NCBI RefSeq assembly: GCF_031127815.1
Contig: NZ_JARXHY010000008.1
Span: 62,001 to 126,000, forward strand
DNA length: 64,000 nucleotides
Direction of reading: 5' to 3'
From: Pelagicoccus sp. SDUM812003
GTDB lineage: Bacteria > Verrucomicrobiota > Verrucomicrobiia > Opitutales > Opitutaceae
The notes below the pieces were generated by a model. That model was not told the origin of the DNA. It was given only the letters and a program-made list of their open reading frames with translations, and made no database searches. Each line of letters starts with the position of its first letter. The first letter of the stretch is position 1. Positions 1 to 64,000 of the stretch are shown in pieces. The position numbers and the translations under genes are program-made.

Positions 1-602
1 GCACCGTACTGGAGTCCGAGATCTGGCTCAATCGAAGCGACCTCATGACGCTGACCCAACGCGACAACCTCTCCTGCGTGGTCGTGCGCATGGAAGATCC
101 GGAGAGCTTTGCCCGAGCGGATCTCTTCGCCCGCCAACGTCTCGACCTCGAACTCGTAGCCCTTCCCGAAACCGAGTACTACGGCAAGCTCGCCGAATTC
201 TACGCGCCGATCCGGGGCATGACTTGGCTGACCGCCGTTCTCGTTGCCATCGGCGCCGCTCTCGGCGGCATGAACATGCTCTACGCTGCCTTCGCTTCCC
301 GTATCCGAGAAATCGCGACACTACAGGCGATCGGCTACTCGCGCCTATCCATTTTCACCTCACTGCTTCAAGAGAGCCTGCTCGCTTCTCTCATCGGAAC
401 CCTGCTCGCCGCCTTCATGGCAGTGACGCTTCTTGAAGGCGTGACCATCAATTTCTCCATCGGAACCTTTCGCCTCCTGCTCACTCCCAATGTGATAGGC
501 CTGGCCCTCGTTTCCGGCTTGCTCCTCGGCTCGCTCGGAGCGATCCCCCCAGCGCTCCGTTGCCTCCGAGCTCCACTCCCCAAGGCCCTGCGCTCCAGCT
601 AA
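1..602 (+). CDS. ABC transporter permease, FtsX/MacB type (5'-truncated by window edge)
   Basis: The frame is already open at base 3 and continues to a stop at 602, so the gene begins upstream of the window. The visible part ends with a soluble stretch followed by three hydrophobic segments (around GMTWLTAVLVAIGAALGG, the LLQESLLASLIGTLLAAF region, and LLLTPNVIGLALVSGLLLG). The sequence SRIREIATLQAIGYSR matches the conserved loop after the first C-terminal helix of FtsX/MacB permeases (usually REI-x-LxxAxG). Family knowledge: such permeases work with a cytoplasmic ATPase in lipoprotein release or in export. The ATPase would have to lie upstream, outside this window. The next gene, 38 bp downstream, encodes a lipoprotein and may be co-transcribed. 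The ATG at 45 is internal and is not a believable start. Confidence 0.85.
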   Translation, partial: TVLESEIWLNRSDLMTLTQRDNLSCVVVRMEDPESFARADLFARQRLDLELVALPETEYYGKLAEFYAPIRGMTWLTAVLVAIGAALGGMNMLYAAFASRIREIATLQAIGYSRLSIFTSLLQESLLASLIGTLLAAFMAVTLLEGVTINFSIGTFRLLLTPNVIGLALVSGLLLGSLGAIPPALRCLRAPLPKALRSS

Positions 603-640
603 TTTTTAGAATCTAGAAAAAACAAAACTCTAAACGTATC

Positions 641-1183
641 ATGAAAAATAAACTACTCAGCAAAGCCCTGCTCATCGGCGGCATCACCCTTGCCGGTGTC
701 ATTGCAACCTCCTGTTCGTCAGAACCGGAATCATCAGCCTCCACCGAAAACGCCCCGCAGCTCCAGTCAGTCATTCTGGATACCGCTCCGAGCGGCGCCC
801 TCAGCGTGGAGGAAGCGCGCCAAAAGGCCGTGCCCGGCCAGCCCATCGTGGTCACCGGCCAAATCGGGGCGGCGCACGATCCTTTCTCCAAGAGCTACGC
901 CTCCTTCATTCTCGGCGACAAGGGCCTTGACTACTGCAACGAGCGTCCCGGCGACAACTGCGGAAGCCCTTGGGACGCCTGTTGCGAACCCAAGGAAAAG
1001 ATAGCGGCCATGCGTGCCAGCGTGCAAGTCCTAGCAGATGGCGAACCTGTCGCCCAGTCCCTAAAAGGCGTCGGAGGCCTCACCGAGCTGGACGAGGTAG
1101 TGATCGCCGGCGTCGTCGATCCCGCGTCCACTCCGCAAAACCTCATCATCAACGCCTCCGGCATCTACCGTGCCGCCAACTGA
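641..1183 (+). CDS. Putative lipoprotein of unknown function with a cysteine cluster
   Basis: The product has 180 residues. The N-terminus MKNKLLSKALL...VIATSC is a lipoprotein signal with the lipid-accepting cysteine at residue 25. The mature part opens with a Ser/Glu-rich linker. It then has a compact domain including PGQPIVVTGQIG and LDEVVIAGVVD, which alternates short beta-strands in an OB-like way. A cluster of four cysteines (YCNERPGDNCGSPWDACCE) sits mid-protein and could bind metal or form disulfides. I do not recognise a named family. It follows the permease gene by 38 bp, so it could be the accessory lipoprotein of that transporter. That link is inferred from position only. Confidence 0.7.
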   Translation: MKNKLLSKALLIGGITLAGVIATSCSSEPESSASTENAPQLQSVILDTAPSGALSVEEARQKAVPGQPIVVTGQIGAAHDPFSKSYASFILGDKGLDYCNERPGDNCGSPWDACCEPKEKIAAMRASVQVLADGEPVAQSLKGVGGLTELDEVVIAGVVDPASTPQNLIINASGIYRAAN

Positions 1184-1217
1184 GCGTTTCAAAGCCTCTT
1201 TTCGCTTCAAGTAACCT

Positions 1218-1243
1218 GCTATTGCCGTAATCCCGGCAATAGC
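1218..1243. terminator. Hairpin between convergent genes, possible bidirectional terminator
   Basis: GCTATTGCCG and CGGCAATAGC form a perfect 10-bp stem with a 6-base loop. The hairpin lies 34 bp after the lipoprotein stop codon and 48 bp beyond the stop of the convergent oxidoreductase gene. No clear T-run follows on either strand, so it may stop transcription weakly or only stabilise the mRNA ends. Confidence 0.45.
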
Positions 1244-1291
1244 AAGTCACTCACCTCCCCACCTCAAAAATCTCCAATCCGTAATCTTCAA

Positions 1292-2659
1292 TTAAACACC
1301 CAACTCCTTACCCGGGTGTATCCACTCATCTCGATACGAACGCGCTAACCTCCCCGTTGCCTCTACATCTCCCTTCACGCTCCGCGTCTTCGCGTCATAA
1401 GCCAAAGGCCGCCCCAGATCCAACGACAGATTCCCTAACACGCAGCACGCCGACGAGATATGCCCCTGCTCGATATCCGCGATCGGAAGTCGCGATCCCC
1501 GTTCCTCCCGAGCGCCCAGAAAATCCAGCACGTGCTGATTCTCAACTTCCTGATATGCGGGCATCGTCGCTCCAAAATCCACGTTTTCCAAATCCCCCGT
1601 CTGCGACAGCATATGAACCCCTTCCGTCGGGCCGCCATCCGCTGGCTCGAACACGTATTCGAACATCGTCACCGTCAGGGTCCCTCCGCTTCCCATAAAC
1701 CGAGCGCCCCACTGATCGCTCCAATGCCTTTCAGGGATCGGTGACTTGCCCCACATGCGATGCTCCCAGCTGACGTTGAGATCTGGATACTGAAGGACGC
1801 AATTCATGGTATCGGGCACGTTCGAAAACGAATCCTCGTGATACCGCAAGCCGGTCGCGCTCACTGACTCCGGCCAACCGAGTCCCAACAGCCACCGCAC
1901 CTTGTCGATGGTGTGCACCCCGAGGTTTCCGATGACTCCATTGCCGTACTCCATGAACGCTCGCCAGCCGCGATCCTCCATGATCGCCTTGTACGGCAGC
2001 TTCGGCGCTGGCCCCGCCCAAAGCTCGTAGTTCAAATGCTCCGGAACCTCCGCATCCGGGATCGAACCCGGTCGCCAACCTTCCAGCCCTAGATAGCTGA
2101 AGCACTCCACCAATCCGACCTTGCCCAAACGACCGCCTTGCAAGAACTCCTCCGCCATCCTGACATAGAACGGATTGCTGCGTCGCTGCGTATTCACCTG
2201 AACGATACGGTTGTACTCGCGAGCTGTCGCTAGCAGAGCCTCACCTTCCAGCACATCCACGCCAACCGGCTTTTCCAAATACACATCCGCCCCCGCCTTC
2301 ATGGCATCGATCGCCGGCAGAGCATGCCAGTGATCCGGAGTGGCCACGATCACCACGTCGAGCGGCTCTGCCTCCAGCATCTTGCGATAGTCGGCAAACG
2401 CCAAGGGCGCATCCGACTGGTAGGCGCTGATCAGCTTCTTGGTTCGCTCCAGATGACGCGCATTCGGATCGCAAATCGAAACCACACGCACCTCCGCCAC
2501 GCGGCAAAACGCCTCGTAGTTCACGCCACCAAACCAGCCGCAACCGATGATGCCAAGGCGCAGCGGCGGCTTGCTGGCCTCAGCGGAACGAAGCGTGGAT
2601 CCAAACGACAAAGCCGCCCCACCGAGGGCGACGGAAGAAACGAACTGACGACGATTCAT
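1292..2659 (-). CDS. Gfo/Idh/MocA family oxidoreductase, Tat-exported
   Basis: The product has 455 residues when started at the ATG at 2659. An upstream in-frame ATG at 2746 would put 29 extra residues before the Tat signal and is unlikely. The N-terminus MNRRQFVSSVALGGAALSFG is a twin-arginine signal. The NAD(P)-binding glycine motif (GIIGCGWFGG) is at about residues 36-45. The family EKP motif is at residues 129-131, and GVIGNLGVHTIDKVRW carries the conserved C-terminal histidine. Family members oxidise or epimerise sugars and cyclitols with a bound nicotinamide cofactor. Exported, Tat-type members are very common in Verrucomicrobiota and Planctomycetota and are usually linked to polysaccharide breakdown. 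The substrate cannot be told from sequence. It lies downstream of the helicase gene on the same strand with a gap of about 160 bp. Confidence 0.88.
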   Translation of the reverse strand: MNRRQFVSSVALGGAALSFGSTLRSAEASKPPLRLGIIGCGWFGGVNYEAFCRVAEVRVVSICDPNARHLERTKKLISAYQSDAPLAFADYRKMLEAEPLDVVIVATPDHWHALPAIDAMKAGADVYLEKPVGVDVLEGEALLATAREYNRIVQVNTQRRSNPFYVRMAEEFLQGGRLGKVGLVECFSYLGLEGWRPGSIPDAEVPEHLNYELWAGPAPKLPYKAIMEDRGWRAFMEYGNGVIGNLGVHTIDKVRWLLGLGWPESVSATGLRYHEDSFSNVPDTMNCVLQYPDLNVSWEHRMWGKSPIPERHWSDQWGARFMGSGGTLTVTMFEYVFEPADGGPTEGVHMLSQTGDLENVDFGATMPAYQEVENQHVLDFLGAREERGSRLPIADIEQGHISSACCVLGNLSLDLGRPLAYDAKTRSVKGDVEATGRLARSYRDEWIHPGKELGV

Positions 2660-2819
2660 ATCAGGACACGGGGTGAGGTATTTTTGCGCAGACGAGACTC
2701 GGACTAAAGCCTTGGTGAGCGAGACAAGCAAATACAATTCGCCCATCGCGCCGCTCGCCGAGATCCGGGCTCCTTAGGCCAGCGACGGTCGATCCGCAAG
2801 CGAGGTGGGACGGCGTGCG

Positions 2820-4106
2820 TCATGGCCGCTTCCGGTTTCTAGCGAGATTGTTCCAAGGCGAATCAGGCTCTGGCTCCCCTCGAGCCGCCGCTTCGCGCAA
2901 CTTGTCCTTCTTGCTCTTGCGCTTTCCTTTCGTAGGCGCCTTTCCTTTCTTCGCTGAAACGGGCTCCCACACCTTAGGTTCGAACCCCTCCAGCCGCTCC
3001 CGCTGCACGCTCAGTCCATTTCGCTTCTCAATTAGTCGAAAATGAGCGTCCTCCTCCGCTGTCACGAAACTGATCGCCTCCCCCTCAGCGCCTGCCCGGC
3101 CAGTCCTTCCGATACGGTGCACATAGTCGGCTGGCGCTCGCGGCAGATCGTAGTTGACCACGCAGGGCAGTCCCACGATATCCAGGCCGCGCGCCGCTAC
3201 ATCCGTCGCCATCAAAATCTGGATACGCCCTTTTCGGAAACTCTCCAAGGCCTGCATGCGCTGCGTTTGATTCAGGTCGCCATGCAGGGCAAGCGAGCGG
3301 ATTCCTCGCTTCTCCAGCTTGGCCGACACGTTGTCCGCGCGCCGTTTGCTCCCAACGAAAACGAGAACCCGCTCCCAGCCTTCCCGCTTCAACAACTCCC
3401 TCAGCAGCGCGGTGCGACTGTCCTTTTCCACCTCGATCGCTCGCTGCCGGATCCGAGCCACAGGTCGCGACTCCATCTCCATCTGAACCTTGGCTGGATC
3501 GCGCAACAGAGATTCCGCCAAACCGACCACTCCAGCGGGAAACGTGGCCGAAAACAGCAAGCTCTGCCGCGTCTCCGGCAACCGTTCCAATATCAGCCTG
3601 AGCTCATCGGCGAACCCCAACGCCAGCAGACGATCCGCCTCGTCCAAGATCAGCGTTTCCAGCTGGTCAAACGCCAAGTCGCCTCGTTCCGCCAGGTCGA
3701 GCACGCGCCCGGGCGTCGCCACCACGATCTCCACCCCACCTCGCGCCGCGGCGATTTGAGGTTCGTAGCCAACCCCTCCATAGATCACCGCCACGCGGGC
3801 TCGTGGCTCCTGAAAACGGCCGTAGCGTTGCAGAGCCTTGCCGACCTGCACCGCAAGCTCGCGCGTCGGTACCAGCGCTAGGCCCAGCATGCGACCCGGC
3901 AACGCCTCGCGTCCCGCCAAGCGCTGAAGCAAAGGCAGGCCAAAAGCCGCAGTCTTGCCCGAGCCGGTTTCAGCCGCCGCTAGCACGTCTCGACCTTGCA
4001 ATGCCAAGGGAATCGCCGCCGATTGGATAGGCGTCGCCGCCTCGTAGCCAAGCTCCGCCACCGCGCGCTGCAGCGGCTCGATCAATCCTAGGGAAGAAAA
4101 TGACAT
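2820..4106 (-). CDS. DEAD-box ATP-dependent RNA helicase, RhlE-like
   Basis: The product has 428 residues from the ATG at 4106, which begins FSSLGLIEPLQRAV as a normal Q-motif N-terminus. Upstream in-frame ATGs would add up to 30 unconserved residues. Visible motifs: Q motif (TPIQ, 25-28), Walker A (AETGSGKT, 45-52), PTREL (80-84), TPGR (131-134), DEAD (155-158), SAT (186-188), ATDVAARGLDI and HRIGRTGRAG. The roughly 50-residue tail is rich in Lys and Arg, typical of RhlE/CsdA-type helicases that bind structured RNA during ribosome assembly, cold adaptation or decay. All catalytic motifs are intact. Assignment to RhlE rather than another DEAD-box subgroup is tentative. Confidence 0.93.
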   Translation of the reverse strand: MSFSSLGLIEPLQRAVAELGYEAATPIQSAAIPLALQGRDVLAAAETGSGKTAAFGLPLLQRLAGREALPGRMLGLALVPTRELAVQVGKALQRYGRFQEPRARVAVIYGGVGYEPQIAAARGGVEIVVATPGRVLDLAERGDLAFDQLETLILDEADRLLALGFADELRLILERLPETRQSLLFSATFPAGVVGLAESLLRDPAKVQMEMESRPVARIRQRAIEVEKDSRTALLRELLKREGWERVLVFVGSKRRADNVSAKLEKRGIRSLALHGDLNQTQRMQALESFRKGRIQILMATDVAARGLDIVGLPCVVNYDLPRAPADYVHRIGRTGRAGAEGEAISFVTAEEDAHFRLIEKRNGLSVQRERLEGFEPKVWEPVSAKKGKAPTKGKRKSKKDKLREAAARGEPEPDSPWNNLARNRKRP

Positions 4107-4274
4107 GCCCACACGCTCGCTCCGCCGCGGCATTTGGCCACTCATTTCCACCTCGATCGACCAATTAGCGACTTGAAACGGCCTGCCGACCGCCACGCGA
4201 CGACGTAACTGCCCCCCCCCGCAGCGCCCTAGACCGAGCGAAAGCCTCCTACCCGTCGCTCAGCCACTGGAGCA

Positions 4275-5183
4275 TCACGCATCGGGGCGTTTGAACACCG
4301 CCAGGACATCGATCGACACCAAGTCGTTGACCAGATGCATGCCCAGCCTCTCGAAAAGACTGCCCGAGCCGTAGCGCGCTCCCAGAGCGACGCGATCGAA
4401 GTCGAAGTTCGCCTGAAAGACGAAACCGTTATCGATCCGCTCCACCAAGGCTTCCATCACCAGCTCGAGCTCCTTGCCACGAGCTGTCAGCACGCCGCGA
4501 ACCAGGTAGTTCGGCTGTCCATAAGTCCTGCTCTCCAGGACCTCGGCGCTTTTCAAAGTGAAACTCGCCAGCGGGTGTTCGCTCACATGGAAAAAGTCCG
4601 CATTTTGTAGGTGCTTGACCAATACGCTAGCCATATCGGAATCGGAGATATCCCGGCAGCTCAAGGTTCTCAAATCGACCGTGACTTTTCCGCCCACCGG
4701 TCTGTCCTTGTCGAGCTCGAGCGTGCCTTGCACCAGATCGACAGCCCCATCGTGCCGATTAGTCAAGTTTCGCCCGACCCAACCGACTTTGCTGTGTTCG
4801 TTATCTAGCTCCAGAACACCGCTAACCGGAGTTGGCGGTTTGGTTCCGCTGCCCTCGGTCTCCCTCCCATCCCCCTTCCAGCTGGCCAAACCTCCCTCCA
4901 GCAAGGCCAGGTCTTCGTAGCCGAGCGACTGCAAACGGGCGATGGCGGCTTCGTCCGCTCGATAGGATTCGCCTTCGCCGTACACCGCAATCGGGGTGGA
5001 GCGGTCCGGAAAGGCTTTTGGAAAGGACTCCAAAAACGAAATCTCGTAGACGCAGTGGTTGACGCTGCCCGGGATGCGACATTCGGCGAAGGCCTCTGCG
5101 GTTCGCACATCGACCAGCGGGCCATCTCGGCTTCCGATCGATTCACAGGTCAAACGTTTGAAGGAGTTCGGTTTAGGCAGCAT
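4275..5183 (-). CDS. Rhodanese-like (catalytic Cys absent) - YceI fusion protein
   Basis: The product has 302 residues and begins with ATG at 5183. Residues about 10-110 are a rhodanese domain, with VDVRTAEAFAECRIPGSVNH at the front and LGYEDLALLEGGLASWKG at the back. The active-site loop reads AVYGEGESYRAD around residues 66-77, with glycine 69 where the catalytic cysteine of the usual VVYC-x-G-x-RS loop would be. Residues about 122-300 are a YceI-like lipocalin domain (LDNEHSKVGWVGRNL, DFFHVSEHPLASF, VRGVLTARGKE), a fold that binds polyisoprenoid or other lipids. No signal peptide is visible, so the protein should be cytoplasmic, whereas classical YceI is periplasmic. A regulatory or binding role for the inactive rhodanese part is an inference. 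Confidence 0.87.
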   Translation of the reverse strand: MLPKPNSFKRLTCESIGSRDGPLVDVRTAEAFAECRIPGSVNHCVYEISFLESFPKAFPDRSTPIAVYGEGESYRADEAAIARLQSLGYEDLALLEGGLASWKGDGRETEGSGTKPPTPVSGVLELDNEHSKVGWVGRNLTNRHDGAVDLVQGTLELDKDRPVGGKVTVDLRTLSCRDISDSDMASVLVKHLQNADFFHVSEHPLASFTLKSAEVLESRTYGQPNYLVRGVLTARGKELELVMEALVERIDNGFVFQANFDFDRVALGARYGSGSLFERLGMHLVNDLVSIDVLAVFKRPDA

Positions 5184-5378
5184 GATGGATTCGCATTGGG
5201 TTCGGGTTGCTACGGACGAGACTCTTAGAACTACGATCGAAGCCGCCGTTTGTTGCCATTTTTCTAGATTACGGATCGAGCGATCCCTTTCGAGCTGGCT
5301 TTTTTACAATGCGGGTCTTCTGGCCTCGAAAAGAGTAGACCAATTGTAACCGTTTTTCACCTACAACATCGCTTCGAC

Positions 5379-6422
5379 CTACAAGTTGGTCGCGAGCAAA
5401 ACGTAGGAGCTGACGGCATAGATAGCCAAGACTGCGGCGCTTTCGAATCCAATGTTTCCAATGCCTCGGCGCTGCCGGAAGAGCTGACCCATGATCAACA
5501 CCCCGCTCATGAGCAGATTCGCGGCGATCCAAAAGCTCAACGTGGGCGTCATTGTATGATAGATGGACCCGGGCCGGTAGGCCACATCCGAAAAGGCCGC
5601 GAAGAGCGTGTCATACGCGTTTCCGCCGATGATGCCGCTCACTGCCAAGGTCAAGGCTCCACGACGAACGGCGGCGATCGAAGTGACGAGTTCCGGCAGC
5701 GATGTGGCCACGGAGGTGAACAGGGCGCCCATCACTGCCTCGTTCAAAGGCGAATTGTCCACGATGACCGCCGCCGAACGCTGGAGAAGCCAGCCCGCGA
5801 CGCCCAGCGCGAGGGCATAGGTGGAAAACCGAAACAGCAGCCTGCCGAGACTCATTCGCTGGTTGCGCTCCTCCGGGACGTCGGTTCGCGTCTCGGAGGT
5901 TTCCTTCGGCTTCCACATGGGCGTCTTGCGGGACTTCCGCACCAAATACATCCCATAGGCATAAGTCGCGACCATCAGAGGCGTCGCCGGGTGCACCCCG
6001 AAAAACGACCATTCCGGCCCAAAGCTGGCCATCAGGACCATCGCCAAGACGCAAACCAGAAGAGCCCCTTGCAGCATGTTCTCTGGAGACGCCGCTGCAT
6101 GCTCCAAGTTGGCCTTTCGATAACAGATGTCAGCAACCGCCAAAAAGGCCATTTGCGCCGCCATGCCCCCGAACGCATTGCTGAGCGCCAGCTCGGGCAT
6201 GCCGTTCCACGCCGCGCTGACCGATAGCACGCTTCCGGAGAGAGACGTCACGGCTCCCAACAGAACGCCTCCGACGAGGGCCTCGCCTACTCCGGTCCGA
6301 TCCGCGAGCTGATCCGCGATGTGGGTCAGGCGCGTGCCGAGCACGCCTATCACCAAGGTGCAAACTGCGAAAATCGCAACGTTTCCCCAAAGGCTGTTCT
6401 GAAACGCTGCGATTTCCATCAT
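5379..6422 (-). CDS. Sodium/calcium exchanger-family (CaCA) membrane antiporter
   Basis: The product has 347 residues with about ten hydrophobic segments in two halves, as in the CaCA superfamily, separated by a charged cytoplasmic loop (RKSRKTPMWKPKETSETRTD). The second half has the conserved alpha-repeat GALFTSVATSLPELVTS followed by GGNAYDTL. The first half carries the equivalent segment GEALVGGVLLGAVTSLSGS, in which the usual acidic PE pair is replaced by SG. Family role: cation (Ca2+ or other) exchange against Na+ or H+ across the inner membrane. The altered first repeat makes the ion specificity uncertain. It lies 86 bp downstream of the baeRF gene on the same strand and could share its transcript. 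Two adjacent ATG codons (6422 and 6419) are possible starts. Confidence 0.85.
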   Translation of the reverse strand: MMEIAAFQNSLWGNVAIFAVCTLVIGVLGTRLTHIADQLADRTGVGEALVGGVLLGAVTSLSGSVLSVSAAWNGMPELALSNAFGGMAAQMAFLAVADICYRKANLEHAAASPENMLQGALLVCVLAMVLMASFGPEWSFFGVHPATPLMVATYAYGMYLVRKSRKTPMWKPKETSETRTDVPEERNQRMSLGRLLFRFSTYALALGVAGWLLQRSAAVIVDNSPLNEAVMGALFTSVATSLPELVTSIAAVRRGALTLAVSGIIGGNAYDTLFAAFSDVAYRPGSIYHTMTPTLSFWIAANLLMSGVLIMGQLFRQRRGIGNIGFESAAVLAIYAVSSYVLLATNL

Positions 6423-6508
6423 TTCATTTGCTTATCCGGGCGCGATCTTCAGAAACCGCTCCCCCTATCGATTCACTTCGATCGGGCATTAGCGTATCCA
6501 CGGAATAG

Positions 6509-7657
6509 CTACCACCTGAAGACTGCAGCCACGCTCTTGCCGCCGGGGATCTTGTCTTCCGGAAGCACTACGGCGGACCCGTCCTTGAGCATGGTCTCGA
6601 GATAGATTCGATCCAGCGCCTCGAAGGCGTTCTCTTCATCCGCCTGCGCCGACCTCGGCTTCTCATCCTTCCCCATGCGGCACCAGATTTCCTCGTCGCA
6701 CGATACGACAGCGGCGGATACGCGACCTTGCTTCGCAGCCTCGAAGACCTCTCTCACGTTGTTGGAGAACACGCCGTCTCGTTGACGCATCTCCTCGATC
6801 TGCCGGAGCACTTCGGACTTTCGCTTCTGCTGATTGTCCCAAGCGACCTTGCGGCAAATGCTCGCCACCGCCTCCGCATCGGGATGCGACTCGGCGTTTC
6901 GCACCGTGAAGACCTCACCACCTCTGTGATGATAGGTGTCTAGGAAACTGGATACAACACGAGTGTCGCCAATCACCACCATCGGCAGCTCCTTGGATTC
7001 CGGCAGCTCTCCAATGGCATGGGAAACCTCTCGCATGAACACCGGCTCGTTCAATTCACGCTGGTTCTTGTTGGCCTTCATCCCATGACCGACCAGATGA
7101 GGCGTATCCACTCCTCGCGCGCGTCGCACATGGGCCCGCTGTCCACTGTCGACCGCTCCATCTTCGGAAAATGCGTAAACGCTTTGCGGCAAATCGACCT
7201 CGCCCAGCAATCGAGCTCGCTCACCATCGAACTTATACAGCCGAGGAGACTTGAGGCTGATGTTCAGCGCCAGCCAATCGCCAAGAGCGGCAATGGCGTC
7301 CGCGGCCGGGCGCAAGCAAAACGAGTCGTCCAAGTCCGCCTTTTCCACCGGCGGGTAGGGCAGCTTGAGAAAACGCGTTACCCCATCCGAAATGTGAATA
7401 CATACCCCGCTGTATTCCCCGCTCCACATCTCACGGGTATCGATCAGCGTCTTCAATTCCGCGAACAAGCGACGAATCTCGGCGGATCCATCCGAACGCT
7501 TGGCCATGCGATTCATGGCTCGACGCAGTCGATCGCGATGCACCTGCGAGTTCTTTCCTCCACCATCGCATTCAAGCGAGACTGTCAGGCAGGGGCCGAT
7601 CTGCTGCTTCGCCTGCTCTAGGTAATCCTTCCCCTTCCTTCTAAGCTGCGTATTCAT
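6509..7657 (-). CDS. Bacterial archaeo-eukaryotic release factor (baeRF) family protein
   Basis: The product has 382 residues. The start at 7657 is supported by a good ribosome binding site (AAAGGA, about 10 bases upstream). The layout resembles baeRF families: an N-terminal domain with LTVSLECDGGGKNSQVHRDRL, a mid-domain segment RLYKFDGERARLLGEVDLP, a conserved RELNEPVFMREVSHAI helix, ELPMVVIGDTRVVSSFL, and a C-terminal end on GGKSVAAVFRW. These match eRF1/Pelota-like domains 2 and 3. Family knowledge: predicted from comparative genomics to act at the ribosome, in rescue, hibernation or translation stress, with little experimental evidence. The exact subfamily cannot be fixed by eye. Confidence 0.68.
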   Translation of the reverse strand: MNTQLRRKGKDYLEQAKQQIGPCLTVSLECDGGGKNSQVHRDRLRRAMNRMAKRSDGSAEIRRLFAELKTLIDTREMWSGEYSGVCIHISDGVTRFLKLPYPPVEKADLDDSFCLRPAADAIAALGDWLALNISLKSPRLYKFDGERARLLGEVDLPQSVYAFSEDGAVDSGQRAHVRRARGVDTPHLVGHGMKANKNQRELNEPVFMREVSHAIGELPESKELPMVVIGDTRVVSSFLDTYHHRGGEVFTVRNAESHPDAEAVASICRKVAWDNQQKRKSEVLRQIEEMRQRDGVFSNNVREVFEAAKQGRVSAAVVSCDEEIWCRMGKDEKPRSAQADEENAFEALDRIYLETMLKDGSAVVLPEDKIPGGKSVAAVFRW

Positions 7658-7879
7658 AATTCCAATTCCTTTCTATAAAATTTCCATTCCCGAAGGGATC
7701 CCGTGAGGCCTTCAACCATTGTGGGAAACCGGGAAAAAATCGCCCCGCCGCGCCAGCGTCGCTTTGCGCCTAGCTGCGAATCGATATTGCATTGCGCGAA
7801 GCCGAAGGCCGTCCGCCATGCAAATTGCATTCGCGTGACTCCCGTTCTTCAGCGCGTGGGTCCTAAAAACGCGGGCGTA

Positions 7880-8110
7880 TCACCCCGACTCGGAGCGTCC
7901 GTACTCCTCGTCATACGTCCTGCTCGGCGGGTCTTCCGGACCGCCCTCCGGGTAAAAATGCTCCCGTCCCTCCTCTACCCGCTTCTCGTAATCGAGCGGA
8001 CTGGTCACATTGTCGGGGTCGAGCTCCTTGTTGAAAGGAGGCGGAGGTGGTTCGTTCTCCCGCGCCGCCGCATCCGATAGCTTCGTGTCACTGTCGTCTT
8101 TTCGGGTCAT
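7880..8110 (-). CDS. Small acidic, proline-rich hypothetical protein
   Basis: The product has 76 residues from the ATG at 8110. A TTG at 8194, only 4 bp after the preceding gene's stop, would give 104 residues with a Gly-rich, low-complexity N-terminus. The sequence is very hydrophilic, with NEPPPPPFNKELDPDNVTSP, then acidic and aromatic residues ending RTYDEEYGRSESG, and is probably disordered. It has no signal peptide or hydrophobic helix. It follows the DedA-like gene closely on the same strand and may be translationally coupled to it. I recognise no family. Confidence 0.5.
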   Translation of the reverse strand: MTRKDDSDTKLSDAAARENEPPPPPFNKELDPDNVTSPLDYEKRVEEGREHFYPEGGPEDPPSRTYDEEYGRSESG

Positions 8111-8198
8111 ATCGCCTATCAAGTCTGCAAAGCGCGTGCCAACGCCACCTCCTGTCGGTTGGCCTCCTTCATGCGGGCCGCCGTCGGCCTGCAAGCGC

Positions 8199-8786
8199 TT
8201 AGAAAATCCAGAAAACGACTACAACCAGGGCTAAACCCACCGCCACCGGGATCTGGTATCGCCGATATAGCGATTCGGCGCGGTCGCCCAACCAAAACAC
8301 CAGCAAAGCGAGCCCGAAATAGCGCAAGCCACGCGACAAAGCGGCGGCGGTTATGAAAGTCACAAAGGACAGCTTGGTCGCTCCGGCCGCGAGCATGGCG
8401 ATCTGAAACGGCAGCGGAGTCACCCCGACGCTAAACACGAAGGCGAAGCCGCTTTCATCCATACGCTGCATCACCGTATCGAACTGCTCTTCGCTGGAGA
8501 ACCTATCGACGATCCACTGCCCCACCGCATCGAAGAGAAAATATCCGACCGCGTAGCCCGCCGTCGCCCCGAGCAGACAGCCCAGCAAGACCACAAGGCT
8601 GATAAGCAGCATGCGATCCCGACGAGCCTGCATCAACGGAAAGAGAATCGTTTCCAGGGGAATCGGCAGCACCGTGGACTCCAGAAACGACGCCAAACCG
8701 ACTCCCCACAACATGCGGTCCGACTCGATCAATCGCTTCAAGTACCGAAGGGCCCACCCCTGCTTGTCTTTCTCGTTTTCGCTCAC
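8199..8786 (-). CDS. DedA/VTT-domain family inner membrane protein (YqaA-like)
   Basis: The product has 195 residues. After a short charged N-terminus there are hydrophobic segments at roughly residues 25-45, 55-85, 110-135 and 140-165, plus a final one. The segment ASFLESTVLPIPLETIL holds the acidic residue and proline-rich re-entrant loop typical of the family. The second conserved loop is FVFSVGVTPLPFQIAMLAAG. Family knowledge: VTT/DedA proteins transport or scramble lipids such as undecaprenyl phosphate and phosphatidylethanolamine, and affect membrane potential and envelope stress tolerance. The short form seen here is like YqaA. The specific lipid is unknown. Confidence 0.85.
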   Translation of the reverse strand: MSENEKDKQGWALRYLKRLIESDRMLWGVGLASFLESTVLPIPLETILFPLMQARRDRMLLISLVVLLGCLLGATAGYAVGYFLFDAVGQWIVDRFSSEEQFDTVMQRMDESGFAFVFSVGVTPLPFQIAMLAAGATKLSFVTFITAAALSRGLRYFGLALLVFWLGDRAESLYRRYQIPVAVGLALVVVVFWIF

Positions 8787-9062
8787 TCCGCTTAGGTGAC
8801 GATAGCCCTTTGCAGTTCCGATGCCGAAGTCCCGTTTCTGGAGCTCTTTTAGGTTTGGCTAAGGCGATCGGCCTTCGAACCCCATTCCGCGACGGACCTT
8901 CGACTCTCCTTAGGAAAAAAAAGCTTCGCGCCCAGGCCCAAGGCACGGTCTGCTTGAGGGGAATGGAATTTGGCTGCCGCTGCGATGCAACCTCGCCCGA
9001 ATCGTCGAGCCCGATCGCTCGGCTTGCCAATCAACCGACGTCTTCCCAATTCCCAATCAGAA

Positions 9063-10979
9063 ATGTCCTTATTCCGACGCATCTTCGGCAAATCCCAGAA
9101 GCCAGCGACCAACGCGGCTCCCGGACAGAGTGAAACGAGCGACTCCGAGCTCATCACCGTATTCGACAAGTACGGACGCGAGATGCAGATCGCGAAAAGC
9201 CAGTGGCGCGACAAGATCCTCGCCCCCAATCTCGAGCAAGCCTGGGACGAGCCGGACAAGCTCTATGGCTTTCTCCTGAGCGCCTTCAACGATCAGCTCT
9301 TCAGCGAAGTCGAGCACGCCGCCCAACGGCTCGCCGAAATCGATCCTCAACCCGATCGCGGGGCCACCACTCTGGCGATCGTCTACCAACAGACCAACCG
9401 ACCCGAACTCGCGGAAGCCGTCCTGCTGGACCACCTGAAAACCCACCCGGAATCCGGAACGGCGCTCACCAACCTAGCCAAAGCCCAAGAGGCCCTTGGA
9501 CGCCCCGAAGAGGCCGTTCAGACCCTCTGGCGGGGGCTGGAGCTGGATCCAAACCAGGACGTGGGCCTGCTTTGGTACGAAGCGATCCAGCGCGAAAGGC
9601 ATGGAGAAGAGGCCGGATTGGAGGCGTTCCGCCGCGTCGCCGCTCTTCCGGGCAGCTGGCGAGCCCAGCTCTGGGTGGCTCGAGCGGAGTTGGCAGCCGG
9701 AAATCTCGATCGAGCGATCGAGCTTTACGAGGAGAGCCTCGAGGCAGCTGGCGAGCCGGCGCCGTCCGACGCCTTGCAACAAATCACGGCGGATCTCGGA
9801 AAACAGGGGCATATCCTGCAAGCCATCGACTTGGTCAGCCCTCGCTACGACTTTGAAAGGCACGGCCTGCAAGCGGGAAACAACCTCATCAAAGCCTACT
9901 ACGACCTCGGCCAGCTCGACCACGCCCGCACCCTACTCACCCAGCTGCAAACCCTGCAGCGTCCCGATTATCAGGATACCCTCGCTCACTGGGACAACGT
10001 TCTGGCCAAAGCGGATTTCGAAACGCGACCCGAAATCGGCGACAAACCGCTCCAGGTCGAGGTCATTCCCGTGTCTGGTCCGATCTGGCTTAAGCAGGAT
10101 CACCCCATCTCCGAGCGCTTCCCCCGGAAGTCGCTCGACGCCCCGCTGATCGCCTTCACCGGCTGCTCCGTGGACCAGCCCAATCTGCCCGACAAACCCA
10201 CCGCTAGCCGAAGCGACAGCACCGGACGCTTCAGTCGCGCCCTGCCGCTCTACCTCTGCGAACGCATCCACCTCGAAAGCGCCCTGCGGTCTCGAGCCCC
10301 CATCCCCATGGTGGTCAATCAAGGAGGAGGCTTCGTGGTCACCTCCGAACAAAATCGGGCGGAAGACATCGCCCGACTCGCCCGCATGACCCCCGACCCT
10401 TCGGATACCCAGAACATCGCGGACTACGCCCTAGACGCCCACCTGGTGGCCCGAGGCGAAAACTGGACCCTAAAACTTCGCTTCATCCGCAGCATCGACG
10501 CGAAGGAGCTATGGGAAACTGAATACAATCTCCCGGAAAACGGCTTTCACCATATCGCAGCGGATATGCTGGCCGATATCTACCGCTGCATCGCCCGCGA
10601 GGCGGAGATTGAGGCCCAACCAAGCGTTCCGCCTCTCACTCAGCTCGAGGGGCGAGAGCTCGATCACTATCTGCTCAGACTGGAGCAGAGCCTCGGCGCT
10701 CGCTGCGCAGTGAGCATCCCCACAAGCGAGAACTTTCTCCACAACACGAGCGAGATCATTTCGGGTACGCTTTTTCTCTGTATCCAAAATCCCACCCACC
10801 TGCCATCGCGCTTCGTGCTTTGGCGAACGCTCGACGCCACCATGCAACTCGAGCCACAGCTCACTCACTCCTTCGCTCCCAAAATCAAGTCGCTGCAAGC
10901 CGACCACCCGATCGACCACCCCGCGTATCCAGAACTCTCGGCCGAGCTCGACTCGCTGTTCCAATCCGCCGCCAGCTAG
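9063..10979 (+). CDS. Tetratricopeptide-repeat protein with a TolB-N-like C-terminal half
   Basis: The product has 638 residues from the ATG at 9063, where MSLFRRIFGKSQKP gives a natural start. An upstream TTG frame at 8970 looks spurious. Residues about 60-330 contain TPR-like helical pairs (ALTNLAKAQEALGRPEEAVQ, RAELAAGNLDRAIELYEESL, KAYYDLGQLDHARTLL). The second half contains SALRSRAPIPMVVNQGGGFVVT and DAHLVARGENWTLKLRFIRS followed by AKELWETEY. This resembles the FlgO/TolB-N-like domain that follows or precedes TPRs in many signalling ATPases and cyclases. There is no signal peptide or membrane helix, so it is probably a cytoplasmic scaffold. Function unknown. Confidence 0.75.
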   Translation: MSLFRRIFGKSQKPATNAAPGQSETSDSELITVFDKYGREMQIAKSQWRDKILAPNLEQAWDEPDKLYGFLLSAFNDQLFSEVEHAAQRLAEIDPQPDRGATTLAIVYQQTNRPELAEAVLLDHLKTHPESGTALTNLAKAQEALGRPEEAVQTLWRGLELDPNQDVGLLWYEAIQRERHGEEAGLEAFRRVAALPGSWRAQLWVARAELAAGNLDRAIELYEESLEAAGEPAPSDALQQITADLGKQGHILQAIDLVSPRYDFERHGLQAGNNLIKAYYDLGQLDHARTLLTQLQTLQRPDYQDTLAHWDNVLAKADFETRPEIGDKPLQVEVIPVSGPIWLKQDHPISERFPRKSLDAPLIAFTGCSVDQPNLPDKPTASRSDSTGRFSRALPLYLCERIHLESALRSRAPIPMVVNQGGGFVVTSEQNRAEDIARLARMTPDPSDTQNIADYALDAHLVARGENWTLKLRFIRSIDAKELWETEYNLPENGFHHIAADMLADIYRCIAREAEIEAQPSVPPLTQLEGRELDHYLLRLEQSLGARCAVSIPTSENFLHNTSEIISGTLFLCIQNPTHLPSRFVLWRTLDATMQLEPQLTHSFAPKIKSLQADHPIDHPAYPELSAELDSLFQSAAS

Positions 10980-11025
10980 GCAGCTGACGAAAAGCAGCGC
11001 GCGGAGGCAGCAAAGCCCTCGAGGC

Positions 11026-11056
11026 AAAAAAAATCGGCAGCCCACAGGAGCTGCCG
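11026..11056 (-). terminator. Intrinsic terminator of the porin gene
   Basis: Read on the minus strand, a 7-bp GC-rich stem (CGGCAGC paired with GCTGCCG, 8-base loop) is followed after one base by a run of eight T. It begins 60 bp after the porin stop codon. Confidence 0.85.
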
Positions 11057-11115
11057 AAATCGAAAATCGGAACGGTGTCGGACGCAGTCGCCGCAGCGAG
11101 CGCGATGCCGATTGC

Positions 11116-12099
11116 TTAGAAGCGATACTTCGCGGCGAAAAGCAGACTGTCGCTTTCCACGTTGCCGGGATCGTTGAAGTCGTCCGGGTTGCTGATATCG
11201 TAGCTCTGGTCGTTGTACAAGGCGCTCAGCGAAAACGACTCCGTGAAGTACCATTCGCCGAACAAACCAAAACCGTCCTGCACCATCGAGCTGGTGGAAA
11301 AGTACGGCGTGCCCATCAGGTCGTCGGCATCCGAATACGAAAAGCCCACCGCGAGTTCACGCACCGGATACACCGTGAAGGTGAAATCGTAGACCTCGCC
11401 GCTGCTGTCGAACGGATCGTCATCGAGGTCATCGAAATCGGCCACGTCTACGTCCACAAACGAATAGCTGCCTTCGAAGCTGAACCCGATACTGTCGGTG
11501 AGTCTGCCGAAATGCTTGAAGCCAAGTCCGATCAGGTCGGTTTTCGAACCTCCGGCGCCATCGAGAATGAAGAAGTCGCCTTCAACATCCATCTTCGTGT
11601 ACTCGAGCTCCAAGGTGGTGTTCTCAGCGACGTACTTGCCGACCGCCAGAGAGTATCCATCGTAAGCCGGGTTGTAGCCGACCACAGCGACGCTGGGCGT
11701 TTCGCCTCCGCTTATATCCGCGTCAGCGTCCACGTAGGCCGCCTTCCCGTACCATCCATACTTGGGATCAATCCAAGCTCCAGAAATCGAATACACATCG
11801 GTATCGACCAGATTATCTATATCGTCATCCAATTCTTCGATATCCATCCCGAACTTCACGTAGGACGATCGGTCGATAAACGGCGCTTCGTGAATGGAGC
11901 GCCCCGACGGATCGAAGGATTGGAAGTAGTAGGCGGCCCGCAACGAGAAGTTGTCCTCCTGCACATCGATCTCGTCGATGTCCGCATCCTTGGTGGTGTA
12001 TCCCACCCCTAATTCCCAGTTCTGTGGCGCAGCGGACAAAAGCGCCGCGGCGCTGACGCCAACGAATCCAATTCCTAAATTTCTTCCTAGTTTGTTCAT
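11116..12099 (-). CDS. Outer membrane beta-barrel protein, putative porin
   Basis: The product has 327 residues. Start at 12099 is preceded by a very strong ribosome binding site (AAGGAGGAA about 7 bases upstream), suggesting high expression. The N-terminus MNKLGRNLGIGFVGVSAAALLSA is a Sec signal peptide. The rest alternates amphipathic strands (NWELGVGYTTKD, SLRAAYYFQSF, LELEYTKMDVEG, DLIGLGFKHFG, IGFSFEGSYSFVDVDVADF) with Asp-rich loops, and the chain ends in LLFAAKYRF. A C-terminal phenylalanine is the usual BAM recognition signal. The acidic loops suggest Ca2+ or surface binding. Substrate unknown. A terminator follows. Upstream, at 12146..12158, lies an AACGTT-centred partial palindrome. 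Confidence 0.85.
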   Translation of the reverse strand: MNKLGRNLGIGFVGVSAAALLSAAPQNWELGVGYTTKDADIDEIDVQEDNFSLRAAYYFQSFDPSGRSIHEAPFIDRSSYVKFGMDIEELDDDIDNLVDTDVYSISGAWIDPKYGWYGKAAYVDADADISGGETPSVAVVGYNPAYDGYSLAVGKYVAENTTLELEYTKMDVEGDFFILDGAGGSKTDLIGLGFKHFGRLTDSIGFSFEGSYSFVDVDVADFDDLDDDPFDSSGEVYDFTFTVYPVRELAVGFSYSDADDLMGTPYFSTSSMVQDGFGLFGEWYFTESFSLSALYNDQSYDISNPDDFNDPGNVESDSLLFAAKYRF

Positions 12100-12211
12100 A
12101 CGGATTTCCTCCTTGGTTTGTGTTCGATGTAAGTCTCACCCGCCTCGCAACGTTCGCGCCAAACCGTGATTCCCTCCGGATTGAGACCCGGAGCAGGACG
12201 CGTTTTTCCTA

Positions 12212-13402
12212 TTGTTCCTCAAGGTTTTACGAAATCAAAAATGCAAGCGCTGTCCCCTTTGCAGCTTCGGCATACCGGGCAGCGCTCCGATTCATTCGGC
12301 ACCACCTTCGACGCGAAGCGCACCGCATCGTGCGACGTTTTTCTTTGCCGTCGACGACCCGAGCTCGACAAGCCTGCCAGCGTCCGCCATTCAGCCGCTT
12401 ATAAGCGACACTCCAGACAACAGCTCCGACCGTCCCTCTCCCGGGCGCTTCATCCCTGCCGAACTCGATCAAACCCGGCTCGACAAGGCGGTGAAAGTCC
12501 ACTTCGACCTGCCGTGGAACAAGGCCCGCTCCTGGATCGGTACAGGAAAGATCTTCCTCAACGGAACTCGAGTCCTGGAGCTGGATCGTCTGGTCGCAGA
12601 GGGCGACCGCATCGAGCTACGCATCAGCGCTCCGCGCCCCGCCTCCGAAGCCGCTTTCGACCCCAAAAACGTCCTTCATTTCGACGATCATATCGTGGTG
12701 GTCAACAAACCGGCCGGCCTCCTCACCGTGCCCCATCCGGAAGCTCCCGGCGAACCATCTCTCGATCGCCTGACGCAGGCCTTTCTTCGCAAAGCGGATC
12801 GCGGGTCGCGGCAGAACCAAGCCAGCTTGGGCGTGGCGCACCGCATCGACAAGGACACCAGCGGGCTGGTGGTTTTCGCCCGCACTTCGCTAGCCCTCAA
12901 GGGCCTTACCGAGCAGTTTCGCGCCCACAGCATCCAGCGACGCTACCTGGCGATCGTTCACGGCTCCATCGAGGCCCAGACCCTTCGCAGTCACCTGCTT
13001 CGCGACACCGGGCAAGGCCTTCGCGGCTCCGCTCCGCAAGGTCAAACCTCATCGACGGGCGAAACGCTCGGCCGGCTCGCCATCACCCATGTTTCCGTCG
13101 AGGAGTCCCTCCCCGCGGCCACGCTCGTTTCCTGCCGCATCGAGACCGGACGGACCCACCAGATCCGTATCCACTTGAGCGAGACAGGGCATCCAATCGT
13201 TGGCGAAAAGGTCTACATCCGAAACTACGAGGGACCGCTCATCGCCGCCGATCGGGTCCTGCTGCACGCAGCCGAATTGGGCTTCATTCACCCCGCCAGC
13301 GGCCAGACCGTGCAGTGGACGCAGCCCTTGCCCCAGGATTTCCGAAAACGTCTCAAAACCCTGCGCAGTTTCCAGCCCAGAAAGCGCTCCCCGCGAAGCT
13401 AG
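12212..13402 (+). CDS. RluA-family 23S rRNA/tRNA pseudouridine synthase (start uncertain)
   Basis: The frame gives up to 396 residues from a TTG at 12212. An S4-type RNA-binding segment (LDKAVKVHFDLPWNKARSWI then GKIFLNGTRV) occupies about residues 88-125. The catalytic motif is HRIDKDTSGLVVFA with the nucleophilic aspartate at 213, and RIETGRTHQIRIHL is the RluA C-terminal motif. Family role: converts uridine to pseudouridine in structured RNA. Oddity: upstream of the S4 domain this frame has no ATG and no GTG. The only standard alternative start is the TTG at 12212. An ATT at 12389 is the other speculative candidate. The first 65 or so residues look non-conserved. Confidence 0.85.
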   Translation: MFLKVLRNQKCKRCPLCSFGIPGSAPIHSAPPSTRSAPHRATFFFAVDDPSSTSLPASAIQPLISDTPDNSSDRPSPGRFIPAELDQTRLDKAVKVHFDLPWNKARSWIGTGKIFLNGTRVLELDRLVAEGDRIELRISAPRPASEAAFDPKNVLHFDDHIVVVNKPAGLLTVPHPEAPGEPSLDRLTQAFLRKADRGSRQNQASLGVAHRIDKDTSGLVVFARTSLALKGLTEQFRAHSIQRRYLAIVHGSIEAQTLRSHLLRDTGQGLRGSAPQGQTSSTGETLGRLAITHVSVEESLPAATLVSCRIETGRTHQIRIHLSETGHPIVGEKVYIRNYEGPLIAADRVLLHAAELGFIHPASGQTVQWTQPLPQDFRKRLKTLRSFQPRKRSPRS

Positions 13403-13412
13403 CCGCCCCGCG

Positions 13413-13450
13413 CGGCGCCAAATAGAGACCACTCGACCGGTTTGGCGCCG
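13413..13450. promoter_or_regulatory. Inverted repeat upstream of the amino acid ABC operon
   Basis: CGGCGCCAAA (13413-13422) and TTTGGCGCCG (13441-13450) are perfect 10-base inverted copies separated by 18 bases. They lie between the pseudouridine synthase stop (13402) and the binding-protein start (13479). The arms could be a regulator site or a hairpin ending the upstream transcript. No T-run follows, so a terminator is less likely. Confidence 0.35.
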
Positions 13451-13478
13451 ATCGAGCTAGGGAAATACCTGACTGCCT

Positions 13479-14258
13479 ATGAACGCTCTCCCTTCGCGCC
13501 TCCCGCTCCAATCGCTCTTCGCCATGCTCGCTCTGCTGCTCCTCTCGGGCTGCGGAGGATCCGGCGACAACGCCCTCATCGTGGGCACCGAGCCCACCTA
13601 TCCGCCCTTCGAGATGACCGATGACACGGGAGCGATCATCGGCTTCGATATCGATCTTCTGACGGCCATCGCCGCGGACCAGGGGCTGGAGATCGAGTTT
13701 CGAGACATGGACTTCGACTCCATCATACCCGCCCTGCAAGCGGGAAACATCGACATCGCCGCCTCCGGACTTTCCATCACCCCAGCCCGCCAGCAGCAAG
13801 TCCTGTTCACCGATCCCTACATCGAAGCCGGTCTCGTCATCGCCGTCACCATGAAAAACGCCCACGTATCGGGCCCGGACGACCTGCGAGGTCTCACCGT
13901 CGTCGTGCAGCAAGGCACCACGGGCGCCGCCAAGGCGGAGGAGCTGAAGGCGGAAGGAAAGATCGGAAAAATAAAGTACTTTCCCAACGTTTCAGTGGCG
14001 GTCATGGAACTGGTAAACGGGGGAGCCGACGCCTTGATCAACGACAAGCCAGTGACCCAGGCCTTCGTATCCAAACAGCCTGACAAGTTGAAGATCGTGG
14101 GCGAAACGCTGGTCAGCGACGAATACGGATTCGCGGTCGCGAAGGCCAACACCGATCTCGCCGCCAAGCTAAACGCCGGGCTGACCAAGGTCAAAGCAGA
14201 GGGCCTCATCGAGGAGCTTTCCGAAAAGTACTTCGAAAAGGCGCCTGGGCATCCATGA
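13479..14258 (+). CDS. Polar amino acid ABC transporter substrate-binding lipoprotein
   Basis: The product has 259 residues. The signal ends in the lipobox LLSGC with lipidated Cys25. The SBP_bac_3 fold is clear: VGTEPTYPPFEMTDDTGAI, GFDIDLLTAIA, FDSIIPALQAGNIDIAASGL, SITPARQQQVLFTDPY, and the second-lobe VVVQQGTTGAAKAEE and DALINDKPV. The arginine in TPAR and the aspartate in NDKP are at the expected ligand-binding positions. Family role: captures polar amino acids for the adjacent permease and ATPase. Its stop codon overlaps the permease start by 4 bases (ATGA), so the three genes form one operon. Being a lipoprotein rather than a free periplasmic protein is less usual for a Gram-negative member. 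Confidence 0.92.
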   Translation: MNALPSRLPLQSLFAMLALLLLSGCGGSGDNALIVGTEPTYPPFEMTDDTGAIIGFDIDLLTAIAADQGLEIEFRDMDFDSIIPALQAGNIDIAASGLSITPARQQQVLFTDPYIEAGLVIAVTMKNAHVSGPDDLRGLTVVVQQGTTGAAKAEELKAEGKIGKIKYFPNVSVAVMELVNGGADALINDKPVTQAFVSKQPDKLKIVGETLVSDEYGFAVAKANTDLAAKLNAGLTKVKAEGLIEELSEKYFEKAPGHP

Positions 14259-14932
14259 GCGATTTTTTGGAACACCTCACGGGTTCCTTGCCCTACCTCG
14301 CAAAAGGGGCCGTATTCACTATCCTGATATCGGTCGCCTCCATGTTGGCAGGCTCGGCTTTGGGCTTGCTTGTTTGCCTCGGGAAGCTCTCTCGTCGCAG
14401 GCCTCTTCGGCTCTGCTGCGTCGCCTACATCGACCTTTTCCGTGGCACGCCCCTTCTGGTGCAGATCCTGTTCATCTACTTCGGTTTCCCAAACTTGCTG
14501 CAACAGGTCTTCGACCGACCGTTTCCCTTCGATCCGCTCGTCGCCGGTTTCATCGCCTTCAGCCTCAACGCGGGCGCGTACATCGCGGAGATCTTTCGCG
14601 CCGGCATCGAGTCGCTCTCCAAAGGACAAACGGAGGCATCCTTGTCATTGGGGCTCACCTACAGCCAAACCATGCGCTTCGTCATCCTTCCACAGGCCTT
14701 TCGTCGCATGATTCCGGCCCTCGGAAACGAGTTCATCACCCTGCTGAAGGACACCTCGCTTCTCTCCGCCATCGCCGTCTCGGAAATCGTCAAGGAAGGC
14801 CGTCTCTACATCGCCCGCACCTATGCCGCCTTCCCCACCTACCTGGCGATCGCCCTGGTCTACTTCGCGCTGACCTTCATCGCTTCTCGCCTCTTCACTC
14901 GACTGGAAAGGAGCTTGCGCGTCGATGATTGA
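14255..14932 (+). CDS. Polar amino acid ABC transporter permease
   Basis: The product has 225 residues. It belongs to the HisMQ/GlnP family, with about five membrane segments, the early conserved [19 protein letters not shown], and the EAA loop ([20 protein letters not shown]) that docks to the ATPase. It starts within the last codons of the binding-protein gene and overlaps the ATPase gene by 8 bases, indicating tight translational coupling. One permease gene is present, so the channel is probably a homodimer. Confidence 0.93.
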
Positions 14933-15656
14933 GATCCAAAACCTCAGCAAAAGCTTCGGACCGCTCGAAGTGCTGAAAGGCATCGACTGCTCCATCGTCA
15001 AAGGCGAGACGCTCTGTCTGATCGGCCCCTCCGGTTCCGGAAAAAGCACCTTCCTTCGCTGTATCAATCATATGGAGACGCCCAGCGGCGGCGTCATTCG
15101 CTTTCAAGGTCGAACCATCGATACGCATCCGAAGGCCATCTGTCAGCTGCGTTCCGAGATCGGCATGGTTTTCCAGCACTTCAACCTGTTTCCCCACCTG
15201 ACGGTTCTGCAAAACATCGTCCTCGCTCCCCAGAAGGCTCGCAAGCAAAGCCGAGAGGAAGCGGAGGAACGCGCCTACGCCTTGCTTGACCAAGTGGGTC
15301 TGCGCGAAAAAGCCCACGCCTATCCCGCCAAGCTCTCGGGCGGACAGCAGCAGCGCGTCGCCATCGCTCGGGCCCTCGCCATGCAGCCGCAAGCCATCCT
15401 CTTCGACGAGCCCACCTCCGCTCTCGACCCGGAAATGATCGGCGAAGTGCAAACCGTGATTCGCGGCTTGGCCAAGACCGGCATGACGCTTGTCATCGTC
15501 ACCCACGAGATGGCCTTCGCTCGGGAAGTCGCCAGTCGCGTGCTCTTCATGGATGGCGGAAAAATCGTCGAAGAAGGTCCCCCGAGGCAACTGTTCACCA
15601 ATCCTCAGCGAGAGCGCACCAAAGCGTTCCTGCGCACGCTTCCCGCCTCCTCCTGA
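14925..15656 (+). CDS. Polar amino acid ABC transporter ATP-binding protein
   Basis: The product has 243 residues, normal for GlnQ/ArtP-type ATPases. Walker A is GPSGSGKS (34-41). The Q-loop region is [14 protein letters not shown], the signature is LSGGQQQR, Walker B is [15 protein letters not shown], and the H-loop is VTHEM. All ATPase residues are intact. It is the third gene of the operon and overlaps the permease gene. It energises uptake of a polar amino acid whose identity cannot be told from sequence. Confidence 0.94.
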
Positions 15657-15713
15657 TCCTTTTGCCGCGCCCTTCCCGGCGCAGGGCTTTTCCCCAGTCC
15701 CAGCACGCAACCT

Positions 15714-16859
15714 ATGACGCGTCTCGGGCGTTATCCAAACATGGAAACGCATGCCAACCCCATCCCCACTCGCCGCAAATTCGTCCAGCTGAGCGCCCTC
15801 GGGGCTCTATCCCTCGGCTCCCTCTCCCGAACCCTAGCCCAATCGCCTTCGACGCCTTCCACGAAAAAGCTGGGCGTCGCCCTGTGCGGACTCGGCATGT
15901 ACTCCACCGGTCAACTCGGCCCCGCCCTGCGCCAAACCCAACACTGCGAGCTGCGCGGCGTGGTGACGGGCGATCCCGAGAAAGGCCGACGGTGGGCCCG
16001 CGAATACGGTTTTCCCGAGTCCAGCGTCTACGGCTACGACACCATCGAAGACATGGCCGATAACGGCGACATCGACATCCTCTACTCCGTCACGCCGCCC
16101 GCCCTGCACAAGCGCGACACCCTGCGCGGCTTCGAGGCGGGCAAGCACGTCATCTCGGAAAAGCCCATGGCCATGGACGTCGCCGAATGCGACGAGATGA
16201 TCGCCGCCGCCGAGCGAGCGGGAAAACAGCTCACCATCGGATACCGCACCCACTTTCACCCGTATTACGAAATGCTAAAGGAGGCGGTGGCGGATCATCG
16301 ATTCGGAAATCTCTCCAAACTCTCCGGCGGCTTCGGATTCAATTCCCGCCCCTTGGGCACCTGGCGCATGAAGCGCGATATGGGCGGCGGTCCCCTCATG
16401 GACCTGGGCGTCTACGTGCTGTACGCCTCCGCCATGGCGAAAAACGAACAGGCGCCCGTCGCCGTCACCGCCAAGCGCCCCCCAGCCCGATACCCCGACG
16501 TTTTCGACGAGGTGGAGGAAACCATGTATTTCTCTCTTGAATACGCGGACGGATCGAGCTGCGAGGGCGAGACCAGCTGGGTACAGCCTTCGAACCACTT
16601 CCGAGTGGAAGGCAGCGACGGCTGGTTCGAAACCGGGCCCGCATTTTCCTACGGTGGCTTGAGCGGCAGCGTTAGCGGCGAGGGGCGGCTGCCCTCCTAC
16701 GCCGGCTTCAACCAGCAGGCGGCGCAGATGGACCACATCGCCCTTTGCATCAAGGAGGGCCGCGAGACCATCATCCCAGGAAGCTTGGGCCGCCGAGACA
16801 TCCAGCTCGTGCAGGCCATCCAGGAATCCGCACGCTCCGGCCAGCGCGTGACGCTCTGA
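15714..16859 (+). CDS. Gfo/Idh/MocA oxidoreductase, glucose-fructose oxidoreductase-like, Tat-exported
   Basis: The product has 381 residues from the ATG at 15714. An ATG at 15741 is also possible and still precedes the Tat motif TRRKFVQLSALGALSLG. The dinucleotide motif is GVALCGLGMYSTG at about residues 54-66. ISEKPMAMDVAECDEM is the family EKP segment. GGGPLMDLGVYVLYA has Tyr in place of the usual His, as in glucose-fructose oxidoreductases, which keep NADP tightly bound. It starts 57 bp after the ABC ATPase and may be read from the same transcript. Likely role: sugar oxidation or interconversion in the periplasm. Substrate unknown. Confidence 0.86.
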   Translation: MTRLGRYPNMETHANPIPTRRKFVQLSALGALSLGSLSRTLAQSPSTPSTKKLGVALCGLGMYSTGQLGPALRQTQHCELRGVVTGDPEKGRRWAREYGFPESSVYGYDTIEDMADNGDIDILYSVTPPALHKRDTLRGFEAGKHVISEKPMAMDVAECDEMIAAAERAGKQLTIGYRTHFHPYYEMLKEAVADHRFGNLSKLSGGFGFNSRPLGTWRMKRDMGGGPLMDLGVYVLYASAMAKNEQAPVAVTAKRPPARYPDVFDEVEETMYFSLEYADGSSCEGETSWVQPSNHFRVEGSDGWFETGPAFSYGGLSGSVSGEGRLPSYAGFNQQAAQMDHIALCIKEGRETIIPGSLGRRDIQLVQAIQESARSGQRVTL

Positions 16860-16920
16860 GCCGGACGAACAGCGCCCGAGGTTCGCTGGCCGGTTCGACA
16901 GCGCCCCTCTCGGCCCTAAG

Positions 16921-17130
16921 CTGCAAGGTGTCGATGAACTTCCCGGTTCCTTGTTGCGAGCCGCCATCGAAGAACTGGTCGAAAACGCCTCCCAATACTC
17001 GCCAGCTGGGACGCGCATACGCATTTCCGGCGAGCAAACCGAAGACGACTACCTGCTCACCATCGCCGATCGGGGTCGGGGTATGAGCGCCGAGCAGATC
17101 GACGCCTTCATACCGTTCGAGCGCCAGCCA
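16921..17130 (+). pseudogene. Decayed histidine-kinase ATPase-domain fragment
   Basis: The frame encodes a clear piece of a HATPase_c domain: AAIEELVENASQYSP (N box), TEDDYLLTIADRGRGMS (G1 box), then EQIDAFIPFER. At that point a kinase would continue through an F box to GLGLAI, but here the similarity stops. The open frame runs into unrelated residues to a stop at 17241, inside the 3' end of the convergent lipoprotein gene. There is no HisKA domain, no believable start codon (TTG at 16951 at best) and no G2 box. I read it as the remnant of a deleted two-component gene. Confidence 0.6.
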
Positions 17131-17205
17131 GTTCGTGTCGGATCGTTCAGTCCTTGCCCCGCGCGGAGGGAAACGCCTTTCGCAATCCCGAAACGCCTCT
17201 GGGCG

Positions 17206-17937
17206 TCACTCGTCCAGCGTCACGCGCAACTCCTCGAATAGCAGCAAGGCCGCTAGACAGGATGAGACCGGCCCCTTGAGCTCGTCATCGAGCGTGGACG
17301 ACACCCAGACCGCTCCGTCGTTGATCACTTCCGCCGCGGCCAGAGCCTCGCCTCCCAAGGAGATCACATAGCCCGTCGTCTCGTCCAACGGCAACGGGCT
17401 TCCTGCCAAGGCGCGCGTGCCGGACACCTCGAGCTGACGGCTGCCCGAGACCAAGGTTCCTTGCAGCGGCTTGTCTCCGCTCTCCTTCAACCGCAGCTCC
17501 CACACGTCGGCGCTACCGCCCTGACGGGAAAAGCGAGCTCCGAGCATCGAGCGATTCTGAAGCTCGATGCCCACCTCGAAGGTCAGCTGCCGCCTTCTCA
17601 AAAACGCTTCGCAGTCGCCGATCCACTCCTGGCCTTGCTGGTCGAACAGGACAAAGGAGTACAGCTGCTTGCGCCGGCTTTGATCATACTCGAGGATCCG
17701 CAAGTCCCCGCCCTTGGTGATTCCTCGCTGCACCTCCAGCACCTCGATGTCCGCGAAACGCAGCTGCTGGTCCAGCTTCCACCCTTGGCGTCCCGTCACT
17801 GGCTGGCGTTCCTCTTGGGCCAGCGCGTTCGGCAACTTCATGCCAGCTTGCTCCAGCGTCTCGCAAGCGGCGAGAACCAAGCCGATGGCAACCGCCACCC
17901 ATGCACGACCGACTCGATCAAAGCAAAAACGCCGCAT
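17206..17937 (-). CDS. Lipoprotein of unknown function
   Basis: The product has 243 residues from the ATG at 17937. A TTG at 17958 would add seven residues. The signal MRRFCFDRVGRAWVAVAIGLVLAAC has its lipobox cysteine at residue 25. The mature protein has a beta-rich pattern (WKLDQQLRFADIEVLEV, RKQLYSFVLFDQQGQEWIG, TGYVISLGGEALAAAEVIND) suggesting a single globular envelope domain. Its C-terminus, DEELKGPVSSCLAALLLFEE-like, has a second cysteine. I do not recognise a family. Its 3' end overlaps the tail of the broken kinase fragment on the other strand. Confidence 0.7.
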   Translation of the reverse strand: MRRFCFDRVGRAWVAVAIGLVLAACETLEQAGMKLPNALAQEERQPVTGRQGWKLDQQLRFADIEVLEVQRGITKGGDLRILEYDQSRRKQLYSFVLFDQQGQEWIGDCEAFLRRRQLTFEVGIELQNRSMLGARFSRQGGSADVWELRLKESGDKPLQGTLVSGSRQLEVSGTRALAGSPLPLDETTGYVISLGGEALAAAEVINDGAVWVSSTLDDELKGPVSSCLAALLLFEELRVTLDE

Positions 17938-18139
17938 ACCTATTTTCTTTCGCCGCAAGCAGATCCCTTCCCGAGCCGCGATTCAAGCGCCATAATTCCG
18001 CTTGTTTCTCTAAGTGTTTCAGTGGAGGGCGAAACCGCTCGTCGCCCGCCGACCGTCGTGCCTAGCGGAGCCTTCGCGTTCGCTAGGTTGCAAAGCGCAC
18101 GAGAACCCCTCAGCGTCAAGAAATGAAAGGAAACGACGC

Positions 18140-18526
18140 TTGAACCCGCTTGATGGACTTCCGCTCTGGCGTGCCCTGCGCCGATTCAGCCTGACCTTCG
18201 CGGTGATTTTCGCCTCGTCCATGCTAGGTTTCTCCGTGGTGAAACTGCTCCGGAAGGTCCTGGGGGAACTGTCCGTTCCCTGGCTCGCCCTGTGGATCGG
18301 CCCCATCGTGCTGGTATCCGTGATCGCGAAAAAGGAGCAGGTTTGGATTCCCGACTTCACCCTGCGGAAACGCATCGCCTGGGGCATCGTGATCGCTTCC
18401 TTGGCCATGTACCTGATTTGGGGTAGCTTTCTAAAACCGAAGCGACCCGAGCCGGTGGAGGGCGACGCCCCACAGCAGTACGACGCCCGCGAGCGCGAAC
18501 GCCACGGGCCGAAGCATCGCAAGTGA
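18140..18526 (+). CDS. Small membrane protein of unknown function
   Basis: The product has 128 residues from the TTG at 18140, chosen because AAAGGAAA lies about 8 bases upstream. A longer frame from 18014 has an Arg-rich, non-conserved leader. Three hydrophobic segments are visible (FSLTFAVIFASSMLGFSVV, VPWLALWIGPIVLVSVI, RIAWGIVIASLAMYLIWGSF), then a hydrophilic tail ending ERERHGPKHRK. No family recognised. It converges on pssA. Confidence 0.55.
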   Translation: MNPLDGLPLWRALRRFSLTFAVIFASSMLGFSVVKLLRKVLGELSVPWLALWIGPIVLVSVIAKKEQVWIPDFTLRKRIAWGIVIASLAMYLIWGSFLKPKRPEPVEGDAPQQYDARERERHGPKHRK

Positions 18527-18598
18527 GGCCTGCGAGCGGACCGCCGCTGGACGACTCGTTCGGTCGAAGCCGCTCAGAGCCGAAACGTCAGGTCCGTC

Positions 18599-19258
18599 CT
18601 AGATCTTTGGGATCCGCACCGTGCTAACCATCGCCGCTCCGCTGGCAGCGTAGATCAAGCTGAGCGGATGGATAGCCAAGCCGAAAACGGAAGCCGAGCC
18701 GAGCCACATCGATTCCCCCGTGAGGCCTAGCCCGTGAAGAATCCAAACCACTACCACGATCCCGACGCTAGTAGGAATGGGCGTGCCCTCGAAGTGACTC
18801 ACCTTGCCCGACTGGTCCGACATGGCGACCGCGGTGGCATTGAAGCGGGCCAATCTGCTGATGCCGCAGCCCACGAAAAAAAGCAGAAGCAGCACATCGA
18901 TCTCTCCGCGCAGTCCCGCCGCGAAGCCGATCGCCGCCGGAGCCATGCCAAACGAAATCACGTCGGCGAGCGAATCCAGGTCCGCCCCGAGCGAAGAGGA
19001 TTTCTGACGCCAGCGAGCCACTCGCCCATCGAGAAAGTCGAATACCAGAGCCAGAGGCAGCAAGGCCATGGACAAGGTGAGCCAGCGATCCTCCTGCGTG
19101 ATCAGGTGCTGCATGGCGGAGAGCACCGACCCGCTGCCGCACGCTCCGTTTAGCAACGTCAGGACGTCGGCCAGCACAAAGGAGCGGATCATGGTGAAGC
19201 GCTCCCGCTTGCCCTCCGGGCTTTTCCGTTTCTGCGTCTGCTGCTCTTTCACCGCCAT
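18599..19258 (-). CDS. pssA: CDP-diacylglycerol--serine O-phosphatidyltransferase
   Basis: The product has 219 residues from the ATG at 19258. A TTG two codons upstream is the other option. The CDP-alcohol phosphotransferase signature D-G-x2-A-R-x8-G-x3-D-x3-D is complete (Asp77, Gly78, Ala81, Arg82, Gly91, Asp95, Asp99 within FDFLDGRVARWRQ and GADLDSLADV). About six hydrophobic helices follow. SFGMAPA and the GCGISRLARFNAT segment match the PssA group rather than PgsA. Role: makes phosphatidylserine from CDP-diacylglycerol in the inner membrane, the first step to phosphatidylethanolamine. A decarboxylase partner gene (psd) is not adjacent. Confidence 0.88.
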   Translation of the reverse strand: MAVKEQQTQKRKSPEGKRERFTMIRSFVLADVLTLLNGACGSGSVLSAMQHLITQEDRWLTLSMALLPLALVFDFLDGRVARWRQKSSSLGADLDSLADVISFGMAPAAIGFAAGLRGEIDVLLLLFFVGCGISRLARFNATAVAMSDQSGKVSHFEGTPIPTSVGIVVVVWILHGLGLTGESMWLGSASVFGLAIHPLSLIYAASGAAMVSTVRIPKI

Positions 19259-19427
19259 AGCCAAGTTGCGAAAACGGCTCGGCCTGCCAACTCCGTTTTC
19301 TTGATCAGCTTTCGCTGCAAACGACGCGCCAACCGCCCTGCCATCGCGCTGCTGGTCCGATCTGCAACGAAGGGTAAAATTCCTAGCGGCGCATCAAGAA
19401 GGCGAAGCGACCGCCGAATGACGAACG

Positions 19428-20201
19428 GTGACAAGACCACCTTTCGACGCTCGCCTTCCTTTTCGCCAATCTCCCGGAGCTCGGAAGGCTGTCAGCTTGA
19501 CGGTTCGATTGGCCGCGTCCCTCGCCCTGCTTGTCGTCAGCCTCTTCCCCAATCTCCCGCGGCTCGTCGAGCAGTTTCCCCGCATCCTGCATCCCGAACG
19601 CCTGGTCGATCCCCACTTCCCCGGCAGCGACCGAGCCCTCGAGCAGCTGCAAGCCGAACTCGCGGGTCTGCCCCAGGACGCCACGCTCAAAAGCCGCGTG
19701 AAAGCGGTGGAAGCGTTCGTGAAAAAACACGTGTCCTACGAGACCGATTGGAATCTGTTTTATGGCAATCTGCACGATTGGCCGACCCCGGCGGAAGTGT
19801 GGCAGCGAAAGAGCGACGATTGCGACGGCATCGCCATCCTGAGCGCCAGCTTGCTCCAGCGCCTCGGCGTCGACGCCACGCTGGAATACAACGCGTTTCA
19901 TTGCTGGACCAAGATCCGCCAATCCCAGCTCAGCGTCGGCGGGGCGGTCAAGGGCCCGACCAGCTCGCGAGAGGATGGTAGCGTGGATTGGTTGAGCCTC
20001 GCTCAAGACCTTTTCAAGGCCCGCACCTGGACCGAAGGATTGAGCTTTCCGATCTGGAGACTTGTCCTATCGGCGCTCGCCGTCCCGATCCCCTGGTTGG
20101 TCCTTCGTCCGCGACGTCTGGCAAAGCGCCTCGAACCACAGACGCTTAAAAAGCGCGACCCCCTTCCTGGCGTTCCGCGTGCGAGCTCTTCCGCTCGATA
20201 A
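19428..20201 (+). CDS. Membrane-anchored transglutaminase-like cysteine peptidase family protein
   Basis: The product has 257 residues from a GTG at 19428. A TTG at 19497 with GGAAGG upstream would give 234 residues beginning right at the hydrophobic anchor and is a good alternative. One N-terminal hydrophobic helix (RLAASLALLVVSLFPNLP) is followed by a transglutaminase-like core: PTPAEVWQRKSDDCDGIAIL with the catalytic-type Cys132, and LEYNAFHCWTKI with His158. A second hydrophobic helix lies near residues 208-226 (LSFPIWRLVLSALAVPIPWL). The arrangement resembles the bacterial transglutaminase-like (BTLCP) family. The third catalytic acid is not obvious. Substrate unknown. Confidence 0.7.
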   Translation: MTRPPFDARLPFRQSPGARKAVSLTVRLAASLALLVVSLFPNLPRLVEQFPRILHPERLVDPHFPGSDRALEQLQAELAGLPQDATLKSRVKAVEAFVKKHVSYETDWNLFYGNLHDWPTPAEVWQRKSDDCDGIAILSASLLQRLGVDATLEYNAFHCWTKIRQSQLSVGGAVKGPTSSREDGSVDWLSLAQDLFKARTWTEGLSFPIWRLVLSALAVPIPWLVLRPRRLAKRLEPQTLKKRDPLPGVPRASSSAR

Positions 20202-20346
20202 AGCATCCGCATCTCGCCATAGGGCGCGTTTCGCAGCTGATGGGCGGCCGTCGACTCTATGGGCTGGCTTTCGACGATGCGGCCGTGTAGATCCGTGACA
20301 ATCCTTGGCGACGACCCTCGCCACCCCACCTCTTGTCTTCAGCCCC

Positions 20347-21663
20347 ATGAAATGTCACCTCCTCGGCCTCGTCGCCACGCTCCTGCTCTGCGCTTCGGTT
20401 TCCATCGCCGAAACGTCAATCCGCTTCTCCGTCGACTCGAAAACGGAGTCGCCAAACCAAAAGACGACAGCCGAGCAGTACCAACTCACGGTTCTGCTTG
20501 GAGAAGCGAAAATCGAAGCCCGAACTCCGACCAGCATCGAAATTCACGACTTCGAACAGGAACTGATCTACACGAAGGAGTCGGACTCGGAGGCATATAT
20601 CCGTAGCTCGCTGTATTCAGATATCGGATTCCGCGTTTACGAGTTCCGAAATCGGCTGATGCTCGGTGGAGCCCTCAGCGCCGCTGACATCGACGACAAT
20701 CCTATGCTCGTGCCCTTTTCGGAGCATCTCTTTTCGCTCAAAGCAAATGACGCTCCGGCGCTGAAACGCAGAAAGCGAAGCGAAGCCATCGACTTTTCAT
20801 TCCAGGGAAAGCCTCTGTTTTCGTACAGCCTGAAGGGGACTCCTGTCGATGCCGCCACCGGCGAGCGTTTCATCCTTTTCCTTCGCTATCGCTACGGCGT
20901 CCATCCCGACATCCTGCAGGAGCTGCAAAACAGAAACGCAATCCCTAAGACCCTCGTCATCTATCGCCGCCACGTCGAAGTCGCACAGTTCGCTCTGACC
21001 ACCGAAAGCATCGAGCTCGTCGATCAAAGCGCCTTTTCGGAGACCAGCTACAGCCTTCCTCCCCAAGGTACGCCGCTCCTGGACTTAAGCGCCGCCATGC
21101 AGCGCCAAACCGACCAAGCCTATCGTGCCTACTGCCAAAGCCTGTTCGACGACGCCATCGCAGCGGCCGAATCGGAGAGAGATCTGGAGTCCGCGTGCCT
21201 ATTCCTTGGATACACCCTAGCGGCTGGCGAGAAGCTTCCGCAGCCATTTTTCGAATACCGAGACCGATTTACCAAAGACCCTGCCATTCAGAGCCTGTTC
21301 TCCGCCCTGAACCCTACGAGCGAGGCCGCAGCCAAAGCGGCTCTCCCTACCCTCACCGACCTTCTCAGTGGCGTCGAGCGCGGGCGCAGCGTCATTCTGA
21401 TCTTTCGCGCCAACGTGCTCGCTTCCTTGAACAAGGCCCCTCAAGCGATTGCGGACTTTCACGAAGCTCTCGACGCAGAACCAATGATCGTCGGAGCCTG
21501 GAAGGACCTCGGAGACCTGTACTACCAATCCTACCAGCCACAGGACGCTTGGGCCTGCTGGACCGCGGCACGTTCCCTCAACGCGGATCACCACCTTCTT
21601 CAATCGATCGACGACTTCGAAGCTCAGCTCAAAAGCAAAAATCCGGAGTTTTTCCTTCCCTGA
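20347..21663 (+). CDS. Exported protein with C-terminal TPR-like helices
   Basis: The product has 438 residues from the ATG at 20347, which begins a clear Sec signal (MKCHLLGLVATLLLCASVSIAET). The first 230 residues are beta-rich (TAEQYQLTVLLGEAKIEART, YTKESDSEAYIRSSLYS) without a recognised domain. The last 150 residues look like tetratricopeptide helices (VILIFRANVLASLNKAPQAI, AWKDLGDLYYQSYQPQDAW). It is probably periplasmic. No catalytic motif seen. Confidence 0.65.
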   Translation: MKCHLLGLVATLLLCASVSIAETSIRFSVDSKTESPNQKTTAEQYQLTVLLGEAKIEARTPTSIEIHDFEQELIYTKESDSEAYIRSSLYSDIGFRVYEFRNRLMLGGALSAADIDDNPMLVPFSEHLFSLKANDAPALKRRKRSEAIDFSFQGKPLFSYSLKGTPVDAATGERFILFLRYRYGVHPDILQELQNRNAIPKTLVIYRRHVEVAQFALTTESIELVDQSAFSETSYSLPPQGTPLLDLSAAMQRQTDQAYRAYCQSLFDDAIAAAESERDLESACLFLGYTLAAGEKLPQPFFEYRDRFTKDPAIQSLFSALNPTSEAAAKAALPTLTDLLSGVERGRSVILIFRANVLASLNKAPQAIADFHEALDAEPMIVGAWKDLGDLYYQSYQPQDAWACWTAARSLNADHHLLQSIDDFEAQLKSKNPEFFLP

Positions 21664-21748
21664 CCATCACTAGCCGACGCTCGGCAAAGCAAAAACAAGT
21701 CGGAACAAACGGGATCTGGCGGCCGCTAAGCTCTTCGAACCCCGTTTT

Positions 21749-22189
21749 CTAGACCTGTTGTCCCCTCGTCAAAGCCGGCCTCAGTACAATCTCGCAAATG
21801 AGAAGGGCGTAAATGGGAGCGCACAAGGCAGCGGCAAACCTAAACGCGGCCACCACCGGCCCTTGATCGATCAGGTTCAGGATAAAAACGGCCCCGCCCA
21901 AAAACGTGAGGAAACTCACGACGTAACTGGCCTTAATCCACTTTTCCAATACGAAGCAGTCCTCTTCATTCGCTCGCTTCAAGCCCATGGAGCACTGAGC
22001 GGCGCCCCACAGCCTCCTCGGTCCGAAGGAGGAAATCATCAGACCCAGGGGAGCGATGAGCACAGCGATCAATTCCGGAGGATGAAAATAGAGAATGGGC
22101 CGCCCTCCGACGCTGAACAATGCAAGCAAGAGGGCCCCGATGGCGATAGGAATTCCGAGAGAGAGGTGTTTCATGAGTTGGCGGCGCAA
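21749..22189 (-). CDS. Small membrane protein, weakly MotA/TolQ-like
   Basis: The product has 146 residues from a TTG at 22189 that has AGAGGAA about 8 bases upstream. The ATG at 22174 (141 residues) has no visible ribosome binding site. Four hydrophobic segments: SLGIPIAIGALLLALFSV, PPELIAVLIAPLGLMISSF, ASYVVSFLTFLGGAVFILN and AFRFAAALCAPIYALLICEI. The stretch FHPPELIAVLIAPLGLMISS resembles the second helix of MotA-type proton channel subunits, but the cytoplasmic domain is short and the family call is tentative. Confidence 0.55.
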   Translation of the reverse strand: MRRQLMKHLSLGIPIAIGALLLALFSVGGRPILYFHPPELIAVLIAPLGLMISSFGPRRLWGAAQCSMGLKRANEEDCFVLEKWIKASYVVSFLTFLGGAVFILNLIDQGPVVAAFRFAAALCAPIYALLICEIVLRPALTRGQQV

Positions 22190-22310
22190 TGGGGAATTCC
22201 TCTAAAACGGTCCAAAATCTCTCTGCTTTAGAATCTCCCAAAATCGACTCGGGCTCATCTCGTCCGATTCGCCGCCAAAAATATCAAGCAGCGGCATGAG
22301 TCAGCAAACG

Positions 22311-22733
22311 TCACTCCTTCTTGTTTTTCTTCTTACGCTTAGACCTCTTGGACTTACCACTCTTCTTAGACTTCTTTCCCTTTTTGGGTTTGTCCTTCGT
22401 TTTCGATTTCTTCGACTTCTTCTTTTTCGAGTCCTTTTCGCCTAGACCTTTCTTTCCCTTGGACTTCTTGGCCTTCTTCGCTGGTTTCGCTTCCGATGGC
22501 GCTGTCTTCTTGGCGGATTTCGTCTTTTCCGCAGGGGCAGTCGGTGTTGCTTGCGTCAACTCTGTAGCAGCAGCATGAATACGTTTCGCCCGGGCTGGAC
22601 CAAAACCGGGAACGGCTGTTAAAGCCTCAACAGAACTCGATGCGATAGCTTCAATGCTTGCGTATCCATTTTCACCTAAAACGGCTGCCGTAGCTGGACC
22701 GACTCCCGGCAATTCAGAAAGAGGGGAACTCAT
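22311..22733 (-). CDS. Helix-hairpin-helix protein with lysine-rich histone H1-like tail
   Basis: The product has 140 residues from the ATG at 22733. Residues 5-55 contain two helix-hairpin-helix motifs, SELPGVGPATAAVLGENGY and LTAVPGFGPARAKRIHAAA, typical of non-specific DNA minor-groove binding. From about residue 70 to the end the chain is almost entirely Lys, Ser, Ala, Gly and Arg (KKAKKSKGKKGLGEKDSKKK), like histone H1 or the Lys-rich tails of bacterial nucleoid proteins. Inference: a small nucleoid-associated or DNA-end-binding protein. The codons alternate Lys AAG/AAA, and the DNA is locally a polypyrimidine-rich tract on the plus strand. Confidence 0.72.
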   Translation of the reverse strand: MSSPLSELPGVGPATAAVLGENGYASIEAIASSSVEALTAVPGFGPARAKRIHAAATELTQATPTAPAEKTKSAKKTAPSEAKPAKKAKKSKGKKGLGEKDSKKKKSKKSKTKDKPKKGKKSKKSGKSKRSKRKKKNKKE

Positions 22734-23294
22734 ATAGCCGCAGCATGCGCATTGGAACCGACAATACAATCCGGTTATTTACACCATCCTGAAATCATCC
22801 TGAAGCTTCAGTTCGATGTCGTGCCGGAATTCCCAATACGCGTTCACTTTCCCCGAGAACGTTTCGCCCGTTCAGGTCGCTGGACGGGAATCTCGAATCG
22901 TTCCGATAGCTGATTTCTATCTCGCTGAAACGTTTGACCGCCAACTCCAATTGACGATCGAACAGATCGGCTTGTTTGGCGTCCCGAGGACCATGGAGCG
23001 AAAACCAAGTACACACGCTGCTCGCAAGCTTCGACCAGACCTTGGTAGTTGGCGACGCGCTCCGGTTCGGCCAGTAGGCATGCAAAGTTCGAGCTCCCCC
23101 GCCCAATCGGAACGTTGGACAATTGAGAATTCTCCTTTCTGGGCCTGCAAGGACTGCGGCTAAACGAAGGTCGGCGAACCGCCTGGAATCGCCTTCTCAA
23201 AATCAGATTTCTCGATATCCAGCCCCCTGGCCTAGTTCCGTATGGCTCCAGACTCAGGACAAACGTGGCTCGTCGGCGCGGGCAAATAAGCCGG
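22734..23294. other. Intergenic stretch with no supported gene, possible relic
   Basis: Several overlapping minus-strand frames of 77-118 codons occur between 22795 and 23200, but none keeps a protein-like pattern throughout. The best piece, roughly 22795-23000, reads DAKQADLFDRQLELAVKRFS followed by EIEISYRNDSRF, which looks helical and protein-like. It has no believable start and is joined to frames of poor composition. A decayed gene is possible. No repeat, RNA gene or terminator was recognised. Confidence 0.3.
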
Positions 23295-24968
23295 CTAGGC
23301 CAGATGCTGCGAGAGCCGAAGCGCTAGAGCGGCTAGGGACCGGACCGGATTCGCAGCGGTGCTGATGGGCATGACCGACATGTCGCAAACGTAGAGTCCA
23401 GGAGCGTTTCGAACCTGCAGGTTTTCGTCGACGACCGAATCGTAGTTGAAATCTGGAGCGTTACGTGAGGGCTTCCACGGCATGCGCAAGGTGCCGCAGG
23501 CATGGTGGACCGTGCCCCAGCCAAAGGGCCACTGCTGTCCTGTCCCTCCGCCATAGTCTCCCGTTATCCGGTCCACTCCATTGAACAGGCTGAAGATGCG
23601 ATCGCGGGTGGCGTTGAGCAAATTGAAGAAATCCTGCGGACTCTTGTTCCAGCCCGCCACGGCGGGAAATCTGGATTGAAGCAAGTGGTTCAAATCCGAA
23701 AAGCGCCTGAATCGAATCTCCGGCGTGTATCCATCATCGAAGCGCGAAAGGATTCCATTCTCGTCGTCCAAGCAGTTTGCGAAACTGAACTTAATATCGA
23801 TGCGAGATTTGGCGAGATTGTCCACCGCGGGCAGCGACGATGGGTCGTTGTTCCGCAAATGCCAGTATTCATGGTTGATGTTCATCTCGACGTTGAACGG
23901 TAGATCGATATTTCCCGCGGCATCCAGCAGTCCTCGTGAGTAGAAGACGATCTTCGCATGGTCGTTTCGCGACAGCGGGATGGCCGGGCCGCCTCCCAAT
24001 CCCGATACGAAAGCCTGCGACTCTCCGCTCACCGGGTGGTCGGTCAAACCGAAGCCGACCTTTCGCCTCACCGTATCCGAAAGATGGTGATACACCGAGG
24101 AGCGGTTGATCAGCTTAGGGCTCTCGATCGAACCAGCGGCGACGATGACCCGAGGAGCGTAGAAACGACGCGGCTGCCCGTTCACGGTGTCGGTGGTACG
24201 CACCTCGTGCCAACCGAAGGGCACGTCGTGTACGCCTTCCACAAACGCGTTCAGCTTCAAGAACAATCCCCCTCCATTCTGGTCGGCTCCCGGCGTGAGT
24301 CCCACCTGGTTGATCAGCAGCTCAGCCGTGTTGAATACGCCGGTTGGTTCATCGAAGAACTTGTCCTTCGGCGTGCCGTCGGGATACAGATACGGCTGGT
24401 GAAGGGCTCGCGGCGTCTGCTCGATCACGAAGTCGTCGTTCAGGCTGCTGGCACGAAAGCGAGCCACCAGCTCCTCCGCCCTGGCGCCCAGCGAATGCGA
24501 CTCGTTCATGCGCTGTCCGGCCAAGGAGAAGTAGGCGCTGGAAAAGTCGTTTCTCACCGGCTCCGGAAAGTAGTCCAGCTCCCAGCCTTGGGCTTGGGGG
24601 ATCAGACCCGACCAGAAGATGGATCGACCGCCAAACCCCATTTGAGGAGCGCCGCCGATGAAGTAGTCGGTATTTGGATACGGCTTAAAGCAGTCCGCCC
24701 CGAAATGGTTGGCTACCGAAAAATTAGGAATGCGGCTGATGTTGTAAACGTGAGTCGGATAAATGAAGGATCCGGACTCGATCACCAGAATGCGCTTGCT
24801 TGAACCCACCCGATCCGCGAGGTCGTCCGCCAGGATACCTCCGCCGATGCCCGAGCCGATGACGATGAAATCGAAATCAGGGTTTCCACCGTCGTAGTCG
24901 CGAATCAAGCGCGAATGGGACTGAGTTCGCTCAGCCACCATGTTCACATAGTTGTTGCTAAAGGCCAT
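23295..24968 (-). CDS. GMC-family FAD-dependent oxidoreductase
   Basis: The product has 557 residues from the ATG at 24968. A GTG 90 bases upstream is unlikely. The FAD-binding motif is FDFIVIGSGIGGGILADDLA with GSGIGGG at 38-44. APRVIVAAGSIESPKLI is the GMC second signature, and the C-terminal domain has WGTVHHACGTLRMPW with His488/His489 and ISTAANPVRS with Asn540. The His and Asn positions are those of the glucose/choline oxidase family active site. Family role: oxidises alcohols or sugars with FAD. No signal peptide or gluconate dehydrogenase-type partner gene is present, so the substrate and electron acceptor are open. Confidence 0.88.
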   Translation of the reverse strand: MAFSNNYVNMVAERTQSHSRLIRDYDGGNPDFDFIVIGSGIGGGILADDLADRVGSSKRILVIESGSFIYPTHVYNISRIPNFSVANHFGADCFKPYPNTDYFIGGAPQMGFGGRSIFWSGLIPQAQGWELDYFPEPVRNDFSSAYFSLAGQRMNESHSLGARAEELVARFRASSLNDDFVIEQTPRALHQPYLYPDGTPKDKFFDEPTGVFNTAELLINQVGLTPGADQNGGGLFLKLNAFVEGVHDVPFGWHEVRTTDTVNGQPRRFYAPRVIVAAGSIESPKLINRSSVYHHLSDTVRRKVGFGLTDHPVSGESQAFVSGLGGGPAIPLSRNDHAKIVFYSRGLLDAAGNIDLPFNVEMNINHEYWHLRNNDPSSLPAVDNLAKSRIDIKFSFANCLDDENGILSRFDDGYTPEIRFRRFSDLNHLLQSRFPAVAGWNKSPQDFFNLLNATRDRIFSLFNGVDRITGDYGGGTGQQWPFGWGTVHHACGTLRMPWKPSRNAPDFNYDSVVDENLQVRNAPGLYVCDMSVMPISTAANPVRSLAALALRLSQHLA

Positions 24969-25181
24969 AAGCTGGAGGGTTAGGGTAACAGGCTTTCGAC
25001 ATCCCAGCACAAAATGTACCCTGCTCCAACACTCTGGCTTCAAACTACCGGCACACACGTACGCAGCGTTTCAGGATCGCGCCACAAACCAGACAAGCGC
25101 CGCTCTCCAGCTGCGAACACGCTCAAACGAAGGCGCCGGGCTTCCCGCGTACCGACTCAACACGGGCCAAAGGAAAGCCCC

Positions 25182-26285
25182 CTACTTGATGCCGTAGCGC
25201 TGCAGAATCTCCTCGTACCGACCATTGTCGCGAAGGTTCAACAAAGCGATGTTGATCGATTCCTTCACCTCTTCGGACACGTTCAAGGCCATGGCGTAGT
25301 TCTGCTTGTCGAGCTCGAGCGGCAGCATCATCAATTGCTCGTAGTTGCCCACTCGATACTGAAGAATGGCCCGGTCGTAGACCACCGCGTCGATTCGTTC
25401 GTCTTCGAGCGCCTCCAGCAGTTCGGTCGCCGAGTCGAAACCGCGCACGCGAGCTCGCGTGCCTTGATCGAGAAAGCTTTCGCTAGTCGACCCTTCTATG
25501 GTGCCTACCAATTTGCCGTTCAAGTCGTCCACCGTTTCGATGCCTCCATCGATCGATCCGACCGTGAGCGACGACGCGATGGAAGCGGTGAAGCTGGAGA
25601 CCACGATCACGCTGGTGAACATCCAGATCAGAGCGACGAACCGCCCGCCGGTCGTGATCGGCGCCTTGTCGCCATACCCCACCGTCGTCATGGTGACCGC
25701 GGACCACCAGAATCCATTTCCGATCCCCTTGATAGCCTCGTCTCCAAACTGCTCCGGGTTTCGCTTCCGCTCGAAAAACCACAGGGCAAGGCCGGCCGCC
25801 AGAAGCACCACCACCAATGCGGTGAGGGCGGAGAAGAACTGCCAGGTGAAAAACGCCTTGAGGACCGCGTACCAGTTCAAACCGCCCTCCGCCTGCTCCG
25901 GCACCGCGATTCCGAGCCCAGTGGAGAAGTAGGAGTGGGAAAAATCGAAGAGCTGCTCACGCTCGCCAGTCATGGTGATCGCCGCTGCAGCGGCCTGATA
26001 GTTTCCCGATTCCAAGCCTTCCAGGATGCCGGTCAAGTCGTCCTCCACCCACTGGTACTCGAGTCCTGCTTGGTCAGCGACCTCCTGCCAGATCTCTACC
26101 GAAACCCCGGTCCATTCTCCTTGATCGTCCTTCATCGCAAAGGGAGCCAACTCTTTGGTAGCCACTTTCAGTTCCTGCGACAGCAGCGGCGTGGAGCCGA
26201 TGACGAGCAGCAATGCGGCGAGCGCCGCTACTCTTAAAAGGGCGATTTCAAGCATGGTGTCGAGAGCATGTAGTCGTGAAGTCAT
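25182..26285 (-). CDS. Prokaryotic glutamate receptor-like (GluR0-type) ligand-gated K+ channel
   Basis: The product has 367 residues from the ATG at 26285. An ATG at 26255 is also possible and still keeps the signal peptide (LLRVAALAALLLVIGSTPLL). Order: first ligand-binding half (ELKVATKELAPFAM to about residue 130, with TMTGEREQLFDFSHSYF), a membrane helix (148-172), a pore loop with the K+ selectivity filter TMTTVGYGD (198-206), and a third helix ending SSFTASIASSLTV (230-242). That helix is comparable to the SYTANLAAFLTV motif of ionotropic glutamate receptors. The second binding half follows (TVDDLNGKLVGTIEGS onward, with DAVVYDRAILQY). This is the GluR0 layout, an amino acid-gated K+ channel. 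Ligand unknown. Confidence 0.9.
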   Translation of the reverse strand: MTSRLHALDTMLEIALLRVAALAALLLVIGSTPLLSQELKVATKELAPFAMKDDQGEWTGVSVEIWQEVADQAGLEYQWVEDDLTGILEGLESGNYQAAAAAITMTGEREQLFDFSHSYFSTGLGIAVPEQAEGGLNWYAVLKAFFTWQFFSALTALVVVLLAAGLALWFFERKRNPEQFGDEAIKGIGNGFWWSAVTMTTVGYGDKAPITTGGRFVALIWMFTSVIVVSSFTASIASSLTVGSIDGGIETVDDLNGKLVGTIEGSTSESFLDQGTRARVRGFDSATELLEALEDERIDAVVYDRAILQYRVGNYEQLMMLPLELDKQNYAMALNVSEEVKESINIALLNLRDNGRYEEILQRYGIK

Positions 26286-26453
26286 GACAGATCTGTTTAT
26301 GGTTCGCGGGTGAAAAAGGTATCGTTCGGCTGCAAAATCCATGCCGCAACAGCAAGTGGAGAGAATCCGAGAAGGCTTTCGAAGGCCTGCCTCCACATGA
26401 GAGGACGCGTCGGACCGCCTCTCGAATGCTTGGTCGAGCTGAGAAAACCGGAT

Positions 26454-27377
26454 CTAGTGCGGAGGGATCAACTCCTTCTCCAACCCTTCGCAGCGTTCCG
26501 AAACCGTTTCGAACTCGAGCGTGCAGTGGACGATCTCAAACCTGTCCTGTAGAGTCTCGCGCAAGCGCCGCTTCACTGCACCCATTTTCTCGATACAGTC
26601 TCCCTCCAGCACGACATGAGCCTCCAGAGCTCGATGAGACTCGTCCAGTTCCCACACATGCAGGTGATGCAACTCGCGCACGCCCTCGTCTCGCTCGCAC
26701 GCTTCCTTGATCGCGGCCGGATCGAGGTCTTCAGGCACCGCGCCCATCAGGATGCTCGAGGTGCGACGCAGCATGTTGACCGAGGTATACAAAATGTATC
26801 CAGCGATCCCCAGCGTCAGCAGCGGATCCACCCAATCCCAGGCCAGCCAATACACCGCCGCGCCGCCGAGCAGCACCGCGATCGAGGCACCGGCATCGGT
26901 GAGGTTGTGCAGAAAAGCCGCTCTCACGTTCAAACTTCCCTTGGAGAGGGCCCAGAGCAGGACCACCGTTCCCAGGTCGATGACCAGAGCGACCCCCGCG
27001 GCGATCATCATCCAGCCACCGAGAATGGGCTCAGGCTGGAAGAAGCGCTTCACGCCTTCAAAAACGAGATAAAGCCCCACCACGATCAATGCGGTCAGCT
27101 GGATCATCGCTCCAATCAGTTCCGCCCGGCGATAGCCAAAGGTGTAGCGCCGATCCGCCCCCCTGCGCGATACCTTGCGGGCAACCAGGGCGATGAGCAA
27201 CGCGGCCGCATCGTTGGTGTTGTGCAACGCATCGGCCATGAGAGCCGAGCTTCCCGCGAAGAGTCCCGCCAGAAACTCGAAAACCGACAGTCCTAGATTC
27301 AGCGTGACAGCCCAGAACAGGGCGGCGTCTGACACATCGTCGGCGCCATGATTGTGGTGCTCGTGGTGATGGCTCAT
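26454..27377 (-). CDS. CDF-family cation efflux transporter (Zn2+-type)
   Basis: The product has 307 residues. It opens with a His-rich metal-binding stretch (MSHHHEHHNHGADD), has six membrane helices, and then a cytoplasmic domain. The transport-site residues are the HxxxD pairs in helix 2 (ADALHNTNDAAALL) and helix 5 (AAFLHNLTDAGASI). The cytoplasmic tail contains GVRELHHLHVWELDESHRAL, typical of ZitB/CzcD-type exporters. Role: proton-driven export of Zn2+ or a similar divalent cation from the cytoplasm. The next gene on the same strand lies 168 bp downstream. Confidence 0.93.
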   Translation of the reverse strand: MSHHHEHHNHGADDVSDAALFWAVTLNLGLSVFEFLAGLFAGSSALMADALHNTNDAAALLIALVARKVSRRGADRRYTFGYRRAELIGAMIQLTALIVVGLYLVFEGVKRFFQPEPILGGWMMIAAGVALVIDLGTVVLLWALSKGSLNVRAAFLHNLTDAGASIAVLLGGAAVYWLAWDWVDPLLTLGIAGYILYTSVNMLRRTSSILMGAVPEDLDPAAIKEACERDEGVRELHHLHVWELDESHRALEAHVVLEGDCIEKMGAVKRRLRETLQDRFEIVHCTLEFETVSERCEGLEKELIPPH

Positions 27378-27469
27378 ACCTCACCCTAGCTCACCTCGCC
27401 GCATCTGCAACGTTTGCGATCACGACGCCCGCTAGCGGCTTGATCCCCAAATGCGATTTTCGCAAGCGC

Positions 27470-29785
27470 TCATCGGTCGCTCTCGACCTTTTCCATCACC
27501 GATTTCAGGAGCGACTTGAGAGCCTCCAGCGAAATCGGCTTGCTCAGGTAGTCATCCATGCCCTGCCGCAAAAACTCCTCGCGCTGCTCCGAGAGAGCGT
27601 GGGCGCTTTGAGCGATGACGAAAACCCTCTCCCCGTCGCCCGCGCAGGCTCTGATTCGACTCGTCGCCTCTATGCCGTCGATACCGGGCAATTTGATGTC
27701 CATCAACACGACCGCATATCGGTGGGCCATCCACATCTCGACCGCTTCCTCTCCGGTGCTGGCGATATCGTGCGAGTAGCCGAGAAAGCGCAGCAGCGCC
27801 GAGTTGACCAATTGGTTGTTCGGCTCGTCCTCGACGAGCAGGATCTTGCGATTTTGGCCTTGGCTTGATGGAACGTCGACCGCTTTCGCGACGCGTTTGC
27901 TCGGACCGACGCTGGCGGAGCGAATGGATGGGATCGTCAAGGAAAAGGTGGTGCCATTCTGCGGCACGCTGCTGAAGGAAATGGTACCGCCAAGAAGCTC
28001 GATCAGTCGTTTCGTGATAGAAAGCCCCAAGCCGGAGCCGCGCTGCGTCTTGCTCAGCGCCTCCGCTCCCTGACGAAACGGCTCGAATAGCTTCTTCTGC
28101 AACTCGCGATCGATGCCAGGTCCCGTATCGACAACATCGATACGCAACTTGCTCTCCAGGGCTTCGATGCGAATCGTCACCGAACCGCTGGAAGTGAACT
28201 TCACCGCGTTTCCCACGATATTGAAAAGCGCCTGCAGGAGAAGTCGCCCATCGGTTCGCAAGATGGTGGCGGGCGGCGTGTTGATCTGTAGGTTGAAGGC
28301 GAGCCGCTTCTTCATGGCGTTCACCCGCAAGGGCAGCAGCCGCTGCTCGAAGAAGTCGTTGACCGCGTAATCCTCCGGGTTCACCTCGATGCTGCCGCTT
28401 TCGATTTTCGAGAGGTCGAGGATGCTGTTGATGAGGTCCAGCAAGTGGGACGAGGAGGTCAACATCACATCGAGAAGCGGTTCAAGCGAGGTGTCGTGGA
28501 CCTGCTCTTTGATCAATTCGCAGGGGCCGACGATCGAATTCAGAGGCGTGCGCAGCTCGTGGCTCATCATGGAGAGAAACTCCGACTTGGCCTGGTTCGC
28601 CTTTTCCGCCGATTCCTTCGCCTGCTCGAGCTCCCGTTTGCGATGCTCCTGGTCCGTGACGTCGAGCACGAGACTGGCTACGCCGATGATCTTGCCGCTT
28701 TCGTCGACTAGCGAAGTGTTGTGCCATTCGCACAGCAGCTCGGATCCGTTCTTGTGCAGGTTGGTGTTTATGGATCGCTCGCCGCCGGTATTTGAAATGA
28801 GTCGATTCCAAACCTCTTTCACCTGCTCGGAAACGCGCGGCTGCAAAATGAAGGTGCCCTTCTGTCCAAGGGCCTCCTCCTCGCTGTATCCAAAAATCCT
28901 TTCAGCGGCGCTGTTCCAGGCGGTCACTCGAAAGTCCAAGCTCCATTCGATAACGCCCAGCGGCGTCTGCTCGACATGAAGTCGCATGTGCTGGTTCTGC
29001 TGCCTGAGGCGCTGCTCGAACCACTTCTTCTCCGTGATGTCCTGGGCCACGGCATAGACCAGCTCCTCGTCCGGCAGCTCCTGCGGGCTCCAGTCCAACC
29101 AAACGTAGCGACCGCTCTTGCAGCGATATCGGTTTTGAAACGAGGTTTTCAAACCTCTCACCCGTCGCATTTCCTCGATCTTTTTCAGGGTCGGATCCAG
29201 GTCCTCGGGATGAATGAAGTCGGTGAAGGGGCGGTCGATCAGCTCCGATTTGCGGTAGCCGAGCAGGCGCTCGAAAGCGGGGTTAACATCGAGAAAGGTC
29301 GCAGTCTTGAGGTTGGCCACGCAGATGAGGCTCACCACGTTTTCGAAGACGGCGCGATAGTGCGTTTCCGCTTGCTCGAGTCGCTGCTCCGCCTCCAGCC
29401 GATCCGTTATCTCGCGACAGATCGCCACGAAAATCTCCACCCCGTCAAAGTTTCGATAGGTGGTGTGAACCTCCGCCGGGAAACGCTCTCCGGACGCGCT
29501 CCGATGCTCGGCGCGATAAACGACCGACCCCTCCTGCTTCAATTTCTCGATCCGGCTTAGCAGCTCCTTCTCATCGTAAGGAGCCTCCACATCCCAGGGA
29601 CTCAGTTCCTTGATCTCTTCAGCAGTGTATCCGTATCGCCGGACCGCCGCCTCGTTGGCGTTGATCACGCGACGCAGCGAATGGTTGTAGATGAAGACCG
29701 GATCCGGGAGACAGGAGAACGCTGCCTCGTAGCCGAGTATTTCATCGAAAGGAACATTCGCAGATTCAGAAGCGTTCGAGGGCAT
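27470..29785 (-). CDS. Hybrid sensor histidine kinase, PAS x3 - HisKA - HATPase - receiver
   Basis: The product has 771 residues with no membrane helix, so it is a soluble sensor. Three PAS domains lie at about 15-130, 140-255 and 262-385 (each ends in a PAC-type strand such as VAICREITDRL, YAVAQDITEKK, ASLVLDVTDQE). HisKA has phosphoacceptor His409 in FLSMMSHELRTPLNS. The HATPase has Asn526 (NIVGNAVKF), DTGPGI (553-558) and GSGLGLSI. The C-terminal receiver (about 646-770) has Asp696 in AVVLMDIKLPG. All phosphotransfer residues are intact. No Hpt or dedicated response regulator is adjacent, so the output pathway is unknown. Confidence 0.92.
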   Translation of the reverse strand: MPSNASESANVPFDEILGYEAAFSCLPDPVFIYNHSLRRVINANEAAVRRYGYTAEEIKELSPWDVEAPYDEKELLSRIEKLKQEGSVVYRAEHRSASGERFPAEVHTTYRNFDGVEIFVAICREITDRLEAEQRLEQAETHYRAVFENVVSLICVANLKTATFLDVNPAFERLLGYRKSELIDRPFTDFIHPEDLDPTLKKIEEMRRVRGLKTSFQNRYRCKSGRYVWLDWSPQELPDEELVYAVAQDITEKKWFEQRLRQQNQHMRLHVEQTPLGVIEWSLDFRVTAWNSAAERIFGYSEEEALGQKGTFILQPRVSEQVKEVWNRLISNTGGERSINTNLHKNGSELLCEWHNTSLVDESGKIIGVASLVLDVTDQEHRKRELEQAKESAEKANQAKSEFLSMMSHELRTPLNSIVGPCELIKEQVHDTSLEPLLDVMLTSSSHLLDLINSILDLSKIESGSIEVNPEDYAVNDFFEQRLLPLRVNAMKKRLAFNLQINTPPATILRTDGRLLLQALFNIVGNAVKFTSSGSVTIRIEALESKLRIDVVDTGPGIDRELQKKLFEPFRQGAEALSKTQRGSGLGLSITKRLIELLGGTISFSSVPQNGTTFSLTIPSIRSASVGPSKRVAKAVDVPSSQGQNRKILLVEDEPNNQLVNSALLRFLGYSHDIASTGEEAVEMWMAHRYAVVLMDIKLPGIDGIEATSRIRACAGDGERVFVIAQSAHALSEQREEFLRQGMDDYLSKPISLEALKSLLKSVMEKVESDR

Positions 29786-29804
29786 CAGAGGTCGTAATAC
29801 TCTA

Positions 29805-29832
29805 ATTCTGTATCGTTAACCGGAAAGGTCAA
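29805..29832 (-). promoter_or_regulatory. Candidate sigma-70-type promoter of the hybrid kinase gene
   Basis: On the minus strand TTGACC is followed by 16 bases and CAGAAT. The start codon is 20 bases downstream of that. The -35 match is good and the -10 match is 4 of 6. There is no experimental support. Confidence 0.3.
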
Positions 29833-29934
29833 ACGGCTCGTAACAATACCTAGTCTTCGTCCGCCCCCTTAGAACCAGTCCGACCTGGATCAAGACAAGC
29901 ACGCCGAAAACGGACCGAGCGGCCGATTTCGCGC

Positions 29935-29971
29935 AAAAAAAGACGCGCCCCTCGCTTCGAAGGTCGCGTCT
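29935..29971 (-). terminator. Intrinsic terminator of the grpE-dnaJ operon
   Basis: On the minus strand AGACGCG pairs with CGCGTCT around an internal stem (CTTCGAAG region) and is followed by a T-run of seven. It lies 44 bp after the dnaJ stop. Confidence 0.8.
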
Positions 29972-30014
29972 CAAAGGTTTCGCAGCGCCTGTCGCTGCTC
30001 GGCGCGCCGAGCGT

Positions 30015-31163
30015 CTAGTCGCCGAAGAGCTTCTTGGCCTTGTCGAAGAAGCTCTTGGCCACGGGCTCGTCGGCATCGCCGCAGGCCAGAGCGAACTCCT
30101 CAAGCTTCTCGCGCTGCTCGGAGGTGAGCGACTTTGGCACCTCGATCTTCACTCGCACCATCTGGTCGCCGTAGTAGCCGCCGCGCAGGCTCGGCATGCC
30201 CTTGCCCTTCAAGCGGAAGGTCGTGCCGGACTGAGTGCCTTCGGGGATCTTGAGGCTGGCCTTGCCGGTCAGCGTGGGCACCTCGATGGTGCCGCCCAGC
30301 GTGGCTAAGGTAAACTTGATGGGGATTTCGCAATAGAGGTTCTCCTCCTGACGATCGAAGATTTCGTGGTCCGCCACATGGATCACGATGTAGAGGTCGC
30401 CCGAAGGCCCGCCATGCGAACCGGCTTCGCCGTTGCCCGCGGAGCGCAGCTTGGAGCCGGAATCCACGCCGGGCGGCACCTTGACCTTGATGTTGGTGGT
30501 CTCGTTGACGCGTCCTTCGCCACCGCAATGCCCGCAGGCCTTGTCGACCTTCTGTCCGCTGCCGTTGCACGTCGGACAGGTCTGACGGATGGAGAAGAAG
30601 CCCTTGGAAGCGGTGACTTGTCCATGCCCGCCGCAAGTCGGACAGGTGGAAATGCCGCTGCCGGGCTCCGCGCCGGAGCCACTGCACTTGGAGCAGGTGG
30701 TGGGCTTGCGGAAGGAAATTTCCTTTTCGATGCCGGTAGCCGCCTCTTCGAGCGAGATCTCCAGGTCGTAGCGCAGGTCCGATCCTCGGGCCGCTCCGCT
30801 GCCGCCACGACGGCCACCGCCGCCGCCGAAAAACTCCTCGAAAATGCTGCCGCCGCCTCCGCCGCCGCCAAACACTTCACTGAAGATGTCGAAGGGATCG
30901 TGGAAGGGACCGCCGGCAGACGGACCTCCACCCCCTCCACCGCTAAAGGCCGCGTGGCCGTAGCGATCGTAGGCGGCTCGCTTCTGCTCGTCCTTCAGCA
31001 CCTCGTAGGCCTCGGAAACCTTCTTGAAGTTTTCCTCCGCCTCCTTGTTTCCCGGATTCTTGTCGGGGTGGTACTTCACGGCCATCTTGCGATAGGCCTT
31101 CTTCAACTCGTCCTGCGTCGCTTGGCGACTGACGCCGAGCAGTTCGTAATAGTCCTCTTTCAC
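30015..31163 (-). CDS. dnaJ: Chaperone protein DnaJ (Hsp40)
   Basis: The product has 382 residues. The start codon is GTG at 31163, preceded by GGGAGGAG about 11 bases upstream. The J domain carries HPD at 32-34. A Gly/Phe-rich linker ([20 protein letters not shown]) follows. The zinc domain has all four CxxCxGxG motifs ([32 protein letters not shown]), and the C-terminal substrate-binding domains contain [14 protein letters not shown]. This is a full-length type I DnaJ. It stimulates the DnaK ATPase and delivers unfolded clients. It is the second gene of a grpE-dnaJ operon (36-bp gap). dnaK and hrcA are not in the window. Confidence 0.97.
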
Positions 31164-31199
31164 TTGCTTGTGTCTCCTCCCGGATTGTCGGTTCTCGGC

Positions 31200-31832
31200 C
31201 TACTCCGCTTCGGTTTCCTTAGCAGGACCGCCGCTGACCACTACCGAGGCGGGGCGAACCAGCCTTCCGTTCAGCTTGAACCCCTTGCGCATGAGCGAGA
31301 GCACCTTGCCCTCCTCCACTTCGTCGCTGGGCTGCGTTTGGAACGCTTCCGCCTCGTTGGGATCGAAATCCGATCCCTTGGCGGGCGCCACTTCGGTGAT
31401 GCCGTTTTCCTCCAGCAAGGAACGGAATTGGCTCATCACCATCTGGATGCCTTGCACCACCACCTTCGGATCGGCGCTCTGTTCGGCGGACATCAGCCCC
31501 AGCCCGAGGTTGTCGTACACCGGAAGGAAGTCCTCCAGCAGTCCGCTGACAGCGTACTGCTTGAGCTCGTCCTTCTCGCGCATGACGCGGCGGCGATAGG
31601 TGTCAAGGTCGGCCCGGGCCCGAAGGTAGTTGTTATAGTTCTCCGCAGCTTCGGCCTTGGCCGCTTCCAGCTGCTCCTCGAGCGTCAACTCCTTGGGTTC
31701 ATCCTCCTTGGATTCGTCCGCTGCAGCTTCGGCAGATTCCTCAACCGGCGCATCCGTCTCTTCCGATTCGGCAACCGGCTCGGACGGAGTTTCTTCGTCT
31801 TCAATAGGATCTGTGTCTTTGGCGTTCTTCAT
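31200..31832 (-). CDS. grpE: Nucleotide exchange factor GrpE
   Basis: The product has 210 residues from the ATG at 31832. A TTG at 31874 is an unlikely extension. An acidic, low-complexity N-terminus (about 60 residues of Glu, Asp, Ser, Ala) is followed by the long helix (LEEQLEAAKAEAAENYNNYL, RARADLDTYRRRVMREKDEL). The conserved beta domain follows, with LEENGITEVAPAKGSDFDPN and VLSLMRKGFKLNGRLVRPASVVVS. Role: exchanges ADP for ATP on DnaK. It is first in the operon with dnaJ. No CIRCE element is visible upstream, so the heat-shock control differs from HrcA-type or lies further away. Confidence 0.95.
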   Translation of the reverse strand: MKNAKDTDPIEDEETPSEPVAESEETDAPVEESAEAAADESKEDEPKELTLEEQLEAAKAEAAENYNNYLRARADLDTYRRRVMREKDELKQYAVSGLLEDFLPVYDNLGLGLMSAEQSADPKVVVQGIQMVMSQFRSLLEENGITEVAPAKGSDFDPNEAEAFQTQPSDEVEEGKVLSLMRKGFKLNGRLVRPASVVVSGGPAKETEAE

Positions 31833-31951
31833 GGACAAACGGTGATTGTGTATCTCAAGTCTTTCTCGAATCAAAGAGAATTTCGGCGAGGTCCAGCCCG
31901 TTTTTAGCGGAAACTCCGCTCGAAGGCCCGCTGAAAGGACCTGGTCCTGGC

Positions 31952-32587
31952 TTAGATCTTCAGGCCACCGACGGAGCGTCCCAGCTCGTTCACCGGCTCC
32001 AGCAGCTTCTCCGGCCGCTCCAAGTCGCGATATTCCAGGTCCAGACGCGGTCTGAGCTGACGACGAGTCGGCACGATCTGGCTGTTATCGATGAAAGAGA
32101 GCTCGTCGATGGTCAAACGCGCCGACTCCGCGAAAAAAGGCGTGGTCCCTCCGCCTTCCTTGGCGAACAATCGTTCGAGGAAGACTTGCAGGTTGTACTG
32201 GCCGCTCTCGTCGACCACCAGCGTGGCCCTGCGAATGTGAATCTCCAGGCGATCCAGCCAAATCTCGCCCCGAGCGAGCGCCGGCAGGCTCATGGACACG
32301 TCGATGCGCTCGATTTCGAAAGCCGGCGCCTCGCCGCCGAAACGGCCGGGATTTCCCACCGTGATGCCTTCGCCATGAAAGGAAAAGCCGAGGGGATTGC
32401 AGGCCAGCGTCTTGTAGTCCACCGGAAAGCCGGTCCGCGCCTCCACTTCCGAACGAAGGGCGCTGGGCATCAGCAGCATCCAGCCTAGCGTGCCGGCGGC
32501 GGAGGCGAACACCAGCAAGGCGAGGGCCGACTTGAATACGCCGCCTCGTCTATCGCCTAGGAGTCCTCCTGCTCGCTTCGCTCTCAT
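31952..32587 (-). CDS. AsmA/DUF748-like single-pass envelope protein
   Basis: The product has 211 residues from the ATG at 32587. A TTG five codons earlier is possible. An N-terminal membrane helix (FKSALALLVFASAAGTLGWMLLM) precedes a periplasmic domain beginning VEARTGFPVDYKTLACNPLG. It continues with the AsmA-like pattern FSFHGEGITVGNP, PAFEIERIDVSMSLPALARG and IWLDRLEIHIRRATLVVDES. Short AsmA-like proteins of this kind are abundant in Verrucomicrobiota. Long relatives move phospholipid between membranes, but this short form has no proven role. It lies 119 bp upstream of grpE on the same strand. Confidence 0.7.
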   Translation of the reverse strand: MRAKRAGGLLGDRRGGVFKSALALLVFASAAGTLGWMLLMPSALRSEVEARTGFPVDYKTLACNPLGFSFHGEGITVGNPGRFGGEAPAFEIERIDVSMSLPALARGEIWLDRLEIHIRRATLVVDESGQYNLQVFLERLFAKEGGGTTPFFAESARLTIDELSFIDNSQIVPTRRQLRPRLDLEYRDLERPEKLLEPVNELGRSVGGLKI

Positions 32588-32642
32588 CACCGATTTCACC
32601 AACTATTGGAATGCTGACGCCCCTTGTCCGAAGCGCCACGAC

Positions 32643-32673
32643 AAAAGGGCGAATCCGAAGATCCGCCCCTTTT
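32643..32673 (-). terminator. Intrinsic terminator after the mannose-6-phosphate isomerase gene
   Basis: AAAAGGGCG (32643-32651) pairs with CGCCCCTTTT (32664-32673) with one bulged base. On the minus strand the T-run of the distal arm follows the GC stem. It starts 25 bp beyond the isomerase stop and, being nearly symmetric, could also work on the other strand. Confidence 0.7.
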
Positions 32674-32698
32674 CAATCAAAACCGTGTTTTTGTTTCC

Positions 32699-33643
32699 CT
32701 AAACGAATCGATCGGTCAGCAGAAACGCCGCTCCCGCCTCGCCAGAGATTTCCCAGTGCGTATCGGCCGGCAGCAGGACATTGTCGCCGCGGGTTACCGC
32801 GGTGCCGTTCACCTCCACCTCGCCGTCGACCACGCTGAGCAGGCGCGGCTCGCCCGATTCCATGCGAATGACCGGCGTCTCGGCGTGAAAGGCGTACTTG
32901 ACTAGGCGAAACTCCTGGCAGTCGGCCAAGACCACGCTCTCGCCAGCGGAACTCATGGCGCTCGGCTCGAAATCGTCCCACTGGATGCTCTTGAGCGATT
33001 CCTCGACGTGCAGCTGGCGCGGCTTGCCGTCCAGCCCCACGCGTCCCCAATCGTAGACCCGGTAGGTGGTGTCGCTGTTCTGCTGGATTTCGAGAATGAG
33101 ATTTCCCGCGTCGATGGCATGCAGGCGCCCGCTCTCCACCAGAATGCTGTCGCCCGGCTTGACCGGAAAACGGTGGATGCACTCCTCCAGCGTATTGTCC
33201 TCGAGGCGCTTTTCGAACTCCTCTCGGGTGGCTCCGTTCTTCAAGCCCACGATGAGCGAGGCGTCCTCCTTGCAGTCGGCGATGTACCAGTTTTCCGTCT
33301 TCGGCTCGCCCTTAAGCTCCGGGGCCACGCTAGCCGGCGGATGCACCTGCAGGCTGAGGCGGTCGGCGCAGTCCAGCCATTTGATCAAAATGGGAAAAGG
33401 ACGCTGCGCATCGTAACCTTCGCCCATGATGGCGGTCGCATTCTCAGAAATGAGCTCCCGAATCGTCTTTCCATCGAAGTCGCCTCCCGTCACCACGCTC
33501 TGGGCCTCCGGGCGATCCACGACCTCCCAGGCCTCCCCGATCACCTTGCCTTCCGGCAGGTCTCGACCCAAAGCCTCGCTCAAGTTGCGAGCGCCCCAGA
33601 CGCGTTCCTGATAAATTGCTTTGAAGAAAATGGGTGCGGACAT
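32699..33643 (-). CDS. manA: Class I mannose-6-phosphate isomerase
   Basis: The product has 314 residues from the ATG at 33643, a normal length for the short bacterial form. The frame remains open 73 codons further but with poor composition. Zinc ligands are visible as Gln99 and His101 (SLQVHPP), Glu117 (KTENWYIADC) and His175 (ESGRLHAIDAG). EIQQNSDTTYRVYDWGR contains the catalytic arginine region. Role: interconverts fructose-6-phosphate and mannose-6-phosphate for mannose use or GDP-sugar synthesis. It is transcribed away from ftsK. The shared 290-bp upstream region holds a 44-bp palindrome. Confidence 0.9.
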   Translation of the reverse strand: MSAPIFFKAIYQERVWGARNLSEALGRDLPEGKVIGEAWEVVDRPEAQSVVTGGDFDGKTIRELISENATAIMGEGYDAQRPFPILIKWLDCADRLSLQVHPPASVAPELKGEPKTENWYIADCKEDASLIVGLKNGATREEFEKRLEDNTLEECIHRFPVKPGDSILVESGRLHAIDAGNLILEIQQNSDTTYRVYDWGRVGLDGKPRQLHVEESLKSIQWDDFEPSAMSSAGESVVLADCQEFRLVKYAFHAETPVIRMESGEPRLLSVVDGEVEVNGTAVTRGDNVLLPADTHWEISGEAGAAFLLTDRFV

Positions 33644-33762
33644 AGCTCTATGCTTTGGTGTTAACAGGGTGGTAGCAAGCGAAACAAAGCCCGCCTCCCC
33701 TGGTAAAACAAGCGTAAATCCCCGCGCTTCCGCTCCCACGCCCCGATCGAGCCGCCTCGCGA

Positions 33763-33806
33763 GGGCGCAACTGGTTTTTGCAACGTTGCAAAAAGGAGTT
33801 GCGCCC
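33763..33806. promoter_or_regulatory. 44-bp near-perfect palindrome between divergent manA and ftsK
   Basis: The two 22-base arms meet without a loop and match at 20 of 22 positions. The only mismatches are one GG/GG pair per arm. The centre is TTTTTGCAACGTTGCAAAAA, flanked by GGGCGCAACT and AGTTGCGCCC. A central CG inside a long A/T-flanked dyad is the usual form of LacI-family operators. It sits 120 bp upstream of the manA start and 128 bp upstream of the ftsK start. As DNA it could extrude a cruciform, and as RNA it would be a very stable hairpin. Confidence 0.65.
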
Positions 33807-33933
33807 ACTGTTTTCGAAGCGCGTCTTCGCGGCGAAGACTTTAGGTTGCAATGCGGCTCCAATCCCCTCTTCTGAGCCAGAAAAAAAGCTAGCGCCCGCC
33901 CTAGGAGGCGAGCACTCTTCCCTTTCCTGACCC

Positions 33934-36417
33934 ATGGCGAAAAAGTCCAAAGCCTCCCAAGACAAACCCGAATCCGATATCAAACAAGCGAGCATGCGCA
34001 GCCGTTGGCTGTGGGCTGGCCTGTGCTTTCTGGTGGCGATCCTGCTCGCCTTGGCGTTGGGCGACTACACGCCCTACCAGATCTCCATCGGCCAGTCGGT
34101 CGGCACCACCAACCCGATCGAGAAGAACATGGTGGGCATCCTCGGAGCGGAAGCCAGCGAGCTGCTCATCGCCGCCTTCGGACGCATGTCCTGGTTCGTT
34201 CCCTTGTTCATCGGCTGGCTGGGTGCCGCTTTCATCGCTCGCGATCGGCGCTCAAAGCTCATCCTGACCCTGGTGATGATTCTCGCCATGATCACCGGAG
34301 CAGGCCTCTTCACCGCTACGGGAACCGCTTTCGAAAATCGGGAAGTCTACGTGACCGGCGTAGGTGGCGCGGTGGGCAACGTGCTCTACAACGACGTGCT
34401 GGACGTCTACGTGGGAAACGTGGGCTCCGCGGTCATCCTGGGAGCCATCTACCTGGCCTGCCTGATCATCATCATTTCGCCGAGCCTGCCGGAATCGGGC
34501 GCCGCCCTCAAAACCGCTTTCGCCAGCTGGCGAGAACGCCGGGCCGCGGCGGCAGCGGAACGCAAGGAAATGAAACGCCTCGCCAAGCAGGCCGCCGCAG
34601 AGGAAAAGGCCAAGATCAAGGAGCAGCGCTTGGAGGAAAAACGACAGCGGCGCGAGGAGCTGGAAGCCGCCAAAAACCTGCTGCGCGAAGCCAAAGGCCG
34701 CAAAAGGAACAAGCCAGAGGTCGACCCGGAACCGGAGGAAAAGCTTTCCCTGCCGCCTAAGGTCAACACCTTCAAGTCGAAGCCGGCCGAAAAGTCCACC
34801 GAGCCGGAGGAGACGGAGGAACCCAAGAAACCGAGCTTGGGCGAGGTGCTGAAGTTCGTGGCCCCGGAGAAAACCAAAAAGGCCCGGGCCCAGCTGCCAG
34901 CATCCTCTGGCGACTACACCTTTCCCAAGCTGGATCTGCTCAACGAGCTGGAGGCGCCAGACGGGGCGAACTCGGAAGAGGAGCACGCCGAAAACGCGGA
35001 GCGCCTGCAAAAGACGCTCAAGGAGTTCGGCGTGGAGGTCAGCATGGGCGAGATCCACATCGGTCCGGTCATCACGCGCTACGAAGTCTATCCCGCCCCG
35101 GGCGTGCGCGTGGAGAAGATTTCCAATCTGGACAAGAACATCGCCCTGGGCATGCGAGCCGTTTCGGTTCGCATCTTGGCCCCGGTTCCCGGAAAGGGCT
35201 GCGTGGGCATCGAAGTGCCGAACCAAGTGCCCATGCCGGTCGGCATTCGCGAAATCCTGGAATCCGAAGATTGGGTGAAATCCAAGGCGGAAATCCCCAT
35301 CGCCCTCGGACGCGACGTCTCCGGCAAGCCCATCATTTCCGATCTCACCAAGATGCCTCACCTGCTCATCGCGGGCGCGACCGGCGCCGGTAAGACAGTC
35401 TGCATCAACGCCATCATCACTTCCCTGCTCTTCCACTCCAGCCCGGAAAACCTGCGCTTCATCATGGTCGACCCGAAGATCGTGGAAATGAAGGTGTTCA
35501 ACTCCTTGCCGCACATGCTCATCCCAGTGGTGACCGACCCCAAGAAGGTGCCCGGAGCCCTCAAGTGGCTAATCAACGAGATGGAGCATCGCTACGAGAT
35601 GTTCGCCAAGGTGGGCGTGCGCAACATCGCCGGCTTCAACGGACGCAAGAAACCGGAAAAGGAAAAGACCGACGAAGAAAAGCTGGAAGAGGAACTGCAA
35701 GGGGAACTGGAAATCAAGGTCCCGCGCGACGAAGGCGTTCTGGACGAGATCCCCGACAAGCTTCCCTACATCGTTTGCATCGTGGACGAGCTGGCCGACC
35801 TCATGATGGTGGCCCCCGCCGACATCGAAACCGGCATCGCCCGTCTCGCCCAGTTGGCCCGCGCCGCCGGCATTCACCTGGTCCTGGCCACGCAGCGTCC
35901 CTCGGTCAACGTCATCACCGGCGTCATCAAGGCCAACTTGCCCTGCCGTATTTCCTTCCAAGTCTCCTCCAAGATCGACTCCCGCACCATCCTCGACGGC
36001 GCCGGGGCCGAGCAGCTCATCGGACGCGGCGACATGCTCTTTTCTCCCCCAGGCAGCTCCCGCCTCATACGCTCGCAGGGCGCCTTCGTCTCCGACGAGG
36101 AAATCGCTGGCATCGTGGACTTCCTCAAAGCCAACGGCCCCCCGAAGTTCGCCGAAGAGGTGCAGAAGCAGATCGAAGCGGGCGACGAGTTGGATCTCGG
36201 CGGTGGCGACGGGGAAGACGGCGACGAAATGCTGCCCCAAGCCATCGAAGTTCTCCGAGCCACCAAACGAGCCTCCACCTCCATGCTGCAGCGTCGCCTC
36301 CGCATCGGCTACAACCGAGCGGCACGCCTGATGGAAGTCCTGGAAGACCGCGGCATTGTCGGCCCCGAAAACGGCTCCAGCCCCCGCGAAATCCTAGTGG
36401 ATCTGGATTCCATGTAA
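33934..36417 (+). CDS. ftsK: DNA translocase FtsK/SpoIIIE
   Basis: The product has 827 residues. Four membrane helices lie in the first 190 residues (the first is RWLWAGLCFLVAILLALALG). A charged, Ala/Glu/Lys-rich coiled coil and linker follow, about 200-320. The motor domain has Walker A GATGAGKT at 481-488 and the Walker B-type LPYIVCIVDELADLMMVAP. VLATQRPSVNVITGVIKANL is also conserved. The C-terminal gamma winged helix reads TSMLQRRLRIGYNRAARLME, which reads KOPS-like DNA signals and activates XerCD. It pumps chromosome termini through the closing septum. All motifs are intact. It has no close partner on the same strand. Confidence 0.96.
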   Translation: MAKKSKASQDKPESDIKQASMRSRWLWAGLCFLVAILLALALGDYTPYQISIGQSVGTTNPIEKNMVGILGAEASELLIAAFGRMSWFVPLFIGWLGAAFIARDRRSKLILTLVMILAMITGAGLFTATGTAFENREVYVTGVGGAVGNVLYNDVLDVYVGNVGSAVILGAIYLACLIIIISPSLPESGAALKTAFASWRERRAAAAAERKEMKRLAKQAAAEEKAKIKEQRLEEKRQRREELEAAKNLLREAKGRKRNKPEVDPEPEEKLSLPPKVNTFKSKPAEKSTEPEETEEPKKPSLGEVLKFVAPEKTKKARAQLPASSGDYTFPKLDLLNELEAPDGANSEEEHAENAERLQKTLKEFGVEVSMGEIHIGPVITRYEVYPAPGVRVEKISNLDKNIALGMRAVSVRILAPVPGKGCVGIEVPNQVPMPVGIREILESEDWVKSKAEIPIALGRDVSGKPIISDLTKMPHLLIAGATGAGKTVCINAIITSLLFHSSPENLRFIMVDPKIVEMKVFNSLPHMLIPVVTDPKKVPGALKWLINEMEHRYEMFAKVGVRNIAGFNGRKKPEKEKTDEEKLEEELQGELEIKVPRDEGVLDEIPDKLPYIVCIVDELADLMMVAPADIETGIARLAQLARAAGIHLVLATQRPSVNVITGVIKANLPCRISFQVSSKIDSRTILDGAGAEQLIGRGDMLFSPPGSSRLIRSQGAFVSDEEIAGIVDFLKANGPPKFAEEVQKQIEAGDELDLGGGDGEDGDEMLPQAIEVLRATKRASTSMLQRRLRIGYNRAARLMEVLEDRGIVGPENGSSPREILVDLDSM

Positions 36418-36421
36418 AACC

Positions 36422-36516
36422 GGTAGGGCGTGATCGCCGCGCCACGCCTAGCCAACCTACAGAGCGGGGCGCCGACCCGCCACGCCTCCAACGTCGCCTC
36501 AACGCGGCGACCTACA
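36422..36516. repeat. REP-like palindromic element, copy 1
   Basis: It begins GGTAGGGCGTGATCGCCGCG and ends near CGGCGACCTAC. The first 20 bases match copy 2 (starting 37513) at 18 positions. It contains several GC-rich inverted segments (GGGGCGCCGACCC; GTCGCC with GGCGAC). It lies just after the ftsK stop codon. The sequence and position fit an intergenic REP-type element, and it may double as the ftsK terminator. Confidence 0.55.
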
Positions 36517-36761
36517 GCACGGGCAGACGTCAAATCCTCCCCAAAGCCCTCCATTCTGTTGGGTTAGCTTACGTAGATCCCGAAATCCAAATCCCATTCG
36601 TAAGTGCCTGCATTTCTGAGCCTTATGAGTCAGTTCAGGAAAAACTACTCACCGCCCGTCGGAAATCCGTACAAAACCTCAAAAGCCCGAGTTTTTCAAA
36701 AAAAAGTTATCCCACACAAATACAACGACTTACAGTACATCTAGAAGCATACCCCAGGCAT

Positions 36762-36777
36762 TGGCATACCAAATGCA
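36762..36777 (+). promoter_or_regulatory. Candidate sigma-54 promoter of the VPDSG-tailed gene
   Basis: TGGCAT-ACCAA-ATGCA has the invariant GG and GC dinucleotides separated by exactly ten bases and matches the -24/-12 consensus TGGCAC-N5-TTGCA at 9 of 11 defined positions. Transcription would start about 19 bases before the ATG at 36807. The site overlaps a small imperfect inverted repeat (GCATTGG...CCAAATGC), so a chance match cannot be excluded. Family knowledge: genes for PEP-CTERM-type exported proteins are often under RpoN control. Confidence 0.5.
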
Positions 36778-36806
36778 CCTTACTACCCATCTAACGCCCA
36801 CGCCAT

Positions 36807-37427
36807 ATGAAAAAATTCAAACTTGCTGCTCTCGTACTCTCCGTAGTCTTTTTGGCCGCGAACACAGTTTCCGCTATCGTAATGAACGTAACCGTAGATG
36901 GTTCCGGAGACTACCTTCAAGATGGGAACATAAATAGCGACAACAGCTTAGCCTCCGTAGCTTTTTACCAGACGGCATTGGGAATCTCGAGTGGAAACCC
37001 AAACGGCCGAGCGGATAACTTCAAATTCCTCGAAACCGTTGTTAAAAACTGGAATGATAACAATAGCCCCCAAATACCCGACGCAGTACTTGGAAGTACT
37101 CCGACTGCGGACAATGGTAATTTGGGAGACATCTCGAGCTACACGACGGTCTCTGGATTTGACTATGTAGTTTTTCACTTTGGCAATGGACCAGCTGGAG
37201 GTGGCAATGATGACGATGAGAAAGGTTGGTGGGCTGCTTGGTATCTTGGAGGACAGAGTGCAACTTTTGGCCTCCCCCAAGAAGGATCTCCTTTGAAGGA
37301 TGTTGGTGGTTTTTCTACTGCTCGGTATTTTAATCCAACAACCAACGTTCCCGATTCCGGCACAACGCTCGCTCTTCTCGGACTTAGCCTTCTCGGACTG
37401 ATCGGCATCCGTCGCTTCCGCCGCTAG
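36807..37427 (+). CDS. Exported protein with VPDSG-CTERM sorting tail
   Basis: The product has 206 residues. A Sec signal (MKKFKLAALVLSVVFLAANTVSA) is followed by a roughly 155-residue domain rich in Asn, Gly, Ser and aromatics (VDGSGDYLQDGNINSDNS, DYVVFHFGNGPAGGG, GWWAAWYLGG). The tail has the tripartite exosortase form: VPDSG at 181-185, a hydrophobic helix (TTLALLGLSLLGLIGI) and a basic end (RRFRR). Family knowledge: VPDSG-CTERM proteins are processed by an exosortase in Opitutia and relatives and end up on the surface or in the matrix. No exosortase is in the window. Codon use is more AT-rich than its neighbours. It has its own promoter candidate and terminator, so it is monocistronic. 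Confidence 0.88.
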   Translation: MKKFKLAALVLSVVFLAANTVSAIVMNVTVDGSGDYLQDGNINSDNSLASVAFYQTALGISSGNPNGRADNFKFLETVVKNWNDNNSPQIPDAVLGSTPTADNGNLGDISSYTTVSGFDYVVFHFGNGPAGGGNDDDEKGWWAAWYLGGQSATFGLPQEGSPLKDVGGFSTARYFNPTTNVPDSGTTLALLGLSLLGLIGIRRFRR

Positions 37428-37461
37428 CCCTTCGCAAGAGCAGATAGTTACAAATTTATAG

Positions 37462-37494
37462 AAAAAGCCGACTGGAAAACCAGTCGGCTTTTTT
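37462..37494 (+). terminator. Intrinsic terminator of the VPDSG-tailed gene
   Basis: AAAAAGCCGACTGG and CCAGTCGGCTTTTT form a perfect 14-bp stem with an AAAA loop, ending in a run of six T. It lies 35 bp after the stop codon. The A-run on the other side makes it potentially bidirectional. Confidence 0.93.
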
Positions 37495-37510
37495 GCGGGG
37501 AGTGTTCTTA

Positions 37511-37601
37511 AAGGTAGGGCGTGACCGCCGTGTCGCGCCTTTCTCGTAGCGAGAAAGACAGGAAAAGCGAGAGGTCCGAGACGGCGCTCGGACCCTACCT
37601 T
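37511..37601. repeat. REP-like palindromic element, copy 2
   Basis: Perfect 9-base inverted ends (AAGGTAGGG at 37511-37519, CCCTACCTT at 37593-37601) enclose a long imperfect palindrome. Its centre is a small perfect hairpin, TTTCTCG-TAG-CGAGAAA. The left arm, GGTAGGGCGTGACCGCCGTG, is nearly the same as the start of copy 1 after ftsK. The element lies between the VPDSG-gene terminator and the 3' end of the giant protease gene. Confidence 0.65.
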
Positions 37602-37663
37602 GAATCGCAGCGCGTACATTGTCCTAAGCTCGAAGCGACGACCAACAAGAATCGGACCTTCCC

Positions 37664-40600
37664 CTACTCGCCTTCATCCGCTTTGGCCCTCACGTAGATG
37701 GGGGCTCCGACCTGCTCGATGTCCATCGTCTTTCGTCCATCCTCAGCCTCCATCATCCACTGAGTCAGCGGCTGCCAATTTACGAAATCATGGCTGAACT
37801 CGTACTCGATTCGCGGCTGAACGTTATAGCCCTTCAGTTCAAGTTCCATCACCGACCCCGATCCCATGATCTCGATCTGAAACGGCACCGTAGGATCCAA
37901 ACCTAATGCAAATTCTATCTCGTTGGTAAGGTTATCGAGATCTCTATCAAGGGCTTCCATACCCTCACCCATTTCCAGCAGCTCGCTCTCTGAATAATAC
38001 ACTTGTATCCACTGATCGAATTCAACGCCCTCCAGTGAATCGAGGCGACCCTTCTGACGCAGGACATGCAACTCTCCACCTATCTCAAGCAAGGTTTCGC
38101 GCATCTGCGTGGTCTCATTGCTCTGATAAGTCACTCCAATGCTTGAGCGACCAATGCCCGAGGCCCTATCGAGCTGTATCCATGCAGGAACGCCCGTCAC
38201 TTTCCAACTCAGCAACGAGTCGATCTGCAACGCATACCCGCCTTCGCCCGGGCCTACTCGTAGCGCGGCCTGAGACAACTCCGAGGCCGAAACTGGTGGC
38301 TCATTTCCTTGTGAACTCGTACCGATCAGCTGGATACTTCGATCTTCTTCGTCGCTTGCGGAGGACAAGTACAACCGCCCCGTTTCGTCCACGACTCCCT
38401 TTCCTTGCAACGTTTCAGCTTCGTCGTGCTCTCCCATCAGGGCGACGATCGCTTCGCCATCGGGTGCCACGATGACGAGCAAAGAGCCGGCATCGCCCAG
38501 CGAGATCTCCTGCAACCCTTGAAACGCGGTCGCGGGACCCTCGAGGGCCTTTTCAAATCGGACCGGACCCACACACTCGATTTCACCCGCAATCGTACCC
38601 GTTTCTTCCATACTCAAAATCAGTGTCTCTTCTCCGGCGTCTTCCAGAACGATGGCGGTCTCGGAAATCTCGACTACGGAATAGATCAAACTGCTGGGTA
38701 CTCCATCGACATCACAAATCGCGATCAGCAAGCCTGCTTCAGATTCTTCGTCAAACCAAAGCATGGCATGCGATCCTGGCACGATTTCGTGATCCGAACG
38801 AGCAAGCGCTTGAGCCGCGACATTCGGTCCCTCGTGTCGATAAACGCCTGGCATGGAGCGCTCCTGCTTCACCGTTGCTTCCGCAAGAAGAATACCATCC
38901 CCCTCTCCCGTCTGAATCCGAATCGCTCCTTGCAAGACAATGGCTCGCGCATTGGGAGCAGCGCGGAAGGTTAAGGAATCTTTGCTCGCCTCTCCACTAT
39001 CGACAAACGTCAGCCAATCCGGATACGAAAGCAGTTGCCAGTCCGACATCGCATCGATCTGCAGGGAAAACTGCCCGCCGAAACGATCCAGTTCGACCAA
39101 ATCCGGAGTCACAATCAAATAAGGCAGCGGCTGTTGGAGAATCCTATGCTCGACACCAGAGATGGACAGGACGGCGCTTCTGGGCACGCCTGAATCGTTT
39201 TCCCGGACCGTCACGGCGACCTTCCCATCTCCTACGCCCGCGCTCGCATCGACCGTTATCCAATCCTCCTCGAAAACGACATTCCACTCGGAGTTGCTGC
39301 GAATCTCGACCGTGTAAACGCCGCCTTCACCTCCCAGCTCCTTCTCTAACGGATCAAGATCGAGGAAGGCGGCGACGCCTTCTTGTATCAGCAGGATTGG
39401 CACATCGCCTAACATCAAGGTGCCTGTTCGCTGGTCAACCGATTCATTTGCGAAAACCTCGAAAACGACTACGCCGTCACCTGTTCCATTCGTGGATTCC
39501 AGCTGCACCCAACTCGGATGGGTCGTGACTTGCCAGCTCGTGTTCGCATCCACTCGGATCGAGGACAGACCACCGGAACTGGAAAAGGTCGTCTGCGCCG
39601 GATTTAAGTCCAAGAAAGCCTCAGCGCCAGCCTGCTTCACCTCTAGCTCCACCTCTTCAAATCTCAAATACGCTACCCTATCCTCAGCCCAATGGGTCTC
39701 AGGCACAGAGATGCGTATCGTGCCATCTCCCACCCCCGAGCTCGGCTCGACTGTCAACCAAGGGTGAGAAGCGCTCAGAGACCAGGAAACGTTGGATTCG
39801 ATCGCCACATCGACCGCGCCGCCTACCGACCGAAAGGAAGTCATGGGGATTCCAAAGGCGAACCGACTTTCGAATCCAGCCTGAAAGATCATCAGCTCTC
39901 CCAACTCCATCCTCTGCTCGCCTCTCATATGGTAAAAGCGAATCCCGGATTGTCGCGAAGCGCTGTCAGGATTTTTCGATACGGAAAATGAGATCTCGCT
40001 CGATTCCGTTGGCGTCTCCGAATTCAGCGTAATCCAGTCTGCAAGGCTCTCCGCTCTCCATTGCGGGTAGTTCGTTTGGACCTCAATAGCGGAGAGTTCC
40101 TCACCGCCCTCGAATCGCTGTTCCGATTCGAGCAGCGTAAAGTACCCAATGCCCGTTTGAACGATTTCTCTAGCGAATCCGTCAACCACAAGCTCACCGG
40201 TTCGTTGATAAAGCCCCGTATTCGCGTCGACCGTGACCGTGGCAATTCCATCGCCCAAACCAGACTGCCTATCGACGCGGATCCAGTCAGCGCGCGGCGT
40301 CACTGCCCAAGTGCGATTCGAATCGATTGTAAGCTCGAAGCTTTCTCCAGCAGAAGGCGCCTCGCCAACGAATCCTGAAACGTCGAACCAAGGCTCCGCT
40401 CCTTTCTGGGCTATGGCAAGGGCATGTTCGCCGATGGATAGAGTCGCCTCTCGATCCACCGCGTATTCGTTTTCGTATACGGAAAGCGAGATCTGCGCAT
40501 CTCCTAGCCCAGAGGTCTTATCCGCGTCGATCCATTCAGGCAGCCCTGTCAGTTCCCAGTTTGTGTTCGATAAAATGGATACGACAAAGCCTCCACCTTC

Positions 40601-43600
40601 ACTTTCAAACTCCCGCTGTAGCGGCGATATCGATACGAAGGCTTCGGCACCCTCCTGCACGATCAAGTGAGTCGCATCACCGACAAATACGCTCGCTTGG
40701 CGAGGCTCCAAAGATGGATTTTCCAACACGGAGACCCTCACGAGCGCGTCCCCTTCTCCAAGGGCTGGAAACACGCTGACCCACGGGCTGGTCGAATCGA
40801 TTTCCCACGGAATATTGGACCTGATTTCCAGCTCGTATTCGGAAGCCTCGCTGGACAGCGATCGACTGGGCGGCGTAACTGAGAGTACGGGTACGAAGGC
40901 GTCTTGGATGATTCTGCAGCGGCGATCTATCGAAAGTTCGTCACCGTAGGAGAACACCAGCTCGACGGACCGACTGGATTCCACCAGGTTTTTTGCAACC
41001 GTGAAGGTGATACGAGCATCGCCATCTCCAGCGCCCGGACCGTAGGAGATCCAATTCGTCTCACCATCATTGCTTTCATCTCCATAATCTAGATACGAAC
41101 TCCAAGCATCCCAATTGGTAGCGACATCGATGGAAAGCGTTCCTCCTTCAGCGCCGATTTGCAGCTCATCGCTTGATACCTCGAAATAACCCACGCCCGA
41201 TTGGTAGATCTGGTGCTCCGAAAGCGGGGTGACGAGAAAGCCGAATCGCGAGGCGAGCGCTTCCGAGTTCGCCGCTACCGCGACCGATAGAGACGCGTCT
41301 CCCTCGCCCTCATTCGGTTCGACTTTCACCCAGTCCGCGGGCGTGGCATCGTCATCGACCGAGTCTAACTGAATCGCTTCGATCCTCCATCGGGTGTTGG
41401 ACTCGAGCTGCAGTAGATAATCGTCGCCAGAGGTGCCCACGCTCCTCTCCAATGGATTGAAACGTATATATTCATTTTCCGAATACTGCCAGATTTCGAA
41501 TACCGAGCTCTCCGTCAACGATTCGAGGGCGATGCGGACGATTCGAAGGGCGCCGGATTCGTTTTCGGTCAAAGCGAATTCGATTGCTCCGACTCCATCG
41601 GTTTCCGTTGCCGACTCGAAAGTCGCCCAATTCGCATCGGCAACGGGCACGAAGGATCCCTCTTCGTCCAGCTTCCCGTATGCGGTGATTTCGGCCGACC
41701 AGAGGTCGTTGGAAACCACCAGCGCTTCGACCGTTTGGGCCTCCGGCCCCGCAAAATACGTTTCCCGCTCCGGCTCGAGGTAGGCGATGCCAGAGACGAA
41801 CACCTCATGCAGGTCCATCACCTCGGGCGTCTGAACGGAACGAGCCACGACCCTGGCAAGCAGGGGTCGCAAGCTCTGCTTATTTTCATCTGCCTCAACG
41901 ACAAGCGTGGCGTCGCCCTGCCCACTGAGTTCGCTTATTTGCAGCCAATCGCCCGAGGTCGCTTCACCAGTCATCCAGTCGAAATACTCGATCTCGATTT
42001 CCCAGTCCCCTTCGGCTTGCAGATCCAGTTCGTAGCTGCCTCCCGAGCTGGGCAACGACGCGCTCGAGGACGCGAAGGCCACGGCAGGATCGAAGGCGAG
42101 CTGGGTCAGCTGCAAATAGGCCTCGAAAGGATAATCGAATCCCAAGTCGTCGGTTGCCCAAATCGATCCCTCTCTGGTCTGGCCCGTGATGTTCGCGCTC
42201 ACCTCCACCCAGACGCGTCCTTCTCCCGCTCCGTAGAAAGGCTCGATGCTCACCCAATCAGGCCCGTCCATCGACCACGCCCCCCGGTTGGTTCGCACTG
42301 TTAGCTCGAAGCCCTCGCCAGAACGCGGAACCACTCGTTCACTCTCCGAGAGGTACATGTATCCCGAAGAATCCTGAAAGATATCGTGACTTGCAACTCC
42401 CGCTGAAAGGGCGCCGAGGCGGTGGTAGTAGTCGGTGTAGTTCGGGTCCACCCTCACAGAGATCGTCGCGTTGCCATGACCCGAAGTAGGAGATGCTTGA
42501 ATCCAAGTCGCAGGTTCGGAGATATAAGTTTCTTCGATATCGAAGCTCAAGAGCTCAATGCGCCATGACGTATTCGATTCGATCGCGATCTGATACGTTT
42601 CGCCGTCTGAAGAAACTGACTTTGTGGCGGGATCGAAGCGCACGTAGTCCTGATCTGAATACTGCACTACCTGAAAACTGTCCTCCACCGTCGGCGAACT
42701 CACTTTCACCCGAGCGACCCGTGTGGTCCCGCTTTCATTGAGAGCCACCTCGCAGTTTATTCCAATCCGGTTTCTCGGATACCCTTCGCTTCCTTTCTCA
42801 AACAAAAGCCAGCCAGTGTCGTCGCCCGAAACAAACGTCCCCTCATCGTTCAGTTTGCCATACTCAATCACCTGAACCTGCCACAATTCGTTGGAACGAA
42901 CTTCGATGAACTCCGAGCCATCGCTAGCATCCATGTAGATAGCGTTCTCGGGTACGAGCGTATAGACCGCGGCGGCGTTTTCATTCTGATACACGTAGAC
43001 TTCCTGGCCGAAAACATGAAACGTCATGGATCGGGTCCATGGGTAAGGATTGGGGTCCACCTCGAGTTCGACCGTCACCGCGCCCTCGCCTTCAGATGGC
43101 GAAACACGAGCCCAGCCCTGTCCACCGCCTGGTTGTGGATCGACAAATCGGCTCTCGATCGACCAATCGCTGTTCGAATCGATCTCGAACTGTCCGCCTC
43201 CTCCTTCGCTCGCGAGAAAGAAGGACCGCCTTTGGGGGTCCAAAAGGTAATACGGCTGACTCGGCGTCTGCTCAAGCACGTGCAGAACGCTGCCTAGCTC
43301 GCGATCCCCAATAGCAATGCTCATACTTCTGAGAAATCCTCGATCATCGGGCTTCACGGAAACTCGAACCAAGCCGACCCCATTCTCGTATGAGACTTCG
43401 AAATCCGCCCAGTCCAAGAAATCGGTGGCTATCCGGGCTCCTGCTTCATCCCAATACATCCCGCCTGAAACCCAGGCCTCCAGGTTCGGTAGATTCGACT
43501 GCAACGAGATCTCGTACGTTCCTCCATTCGCTCCGATCCGCTTTTCGCTGAGATCGATTTCGACTTCCGGTGGCCTCCCGCCTTGGGAGATGAATAAGGT

Positions 43601-46150
43601 ATCGTAGCGACTCCTTACGTAAGCACCACGTGGATACAAGCTGTCGTTTTCGCTTATCTCGAAGAAGATCGTCGCATCTCCGCTCCCCTGCGCTTTCGAA
43701 AGCGAGATCCAATCTTCGCCCTCGTACTCCTCACCGTAGTCGACCTCCAGTTTCCAATCCGTGTTGGCATAGAAATCGGCTTCGTTGATGCTTGAGAGGT
43801 GCGATAGGCTAAGCGCCCCGTATTCAAAAATCCCATAGGGCTTCGTCGCTTGCGTCACTCGATGCCAGACTTCAGTCCCGCCAGGCTCACCCAAGCCGAC
43901 GGTCGCTTCCCTCAGATAGCCTTCGTTGGCCTGAAGCGAGATCGTGACCGCGTCTCCCATATCCGACTTCTCGATTTCGATCCAGCTCGCCTCCGAATCG
44001 GAAAGCACGTTTCCATTCGGCAATCTCAGTCGAACCTCTTCGATCCATACCTCCCACTCCTTAAGATTGGTCTCAACTTCGATTTCGTAGGAACCGCCTT
44101 CGATGCCGACGCTTTTTTCCTGGGGCTCAATTTCCAGATAGGCAGCGGCAGCCTCCTGGCGAGCCCGATGCTCGAAGGTATCCGCGCCCGAACTCGCGCG
44201 CACCAAGGCTACCCGAGCCTCGGCGTACGGATTCGCTTCGAACTGCAAGGTGATCGATGCGCTTCCCGTTCCGCTTCCTAGAGCGGGCGTGAGCCAGTCC
44301 GAATCGCTGCTCAGGCTCCAGTCGCCATTCGTCACCACATCGATGTCGTAGGTCTGACTATCGCTCGAAACCGTTCTCTCGCTCGGCGAGATTACGACCT
44401 CTCTGGTTTCGAGCTCCACTGTTAGCGAGTGCAGAAACGAGAAATCGCCTGATTCAGACAAACGGAACAAGGAGAAAGCCAGCAGTTCGTTTTCGCTCTT
44501 AGCCAACATGGGAACGCTGAAGCAGAGCTCGTCCGAGTCCGCTTCGCTAAACACGCTGTAGTCCGGGCCTTCATTGCGCCAGACCCAGCGGTCCTCCGGA
44601 TCGATGCCCGAGATCCTAGGCTCGATCTCGAGGTAGAAGCTTCCTTCTCCCGGAGTGTGGGCGCAGACCTCTACGAATCCTTCGATGCCTTCTACGAGAT
44701 CCGCGTTCACCGAAAGGATCTTGTATCTGTCGTCGCTATCTCGATACGCCGAAACCCAAGGCAGCGTCTGCTCGAACACCTTGCGATTGTCAGCCGAAGC
44801 CGGCTCGTTTATGGGGACTCCCGCAGGATAGCCTTCCCAAACGAGGTCAGGATTCGAGAAAATCGGAGCCCGCCAGTAGTTTCCGGAATCCGGCGGATTG
44901 TATGCCATCACGGTGCGGTAGTATCCCTCGTAGCTTATGTATCCAAAATTATAATCGAACAGTTCGGTATACTCGCAGGAGCCATCTTCGGTGCCGCAGG
45001 CCGCCAGACGATCGTGAGTCGCCCCTAGATTATGTCCGATCTCGTGAGCGAGCGTGAGGTCCGCCACGGACCAACGCCTCAGGATCGAATAGCCGTACCT
45101 ACCTCGTTGATCGTAGGAGTTCATCAAATAGGCGCTGCCAGCGATGTTGTTCTTCAATTCGTCAACCACGAGACAGACCAGATCCGCAGCGTAGAGATCT
45201 CTCAGTTCATGGGCCTCAGGCATGTATTCGTCGCCGCTGAAGCGCAGCCGAAAAAGATCGGTACTCGAATCGCCTGTCGCCTGATAATCCGTCCGTACTG
45301 CTCCCGCAAATACGAGGCGCCCCGGGATGTCGGAGTTCATAAACGCCGCATTGGCGAGTTCGATTCCCACGATGGCATCGTCCTCCAATCTGCTTTGCTC
45401 TTGCTCCGCCTCGTCGGTGTAGAGAAAGAGCACTCGCACCTGATGAGCCGCATCATCCTGATCAAACTCGATTTCCGCATCATAAGGGGGCGGCTCGGCA
45501 TGGTGGCTGGCCGGATCTGCGGAAGCGTCGATCGCCTCCGCCAAGAGAGGCTCCGCGCACTCGCCCAAGGCGTTTCGATCGATCTCATCCACACGGTGCC
45601 TGTCTTCGCCATCTGAATACAGCCTGTATTGTCCGTCTCTTCTATCGACCACCGCGGTGAGACGCCCTTCTCTGCGGATCATGACGATCGTTTCCGCCGG
45701 ATCGGCCCAGCCCTCTGCGAAAAAGGCTTCGTAGCCAAGGCGATCGAACCTCCGCGTGAGACGGGCATCGATGCGCGCATCCTCGAAGAGATCGAGCTGG
45801 AAGGCATCTCCGGGCTCCATCTGGTCGACCGCGTCGAGGTCCACCACTAAAGATCTGGAGCGAATGACGTGGCGGGCGTTCAGCCCTTGAGACGCTTCGG
45901 CGACGGTGGGCGGGGCGCTGCGATGGTAGCGGGATACTAGCGATTGCCGCTCCGCTTCTTCGTTTTCCGAAGCGACGTGACCGCCCCTGGTTTCCTCGGC
46001 TTCGTAGCGAGCAGGTTCTCTGGAGGGCGAAGGGGGTTCCGGAGCCTCGGCTGGTGCGACTTCGGAACCAGAGGGCGACAGGCGCCAAAGCGTTTGCGTA
46101 GCTGCCGCCAAAAGGAGGCAAAGCGATGCGGCTAGCAGAAGCCGTTTCAT
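37664..46150 (-). CDS. Giant secreted zinc metalloprotease with about 21 BACON-type repeats
   Basis: The product has 2828 residues from the ATG at 46150 (GGGAGG about 9 bases upstream). A GTG five codons earlier is less likely. Residues 1-25 are a signal peptide or anchor. A propeptide-like region extends to about 235. The catalytic domain (about 236-475) opens with VRVLFLYTDEAEQEQS and has the extended zinc motif HEIGHNLGATHD at 369-380 and a later met-turn candidate (YRTVMAYNP), as in M12/reprolysin-like metzincins. From about residue 585 to 2701 come roughly 21 copies of a 90-100-residue BACON-like beta-sandwich (pattern GGxYxIxIxSNxxWxI...DWIxxxxxxGxGDxxIxxxVxxN). A unique insert lies before the last copy. 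The C-terminus has DRDLDNLTNEIEFALGLDP. Likely a surface or secreted protease that binds carbohydrate or mucin. Confidence 0.9.
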   Translation of the reverse strand: MKRLLLAASLCLLLAAATQTLWRLSPSGSEVAPAEAPEPPSPSREPARYEAEETRGGHVASENEEAERQSLVSRYHRSAPPTVAEASQGLNARHVIRSRSLVVDLDAVDQMEPGDAFQLDLFEDARIDARLTRRFDRLGYEAFFAEGWADPAETIVMIRREGRLTAVVDRRDGQYRLYSDGEDRHRVDEIDRNALGECAEPLLAEAIDASADPASHHAEPPPYDAEIEFDQDDAAHQVRVLFLYTDEAEQEQSRLEDDAIVGIELANAAFMNSDIPGRLVFAGAVRTDYQATGDSSTDLFRLRFSGDEYMPEAHELRDLYAADLVCLVVDELKNNIAGSAYLMNSYDQRGRYGYSILRRWSVADLTLAHEIGHNLGATHDRLAACGTEDGSCEYTELFDYNFGYISYEGYYRTVMAYNPPDSGNYWRAPIFSNPDLVWEGYPAGVPINEPASADNRKVFEQTLPWVSAYRDSDDRYKILSVNADLVEGIEGFVEVCAHTPGEGSFYLEIEPRISGIDPEDRWVWRNEGPDYSVFSEADSDELCFSVPMLAKSENELLAFSLFRLSESGDFSFLHSLTVELETREVVISPSERTVSSDSQTYDIDVVTNGDWSLSSDSDWLTPALGSGTGSASITLQFEANPYAEARVALVRASSGADTFEHRARQEAAAAYLEIEPQEKSVGIEGGSYEIEVETNLKEWEVWIEEVRLRLPNGNVLSDSEASWIEIEKSDMGDAVTISLQANEGYLREATVGLGEPGGTEVWHRVTQATKPYGIFEYGALSLSHLSSINEADFYANTDWKLEVDYGEEYEGEDWISLSKAQGSGDATIFFEISENDSLYPRGAYVRSRYDTLFISQGGRPPEVEIDLSEKRIGANGGTYEISLQSNLPNLEAWVSGGMYWDEAGARIATDFLDWADFEVSYENGVGLVRVSVKPDDRGFLRSMSIAIGDRELGSVLHVLEQTPSQPYYLLDPQRRSFFLASEGGGGQFEIDSNSDWSIESRFVDPQPGGGQGWARVSPSEGEGAVTVELEVDPNPYPWTRSMTFHVFGQEVYVYQNENAAAVYTLVPENAIYMDASDGSEFIEVRSNELWQVQVIEYGKLNDEGTFVSGDDTGWLLFEKGSEGYPRNRIGINCEVALNESGTTRVARVKVSSPTVEDSFQVVQYSDQDYVRFDPATKSVSSDGETYQIAIESNTSWRIELLSFDIEETYISEPATWIQASPTSGHGNATISVRVDPNYTDYYHRLGALSAGVASHDIFQDSSGYMYLSESERVVPRSGEGFELTVRTNRGAWSMDGPDWVSIEPFYGAGEGRVWVEVSANITGQTREGSIWATDDLGFDYPFEAYLQLTQLAFDPAVAFASSSASLPSSGGSYELDLQAEGDWEIEIEYFDWMTGEATSGDWLQISELSGQGDATLVVEADENKQSLRPLLARVVARSVQTPEVMDLHEVFVSGIAYLEPERETYFAGPEAQTVEALVVSNDLWSAEITAYGKLDEEGSFVPVADANWATFESATETDGVGAIEFALTENESGALRIVRIALESLTESSVFEIWQYSENEYIRFNPLERSVGTSGDDYLLQLESNTRWRIEAIQLDSVDDDATPADWVKVEPNEGEGDASLSVAVAANSEALASRFGFLVTPLSEHQIYQSGVGYFEVSSDELQIGAEGGTLSIDVATNWDAWSSYLDYGDESNDGETNWISYGPGAGDGDARITFTVAKNLVESSRSVELVFSYGDELSIDRRCRIIQDAFVPVLSVTPPSRSLSSEASEYELEIRSNIPWEIDSTSPWVSVFPALGEGDALVRVSVLENPSLEPRQASVFVGDATHLIVQEGAEAFVSISPLQREFESEGGGFVVSILSNTNWELTGLPEWIDADKTSGLGDAQISLSVYENEYAVDREATLSIGEHALAIAQKGAEPWFDVSGFVGEAPSAGESFELTIDSNRTWAVTPRADWIRVDRQSGLGDGIATVTVDANTGLYQRTGELVVDGFAREIVQTGIGYFTLLESEQRFEGGEELSAIEVQTNYPQWRAESLADWITLNSETPTESSEISFSVSKNPDSASRQSGIRFYHMRGEQRMELGELMIFQAGFESRFAFGIPMTSFRSVGGAVDVAIESNVSWSLSASHPWLTVEPSSGVGDGTIRISVPETHWAEDRVAYLRFEEVELEVKQAGAEAFLDLNPAQTTFSSSGGLSSIRVDANTSWQVTTHPSWVQLESTNGTGDGVVVFEVFANESVDQRTGTLMLGDVPILLIQEGVAAFLDLDPLEKELGGEGGVYTVEIRSNSEWNVVFEEDWITVDASAGVGDGKVAVTVRENDSGVPRSAVLSISGVEHRILQQPLPYLIVTPDLVELDRFGGQFSLQIDAMSDWQLLSYPDWLTFVDSGEASKDSLTFRAAPNARAIVLQGAIRIQTGEGDGILLAEATVKQERSMPGVYRHEGPNVAAQALARSDHEIVPGSHAMLWFDEESEAGLLIAICDVDGVPSSLIYSVVEISETAIVLEDAGEETLILSMEETGTIAGEIECVGPVRFEKALEGPATAFQGLQEISLGDAGSLLVIVAPDGEAIVALMGEHDEAETLQGKGVVDETGRLYLSSASDEEDRSIQLIGTSSQGNEPPVSASELSQAALRVGPGEGGYALQIDSLLSWKVTGVPAWIQLDRASGIGRSSIGVTYQSNETTQMRETLLEIGGELHVLRQKGRLDSLEGVEFDQWIQVYYSESELLEMGEGMEALDRDLDNLTNEIEFALGLDPTVPFQIEIMGSGSVMELELKGYNVQPRIEYEFSHDFVNWQPLTQWMMEAEDGRKTMDIEQVGAPIYVRAKADEGE
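38048..44398 (-). repeat. Tandem array of BACON-like domain repeats inside the giant protease gene
   Basis: Protein-level repeat block covering about residues 585-2701 of the metalloprotease. I count 21 units by the recurring N-terminal beta-strand and tryptophan (for example YDIDVVTNGDWSL, YQIAIESNTSWRI, YELEIRSNIPWEI, VVSILSNTNWEL, YTVEIRSNSEWNV) and the later GxGDxxIxxxVxxN turn. Copies differ a lot in sequence, so the DNA does not form close direct repeats. This points to old duplications or strong diversification. Confidence 0.8.
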
Positions 46151-46730
46151 CGCATCGCCTCCCACTGTCGACTGCGAATTTCGGCAGACATGGAGGGTTG
46201 GCCCATCGAATGGGCGCCAGACATTTCAAAGTTGGTCGCGGGGCGGAACCGAGCTTCGCAGCGACGGACCGCTTCCCGCTACAGGCAGACTCTAAAGGGA
46301 TATACGCAACGCTGGAGCGAGCAAACCCATATGCCATTTCGCAGTTACGGGCCTGTACGAAAGGGCTTCATTCGACTGCCCCTAGGTCTCTTCGGGGCCG
46401 ACTATCCGCTCCCAGCCTAGGCCCTCGCTTAGATTTCGCTGCGTGCAAATCACTAGTAGAACGAACTCGGGGCAAACAAGGGTCGCAGCGCCCTATCGTC
46501 TACGCGCTTTCTCGACCAAAACGCCGCTTCGAGAGCCAGCTAGACCTTTGCGTGCCAGCTGGGGCCGAACTGCCAACGCAACCCGCTCATCTCTACGAAA
46601 ACGATTGAAAGCCATCGACTTGCCGCAAAGCTTCGCTAACTCCGCCCAAATCGCGTCTTCCCGGGGAAATCTCCGGAACTGCCGCTTTGGAGACTTGTTT
46701 TACATCCATTTCCCATCTAACTAACAGGAT
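46151..46730. other. Gene-free 580-bp intergenic region
   Basis: This separates the divergently read giant protease gene and rodZ, so it should hold both promoters. I see no protein-like frame, tRNA or strong palindrome, and no convincing sigma-70 or sigma-54 match. Only the GGGAGG ribosome binding site of the protease at its left edge is clear. Confidence 0.5.
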
Positions 46731-47561
46731 ATGCAGAGTATTGGCGAAAGACTTGAAGAGGCGCGGAAGCGCAAAGGCGTCACCATCCGAGAAGCCGCGG
46801 AGGCTACCAAGATTCGTGGCGACTACCTCAACAGCTTCGAGAACAACAATTTCACCATCAACGTGCCCGAGATCTACGTGCGTGGATTTCTGCGTTCCTA
46901 CTGCAATTTTCTCAAGGTCAACAGCGAGAAGGTCATCACCGACTACAACGCCAGCCTGATCGGCGAGGCCAAAGCGGCCAAGCGCGAGCATCGGGAGTTC
47001 TTCGGACGCATGGAGCTGCAGCAGCCGCTGGTCTCCGAGGAGCCGCAAGGCGCAACCCCAGCCGAGGAGCCCAAGGAAGAGCCCCGCGGCGAGAAGGAGA
47101 GCAAGCTGACGTCCTTCTTCGACAACATCGAAAAGGAGGTCGCCATCAAGATCGGCATCATCGCCGCTGCCGCCCTGCTCTTGGTCATCGTGCTGGTCTG
47201 GCTATTCCGCGCCTTGACCAGTGGCGGAGCCGACGAGGGCGCCGCGACCACGCCGTCCAATCAGATGGTTCCCACTCAGAGCCAAACCGCCACCCCTTCC
47301 GCCCAGCCCGCGGAAACCAAATCCATCACCCTGATCGCCACCGGCGACGTGCGGGTGACGGTGACGGAGCGCAGCACCGGTCGCGTGCTTCTCGACAACC
47401 ACCCCATGTTCGCAGGTCAAGAGGAACCCATCGAAATCCGCGATTCGGTCCGCATCGAGTACAACGAAGGCGCGAATCTCAACGTGGAAATCAACGGAAC
47501 CGCCTACGGAACCAACAAGACCGGACCGGGCTACTCCACAATCGACAAGAGCAAGATCTAG
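46731..47561 (+). CDS. rodZ: RodZ-like cell-shape protein (HTH - TM - DUF4115)
   Basis: The product has 276 residues. The N-terminal cytoplasmic helix-turn-helix (GERLEEARKRKGVTIREAAE, then KIRGDYLNSFENNNF and the diagnostic PEIYVRGFLRSYCNFL) is the HTH_25 form of RodZ. A charged linker, one membrane helix (IKIGIIAAAALLLVIVLVWLF, about 138-160), a Ser/Thr/Pro/Gln-rich linker and a periplasmic DUF4115-like beta domain (SITLIATGDVRVTVTERSTG) follow. RodZ ties MreB filaments to the elongation machinery. It is followed by a strong terminator and looks monocistronic. Confidence 0.85.
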   Translation: MQSIGERLEEARKRKGVTIREAAEATKIRGDYLNSFENNNFTINVPEIYVRGFLRSYCNFLKVNSEKVITDYNASLIGEAKAAKREHREFFGRMELQQPLVSEEPQGATPAEEPKEEPRGEKESKLTSFFDNIEKEVAIKIGIIAAAALLLVIVLVWLFRALTSGGADEGAATTPSNQMVPTQSQTATPSAQPAETKSITLIATGDVRVTVTERSTGRVLLDNHPMFAGQEEPIEIRDSVRIEYNEGANLNVEINGTAYGTNKTGPGYSTIDKSKI

Positions 47562-47635
47562 CTCGGATTTCCCAAACAGGGCCTGCTCCGCCTCCGCCCC
47601 CCGCACACTTAGAACCGTCACCACTTTTCGTATAC

Positions 47636-47667
47636 GAAAGCCGCTTGCCACAAGCGGCTTTCTTTTT
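47636..47667 (+). terminator. Intrinsic terminator after rodZ
   Basis: GAAAGCCGCTTG and CAAGCGGCTTTC form a perfect 12-bp stem with a CCA loop, followed by five T. It lies 74 bp after the rodZ stop, between convergent genes. Confidence 0.9.
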
Positions 47668-47750
47668 CTACCCATCCGTCGAACCGGCAAGCTCGGAAGC
47701 CGAGCCCCAGCCAACCTGTCGCTTCACGGCCAGGGGTCGCTCGAAATCGC

Positions 47751-48986
47751 CTACTGCGGGGCGAGCTTGAGCTGGTAGCGAAAACGCTGCTCCACGGGAA
47801 AGCCATCCACGATTGCTGGCTCGAAAATCCACTGCTTGATCGCCTGCAGCGCGGCGGCTCCCACCTCCGCTCTGCCGGAGTCGTCAACCACCATGGGGTT
47901 CTCCACACGTCCCAAGCGATTGACCGTTATCTCCAGCTCCACGGTGCGAGCCTTGGAAAGAGCGATTTCAGGGAGGGGAGAGTAGATGACGCGAGGCGCC
48001 CTGTCGCGCAGATTTGGATACGGAACGGAAACCATCTCCTCCGAAAACGGAGCGAACTCGTTGAAGAAGTAGGTTTGCCTCACCGTCGTCACCAGGGCCT
48101 TGCCTTGATAGATGCCCGGGCGGTAGCGGCTTTGCGTCACCGTTTTCCAAACCTCCGGAATGAACTCCGCCCGGTCGCCAGATATGCTGAGGATCTCGAT
48201 CACCTCGCCCTTCTCGTCGATGGAGAAGGTGGCTACTGCGTATCCGCCCGCCACCACTCCCAGCAGGGATTTGGGGAAATCGAGCAATCGAGCCTTTTCC
48301 ACCTTTGGCGGAGCTCCTACCGCGGAGGAGCGGTTCTCGCGACTGGAGGCGATCGGCTCGTAGTCCGTCTCCGGCTCGCCGGATTCCCCATCCACGAAGC
48401 TGTCCTGCGATTCGTCGCGAATCGACATGATCCCATTTGGATCGCGCACCTCGATTTCCTCTCCGCCGGAAAACAGCTTGTAGCTGAAACGGCCCCCGCC
48501 AAAACCGGGATTGACCGGCATGGTGACCAGGATGCGCTCGTTTCCGACCGCGTTGATGTCAGCGATCTCCCGCATCACATATGTCGCCGCCCCCGTTTCG
48601 GGAGCGATGACGAAGAGAATGAAGCAGTTTTCGAAATCCCTCTCCGCTCGCACCGTAGCGTCGAAGCGAAAGAAATGACCGCCGTAGCTCGAGCCGTAGT
48701 CCTGCCCCATCATGGCATCGATCTTGAGCACATCGACCGCCCCGTCGGTGTAGCGATTGGCCGGCACCACCGAGACCTGCCCCTCGAAGACCGGTATGAG
48801 CTTTCCCTGCACCTCCACCATGGGATAGGAGCCGTCCATCGCCACCACCGGCAGCCGCTCCGTCTCGTAGTCGATGGTGACCTTGGCCTGGCCCATGGCG
48901 AAAGAACAGCCAAGCGCGGAAAGCAGCCCGCAAAGGACACTGCGTTTCCCTCTCTCTACGACTCGGCTGGCAGCGAATCTTCCCAT
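47751..48986 (-). CDS. Exported protein with two tandem TonB-C-like domains
   Basis: The product has 411 residues from the ATG at 48986. The frame stays open further upstream, but that part is antisense to rpiB. A signal peptide is visible (VLCGLLSALGCSFAMGQA). The first 230 residues are an uncharacterised beta-rich domain (YETERLPVVAMDGSYPMVEV). Two TonB-C-like modules follow: GYAVATFSIDEKGEVIEILS with VWKTVTQSRYRPGIYQGKAL, then VELEITVNRLGRVENPMVVD with ALQAIKQWIFEPAIVDGFPV. Classical TonB has an N-terminal anchor, a Pro-rich spacer and one such domain. This protein has none of the anchor features, so it may be a periplasmic TonB-fold protein rather than an energy transducer. Confidence 0.75.
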   Translation of the reverse strand: MGRFAASRVVERGKRSVLCGLLSALGCSFAMGQAKVTIDYETERLPVVAMDGSYPMVEVQGKLIPVFEGQVSVVPANRYTDGAVDVLKIDAMMGQDYGSSYGGHFFRFDATVRAERDFENCFILFVIAPETGAATYVMREIADINAVGNERILVTMPVNPGFGGGRFSYKLFSGGEEIEVRDPNGIMSIRDESQDSFVDGESGEPETDYEPIASSRENRSSAVGAPPKVEKARLLDFPKSLLGVVAGGYAVATFSIDEKGEVIEILSISGDRAEFIPEVWKTVTQSRYRPGIYQGKALVTTVRQTYFFNEFAPFSEEMVSVPYPNLRDRAPRVIYSPLPEIALSKARTVELEITVNRLGRVENPMVVDDSGRAEVGAAALQAIKQWIFEPAIVDGFPVEQRFRYQLKLAPQ

Positions 48987-49154
48987 GGGAACTACAAGGC
49001 GTTGGATCACCTGCAAACCATATGCCAGCCGCCCCGCTTCGCAAGTCCCAAGCGAGCATCGCTGCTCGGCCCGCCCCCGCCGCTTCGATCCCCCGCGCGT
49101 TGACGCCTTTTTAGATTTGAATCCGAGCCTCCGGCCGCCTAGACACCGCCCACC

Positions 49155-49604
49155 ATGAGTAAACTCACCATTGCGATCGGTTCGGACCACGCGGGCTTCA
49201 AGTACAAGCAAGCCATCATCGCCCACCTCGAGGGCCAAGGCTACCAGGTCAAGGACTACGGCACCCACTCCGACGCCTCTTGCGACTATCCCGACTTCAT
49301 CCGTCCCGTGGCGGAAGCGGTCGCCGCCGGCGAATACGACCGCGGCATCGTGCTGGGCGGATCCGGCAATGGAGAGGCCATCGTGGCCAACCGCGTTCCA
49401 GGCATCCGTTGCGGCCTCTGCTGGAACGATCAGATCGCGATCTGGAATCGCTCCCACAACGATGGAAACGTGCTCTCCATCGGCGAGCGCACCGTGACCG
49501 AGCAGCAGGCCTTGAGCATCGTGGATACCTGGCTGGCCACCGAATTCGAAGGCGGCCGCCATCAGCCCCGCATCGACAAGATCGACAATCCAGGGTTGAA
49601 GTAG
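49155..49604 (+). CDS. rpiB: Ribose-5-phosphate isomerase B
   Basis: The product has 149 residues, typical for RpiB. Conserved pieces are IAIGSDHAGFKYKQ, VKDYGTHSDASCDYPDF, the phosphate-binding GIVLGGSGNGEAIVANRVPG and RCGLCWN. ASCDYPDF holds the Cys-Asp-Tyr-Pro segment of the family. Role: interconverts ribose-5-phosphate and ribulose-5-phosphate in the pentose phosphate pathway. It is divergent from the TonB-C gene and 100 bp upstream of an aldo/keto reductase, with which it may be co-transcribed. Confidence 0.93.
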   Translation: MSKLTIAIGSDHAGFKYKQAIIAHLEGQGYQVKDYGTHSDASCDYPDFIRPVAEAVAAGEYDRGIVLGGSGNGEAIVANRVPGIRCGLCWNDQIAIWNRSHNDGNVLSIGERTVTEQQALSIVDTWLATEFEGGRHQPRIDKIDNPGLK

Positions 49605-49704
49605 AACGGCGAATAGGAAAAAACGAAGTCGCGTCGCTCCATCCGAGCCACCCGCTTCCTCGATTCACCTCTTCCATCATCCTTTTTCCGTCTTCATCTC
49701 CCCC

Positions 49705-50688
49705 ATGCAGTATCGTCGCCTAGGCAAATCCGGTCTCCAAGTCAGCGCCCTCTCCTTCGGGTCATGGGTCACCTTCGGCGACCACGTGGCCAACCGCACC
49801 GCCGAGACCTGCATGCAGCTCGCCTACGACGCAGGCATCAACTTCTTCGACAACGCGGAAGGCTACGCCGACGGCCAGTCGGAAGAGGTCATGGGGTCGG
49901 CATTGGCAAAGTTCGGCTGGAGCCGCGACACCTACCTGGTTTCCTCAAAGGTCTTCTGGGGCGGCGAAAAGCCCAACCAGACCGGCCTCTGCAAGAAGCA
50001 CGTCATCGAAGCCTGCCACGCCGCCTTGCGTCGCCTGCGCGTCGACTACCTCGACCTGTACTACTGCCATCGCCCCGATCCCAACACGCCCATCGAGGAG
50101 ACGGTGCGAGCCATGGACATTCTGATCCAGCAGGGCAAAGTCCTCTACTGGGGCACCTCGGAGTGGTCCTCGCAAGAGATCATGGAGGCCTACGCCATCG
50201 CTCGCCAGTACAACCTGACGCCGCCCACCATGGAGCAGCCGGAGTACAACATGCTCAAGCGCCAGCGCTTCGAAGTGGAGTACGAACGCCTCTACTCGCA
50301 GATCGGCCTCGGAACCACCACCTTTTCCCCGCTCGCTGCCGGCTTGCTCACCGGCAAGTACAACGACGGCATTCCCGAGGGCAGCCGCCTCGCTCACACC
50401 CAGTTCGACTGGATGGCGGAGAAGCTGGCCCGCCTGCAAGCCCAAGGCGGCATCGAAATCCTCACGTCGCTCGCCACCATCGCCGACAAGCTCGGGGCCA
50501 CCCTGCCGCAGTTGGCCATCGCATGGGTTTTGAAGAACCCAAACGTCAGCTCGGTCATTCTAGGGGCGTCGAAGCCAGAACAACTGGAACAAAACCTCAA
50601 AGCCTTGGACATCCTCGATACGCTCAATGAAGAGATCATGGATGAAATCGAAATCGCCATCTCCCGCTTCCGCGAAATCGACGCCTAA
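49705..50688 (+). CDS. Aldo/keto reductase, voltage-gated K+ channel beta-subunit-like
   Basis: The product has 327 residues, a (beta/alpha)8 barrel. The catalytic tetrad is visible: Asp and Tyr in NFFDNAEGYADGQSEE, Lys in YLVSSKVFWGG, and His in YLDLYYCHRPDPNTP. GTSEWSSQEIMEAYAIARQY and VILGASKPEQLEQNLKAL (NADPH-binding) are characteristic of the Kv-beta/YghZ subgroup. Role: NADPH-dependent reduction of aldehydes such as methylglyoxal. Natural substrate unknown. A small lipoprotein gene starts 49 bp after its stop. Confidence 0.92.
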   Translation: MQYRRLGKSGLQVSALSFGSWVTFGDHVANRTAETCMQLAYDAGINFFDNAEGYADGQSEEVMGSALAKFGWSRDTYLVSSKVFWGGEKPNQTGLCKKHVIEACHAALRRLRVDYLDLYYCHRPDPNTPIEETVRAMDILIQQGKVLYWGTSEWSSQEIMEAYAIARQYNLTPPTMEQPEYNMLKRQRFEVEYERLYSQIGLGTTTFSPLAAGLLTGKYNDGIPEGSRLAHTQFDWMAEKLARLQAQGGIEILTSLATIADKLGATLPQLAIAWVLKNPNVSSVILGASKPEQLEQNLKALDILDTLNEEIMDEIEIAISRFREIDA

Positions 50689-50737
50689 GGTGGCGCCCGG
50701 CCTCCGGACGAGCGCTGTCGCGTCAACCGTTAGCCAC

Positions 50738-51220
50738 ATGCGCAGCTTCTCCTTCGGCATTCTTGCTTTTTCCGTCTTTCTTTTCCTCAACGGCTGCTAC
50801 GTGCCGCCCAGCCCAAAGCCCAACGCCCTCGCCCCATCGGGCGACTCCGCCGAGACCGCTCCCGACTCAGGCGCCGAAGCCGAAACAGACCAGGACGACG
50901 CCATCTACCAGACCATCACTCTTTCGCTCACCACTCCCTCCGGCGGCTGGTCCCTGCAGCCCCTCGAAGCCTACCAGCTCGAGCACGAGAACCTGATCCT
51001 CTGGCAGCTCACCGCACCAAATGGACCGAGCATCAGCATGATATCGGAAGTGAGCGCCACCTTGCGCCTGCCGGGCCCAGAGCGCGATCTGCAGCATTTC
51101 GTGCTGGGCAAGACCTGGAAATGGGAGTCCAACCCGGAGGTCACGTTCATCGAAGACCGAGCCGAACTCAAAGATGCCCTTGCCGACGCCACCGAGCTCC
51201 CTTTCACTTCCGTCGATTGA
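50738..51220 (+). CDS. Small lipoprotein of unknown function
   Basis: The product has 160 residues from the ATG at 50738. The frame extends back into the reductase gene but only as an overlap. The lipobox is FLNGC with Cys20. A Pro/Ser/Ala/Glu-rich linker of about 35 residues leads to a domain of about 100 residues (TITLSLTTPSGGWSLQPLEA, LILWQLTAPNGPSISMISEV, RDLQHFVLGKTWKWE). No family recognised. Envelope-located. The gene before it on this strand is metabolic. Confidence 0.65.
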   Translation: MRSFSFGILAFSVFLFLNGCYVPPSPKPNALAPSGDSAETAPDSGAEAETDQDDAIYQTITLSLTTPSGGWSLQPLEAYQLEHENLILWQLTAPNGPSISMISEVSATLRLPGPERDLQHFVLGKTWKWESNPEVTFIEDRAELKDALADATELPFTSVD

Positions 51221-51298
51221 GCGCCGCCGCGCCCCAGTCAGCCGTCACCCGCTTTCCGCCTAGCGCCCAGATCCTAGGTCCAACCCATCCAGATTTCC

Positions 51299-53362
51299 AT
51301 GTCCACCCAGACCTACTCCCACGTCGACTATCCCGAAACGCCCGAGATTCTCTCGGAACGCGACATCCGCATGGACGCCGGCGCCGCCCCTACTGACGAG
51401 CAGCTTCTGCTGACCTACCGCTGGATGGCCTATTCCCGCTTCGCCGACATGCGCATCCTGGAGCTCTTCCGCCAAGGCCGCATGAAGGGCACCGTCACCT
51501 GCTCCGACGGAAACGAAGGCCTCGTCGCCCCCATGGCCCTCATGCTGGACAAGGAAATCGACTGCGTCTCCTGGACCCACCGCGGACTGCCCGGCCACCT
51601 GATCTGGTCGGACCACCTCGGCGACCACATTTCCCAGTACCTCGGAAACGCCGGCTCGCCCACCCTCGGACGCGAAGGCAACGCCCACCACGGCGACCCC
51701 GCCAATCGCTCCTACCCCATGATCTCCCATCTTGGGAAAATGTCCTCCAACGTGCTCGGCGGCACCGACTCCCAACGCCGCAAGGGCCTCGACGCCATCG
51801 GCGTGACCTTCTTTGGCGACGGCGGCTCCTCCACCGGCGAGATCCACGAATCCCTCAACCTCGCCGCGGTGCTCAACATCCCAGTCATTTTCGTGGTGGA
51901 AAACAACAAGTACGCCTACTCCACCCCGCTGCACGAGCAGTACGCCGGCGAACTGGTCGACCGGGCCAAGGGCTACGGCATCAAAGGCATCGCTCTCGAC
52001 GTGGCCAAGGTGGAAGAGAACATGACGATCTTCGCCGACGCCATCCGTGAAACGCGCCAATCCGGTCGCCCCATGCTGATCGAGATGCACAGCCTGCGCC
52101 TGCGCGGACACGCTGGCTACGACACCTGCGACTACATCGACCCCGCCCAAACCGAAAAATGGATACACGAGGACGCGCTGCCAAACTTCCGGACTCGCCT
52201 GGTGGAAAAAGGCTACGGAGATCGCCTCGACCAGGAAGACGCCACCCTCAAGGCATTCGTCAACGAAACCGTCTCCGCCGCCTTCAAAAACCCTCCCTGC
52301 GACCCCAGCGGCCTGATCGACGACGTCTTTTCCCCCACCACTACTCCTGTCGATTGGTCAGAGGCTCCCGATGCCTCGGAAACGAGCTCCCTGACCTTCG
52401 CCCAAGCCATCAACGCGGCTCTCGACAAGGTGCTCGCCGACTCTCCCGAGTCGCTGGTCATGGGTCAGGACATCGCCGACTACGGCGGCCCCTTCAAGGT
52501 CACCGAGGATCTCTTGGAGAAATACGGCCGTAGCCGCGTTTTGAATACGCCGATCTGCGAATCCGCCATGGTGGGCTACGCTACCGGCATGGCCATCAAC
52601 GGACACCGTCCCATAGTGGAGTTCCAGTTCGCCGACTTCGCCACCGACGCCACCACCCAGATTTGCCTCAACGCCGGCACCTACCATTTCCGCTCCGGAG
52701 CCAAGGTCCCTTTGATCTTCCGTTTCCCCTGCGGCGGCGGCCTCACGTTTGGCTCCTTCCACAGTCAGGACCTGGAAGCGCTCTACACCCACATTCCCGG
52801 ACTCAAGTTCCTCTACCCAAGCACACCGCAAGACGCCTACAACGCAGTGCTTGCCGCCTACGAGGACGACAATCCAGTCTGCCTTTTCGAACACAAGAAG
52901 CTCTACCGCCTGCTTAAGGCGCCGGTGTCCTTCGATCCCAACTACAAGTCCGTCTGGCAGCCTGCCCTGCGCCGCTCCGGCGACTACGCCACCGTGGTGA
53001 CCTACGGGGAGATGACGCTGCACGCCAACGAAGCCTGCGAGTATTTGGAAAAGGAATACGACGTGTCCTGCGACCTCTTCGACCTGCGTTGCCTCTCGCC
53101 GCTCAAGCTCGACACGATCGAGACCTCGCTGGCCCGAACCGGGCGTCTCGTCGTCATCACCGAATCCCGCCGCAACGTGGGCTTCGCAGCCGAACTGGTA
53201 GCCCGCCTAACCGAGAAACATTTCTTCAACATGGAAGCCCCGCCGCTTCGCATCGCTTCGAAAGACATGCCCGTCCCCTTCGCCCCCGAACTCGAAGCGG
53301 ACTACCGCCCTAGCAAGGAATCCATCCTCAACCAATTGATCGACTGGATCGAAGGCGTCTAA
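51299..53362 (+). CDS. 2-oxoacid dehydrogenase E1 component, alpha-beta fusion
   Basis: The product has 687 residues. The first half is the alpha subunit: SRFADMRILELFRQGRMKGT, CVSWTHRGLPGHLIW, and the thiamine diphosphate motif FFGDGGSSTGEIHESLNLAA ending in VVENNKYAYSTP. The second half is the beta subunit: FAQAINAALDKVLADSPESL, VMGQDIADYGGPFKVTEDLL, RVLNTPICESAMVGYATGMA, and a transketolase C-domain (VVTYGEMTLHANEACEYLEK, VVITESRRNVGFAAELVARL). The motif is intact. It decarboxylates a 2-oxoacid, of branched-chain or pyruvate type, and passes the acyl group to a lipoyl E2. E2 and E3 genes are not adjacent. Confidence 0.92.
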   Translation: MSTQTYSHVDYPETPEILSERDIRMDAGAAPTDEQLLLTYRWMAYSRFADMRILELFRQGRMKGTVTCSDGNEGLVAPMALMLDKEIDCVSWTHRGLPGHLIWSDHLGDHISQYLGNAGSPTLGREGNAHHGDPANRSYPMISHLGKMSSNVLGGTDSQRRKGLDAIGVTFFGDGGSSTGEIHESLNLAAVLNIPVIFVVENNKYAYSTPLHEQYAGELVDRAKGYGIKGIALDVAKVEENMTIFADAIRETRQSGRPMLIEMHSLRLRGHAGYDTCDYIDPAQTEKWIHEDALPNFRTRLVEKGYGDRLDQEDATLKAFVNETVSAAFKNPPCDPSGLIDDVFSPTTTPVDWSEAPDASETSSLTFAQAINAALDKVLADSPESLVMGQDIADYGGPFKVTEDLLEKYGRSRVLNTPICESAMVGYATGMAINGHRPIVEFQFADFATDATTQICLNAGTYHFRSGAKVPLIFRFPCGGGLTFGSFHSQDLEALYTHIPGLKFLYPSTPQDAYNAVLAAYEDDNPVCLFEHKKLYRLLKAPVSFDPNYKSVWQPALRRSGDYATVVTYGEMTLHANEACEYLEKEYDVSCDLFDLRCLSPLKLDTIETSLARTGRLVVITESRRNVGFAAELVARLTEKHFFNMEAPPLRIASKDMPVPFAPELEADYRPSKESILNQLIDWIEGV

Positions 53363-53399
53363 GGCTGAAGCGCGTGAATCGACACCAACCGAAGCGACG

Positions 53400-54125
53400 C
53401 TAGGGAGTTTGCACACGTTTCGCGTCCTCCAGCACCGACTCGAGATATCGCCGAAGCCTAGCCAGCTCCTTGGAGCGGAACTGCCTCCGAGTCGCATTCA
53501 AAGCCTCCACCGCCGCTAGCAGAGCTTTTTCCAGCTCCCTCCGCTTCGCTAAGGCCAGCACGCGGAGGTCCGCATTTCCCAACGATTCGATCTCGTTCAT
53601 TTGCTCGGTCAGCGCTTCGACCGATGCTAGAAGCGAGCTCACCTTCGCTTGATGCTCGCTTGGCAGCCGCTTCAACTCCTCCCCGTCATCCTTGATCCGA
53701 GAGAGGCTCTCAACCACCGCCTCGCGAATCTCCAACAATCGCCGGAATATCGCCTGACGGTCCAGCTCGCGTTCGATTTCCTTAACCAGCTCCTCCATCC
53801 CTAAGGGTTTTTCCAGATAAGCGACCACGGGAAGCTGGATGGCCTTCCTGGCTGTCTGCAGATCCGGATTCGCCGACACTAGAATGATGGGGAGCCCTTC
53901 GACGTAGGAACCCACCCAGCGCACCAGATCGAGTCCATGCGCTCCGGCCAGCTGCTCGTCCGCGATCATCAGATCGAACGGAGCCTCCTCCAGCAGCGAT
54001 TTTGCCGCGGAAGCGTCGTCAACCGCCCGGCAGCTGATCTGCCGACTCCTCAGCTCGCTGGCAACCCGAAGCCGTAGATCCCGCTCGTCGTCCGCTAGTA
54101 GTATGCTCGCCCGCGTTTCCGACAT
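53400..54125 (-). CDS. Response regulator: receiver domain plus coiled-coil output
   Basis: The product has 241 residues from the ATG at 54125. The receiver occupies 1-122: acidic pair Asp12-Asp13 (ILLADDERDLR), phosphoacceptor Asp56 (FDLMIADEQLAG), switch residue in LVSANP, and the conserved lysine in AYLEKPLGMEE. Residues about 123-241 are predicted to be long helices (IEVLLEIREAVVESLSRIKD-like heptads; SSLLASVEALTEQMNEIESL; KRRELEKALLAAVEALNATR) with no DNA-binding or enzymatic domain. It is read away from the chemotaxis operon and shares its upstream region. It probably signals through protein contacts, perhaps with the CheA of that cluster. Confidence 0.82.
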   Translation of the reverse strand: MSETRASILLADDERDLRLRVASELRSRQISCRAVDDASAAKSLLEEAPFDLMIADEQLAGAHGLDLVRWVGSYVEGLPIILVSANPDLQTARKAIQLPVVAYLEKPLGMEELVKEIERELDRQAIFRRLLEIREAVVESLSRIKDDGEELKRLPSEHQAKVSSLLASVEALTEQMNEIESLGNADLRVLALAKRRELEKALLAAVEALNATRRQFRSKELARLRRYLESVLEDAKRVQTP

Positions 54126-54227
54126 TCCTACAAGCACGTGCCAAACCCGATCGCTTTCAACCGAAAAATCGATTTAGCCTTTTGTCGCTAAGCGAGTTGA
54201 TTGCTCTGAGGAATGCTCCTCTTCGCC

Positions 54228-54327
54228 TGAACTGATTCAATTTCCCTACCCGTTCCGCCCATGATCCTCAATTCGAGGGGAAGAGCCCGCTATTTGCGGA
54301 AAAGCGCTCAAGTTGAACTGATTCAAT
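54228..54327. promoter_or_regulatory. Two copies of a TTGAA-N4-TTCAA-type dyad in the divergent che promoter region
   Basis: The 14-base sequence TGAACTGATTCAAT occurs exactly at 54228-54241 and again at 54314-54327, 86 bases apart. Each copy contains an inverted repeat. It is TTGAA-CTGA-TTCAA in the second and TGAA-CTGA-TTCA in the first. They lie between the response regulator gene (start 54125, minus strand) and the chemosensory operon (start 54473, plus strand). The spacing (about eight helical turns) and the dyad form suggest binding sites for a dimeric regulator acting on either or both promoters. Confidence 0.55.
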
Positions 54328-54472
54328 ACCGAAAAATGGCTTCGTCCTCCATAACGGTGAAGGACTGCTTTTTCGAGTAGGACAAACGGGCCTACAAGCT
54401 AAGGCGCAGTGATTCTCTAGCATGCTCGCATGCCTATCGAATCTCTGCGCCTTTTTCTGTTTATCCAGCTTC

Positions 54473-56320
54473 ATGAATCCCACACTCAAAACTGTATTCG
54501 TAAACTCCCTACATCGCGTACGCCAAAGGCGATGGTCGCCCTTTCGCTCGGCGAACGGTCAAGGCGACGACGCGGGCCTCGCCCACGAATTGTCGATGAT
54601 CGCGCGTGATCTACGCAAGGCCGCCGACCTCGTCCAAGACCATTTCACCACCATCGGCGAGCACTTCAAGAAACAGGCGTTGCTGACCTCTGAAATGCTG
54701 CAGCAAGGAAGACGAATCACCGACTCGGAGAACGACGAGTCCAGCCAGACGGAGCTGTTTCGCGAAGTCGTGGAGCTGGTACGCGGCTCCATCGACTTTC
54801 TTTCCGAATGCGTCGAGCAGAGCCGGGACTTGGTCCACCATTTCGAGCGCTACCGGGATCAGTTCGAAAGCGTTCAGCTGAGCGAAAACCAATTGTCTCG
54901 CACCCTCACCCCATTGCAAATCATCGAGAGACTGTTCCGTATCGAGGCCGCGGCGCTTCCCCTCGAAATGCAAGCCGCCTTCGAATCGCTGACCAAGGAA
55001 ATCGCCCACATGTACTCCGAGATGCGGCGTACCCTGGAAGTCGAATTCCAAACCTTGCGCGAAACGCAAAGCAGGATCACTCGCACTCACGACTACCTGG
55101 TCGACTACTGCGTACGCTTGGAAGAACGCTCCCAAACCGCAAAGCGAGACCTCGAACAGGCGCTTTCCGAGATCGAGCGCAACCTGAGCCAACAGACCGA
55201 ATCGAACCGCAAGCTGGCCGAGGCGGCCACAACGATCAGCGGCTGCAACGACGCCATCATGACCGGCATACAGTACCAGGACGCCATGCGTCAGCGCTCC
55301 GAACACGTCGAGCACGCGATCGGGGACATGCTGCAAACCTTGCAGAAAACGGGCGGCAGCCCATCGTACAAGAGCCAGATCGGCCAACTTTGCCGACTCG
55401 AGACGCAACAGGTTTCCTCCATCCTTTCAGACCTGTCACAGGCCAGCTCCCAAATCGGTGGAGGGCTGCGCCGAGTGGATCAAACCCTGGTCCACATCGA
55501 TCAGGAGTGTCTGCCCGAGGGGGGCATCGAGCAAAGCCTGCAACGTACGACCTGCATCTACGACACCTTGCTCAAGACCCTCGCCGAAGCGCGTGAGCTC
55601 ACCGAGATCGCCCGCGATGGAGCCCAGCAAACGCAGGCGGCGTTGGATTCGCTCGATGGCACCGCCTCCAATATCACCACCTCCCTCACCGAGCTGGCGA
55701 CCGGAATAAAAATGATCGCCCTGAACGCCCAGATCCAAGCTGCTCAGATGGGAGCCGGCACCGGTCTCGAAGTCCTCTCCGGGCGCACGTGCGAACTCTC
55801 CGACAACACCAGCAAGTCGACCAAAGCCATCGGCATCGAGCTCGAGCAACTCGTCGCTCGCCTCGAGGAAGCGATCAAAAACTGCTCGGAAACGCAAAAT
55901 CACGCGATCGAGCGAACCCAAAACTTGAATACGCGTGGACGAGAACTCGAAAGCAAACTCGTCGAACGCCAGACCTCTGCGGAAAACGGATTGAGTCAAC
56001 TGGGCCGCCTGCTCGAGCAGTGCCGTTTCAACGCGGAAAGACTCTCCATCGACCCAAACCGAGAGAGGGCCCAGAAACAATTGCTCCAGTCCGTTCGAGA
56101 TCGATTGCAAGGTATCGCCGACCGCCACAGGCAACGGCGGTCCGAACCCCTGAAGGTCTCGGAAGCGACCAGCTCGCGCTACACCACCGATACCGAGCGA
56201 GCCATTCACCAGCAGTTTCTTCAAGCCAGCGCCCCGCAGCGATCTACAAAGAAACCAGCGCCAGAGCCACTCGCGACGCGCTGCGAAGTTCCCCAGACCG
56301 AAAACGTTACCCTCTTCTAA
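54473..56320 (+). CDS. Soluble chemoreceptor-like coiled-coil protein
   Basis: The product has 615 residues from the ATG at 54473. An earlier ATG at 54422 adds a short hydrophobic, Cys-rich leader and is doubtful. There is no membrane helix or HAMP domain. Long heptad-type helices run from about residue 30 to 580. Around residues 430-460 the segment MIALNAQIQAAQMGAGTGLE followed by LSGRTCELSDNTSKSTKAIG is recognisably like the hairpin tip of chemoreceptors ([19 protein letters not shown]), but diverged. EQSRDLVHHF and IMTGIQYQDAMRQRSEHVEH are other notable helices. It is the first gene of the che cluster and probably contacts CheA/CheW. Sensory input unknown. Confidence 0.7.
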   Translation: MNPTLKTVFVNSLHRVRQRRWSPFRSANGQGDDAGLAHELSMIARDLRKAADLVQDHFTTIGEHFKKQALLTSEMLQQGRRITDSENDESSQTELFREVVELVRGSIDFLSECVEQSRDLVHHFERYRDQFESVQLSENQLSRTLTPLQIIERLFRIEAAALPLEMQAAFESLTKEIAHMYSEMRRTLEVEFQTLRETQSRITRTHDYLVDYCVRLEERSQTAKRDLEQALSEIERNLSQQTESNRKLAEAATTISGCNDAIMTGIQYQDAMRQRSEHVEHAIGDMLQTLQKTGGSPSYKSQIGQLCRLETQQVSSILSDLSQASSQIGGGLRRVDQTLVHIDQECLPEGGIEQSLQRTTCIYDTLLKTLAEARELTEIARDGAQQTQAALDSLDGTASNITTSLTELATGIKMIALNAQIQAAQMGAGTGLEVLSGRTCELSDNTSKSTKAIGIELEQLVARLEEAIKNCSETQNHAIERTQNLNTRGRELESKLVERQTSAENGLSQLGRLLEQCRFNAERLSIDPNRERAQKQLLQSVRDRLQGIADRHRQRRSEPLKVSEATSSRYTTDTERAIHQQFLQASAPQRSTKKPAPEPLATRCEVPQTENVTLF

Positions 56321-56348
56321 GGAGTCCATCACCAAACAACCCATTGCC

Positions 56349-56666
56349 ATGCCAATAGCAAACCAATCCAAAGCAGACGACCGCTACACCGCCGAGAGAG
56401 CCCTAGACATCGAAGCGTCATCATCCATCGCCCAAGAGATTCTCGAATATATCCGTTCCTCGGATACGCCTGCTATCGACCTATCCAAGGTGGAGTCCAT
56501 CGATACCTTCGGCGTTCAAATCCTGTTAGCGGCGCGTTCGTTCGCGCGCAATCGCGGGAAGCAGCTGAGCTTTCTCGCGCCAACCGAAGCCGTCCGTCAC
56601 GCCTTCCATCGCGTCGGATTCGACTCGAGCGAATTTGAAACCGCCCCCCTTTCCCATCATGAGTAG
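56349..56666 (+). CDS. STAS-domain protein
   Basis: The product has 105 residues. The STAS fold is visible as AERALDIEASSSIAQEILEYI, TPAIDLSKVESIDTFGVQIL, LLAARSFARNRGKQLSFLAP and VRHAFHRVGF. In anti-sigma antagonists the loop after the second strand is DSSG or DTAG with a phosphorylatable Ser/Thr. Here it is IDTFG, so Thr is available. Its stop overlaps the cheY start by 8 bases, which couples it to the chemotaxis genes. A role as a phospho-switch or partner of the receptor-like protein is an inference. Confidence 0.83.
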   Translation: MPIANQSKADDRYTAERALDIEASSSIAQEILEYIRSSDTPAIDLSKVESIDTFGVQILLAARSFARNRGKQLSFLAPTEAVRHAFHRVGFDSSEFETAPLSHHE

Positions 56667-57024
56667 AACTATAATCACAGTCGACGACTCGCCAAGCATT
56701 CGACAGATGGTCAGCTTGGCTCTCATGCAAGCCGGGCACAAGGTGCTCGAGGCCGCAGACGGGCAGGAAGCCCTGGACGTGCTTCAACGAAGCCAAGCCC
56801 AAATGGTCATCACCGACCTGAACATGCCGCGCATGGATGGCATCTCCCTCATCAAGCGGCTGCGCGCCCTGCCCGCATACAAATACGTACCCATCGTCAT
56901 GCTCACCACCGAATCCCAGCAGGAAAAGAAGATGGCTGGGAAAAGCGCCGGAGCGACGGGCTGGATCGTCAAACCTTTCACTAGCGACCAGCTTCTTGGC
57001 GTAGTCAAAAAAGTACTACGCTAG
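56659..57024 (+). CDS. cheY: Chemotaxis-type response regulator CheY
   Basis: The product has 121 residues, a stand-alone receiver. The acidic pair is Asp9-Asp10 (TVDDSPSIRQMV) and the phosphoacceptor Asp53 is in MVITDLNMPRMDG. Thr83 lies in VMLTTES, Lys105 in WIVKPF. MAGKSAGATGWIVKPFT is the usual CheY-type helix 4-strand 5 region. The start at 56659 lies inside the end of the STAS gene, and cheA begins 12 bp after its stop. It would carry the signal from CheA to the output. Confidence 0.92.
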   Translation: MSRTIITVDDSPSIRQMVSLALMQAGHKVLEAADGQEALDVLQRSQAQMVITDLNMPRMDGISLIKRLRALPAYKYVPIVMLTTESQQEKKMAGKSAGATGWIVKPFTSDQLLGVVKKVLR

Positions 57025-57036
57025 AAGGTCAAGACC

Positions 57037-58980
57037 ATGAGTTCCTACGATCCCACTCAGACCTTCCTACTGGAAGCCGAGGACCTGCTCACCCTGATCG
57101 AGCAGAGCGCCCTAGACTTGAAGAATCAACCGGCCGATCGCGAAGCGCTCGACTTGCTGTTCCGCTCCTTCCACACCCTGAAAGGCTCCGGGTCCATGTT
57201 CGGCTTCGAGGAAGTCGCGGCCTTCACTCACCATATCGAGACCTCGCTTGAGAGCGTCCGCGATAGCGGCGAACTCCCCCCTGCTGAGCTCGTCCCGCTC
57301 ATTCTCTCCTCCATCGACGAAATCAAGCGCCTGCTAGCAGGCGAAAAATCGGAGCAGCAGATCGAAATCGCCACGCAGCTCGCTTCCCTTTCACCTTCTA
57401 AACCATCGGGCGCCCCCCAGGATAAATCCGCAAAAGCGAGCCCGCCTGACAAGGATACGGCCAACACGCGATACCGCATCGCTTTCACTCCGCCAATCGA
57501 TATCGGAAGCGCCGGTCTCGATCCCGCCTCCCTTCTCGACGAGCTCCGAGAACTGGGCGATTGTACCGTTTCCGTGGATACATCGCGCATCCCGCCGATC
57601 GATCAGCTGGCGCCAGACTCCTGCCATCTCAGCTGGGAAATCCTGCTGCGCGGCGAGTGCGACGAGCGGGCCATTCGAGACGTGTTCATCTTCGTCGAAG
57701 ACGACTGCCAGCTCGCGATCGAGACCATCGACTCGACTCCGGTCTCCAGGCCCAAACCGGCGCCAAATACCTGCCAGGACCTGCTGCAACGCAAGAATCC
57801 GATCGCCCAAGGCACCGCTCGCGTCGCCTCCGAAAAGCTCGATCAATTGGTCAGCCTCGTAGGCGAGCTGGTGATGAATCAATCCCGACTCACCCAGGTC
57901 GCCAGCAAGTTCGACTCCTCGGAATTGAACGCGCCAGTCGAGGAGATCGAACGGCTCGCGTCCGAGCTGCGCGACAGCGTTCTGGGCATCCGCATGACCC
58001 CTATTGGCTCCACCTTCAACCGCTTCCGCAGGCTGGTGCACGACCTTTCCATGGAGCTGGGCAAGGAAACCGTTCTCAACACCGAGGGCGAAGACACAGA
58101 ACTGGACAAAACCGTCATCGACCAGCTCGGCGATCCTCTGGTCCATCTGATCCGCAACAGCATCGACCATGGCATCGAATCGCCTTCCGAACGCGCCGCT
58201 CGCGGGAAGCCTAAAGCGGGAGCAATCAAGCTCTCCGCTAGACACGAAGGCACCCACGTCATCGTTTCCATCGAAGACGACGGCCGAGGGCTCAACGAGG
58301 AGAAGATTCGCCAAAAGGCCATCGAAAAAAAGCTCGTCGATCCCGACGCGCGCCTCAGCGACAACGAGATCCACCAGCTGATCTTTCGCGCTGGATTCTC
58401 TACCGCCGAAAACGTCACCAACGTCTCCGGACGCGGCGTCGGCATGGATGTCGTTAAACGACAGATCGAAGCCCTCGGCGGTTCGCTAAAGGTATTCAGT
58501 TCCTGGGGACAGGGCACGCGCATCGATCTCACGCTCCCGCTCACCCTGGCCATCATCGATGGTATGCTAGTAGAGGTCGCCGGCGATCGCTTCATCCTGC
58601 CGATGTCGGCAGTCACCGAAAACGTAGAAATCACCCGCGAGGAACGCTGCGCCAAAAACGGCCGCAACCTGGTCAACGTTAGAGGGGAACTGGTTCCCTA
58701 CATCCGACTTCGCGACCTGTTCGAGGAGCCGAGCCAAGGCCCGGACGCGGAGAAGGTGGTCATCACTCGCTTCGACGGCAACCGCCTCGGCTTCGTGGTG
58801 GATCGCGTTCTCGGCAGCCACCAAACCGTGATCCAATCGCTCGGAAAAGTCTACGAAACCATCGAGGTCGTCTCCGGAGCGACCATCATGGGAGACGGCC
58901 GAGTCGCCCTCATCCTGGACCTCCCCAGCCTTGTGCAACACGACAGATCCGTATCACAAATATATATACAAAATCATTAG
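57037..58980 (+). CDS. cheA: Chemotaxis histidine kinase CheA
   Basis: The product has 647 residues. The ribosome binding site GAAGG lies about 10 bases upstream. The Hpt (P1) domain has phosphoacceptor His46 in FRSFHTLKGSG. A P2-like domain covers about 145-235 (YRIAFTPPIDIGSAGLDPAS). The P3 dimer helices contain SLVGELVMNQSRLTQVASKF. P4 ATPase: HLIRNSIDHGIESPSER (Asn374), EDDGRGLNEEKI, GRGVGMDVVKRQIEALGG. The C-terminal P5 CheW-like domain has RFILPMSAVTENVEITREER. All catalytic residues are intact. It phosphorylates CheY under control of the receptors, and cheW follows after 23 bp. Confidence 0.95.
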   Translation: MSSYDPTQTFLLEAEDLLTLIEQSALDLKNQPADREALDLLFRSFHTLKGSGSMFGFEEVAAFTHHIETSLESVRDSGELPPAELVPLILSSIDEIKRLLAGEKSEQQIEIATQLASLSPSKPSGAPQDKSAKASPPDKDTANTRYRIAFTPPIDIGSAGLDPASLLDELRELGDCTVSVDTSRIPPIDQLAPDSCHLSWEILLRGECDERAIRDVFIFVEDDCQLAIETIDSTPVSRPKPAPNTCQDLLQRKNPIAQGTARVASEKLDQLVSLVGELVMNQSRLTQVASKFDSSELNAPVEEIERLASELRDSVLGIRMTPIGSTFNRFRRLVHDLSMELGKETVLNTEGEDTELDKTVIDQLGDPLVHLIRNSIDHGIESPSERAARGKPKAGAIKLSARHEGTHVIVSIEDDGRGLNEEKIRQKAIEKKLVDPDARLSDNEIHQLIFRAGFSTAENVTNVSGRGVGMDVVKRQIEALGGSLKVFSSWGQGTRIDLTLPLTLAIIDGMLVEVAGDRFILPMSAVTENVEITREERCAKNGRNLVNVRGELVPYIRLRDLFEEPSQGPDAEKVVITRFDGNRLGFVVDRVLGSHQTVIQSLGKVYETIEVVSGATIMGDGRVALILDLPSLVQHDRSVSQIYIQNH

Positions 58981-59003
58981 AAACGCTTTCGTTCGCTCAA
59001 ACC

Positions 59004-59507
59004 ATGACAACAGAACCGCAAAATTCCAATCAGTTCATCACCTTCAAGCTAGGAGATGAATCCTTCGCCATCAACGTATCGCAAGTCCGCGAAGTGCTCG
59101 ACCTCACTCAGATCACCAAAGTCCCCACTGCGCCAAAGTACATGAAAGGCGTGGTCAACGTGCGCGGCTCCGCCATTCCTGTGGCGGACCTACGCCTGAA
59201 GTTCGGACTGCCCGAGGCCAAGGAAACCGTCAACAGCAGAATCCTTGTGCTGGAAATCACCATCGACGGGGAAGCCTGCGTGATCGGAGGCATCGCCGAC
59301 AGCGTGCACGAAGTCATCGAGCTCGACCAGAGCCAAATCGATCCGCCGCCTACCATAGCCATGCGCTGGAAAAGCGAGTTCATCCACGGCATGGGCAAAC
59401 GCAACGACCAGTTCGTCATCATGCTCGATATCGACGCCGTCTTCTCCAGCGACGAAGCCATCATCTCCAAAGCGGCCAAGGAAGCGGAAATCGCTACCTC
59501 CAACTAA
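59004..59507 (+). CDS. cheW: Chemotaxis coupling protein CheW
   Basis: The product has 167 residues. Typical Che[59 protein letters not shown] and a second SH3-like part with [20 protein letters not shown]. It bridges chemoreceptors and CheA. It is placed between cheA and the two receptor genes (38 bp before the next start). Confidence 0.94.
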
Positions 59508-59545
59508 ACCCACCTTTCAGCAAACAATCCACTCCCCAAACCCAG

Positions 59546-61648
59546 ATGAACATTAAGAAGATCATCAACGACATGCCGATCGGCAAGAAGATCGGCTACG
59601 GATTCGCCAGCGTCATGCTCATATTCATGGCCACTGGCGGCTATTCCATTCTCAACATGCGCTCGAACGCTCGCGAAGCCGGATACATGGCAAACGAATA
59701 CGTGCCCGAGCTCGAGTATTCCGCCAAGCTTCGTGACGCCACCGGCAACGCGAACCTTTATTCCAGTCTCTATGGCCTATCAGGCGACCCGGAACGTCTC
59801 AGGCAAGCGGAGGCCTCGCTTGAGGAAATGCAAACGCTGCTCGTTCAACTCCGAGACCTGGCCAACAACTCGGATCAGCTCGTCGTGCTCAGGGATAAGA
59901 TCAAGACCGCTCCCGGCTTGCTGGAAGACTTCGAAGAAGCGCTCAATGGCATCAGGACCGCCAGCGACAAGCTCAAAGGCTTCAACCAGCTCACTCTCGA
60001 CTCAGCCACCATCGCCAACGACGCCATCGAATCGCTGCTTAGCGACCAGTACGAAGCACTGGAGACGGAAATTGCTAGAGACGCCAACAGCAGCGCACTC
60101 GCTGATCTCCAAGCAAAGATTGTACTGATAAACCAGATACGCTCCCATTTCCAGACCGCCAGACTGGAGAATTTGCGCGCTCAATCGCAAAACGACGCAT
60201 CCATCATCGAGCGCAGCATCAACAGCTTCGATGCGATCGAGCAGACCGTCTCGCAGCTGCGGCCGCTCCTTCACGTCGCCGCCCATCAGACGCAACTCGA
60301 ACTCATACGCGACCAATTCGACGAATACCGGCGAGCCCTCGAGCAACAAGCGGAAAGCATGCGAAACCTCGCTACCGCCATCGCCAAATGCAACGATTCC
60401 AGCAACGCTTTTCAGGAGTTCGCTCGCGGTCAATCCATCGCGGCTGAAACCGGCGTCGCCAAAACCTCTCGCGCCGCCAACGATCAATTGGTCGCTACCT
60501 CCAATTTTTCCACCATCGGAGTGGTTGTCTCCATTGGCATCGGGATCTTCGTCGCCGTGCTCATCACTCGCATGGTCACACGCCCTCTAAGCAAGGCGAT
60601 GGACCTAGTAACCAAAGTGGCCGATGGCGACCTTACCCAATCCGTCACCGTCGACTCCAACGACGAAATCGGCAAAATGGTCACCAGTCTCAACAGCATG
60701 GTCATCGCCTTACGCAATGTAGTGGGCGAAGTTACCAACGCCGCTGACAACGTCGCTTCGGGCAGCGAGGAGATGAGCTCCTCCGCCCAACAGCTTTCTC
60801 AAGGAGCCGCCGAGCAGGCTGCGTCCTGCGAGGAAACCACGTCCTCCATGGAGCAGATGTCCGCCGGCATCCAGCAAAACGCGGACAACGCCAGCCAGAC
60901 GGATCGGATTGCCTCCAAAGCAGCCGAAGACGCGGAGCGCAGCGGCAGGTCCGTAGCCGACACCGTGCGGGCCATGCGCGAAGTCGCCGAAAAGATCAGC
61001 ATCATCGAAGAGATTTCGCGCAAGACCGACCTGCTCGCCCTCAACGCGGCGGTGGAAGCCGCCCGCGCCGGCGAACACGGGAAAGGCTTCGCTGTAGTGG
61101 CCAGCGAAGTACGCAAGCTCGCGGAACGCAGCCAGACCGCCGCAGCGGAAATCGGCAAGATCACCTCCGACGGTGTGGGCGTGGCCGAGCAAGCGGGCGA
61201 AATGCTCAACAAGCTGGTGCCCGACATTCGTCGTACCGCGGAACTGGTACAGGAGATCAACGCCTCCAGCGCCGAACAGAGCGCCGGAGCCGCTCAGGTC
61301 AACAAGGCCATCCAGCAGCTCGACCAAGTCACCCAGCAAAACTCCTCCGCCTCCGAGGAAATGGCGTCCACCGCCGAGGAACTCTCGACCCAGGCCGAGC
61401 AGCTGCAAAACGCCATCAGCTTCTTCACCGTGGAAGCCGCCGCCGCCAAGGGGCGGTCAAACGCCCCCGCCAGCCGTCGCAAGACCACCACCCATTCCAA
61501 GGCGAAACGGGCCACTCCCCCGACTCATCAGGAAAAGGTCTGCTCGTCCGCTGCGAAAGGCTCCAGCTCCAAAAACGGGGCTACCTTGACGCTCTCTGAT
61601 CGCGGCCTCGACCTGGACGCGCTCGATAGCGACTTCAAGTCGTACTAG
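59546..61648 (+). CDS. Methyl-accepting chemotaxis protein with helical periplasmic sensor
   Basis: The product has 700 residues. The first membrane helix ([20 protein letters not shown]) and the second ([20 protein letters not shown], about 325-345) bracket an all-helical periplasmic domain of some 285 residues, long enough for an HBM-type two-bundle sensor. A single HAMP follows ([20 protein letters not shown]), then the signalling domain with hairpin tip [20 protein letters not shown] and [20 protein letters not shown]. The long tail is Ser/Lys/Ala-rich. [20 protein letters not shown] is a methylation-helix segment shared with the next receptor. It probably clusters with CheA/CheW of this operon. 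The ligand is unknown. Confidence 0.92.
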
Positions 61649-61674
61649 AATATCAAATACACAATCACACGCAA

Positions 61675-61709
61675 GCGAGGCGTCTCAACGGCACGCTGAG
61701 ACGCCTCGC
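61675..61709. terminator. 13-bp hairpin between the two receptor genes
   Basis: GCGAGGCGTCTCA and TGAGACGCCTCGC are perfect inverted copies around a 9-base loop, 27 bp after the first receptor's stop. The 3' side is C-rich with few T, so it may weaken rather than stop transcription into the second receptor gene, or protect the upstream mRNA. Confidence 0.55.
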
Positions 61710-61812
61710 CTCTCCCCCCTTTCCGCCTCCGCCCTCGAAATCGTATCCCACAGGGCCGGCAGACCGGACGTCTCACCAAGCGTCGCTCGATCGACACAAC
61801 ACCCAACGACGT

Positions 61813-64000
61813 ATGTTCAAGAAACTAAAAATTGGCTCTAAAATCATGGGCGGCTTCGGCGCTGTCCTTCTCCTCACCGCCATCGTAAGTCTGGTCGGTC
61901 TCACTGGTATCGACACTATCGGTACGATCGTCGACACCGCCGACGACGGAAACCGCCTTATCCGCTACGCGCTCGACGCCCGTACCGAAGAAAAGAACTT
62001 CATGCTTCGCGGCGACAAGGCCTTCCACACCTCCTTCAAGGAAATCGTATCCAAAATCAAACTTCAGATCGACGAGACCAGCGCGCAAGTGGACGAGGCG
62101 GATCGTCAAACCCTGGCCCAGGCCAAAAACACCGTCGCCGAATACGAGCGCGAGTTCGAGGAGTTCGTGGAGCTTACCCGGCGTCAAGCCCTGCTGGAGG
62201 AAGCCATGCTCAGCGACGCCCGGGCCTTCGAGGAACAGGCTGAAACCCTGCGAGCCGACCAGAAGGGAGAATACGAAACCTTGCGCGACGCGGGCGCCGG
62301 CGCGGCCGAGCTCGATGACAAACTATGGAAGGCGGACGCCGCCAACCGCCTGATCAAATACGCTCAAGACATTCGCGTCGACGAGAAGAATTTCATGCTT
62401 CGCCAAGACAAAGCCTACCTCGATGCCGTTGAAAGCGCCATTTCCGAGGTCGACGCCTTGTGCGTGGAGCTCTCCGCCAAGTTCGACGATCAGCGCAACA
62501 AGCGCCTCGTCGATTCAGTACGTCGATCGGCTGCCAACTACGACAAGGGCTTCGACGACTGGGTCGCCCTCTCCGAGCGCAAAGCGGTGCTGCAGGAAGA
62601 CATGGTCGCCAGCGCCAGAGAGTTCAACCAGCAGGCGGAACTGTTCCGTGCCGACCAGAAGTCGGAAATGCTGGCCGGCATGGCCAACTCGAGTCGGGTG
62701 ATGGTCGGCGGCGGCCTTCTCGCCCTCGCCGTTGGAGCCGTTCTCGCGTTCTTTCTTACCCGCGGCATCACCGGTCCTCTTCGCAAGGCGGTAGGACTGG
62801 CCGACTCCATCGCCATCGGCGACCTCAGCGCTCAGCTCGACATCGATCAAGCCGACGAAGTGGGGCAATTGGCGGGCTCGCTCAATAAGATGGTGCTCAA
62901 CCTGCGCTCCACCGCGGACATCGCGGAAACCATCGCCATGGGCGATCTCTCCAAGGACGCGAAGCTCCTATCCGACAAGGACTCCCTGGGCCAGGCCCTG
63001 GCCGCCATGCTGAAGAACCTTCGCCGCACCGCCGATATCGCAGACCAGATTTCCAAGGGAGATCTCACCGTCAAAGCGAAGCCGCAATCGGAAAAGGACG
63101 TGCTCGGAAACGCCTTGCAGAACATGGTCAAAAACCTTCGCTCCATCGTTTCCGAAGCCACCCTGGCTTCGAGCAACGTCGCCTCCAGCAGCGAGGAAAT
63201 GAGCGCCTCCGCTCAGCAGCTTTCCCAAGGAGCCGCCGAACAGGCCGCGTCCTGCGAGGAAACGACTTCGTCCATGGAGCAGATGTCGGCCGGCATCCAG
63301 CAAAACGCCGACAACGCCAGCCAGACCGACAAGATCGCTTCGAAAGCCGCCGAAGACGCTCAACGTAGCGGCGAGTCCGTTTCCAAGACCGTGGCCGCCA
63401 TGCGCGAGATCTCCGACAAGATCAGCATCATCGGGGAAATCGCCCGCAAGACGGACTTGCTCGCTCTCAACGCCGCCGTCGAAGCGGCTCGGGCCGGCGA
63501 GCACGGAAAAGGTTTCGCCGTCGTTGCCAGCGAAGTACGCAAGCTTGCCGAACGCAGCCAAACCGCCGCCGCGGAAATCGGCAAGATCACTTGCGACGGC
63601 GTCGGTACCGCCGAGCAAGCGGGAGAAATGATCAAGCTGCTGGTGCCGGACATTCGCCGCACCGCCGAATTGGTCCAGGAAATCAATGCTGCCAGCTCGG
63701 AGCAGAGCGCCGGCGCTGCCCAGGTCAACAAGGCGATTCAACAACTCGATCAAGTCACCCAGCAGAACTCCTCGGCCTCCGAGGAAATGGCCTCCACCGC
63801 CGAAGAACTCTCGACTCAAGCTCAGCAACTGCAAGCCGCCATCAGCTTCTTCAAAGTGGACAGCGCCGCCGACTCCCTGCCCTCGCGCTCCGGAAGCAAG
63901 GCGGGGCGTTCCGCACGAGCGGCCAGTTCTTCGAAAGGCCCTCGTCCCGAACCCGCTTCCAACCGGACGGTTGATGGCGATCGTAGAGAAGGCGCCACCC
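61813..64000 (+). CDS. Methyl-accepting chemotaxis protein, duplicated sensor and poly-HAMP (3'-truncated by window edge)
   Basis: The frame opens with ATG at 61813 ([20 protein letters not shown]) and stays open to the last base: 729 codons visible, stop outside. The first membrane helix is about residues 12-32. The sensor has two similar halves, [20 protein letters not shown] and [20 protein letters not shown], each followed by a coiled region (KAFHTSF..., KAYLDAV...). The second membrane helix is at about 297-318 ([20 protein letters not shown]). Three HAMP-like modules follow (ending [42 protein letters not shown]). The signalling domain is nearly identical to that of the upstream receptor. 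The tail is Ser/Arg-rich. Confidence 0.92.

Follow-up and report, generated by a model that had tools for sequence, protein, structure and literature searches.

A 2828-residue putative secreted metzincin protease with 21 diverged BACON units in Pelagicoccus

The 64,000-nucleotide stretch of Pelagicoccus sp. SDUM812003 DNA analysed here (the window) carries an uninterrupted gene, at 37664..46150 on the reverse strand, whose product joins a metzincin protease head to 21 diverged BACON units. We read this protein as a secreted, self-inhibited zinc endopeptidase of adamalysin type (M12B-like) borne on a long chain of BACON Ig-like domains, and put the probability of that reading at about 0.6. From end to end it comprises a signal-like N terminus, a prodomain, the metzincin domain, a linker, 20 BACON units, an insert, a final BACON unit (number 21) and a tail.

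The protease is notable for its length and for its bearing on BACON function. Mucin binding is frequently attributed to BACON although the evidence is thin, and a 21-unit chain beside a protease offers a clean test case for telling a spacing role from a binding one, as either length or multivalent binding ought to be measurable. The protein also suggests that Pelagicoccus has a modular set of very large exported proteins, which combine heads, arrays and tails in different ways.

Gene, prodomain and protease head

Open reading frame analysis gives 2828 codons from an ATG at 46150 to a stop at 37664 (all parts of the protein discussed below lie on this reverse strand), and the gene sequence has an N count of 0, in agreement with the 8.5-kb gene of the first-pass annotation. 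An alternative GTG start at 46165, just ahead of the ribosome-binding site, would add five residues; the ATG is favoured because GGGAGG sits 7 nt upstream of it. The protein has a computed mass of about 311 kDa and a pI of 4.2. A sequence search of the PDB with the whole protein returned weak matches alone: in the best (E 0.0047) a glycoside hydrolase chain aligns with a BACON unit, and in the next ones snake-venom proteases align with the head.

The N terminus (about residues 1-24; 46079..46150) reads as signal-like, with MKR followed by a hydrophobic stretch, and the prodomain (about residues 25-225; 45476..46078) aligns with the corresponding part of related proteases. The catalytic domain (residues 226-475; 44726..45475) is matched by Pfam Reprolysin_5, _4 and _3 at 7e-11 to 1e-7 (Reprolysin_5 at 7.3e-11). 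Its zinc motif, HEIGHNLGATHD (residues 369-380; 45011..45046), follows the HEXXHXXGXXHD pattern of M12B-like metzincins, and the three His and the Glu of that motif are invariant across ten aligned sequences, as is the Met-turn Met415 (RTVMAY; 44906..44908), which is invariant in two alignments of relatives. An AlphaFold2 (AF2) model of residues 226-668 built from 34 sequences places most of the catalytic domain above pLDDT 90, and most of the linker (residues 476-581, with two Cys; 44408..44725) and of BACON unit 1 below 50. Foldseek with the head of this model returned 6o38 as top match (E 3.2e-12), followed by snake-venom adamalysins and ADAMs, so that the zinc motif reported at 369-380 is now accompanied by a metzincin head supported by Pfam, Met415 and fold. 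The PDB title of 6o38 lists a chaperone-substrate complex, which we take to be CpaA with its chaperone CpaB. Furthermore, the best named NCBIfam match of the protein, also on the head (best stretch residues 238-466), is the Mep72 model (NF052434), at 65.2 bits and thus far under the equivalog cut-off of 645.

Cys198 of the prodomain (LGECAE; 45557..45559) is a putative cysteine switch on the zinc, a term used here with the likeness to ADAM prodomains in mind. Of 15 prodomain-bearing sequences, own included, 13 have a Cys at this column or adjacent to it; L061 has its Cys beside the column, and L019 and L093 are without one. The 15 were kept from 18 chosen sequences, leaving out L137 (which did not pass the filter), L013 (a copy of L071) and L095 (without a prodomain).

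The BACON array, insert and tail

Starting from six units of the protein itself, an iterative profile converged on 21 BACON units, 20 of them contiguous (about residues 582-2425; 38876..44407) and one further on (about residues 2620-2710; 38021..38293). Because this profile was trained on the same units that it detects, each unit was also scored with a profile built from the remaining 20, which gave 26.5-76.4 bits against a top shuffle of 12.8 (500 shuffles per unit) and ruled out chance or low complexity as the source of the repeats. Pfam PF13004 scores 289 bits on the whole chain (cut-off 25; E 6.9e-88); taken singly it marks seven stretches at E 0.001 and 20 at E 10, the remaining units resting on the leave-one-out profile. 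As such, the count of about 21 units in the first-pass annotation holds, and the repeat block does score as BACON in the profile search proposed there. Two Trp are invariant in 21/21 units, bearing out the conserved Trp noted earlier in each repeat, and Asn, Arg and Gln positions are near-invariant.

The units are diverged rather than identical, as first described, with a mean identity of 27%, and Tandem Repeats Finder reported no DNA-level tandem repeats in the gene above the threshold used. Recent tandem repeat or assembly expansion is not supported, because of these two observations. Long-term selection on the array, which the divergence had been taken to argue for, is plausible given that some residues are conserved throughout the 21 units.

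A model of units 13-14, built on an alignment of ten non-overlapping unit pairs, reached pLDDT 97.5 and superposes on the BACON domain of BoGH5A (3zmr) with Z 14.2 and an rmsd of 1.5 Å over 82 residues, the next row scoring 11.1. Foldseek alone put the BoGH5A BACON 25th and 26th, after larger structures with repeated domains. The Ig-like fold is thereby borne out for this pair, unit 1 having modelled poorly. Structure rows spanning both modelled units align at 5 Å or more and are therefore uninformative on how the units are placed relative to each other. If each unit had typical Ig-domain dimensions, 20 of them might extend to roughly 80 nm, a figure that is a guess.

Resemblance within the array is highest between units four apart, the best mean offset score being equalled in 0.34% of 20,000 shuffles of unit order (p 0.0034). 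Units 6-9 (41789..42970) align with units 10-13 (40646..41788) over 351 residues with 35% identity and seem to stem from an ancient duplication of a four-unit block. When the units were compared with 102 units from 38 other loci (unit 3 dropped, being too short), the best match lay inside the protein itself for 13 of 20, against a mean of 3.1 and a maximum of 12 with shuffled labels, and seven of 20 were closest to units of other proteins. Given this division of best matches, the array seems to have expanded in place only in part, the rest coming from units that are older or were exchanged.

The non-BACON insert and the EFALGLDP segment at the C terminus are both as earlier described. The insert (residues 2426-2619, with two Cys; 38294..38875) has no significant Pfam match, and a PDB sequence search gave nothing convincing (best E 0.09). 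Its homologs occur in three of 29 genomes, own included, the other two lying in congeneric BACON giants of 3012 and 3345 residues; two Cys and one Trp are conserved in the three aligned sequences. The tail (residues 2711-2828; 37667..38020), with its acidic D.D.DN..NE.E motif, has zero Pfam or NCBIfam matches and has relatives in nine of 29 genomes, own included, and at six places in its own genome, this protein among them. The 3012-residue protein (L030) has BACON, BACON, insert, BACON and tail in the same order as the protease. The 3345-residue protein (L029) shares BACON and the insert with it, and neither BACON nor tail was found downstream of that insert. Both carry RCC1 propellers beside BACON, one has a sulfatase-modifying-factor-like domain as well, and Pfam lists no metzincin in either.

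Giants of this kind (L030 2078-11116, L029 2621-12658 and L199 4459-14877) span 3012-3472 residues and combine BACON with beta-propellers (RCC1 or DUF5122); in L029 and L199 the sulfatase-modifying-factor-like domain lies close to the C-terminus. In addition, the own genome encodes a protein with leucine-rich repeats and BACON units, the first four of which recur at intervals of about 336 residues (L031 939-6521).

Genomic setting and occurrence

The protease gene lies between genes for a VPDSG-CTERM protein (36807..37427, forward strand; TIGR03778 4.8e-10, PF18205) and a RodZ-like protein (46731..47561, forward strand), which NCBIfam RodZ models match under cut-off. The latter forms the right border of a slot whose left border (33934..36417, forward strand) presumably encodes an FtsK/SpoIIIE-type DNA translocase, a name taken from sequence resemblance. 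An ftsK-type gene followed by a rodZ-like gene was found in 8/8 Pelagicoccus genomes (window 33934-47561 and L192-L198), with intervals of 133, 180, 1329, 4379, 4476, 5478, 8081 and 10,313 bases. The two shortest intervals are without a gene, one genome has a single gene with a VPDSG-type C terminus, and four have a VPDSG-type gene with a protein of 1070-1088 residues, which is FG-GAP/UnbV_ASPIC in the one copy scanned (L193); the slot of G007 adds an M6-type peptidase and that of G006 a 353-residue ORF. In the window the slot holds the VPDSG-CTERM gene and the giant protease. With variable cargo between conserved borders, the protease gene therefore probably represents a gain or the replacement of earlier cargo in a slot for exported proteins. 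The VPDSG-CTERM model was run on two slot proteins, those of the window and of G004, and matches both; the window protein has a clear relative at the equivalent place in G004. Its own genome also has two exosortase-family matches.

With the own genome included in all counts of occurrence, the head was found in 18/57 genomes and BACON in 15/57, and in 64/384 genomes of the class; some part of the protein was matched at 1e-10 in 81/200 genomes of the family, at most two candidates being scored per genome. By profile, metzincin and BACON domains share one frame in L080 (two BACON), in L098, L084 and L067, which are one gene (one BACON), and in L068, L112 and L109 (one each). A zinc motif without a catalytic-profile match accompanies BACON in L043 and L201 (two each) and in L042 and L089 (one each); L043 and L201 fall under the Reprolysin_5 cut-off in Pfam, the catalytic comparison of L201 being by Pfam alone. 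Pfam confirms BACON or BACON_2 in L080, L043, L201 and L112 and does not list BACON in L098 at 0.01. The catalytic match was obtained in 126 loci, some from one same gene and some with a flank of only 1.5 kb, and because of that short flank BACON further downstream could go unseen in some of them. The next highest BACON count among the frames fetched, which are part of the BACON frames of the class, is eight units (L030). A Bacteroidota-type search, in which 9/12 genomes were Bacteroidales, Prevotellaceae, Chitinophaga, Balneolales or Rhodothermales, gave matches in two, the one frame counted having four units. Two further metzincins, L032 1384-6825 in the own genome and L039 2088-7385 in the same genus, have RCC1 propellers and PKD domains in place of BACON.

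The search of relatives for the same architecture, suggested in the first-pass annotation, thus had a divided outcome: fusions of metzincin and BACON exist, with one or two BACON, and no counterpart was found in the seven other Pelagicoccus genomes, which leaves the protease present in 1/8. Judged by sequence, the combination is already known in related bacteria and the 21 units are an extreme version of it. Open-licence literature searched for tandem BACON with Verrucomicrobi contained no description of such a protein, and a search for BACON metalloproteases with Verrucomicrobi found M60-like proteases and no such protein.

Phage and plasmid origins were considered and rejected. Against phages, the array gave a single weak match (E 9e-6, with 23% identity over 173 residues). 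In 11 viral loci whose catalytic stretch is related, ORFs of at least 200 residues contained no BACON at E 0.001. Among the plasmid matches listed (10 of 42 records), the head alone was matched.

Proposed role and comparison with known systems

The proposed mechanism would begin with export by Sec, the enzyme being kept latent by its prodomain with Cys198 on the zinc, as conservation of that residue suggests. Passage of the outer membrane would follow, perhaps through a type II system, and four secretin-family matches are present in the own genome. The prodomain would then be removed, and the enzyme may act on extracellular proteins or glycoproteins. A glycoprotein substrate is no more than possible, because glycoproteases are described as indistinguishable from other proteases by sequence (PMC7542363). 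The 20-unit array, enlarged in part by what would be a four-unit block duplication, could serve as a spacer that keeps the enzyme well apart from the C-terminal tail, and the tail, with relatives on other and mostly large proteins of the genus, would be the likeliest attachment or sorting part. The gene itself may have been gained, or have replaced earlier cargo, in the variable ftsK-rodZ slot. Inspection of the protein sequence by eye showed no lipobox or known surface anchor, and for this reason, with the self-release described for Mep72 as a precedent (PMC4334185), the protein may be released rather than attached. The fibre or stalk first envisaged is retained as a likely spacer; nothing points to the host or algal surface at which it was said to hold the head.

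A rather unlikely alternative to the passive spacer is that the array binds glycans multivalently and so gathers the protease on a matrix of polysaccharide or glycoprotein. The name of BACON designates it as a carbohydrate-binding module, and mucin binding has been predicted for it (PMC9853417, PMC3048395), and the substrate cleft of CpaA, an Acinetobacter glycoprotease of family M72, is described as formed with Ig-like domains (PMC7542363). Similarly, Mep72, a biofilm-secreted Pseudomonas aeruginosa metzincin of 599 residues, joins a similar head to a pair of carbohydrate modules, and its self-cleavage is slower in the presence of alginate (PMC4334185). However, the one BACON reported as tested, that of BoGH5A, bound none of the substrates tried (PMC9853417), and bacterial BACON is described as a spacer or linker in PMC11216935 and PMC6949934. 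The carbohydrate or mucin binding earlier ascribed to BACON is accordingly a prediction in these sources and was not upheld. Moreover, the invariant or near-invariant W, W, N, R and Q of the 21 units may equally be structural.

It is quite improbable, in our view, that the protease matures and cuts itself off to be freely released, the array staying behind or being degraded. The metzincin domain of Mep72 does cleave itself free of its carbohydrate modules (PMC4334185), and Mep72 is the best named NCBIfam match of the head here, though at the low score given above; yet a 20-unit array would be costly if merely removed, and no processing site is known. That the array serves no purpose and is a repeat expansion drifting neutrally is very hard to believe. 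Its presence in one of eight Pelagicoccus genomes would fit such drift, as would a third-position G+C of 0.633 for the gene against 0.634-0.838 in 19 other listed window ORFs (among six other BACON-carrying proteins, three are lower, at 0.487-0.569, and three higher, at 0.650-0.793). Against this, 2828 codons stay open without a stop, the two Trp are invariant and N, R and Q nearly so despite the divergence of the units, and the repeat is no longer present at the DNA level. Beyond the preferred reading of a secreted protease on a spacer, a doubtful extension of it would make the protein a cell-tethered cysteine-switch glycoprotease held tens of nm off the surface, with BACON as a length-adjustable tether in Verrucomicrobiota. 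In congeners a similar tail and BACON set would then bear different heads (RCC1 propellers, leucine-rich repeats); heads would be swapped over evolution, with the ftsK-rodZ interval as one exchange slot.

Among known systems, Mep72 resembles the protease in having a signal sequence, an adamalysin-like metzincin and tandem C-terminal modules, but those modules are two carbohydrate-binding modules rather than 21 BACON units (PMC4334185), and the equivalog cut-off of its NCBIfam model is unreached here. CpaA, the top Foldseek match of the head, likewise has tandem Ig-like domains and a metzincin in one chain and is secreted (PMC7542363). It differs in having four Ig-like domains and a C-terminal catalytic domain (PMC7542363), whereas here the catalytic domain at 226-475 stands ahead of the array, so that the order is reversed, and the units number 21. 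CpaA has a dedicated chaperone (PMC7542363); the neighbours of the protease gene encode the VPDSG-CTERM and RodZ-like proteins.

On the side of the array, a crAssphage protein also has tandem diverged BACON domains that grew by duplication, but it is a tail-associated phage protein with eight per ORF, and its duplications are of single domains rather than of a four-unit block as in the protease (PMC6949934). BoGH5A (PDB 3ZMR) shares the BACON fold, as the comparison with units 13-14 indicates, and unlike the protease has a single, N-terminal BACON on a glycoside hydrolase (GH5; PMC11216935). The M60-like mucinases of BT4244 type are similarly extracellular metalloproteases with BACON (PMC3267712); unlike the protease they belong to family M60, termed gluzincin in PMC7542363, and carry an N-terminal BACON with CBM32 (PMC3267712). 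The metzincin-BACON frames L080, L098, L068, L112 and L109, with L043 and L201 as weaker cases, have both kinds of domain in one frame as the protease does, and they differ from it in carrying one or two BACON units in place of 21.
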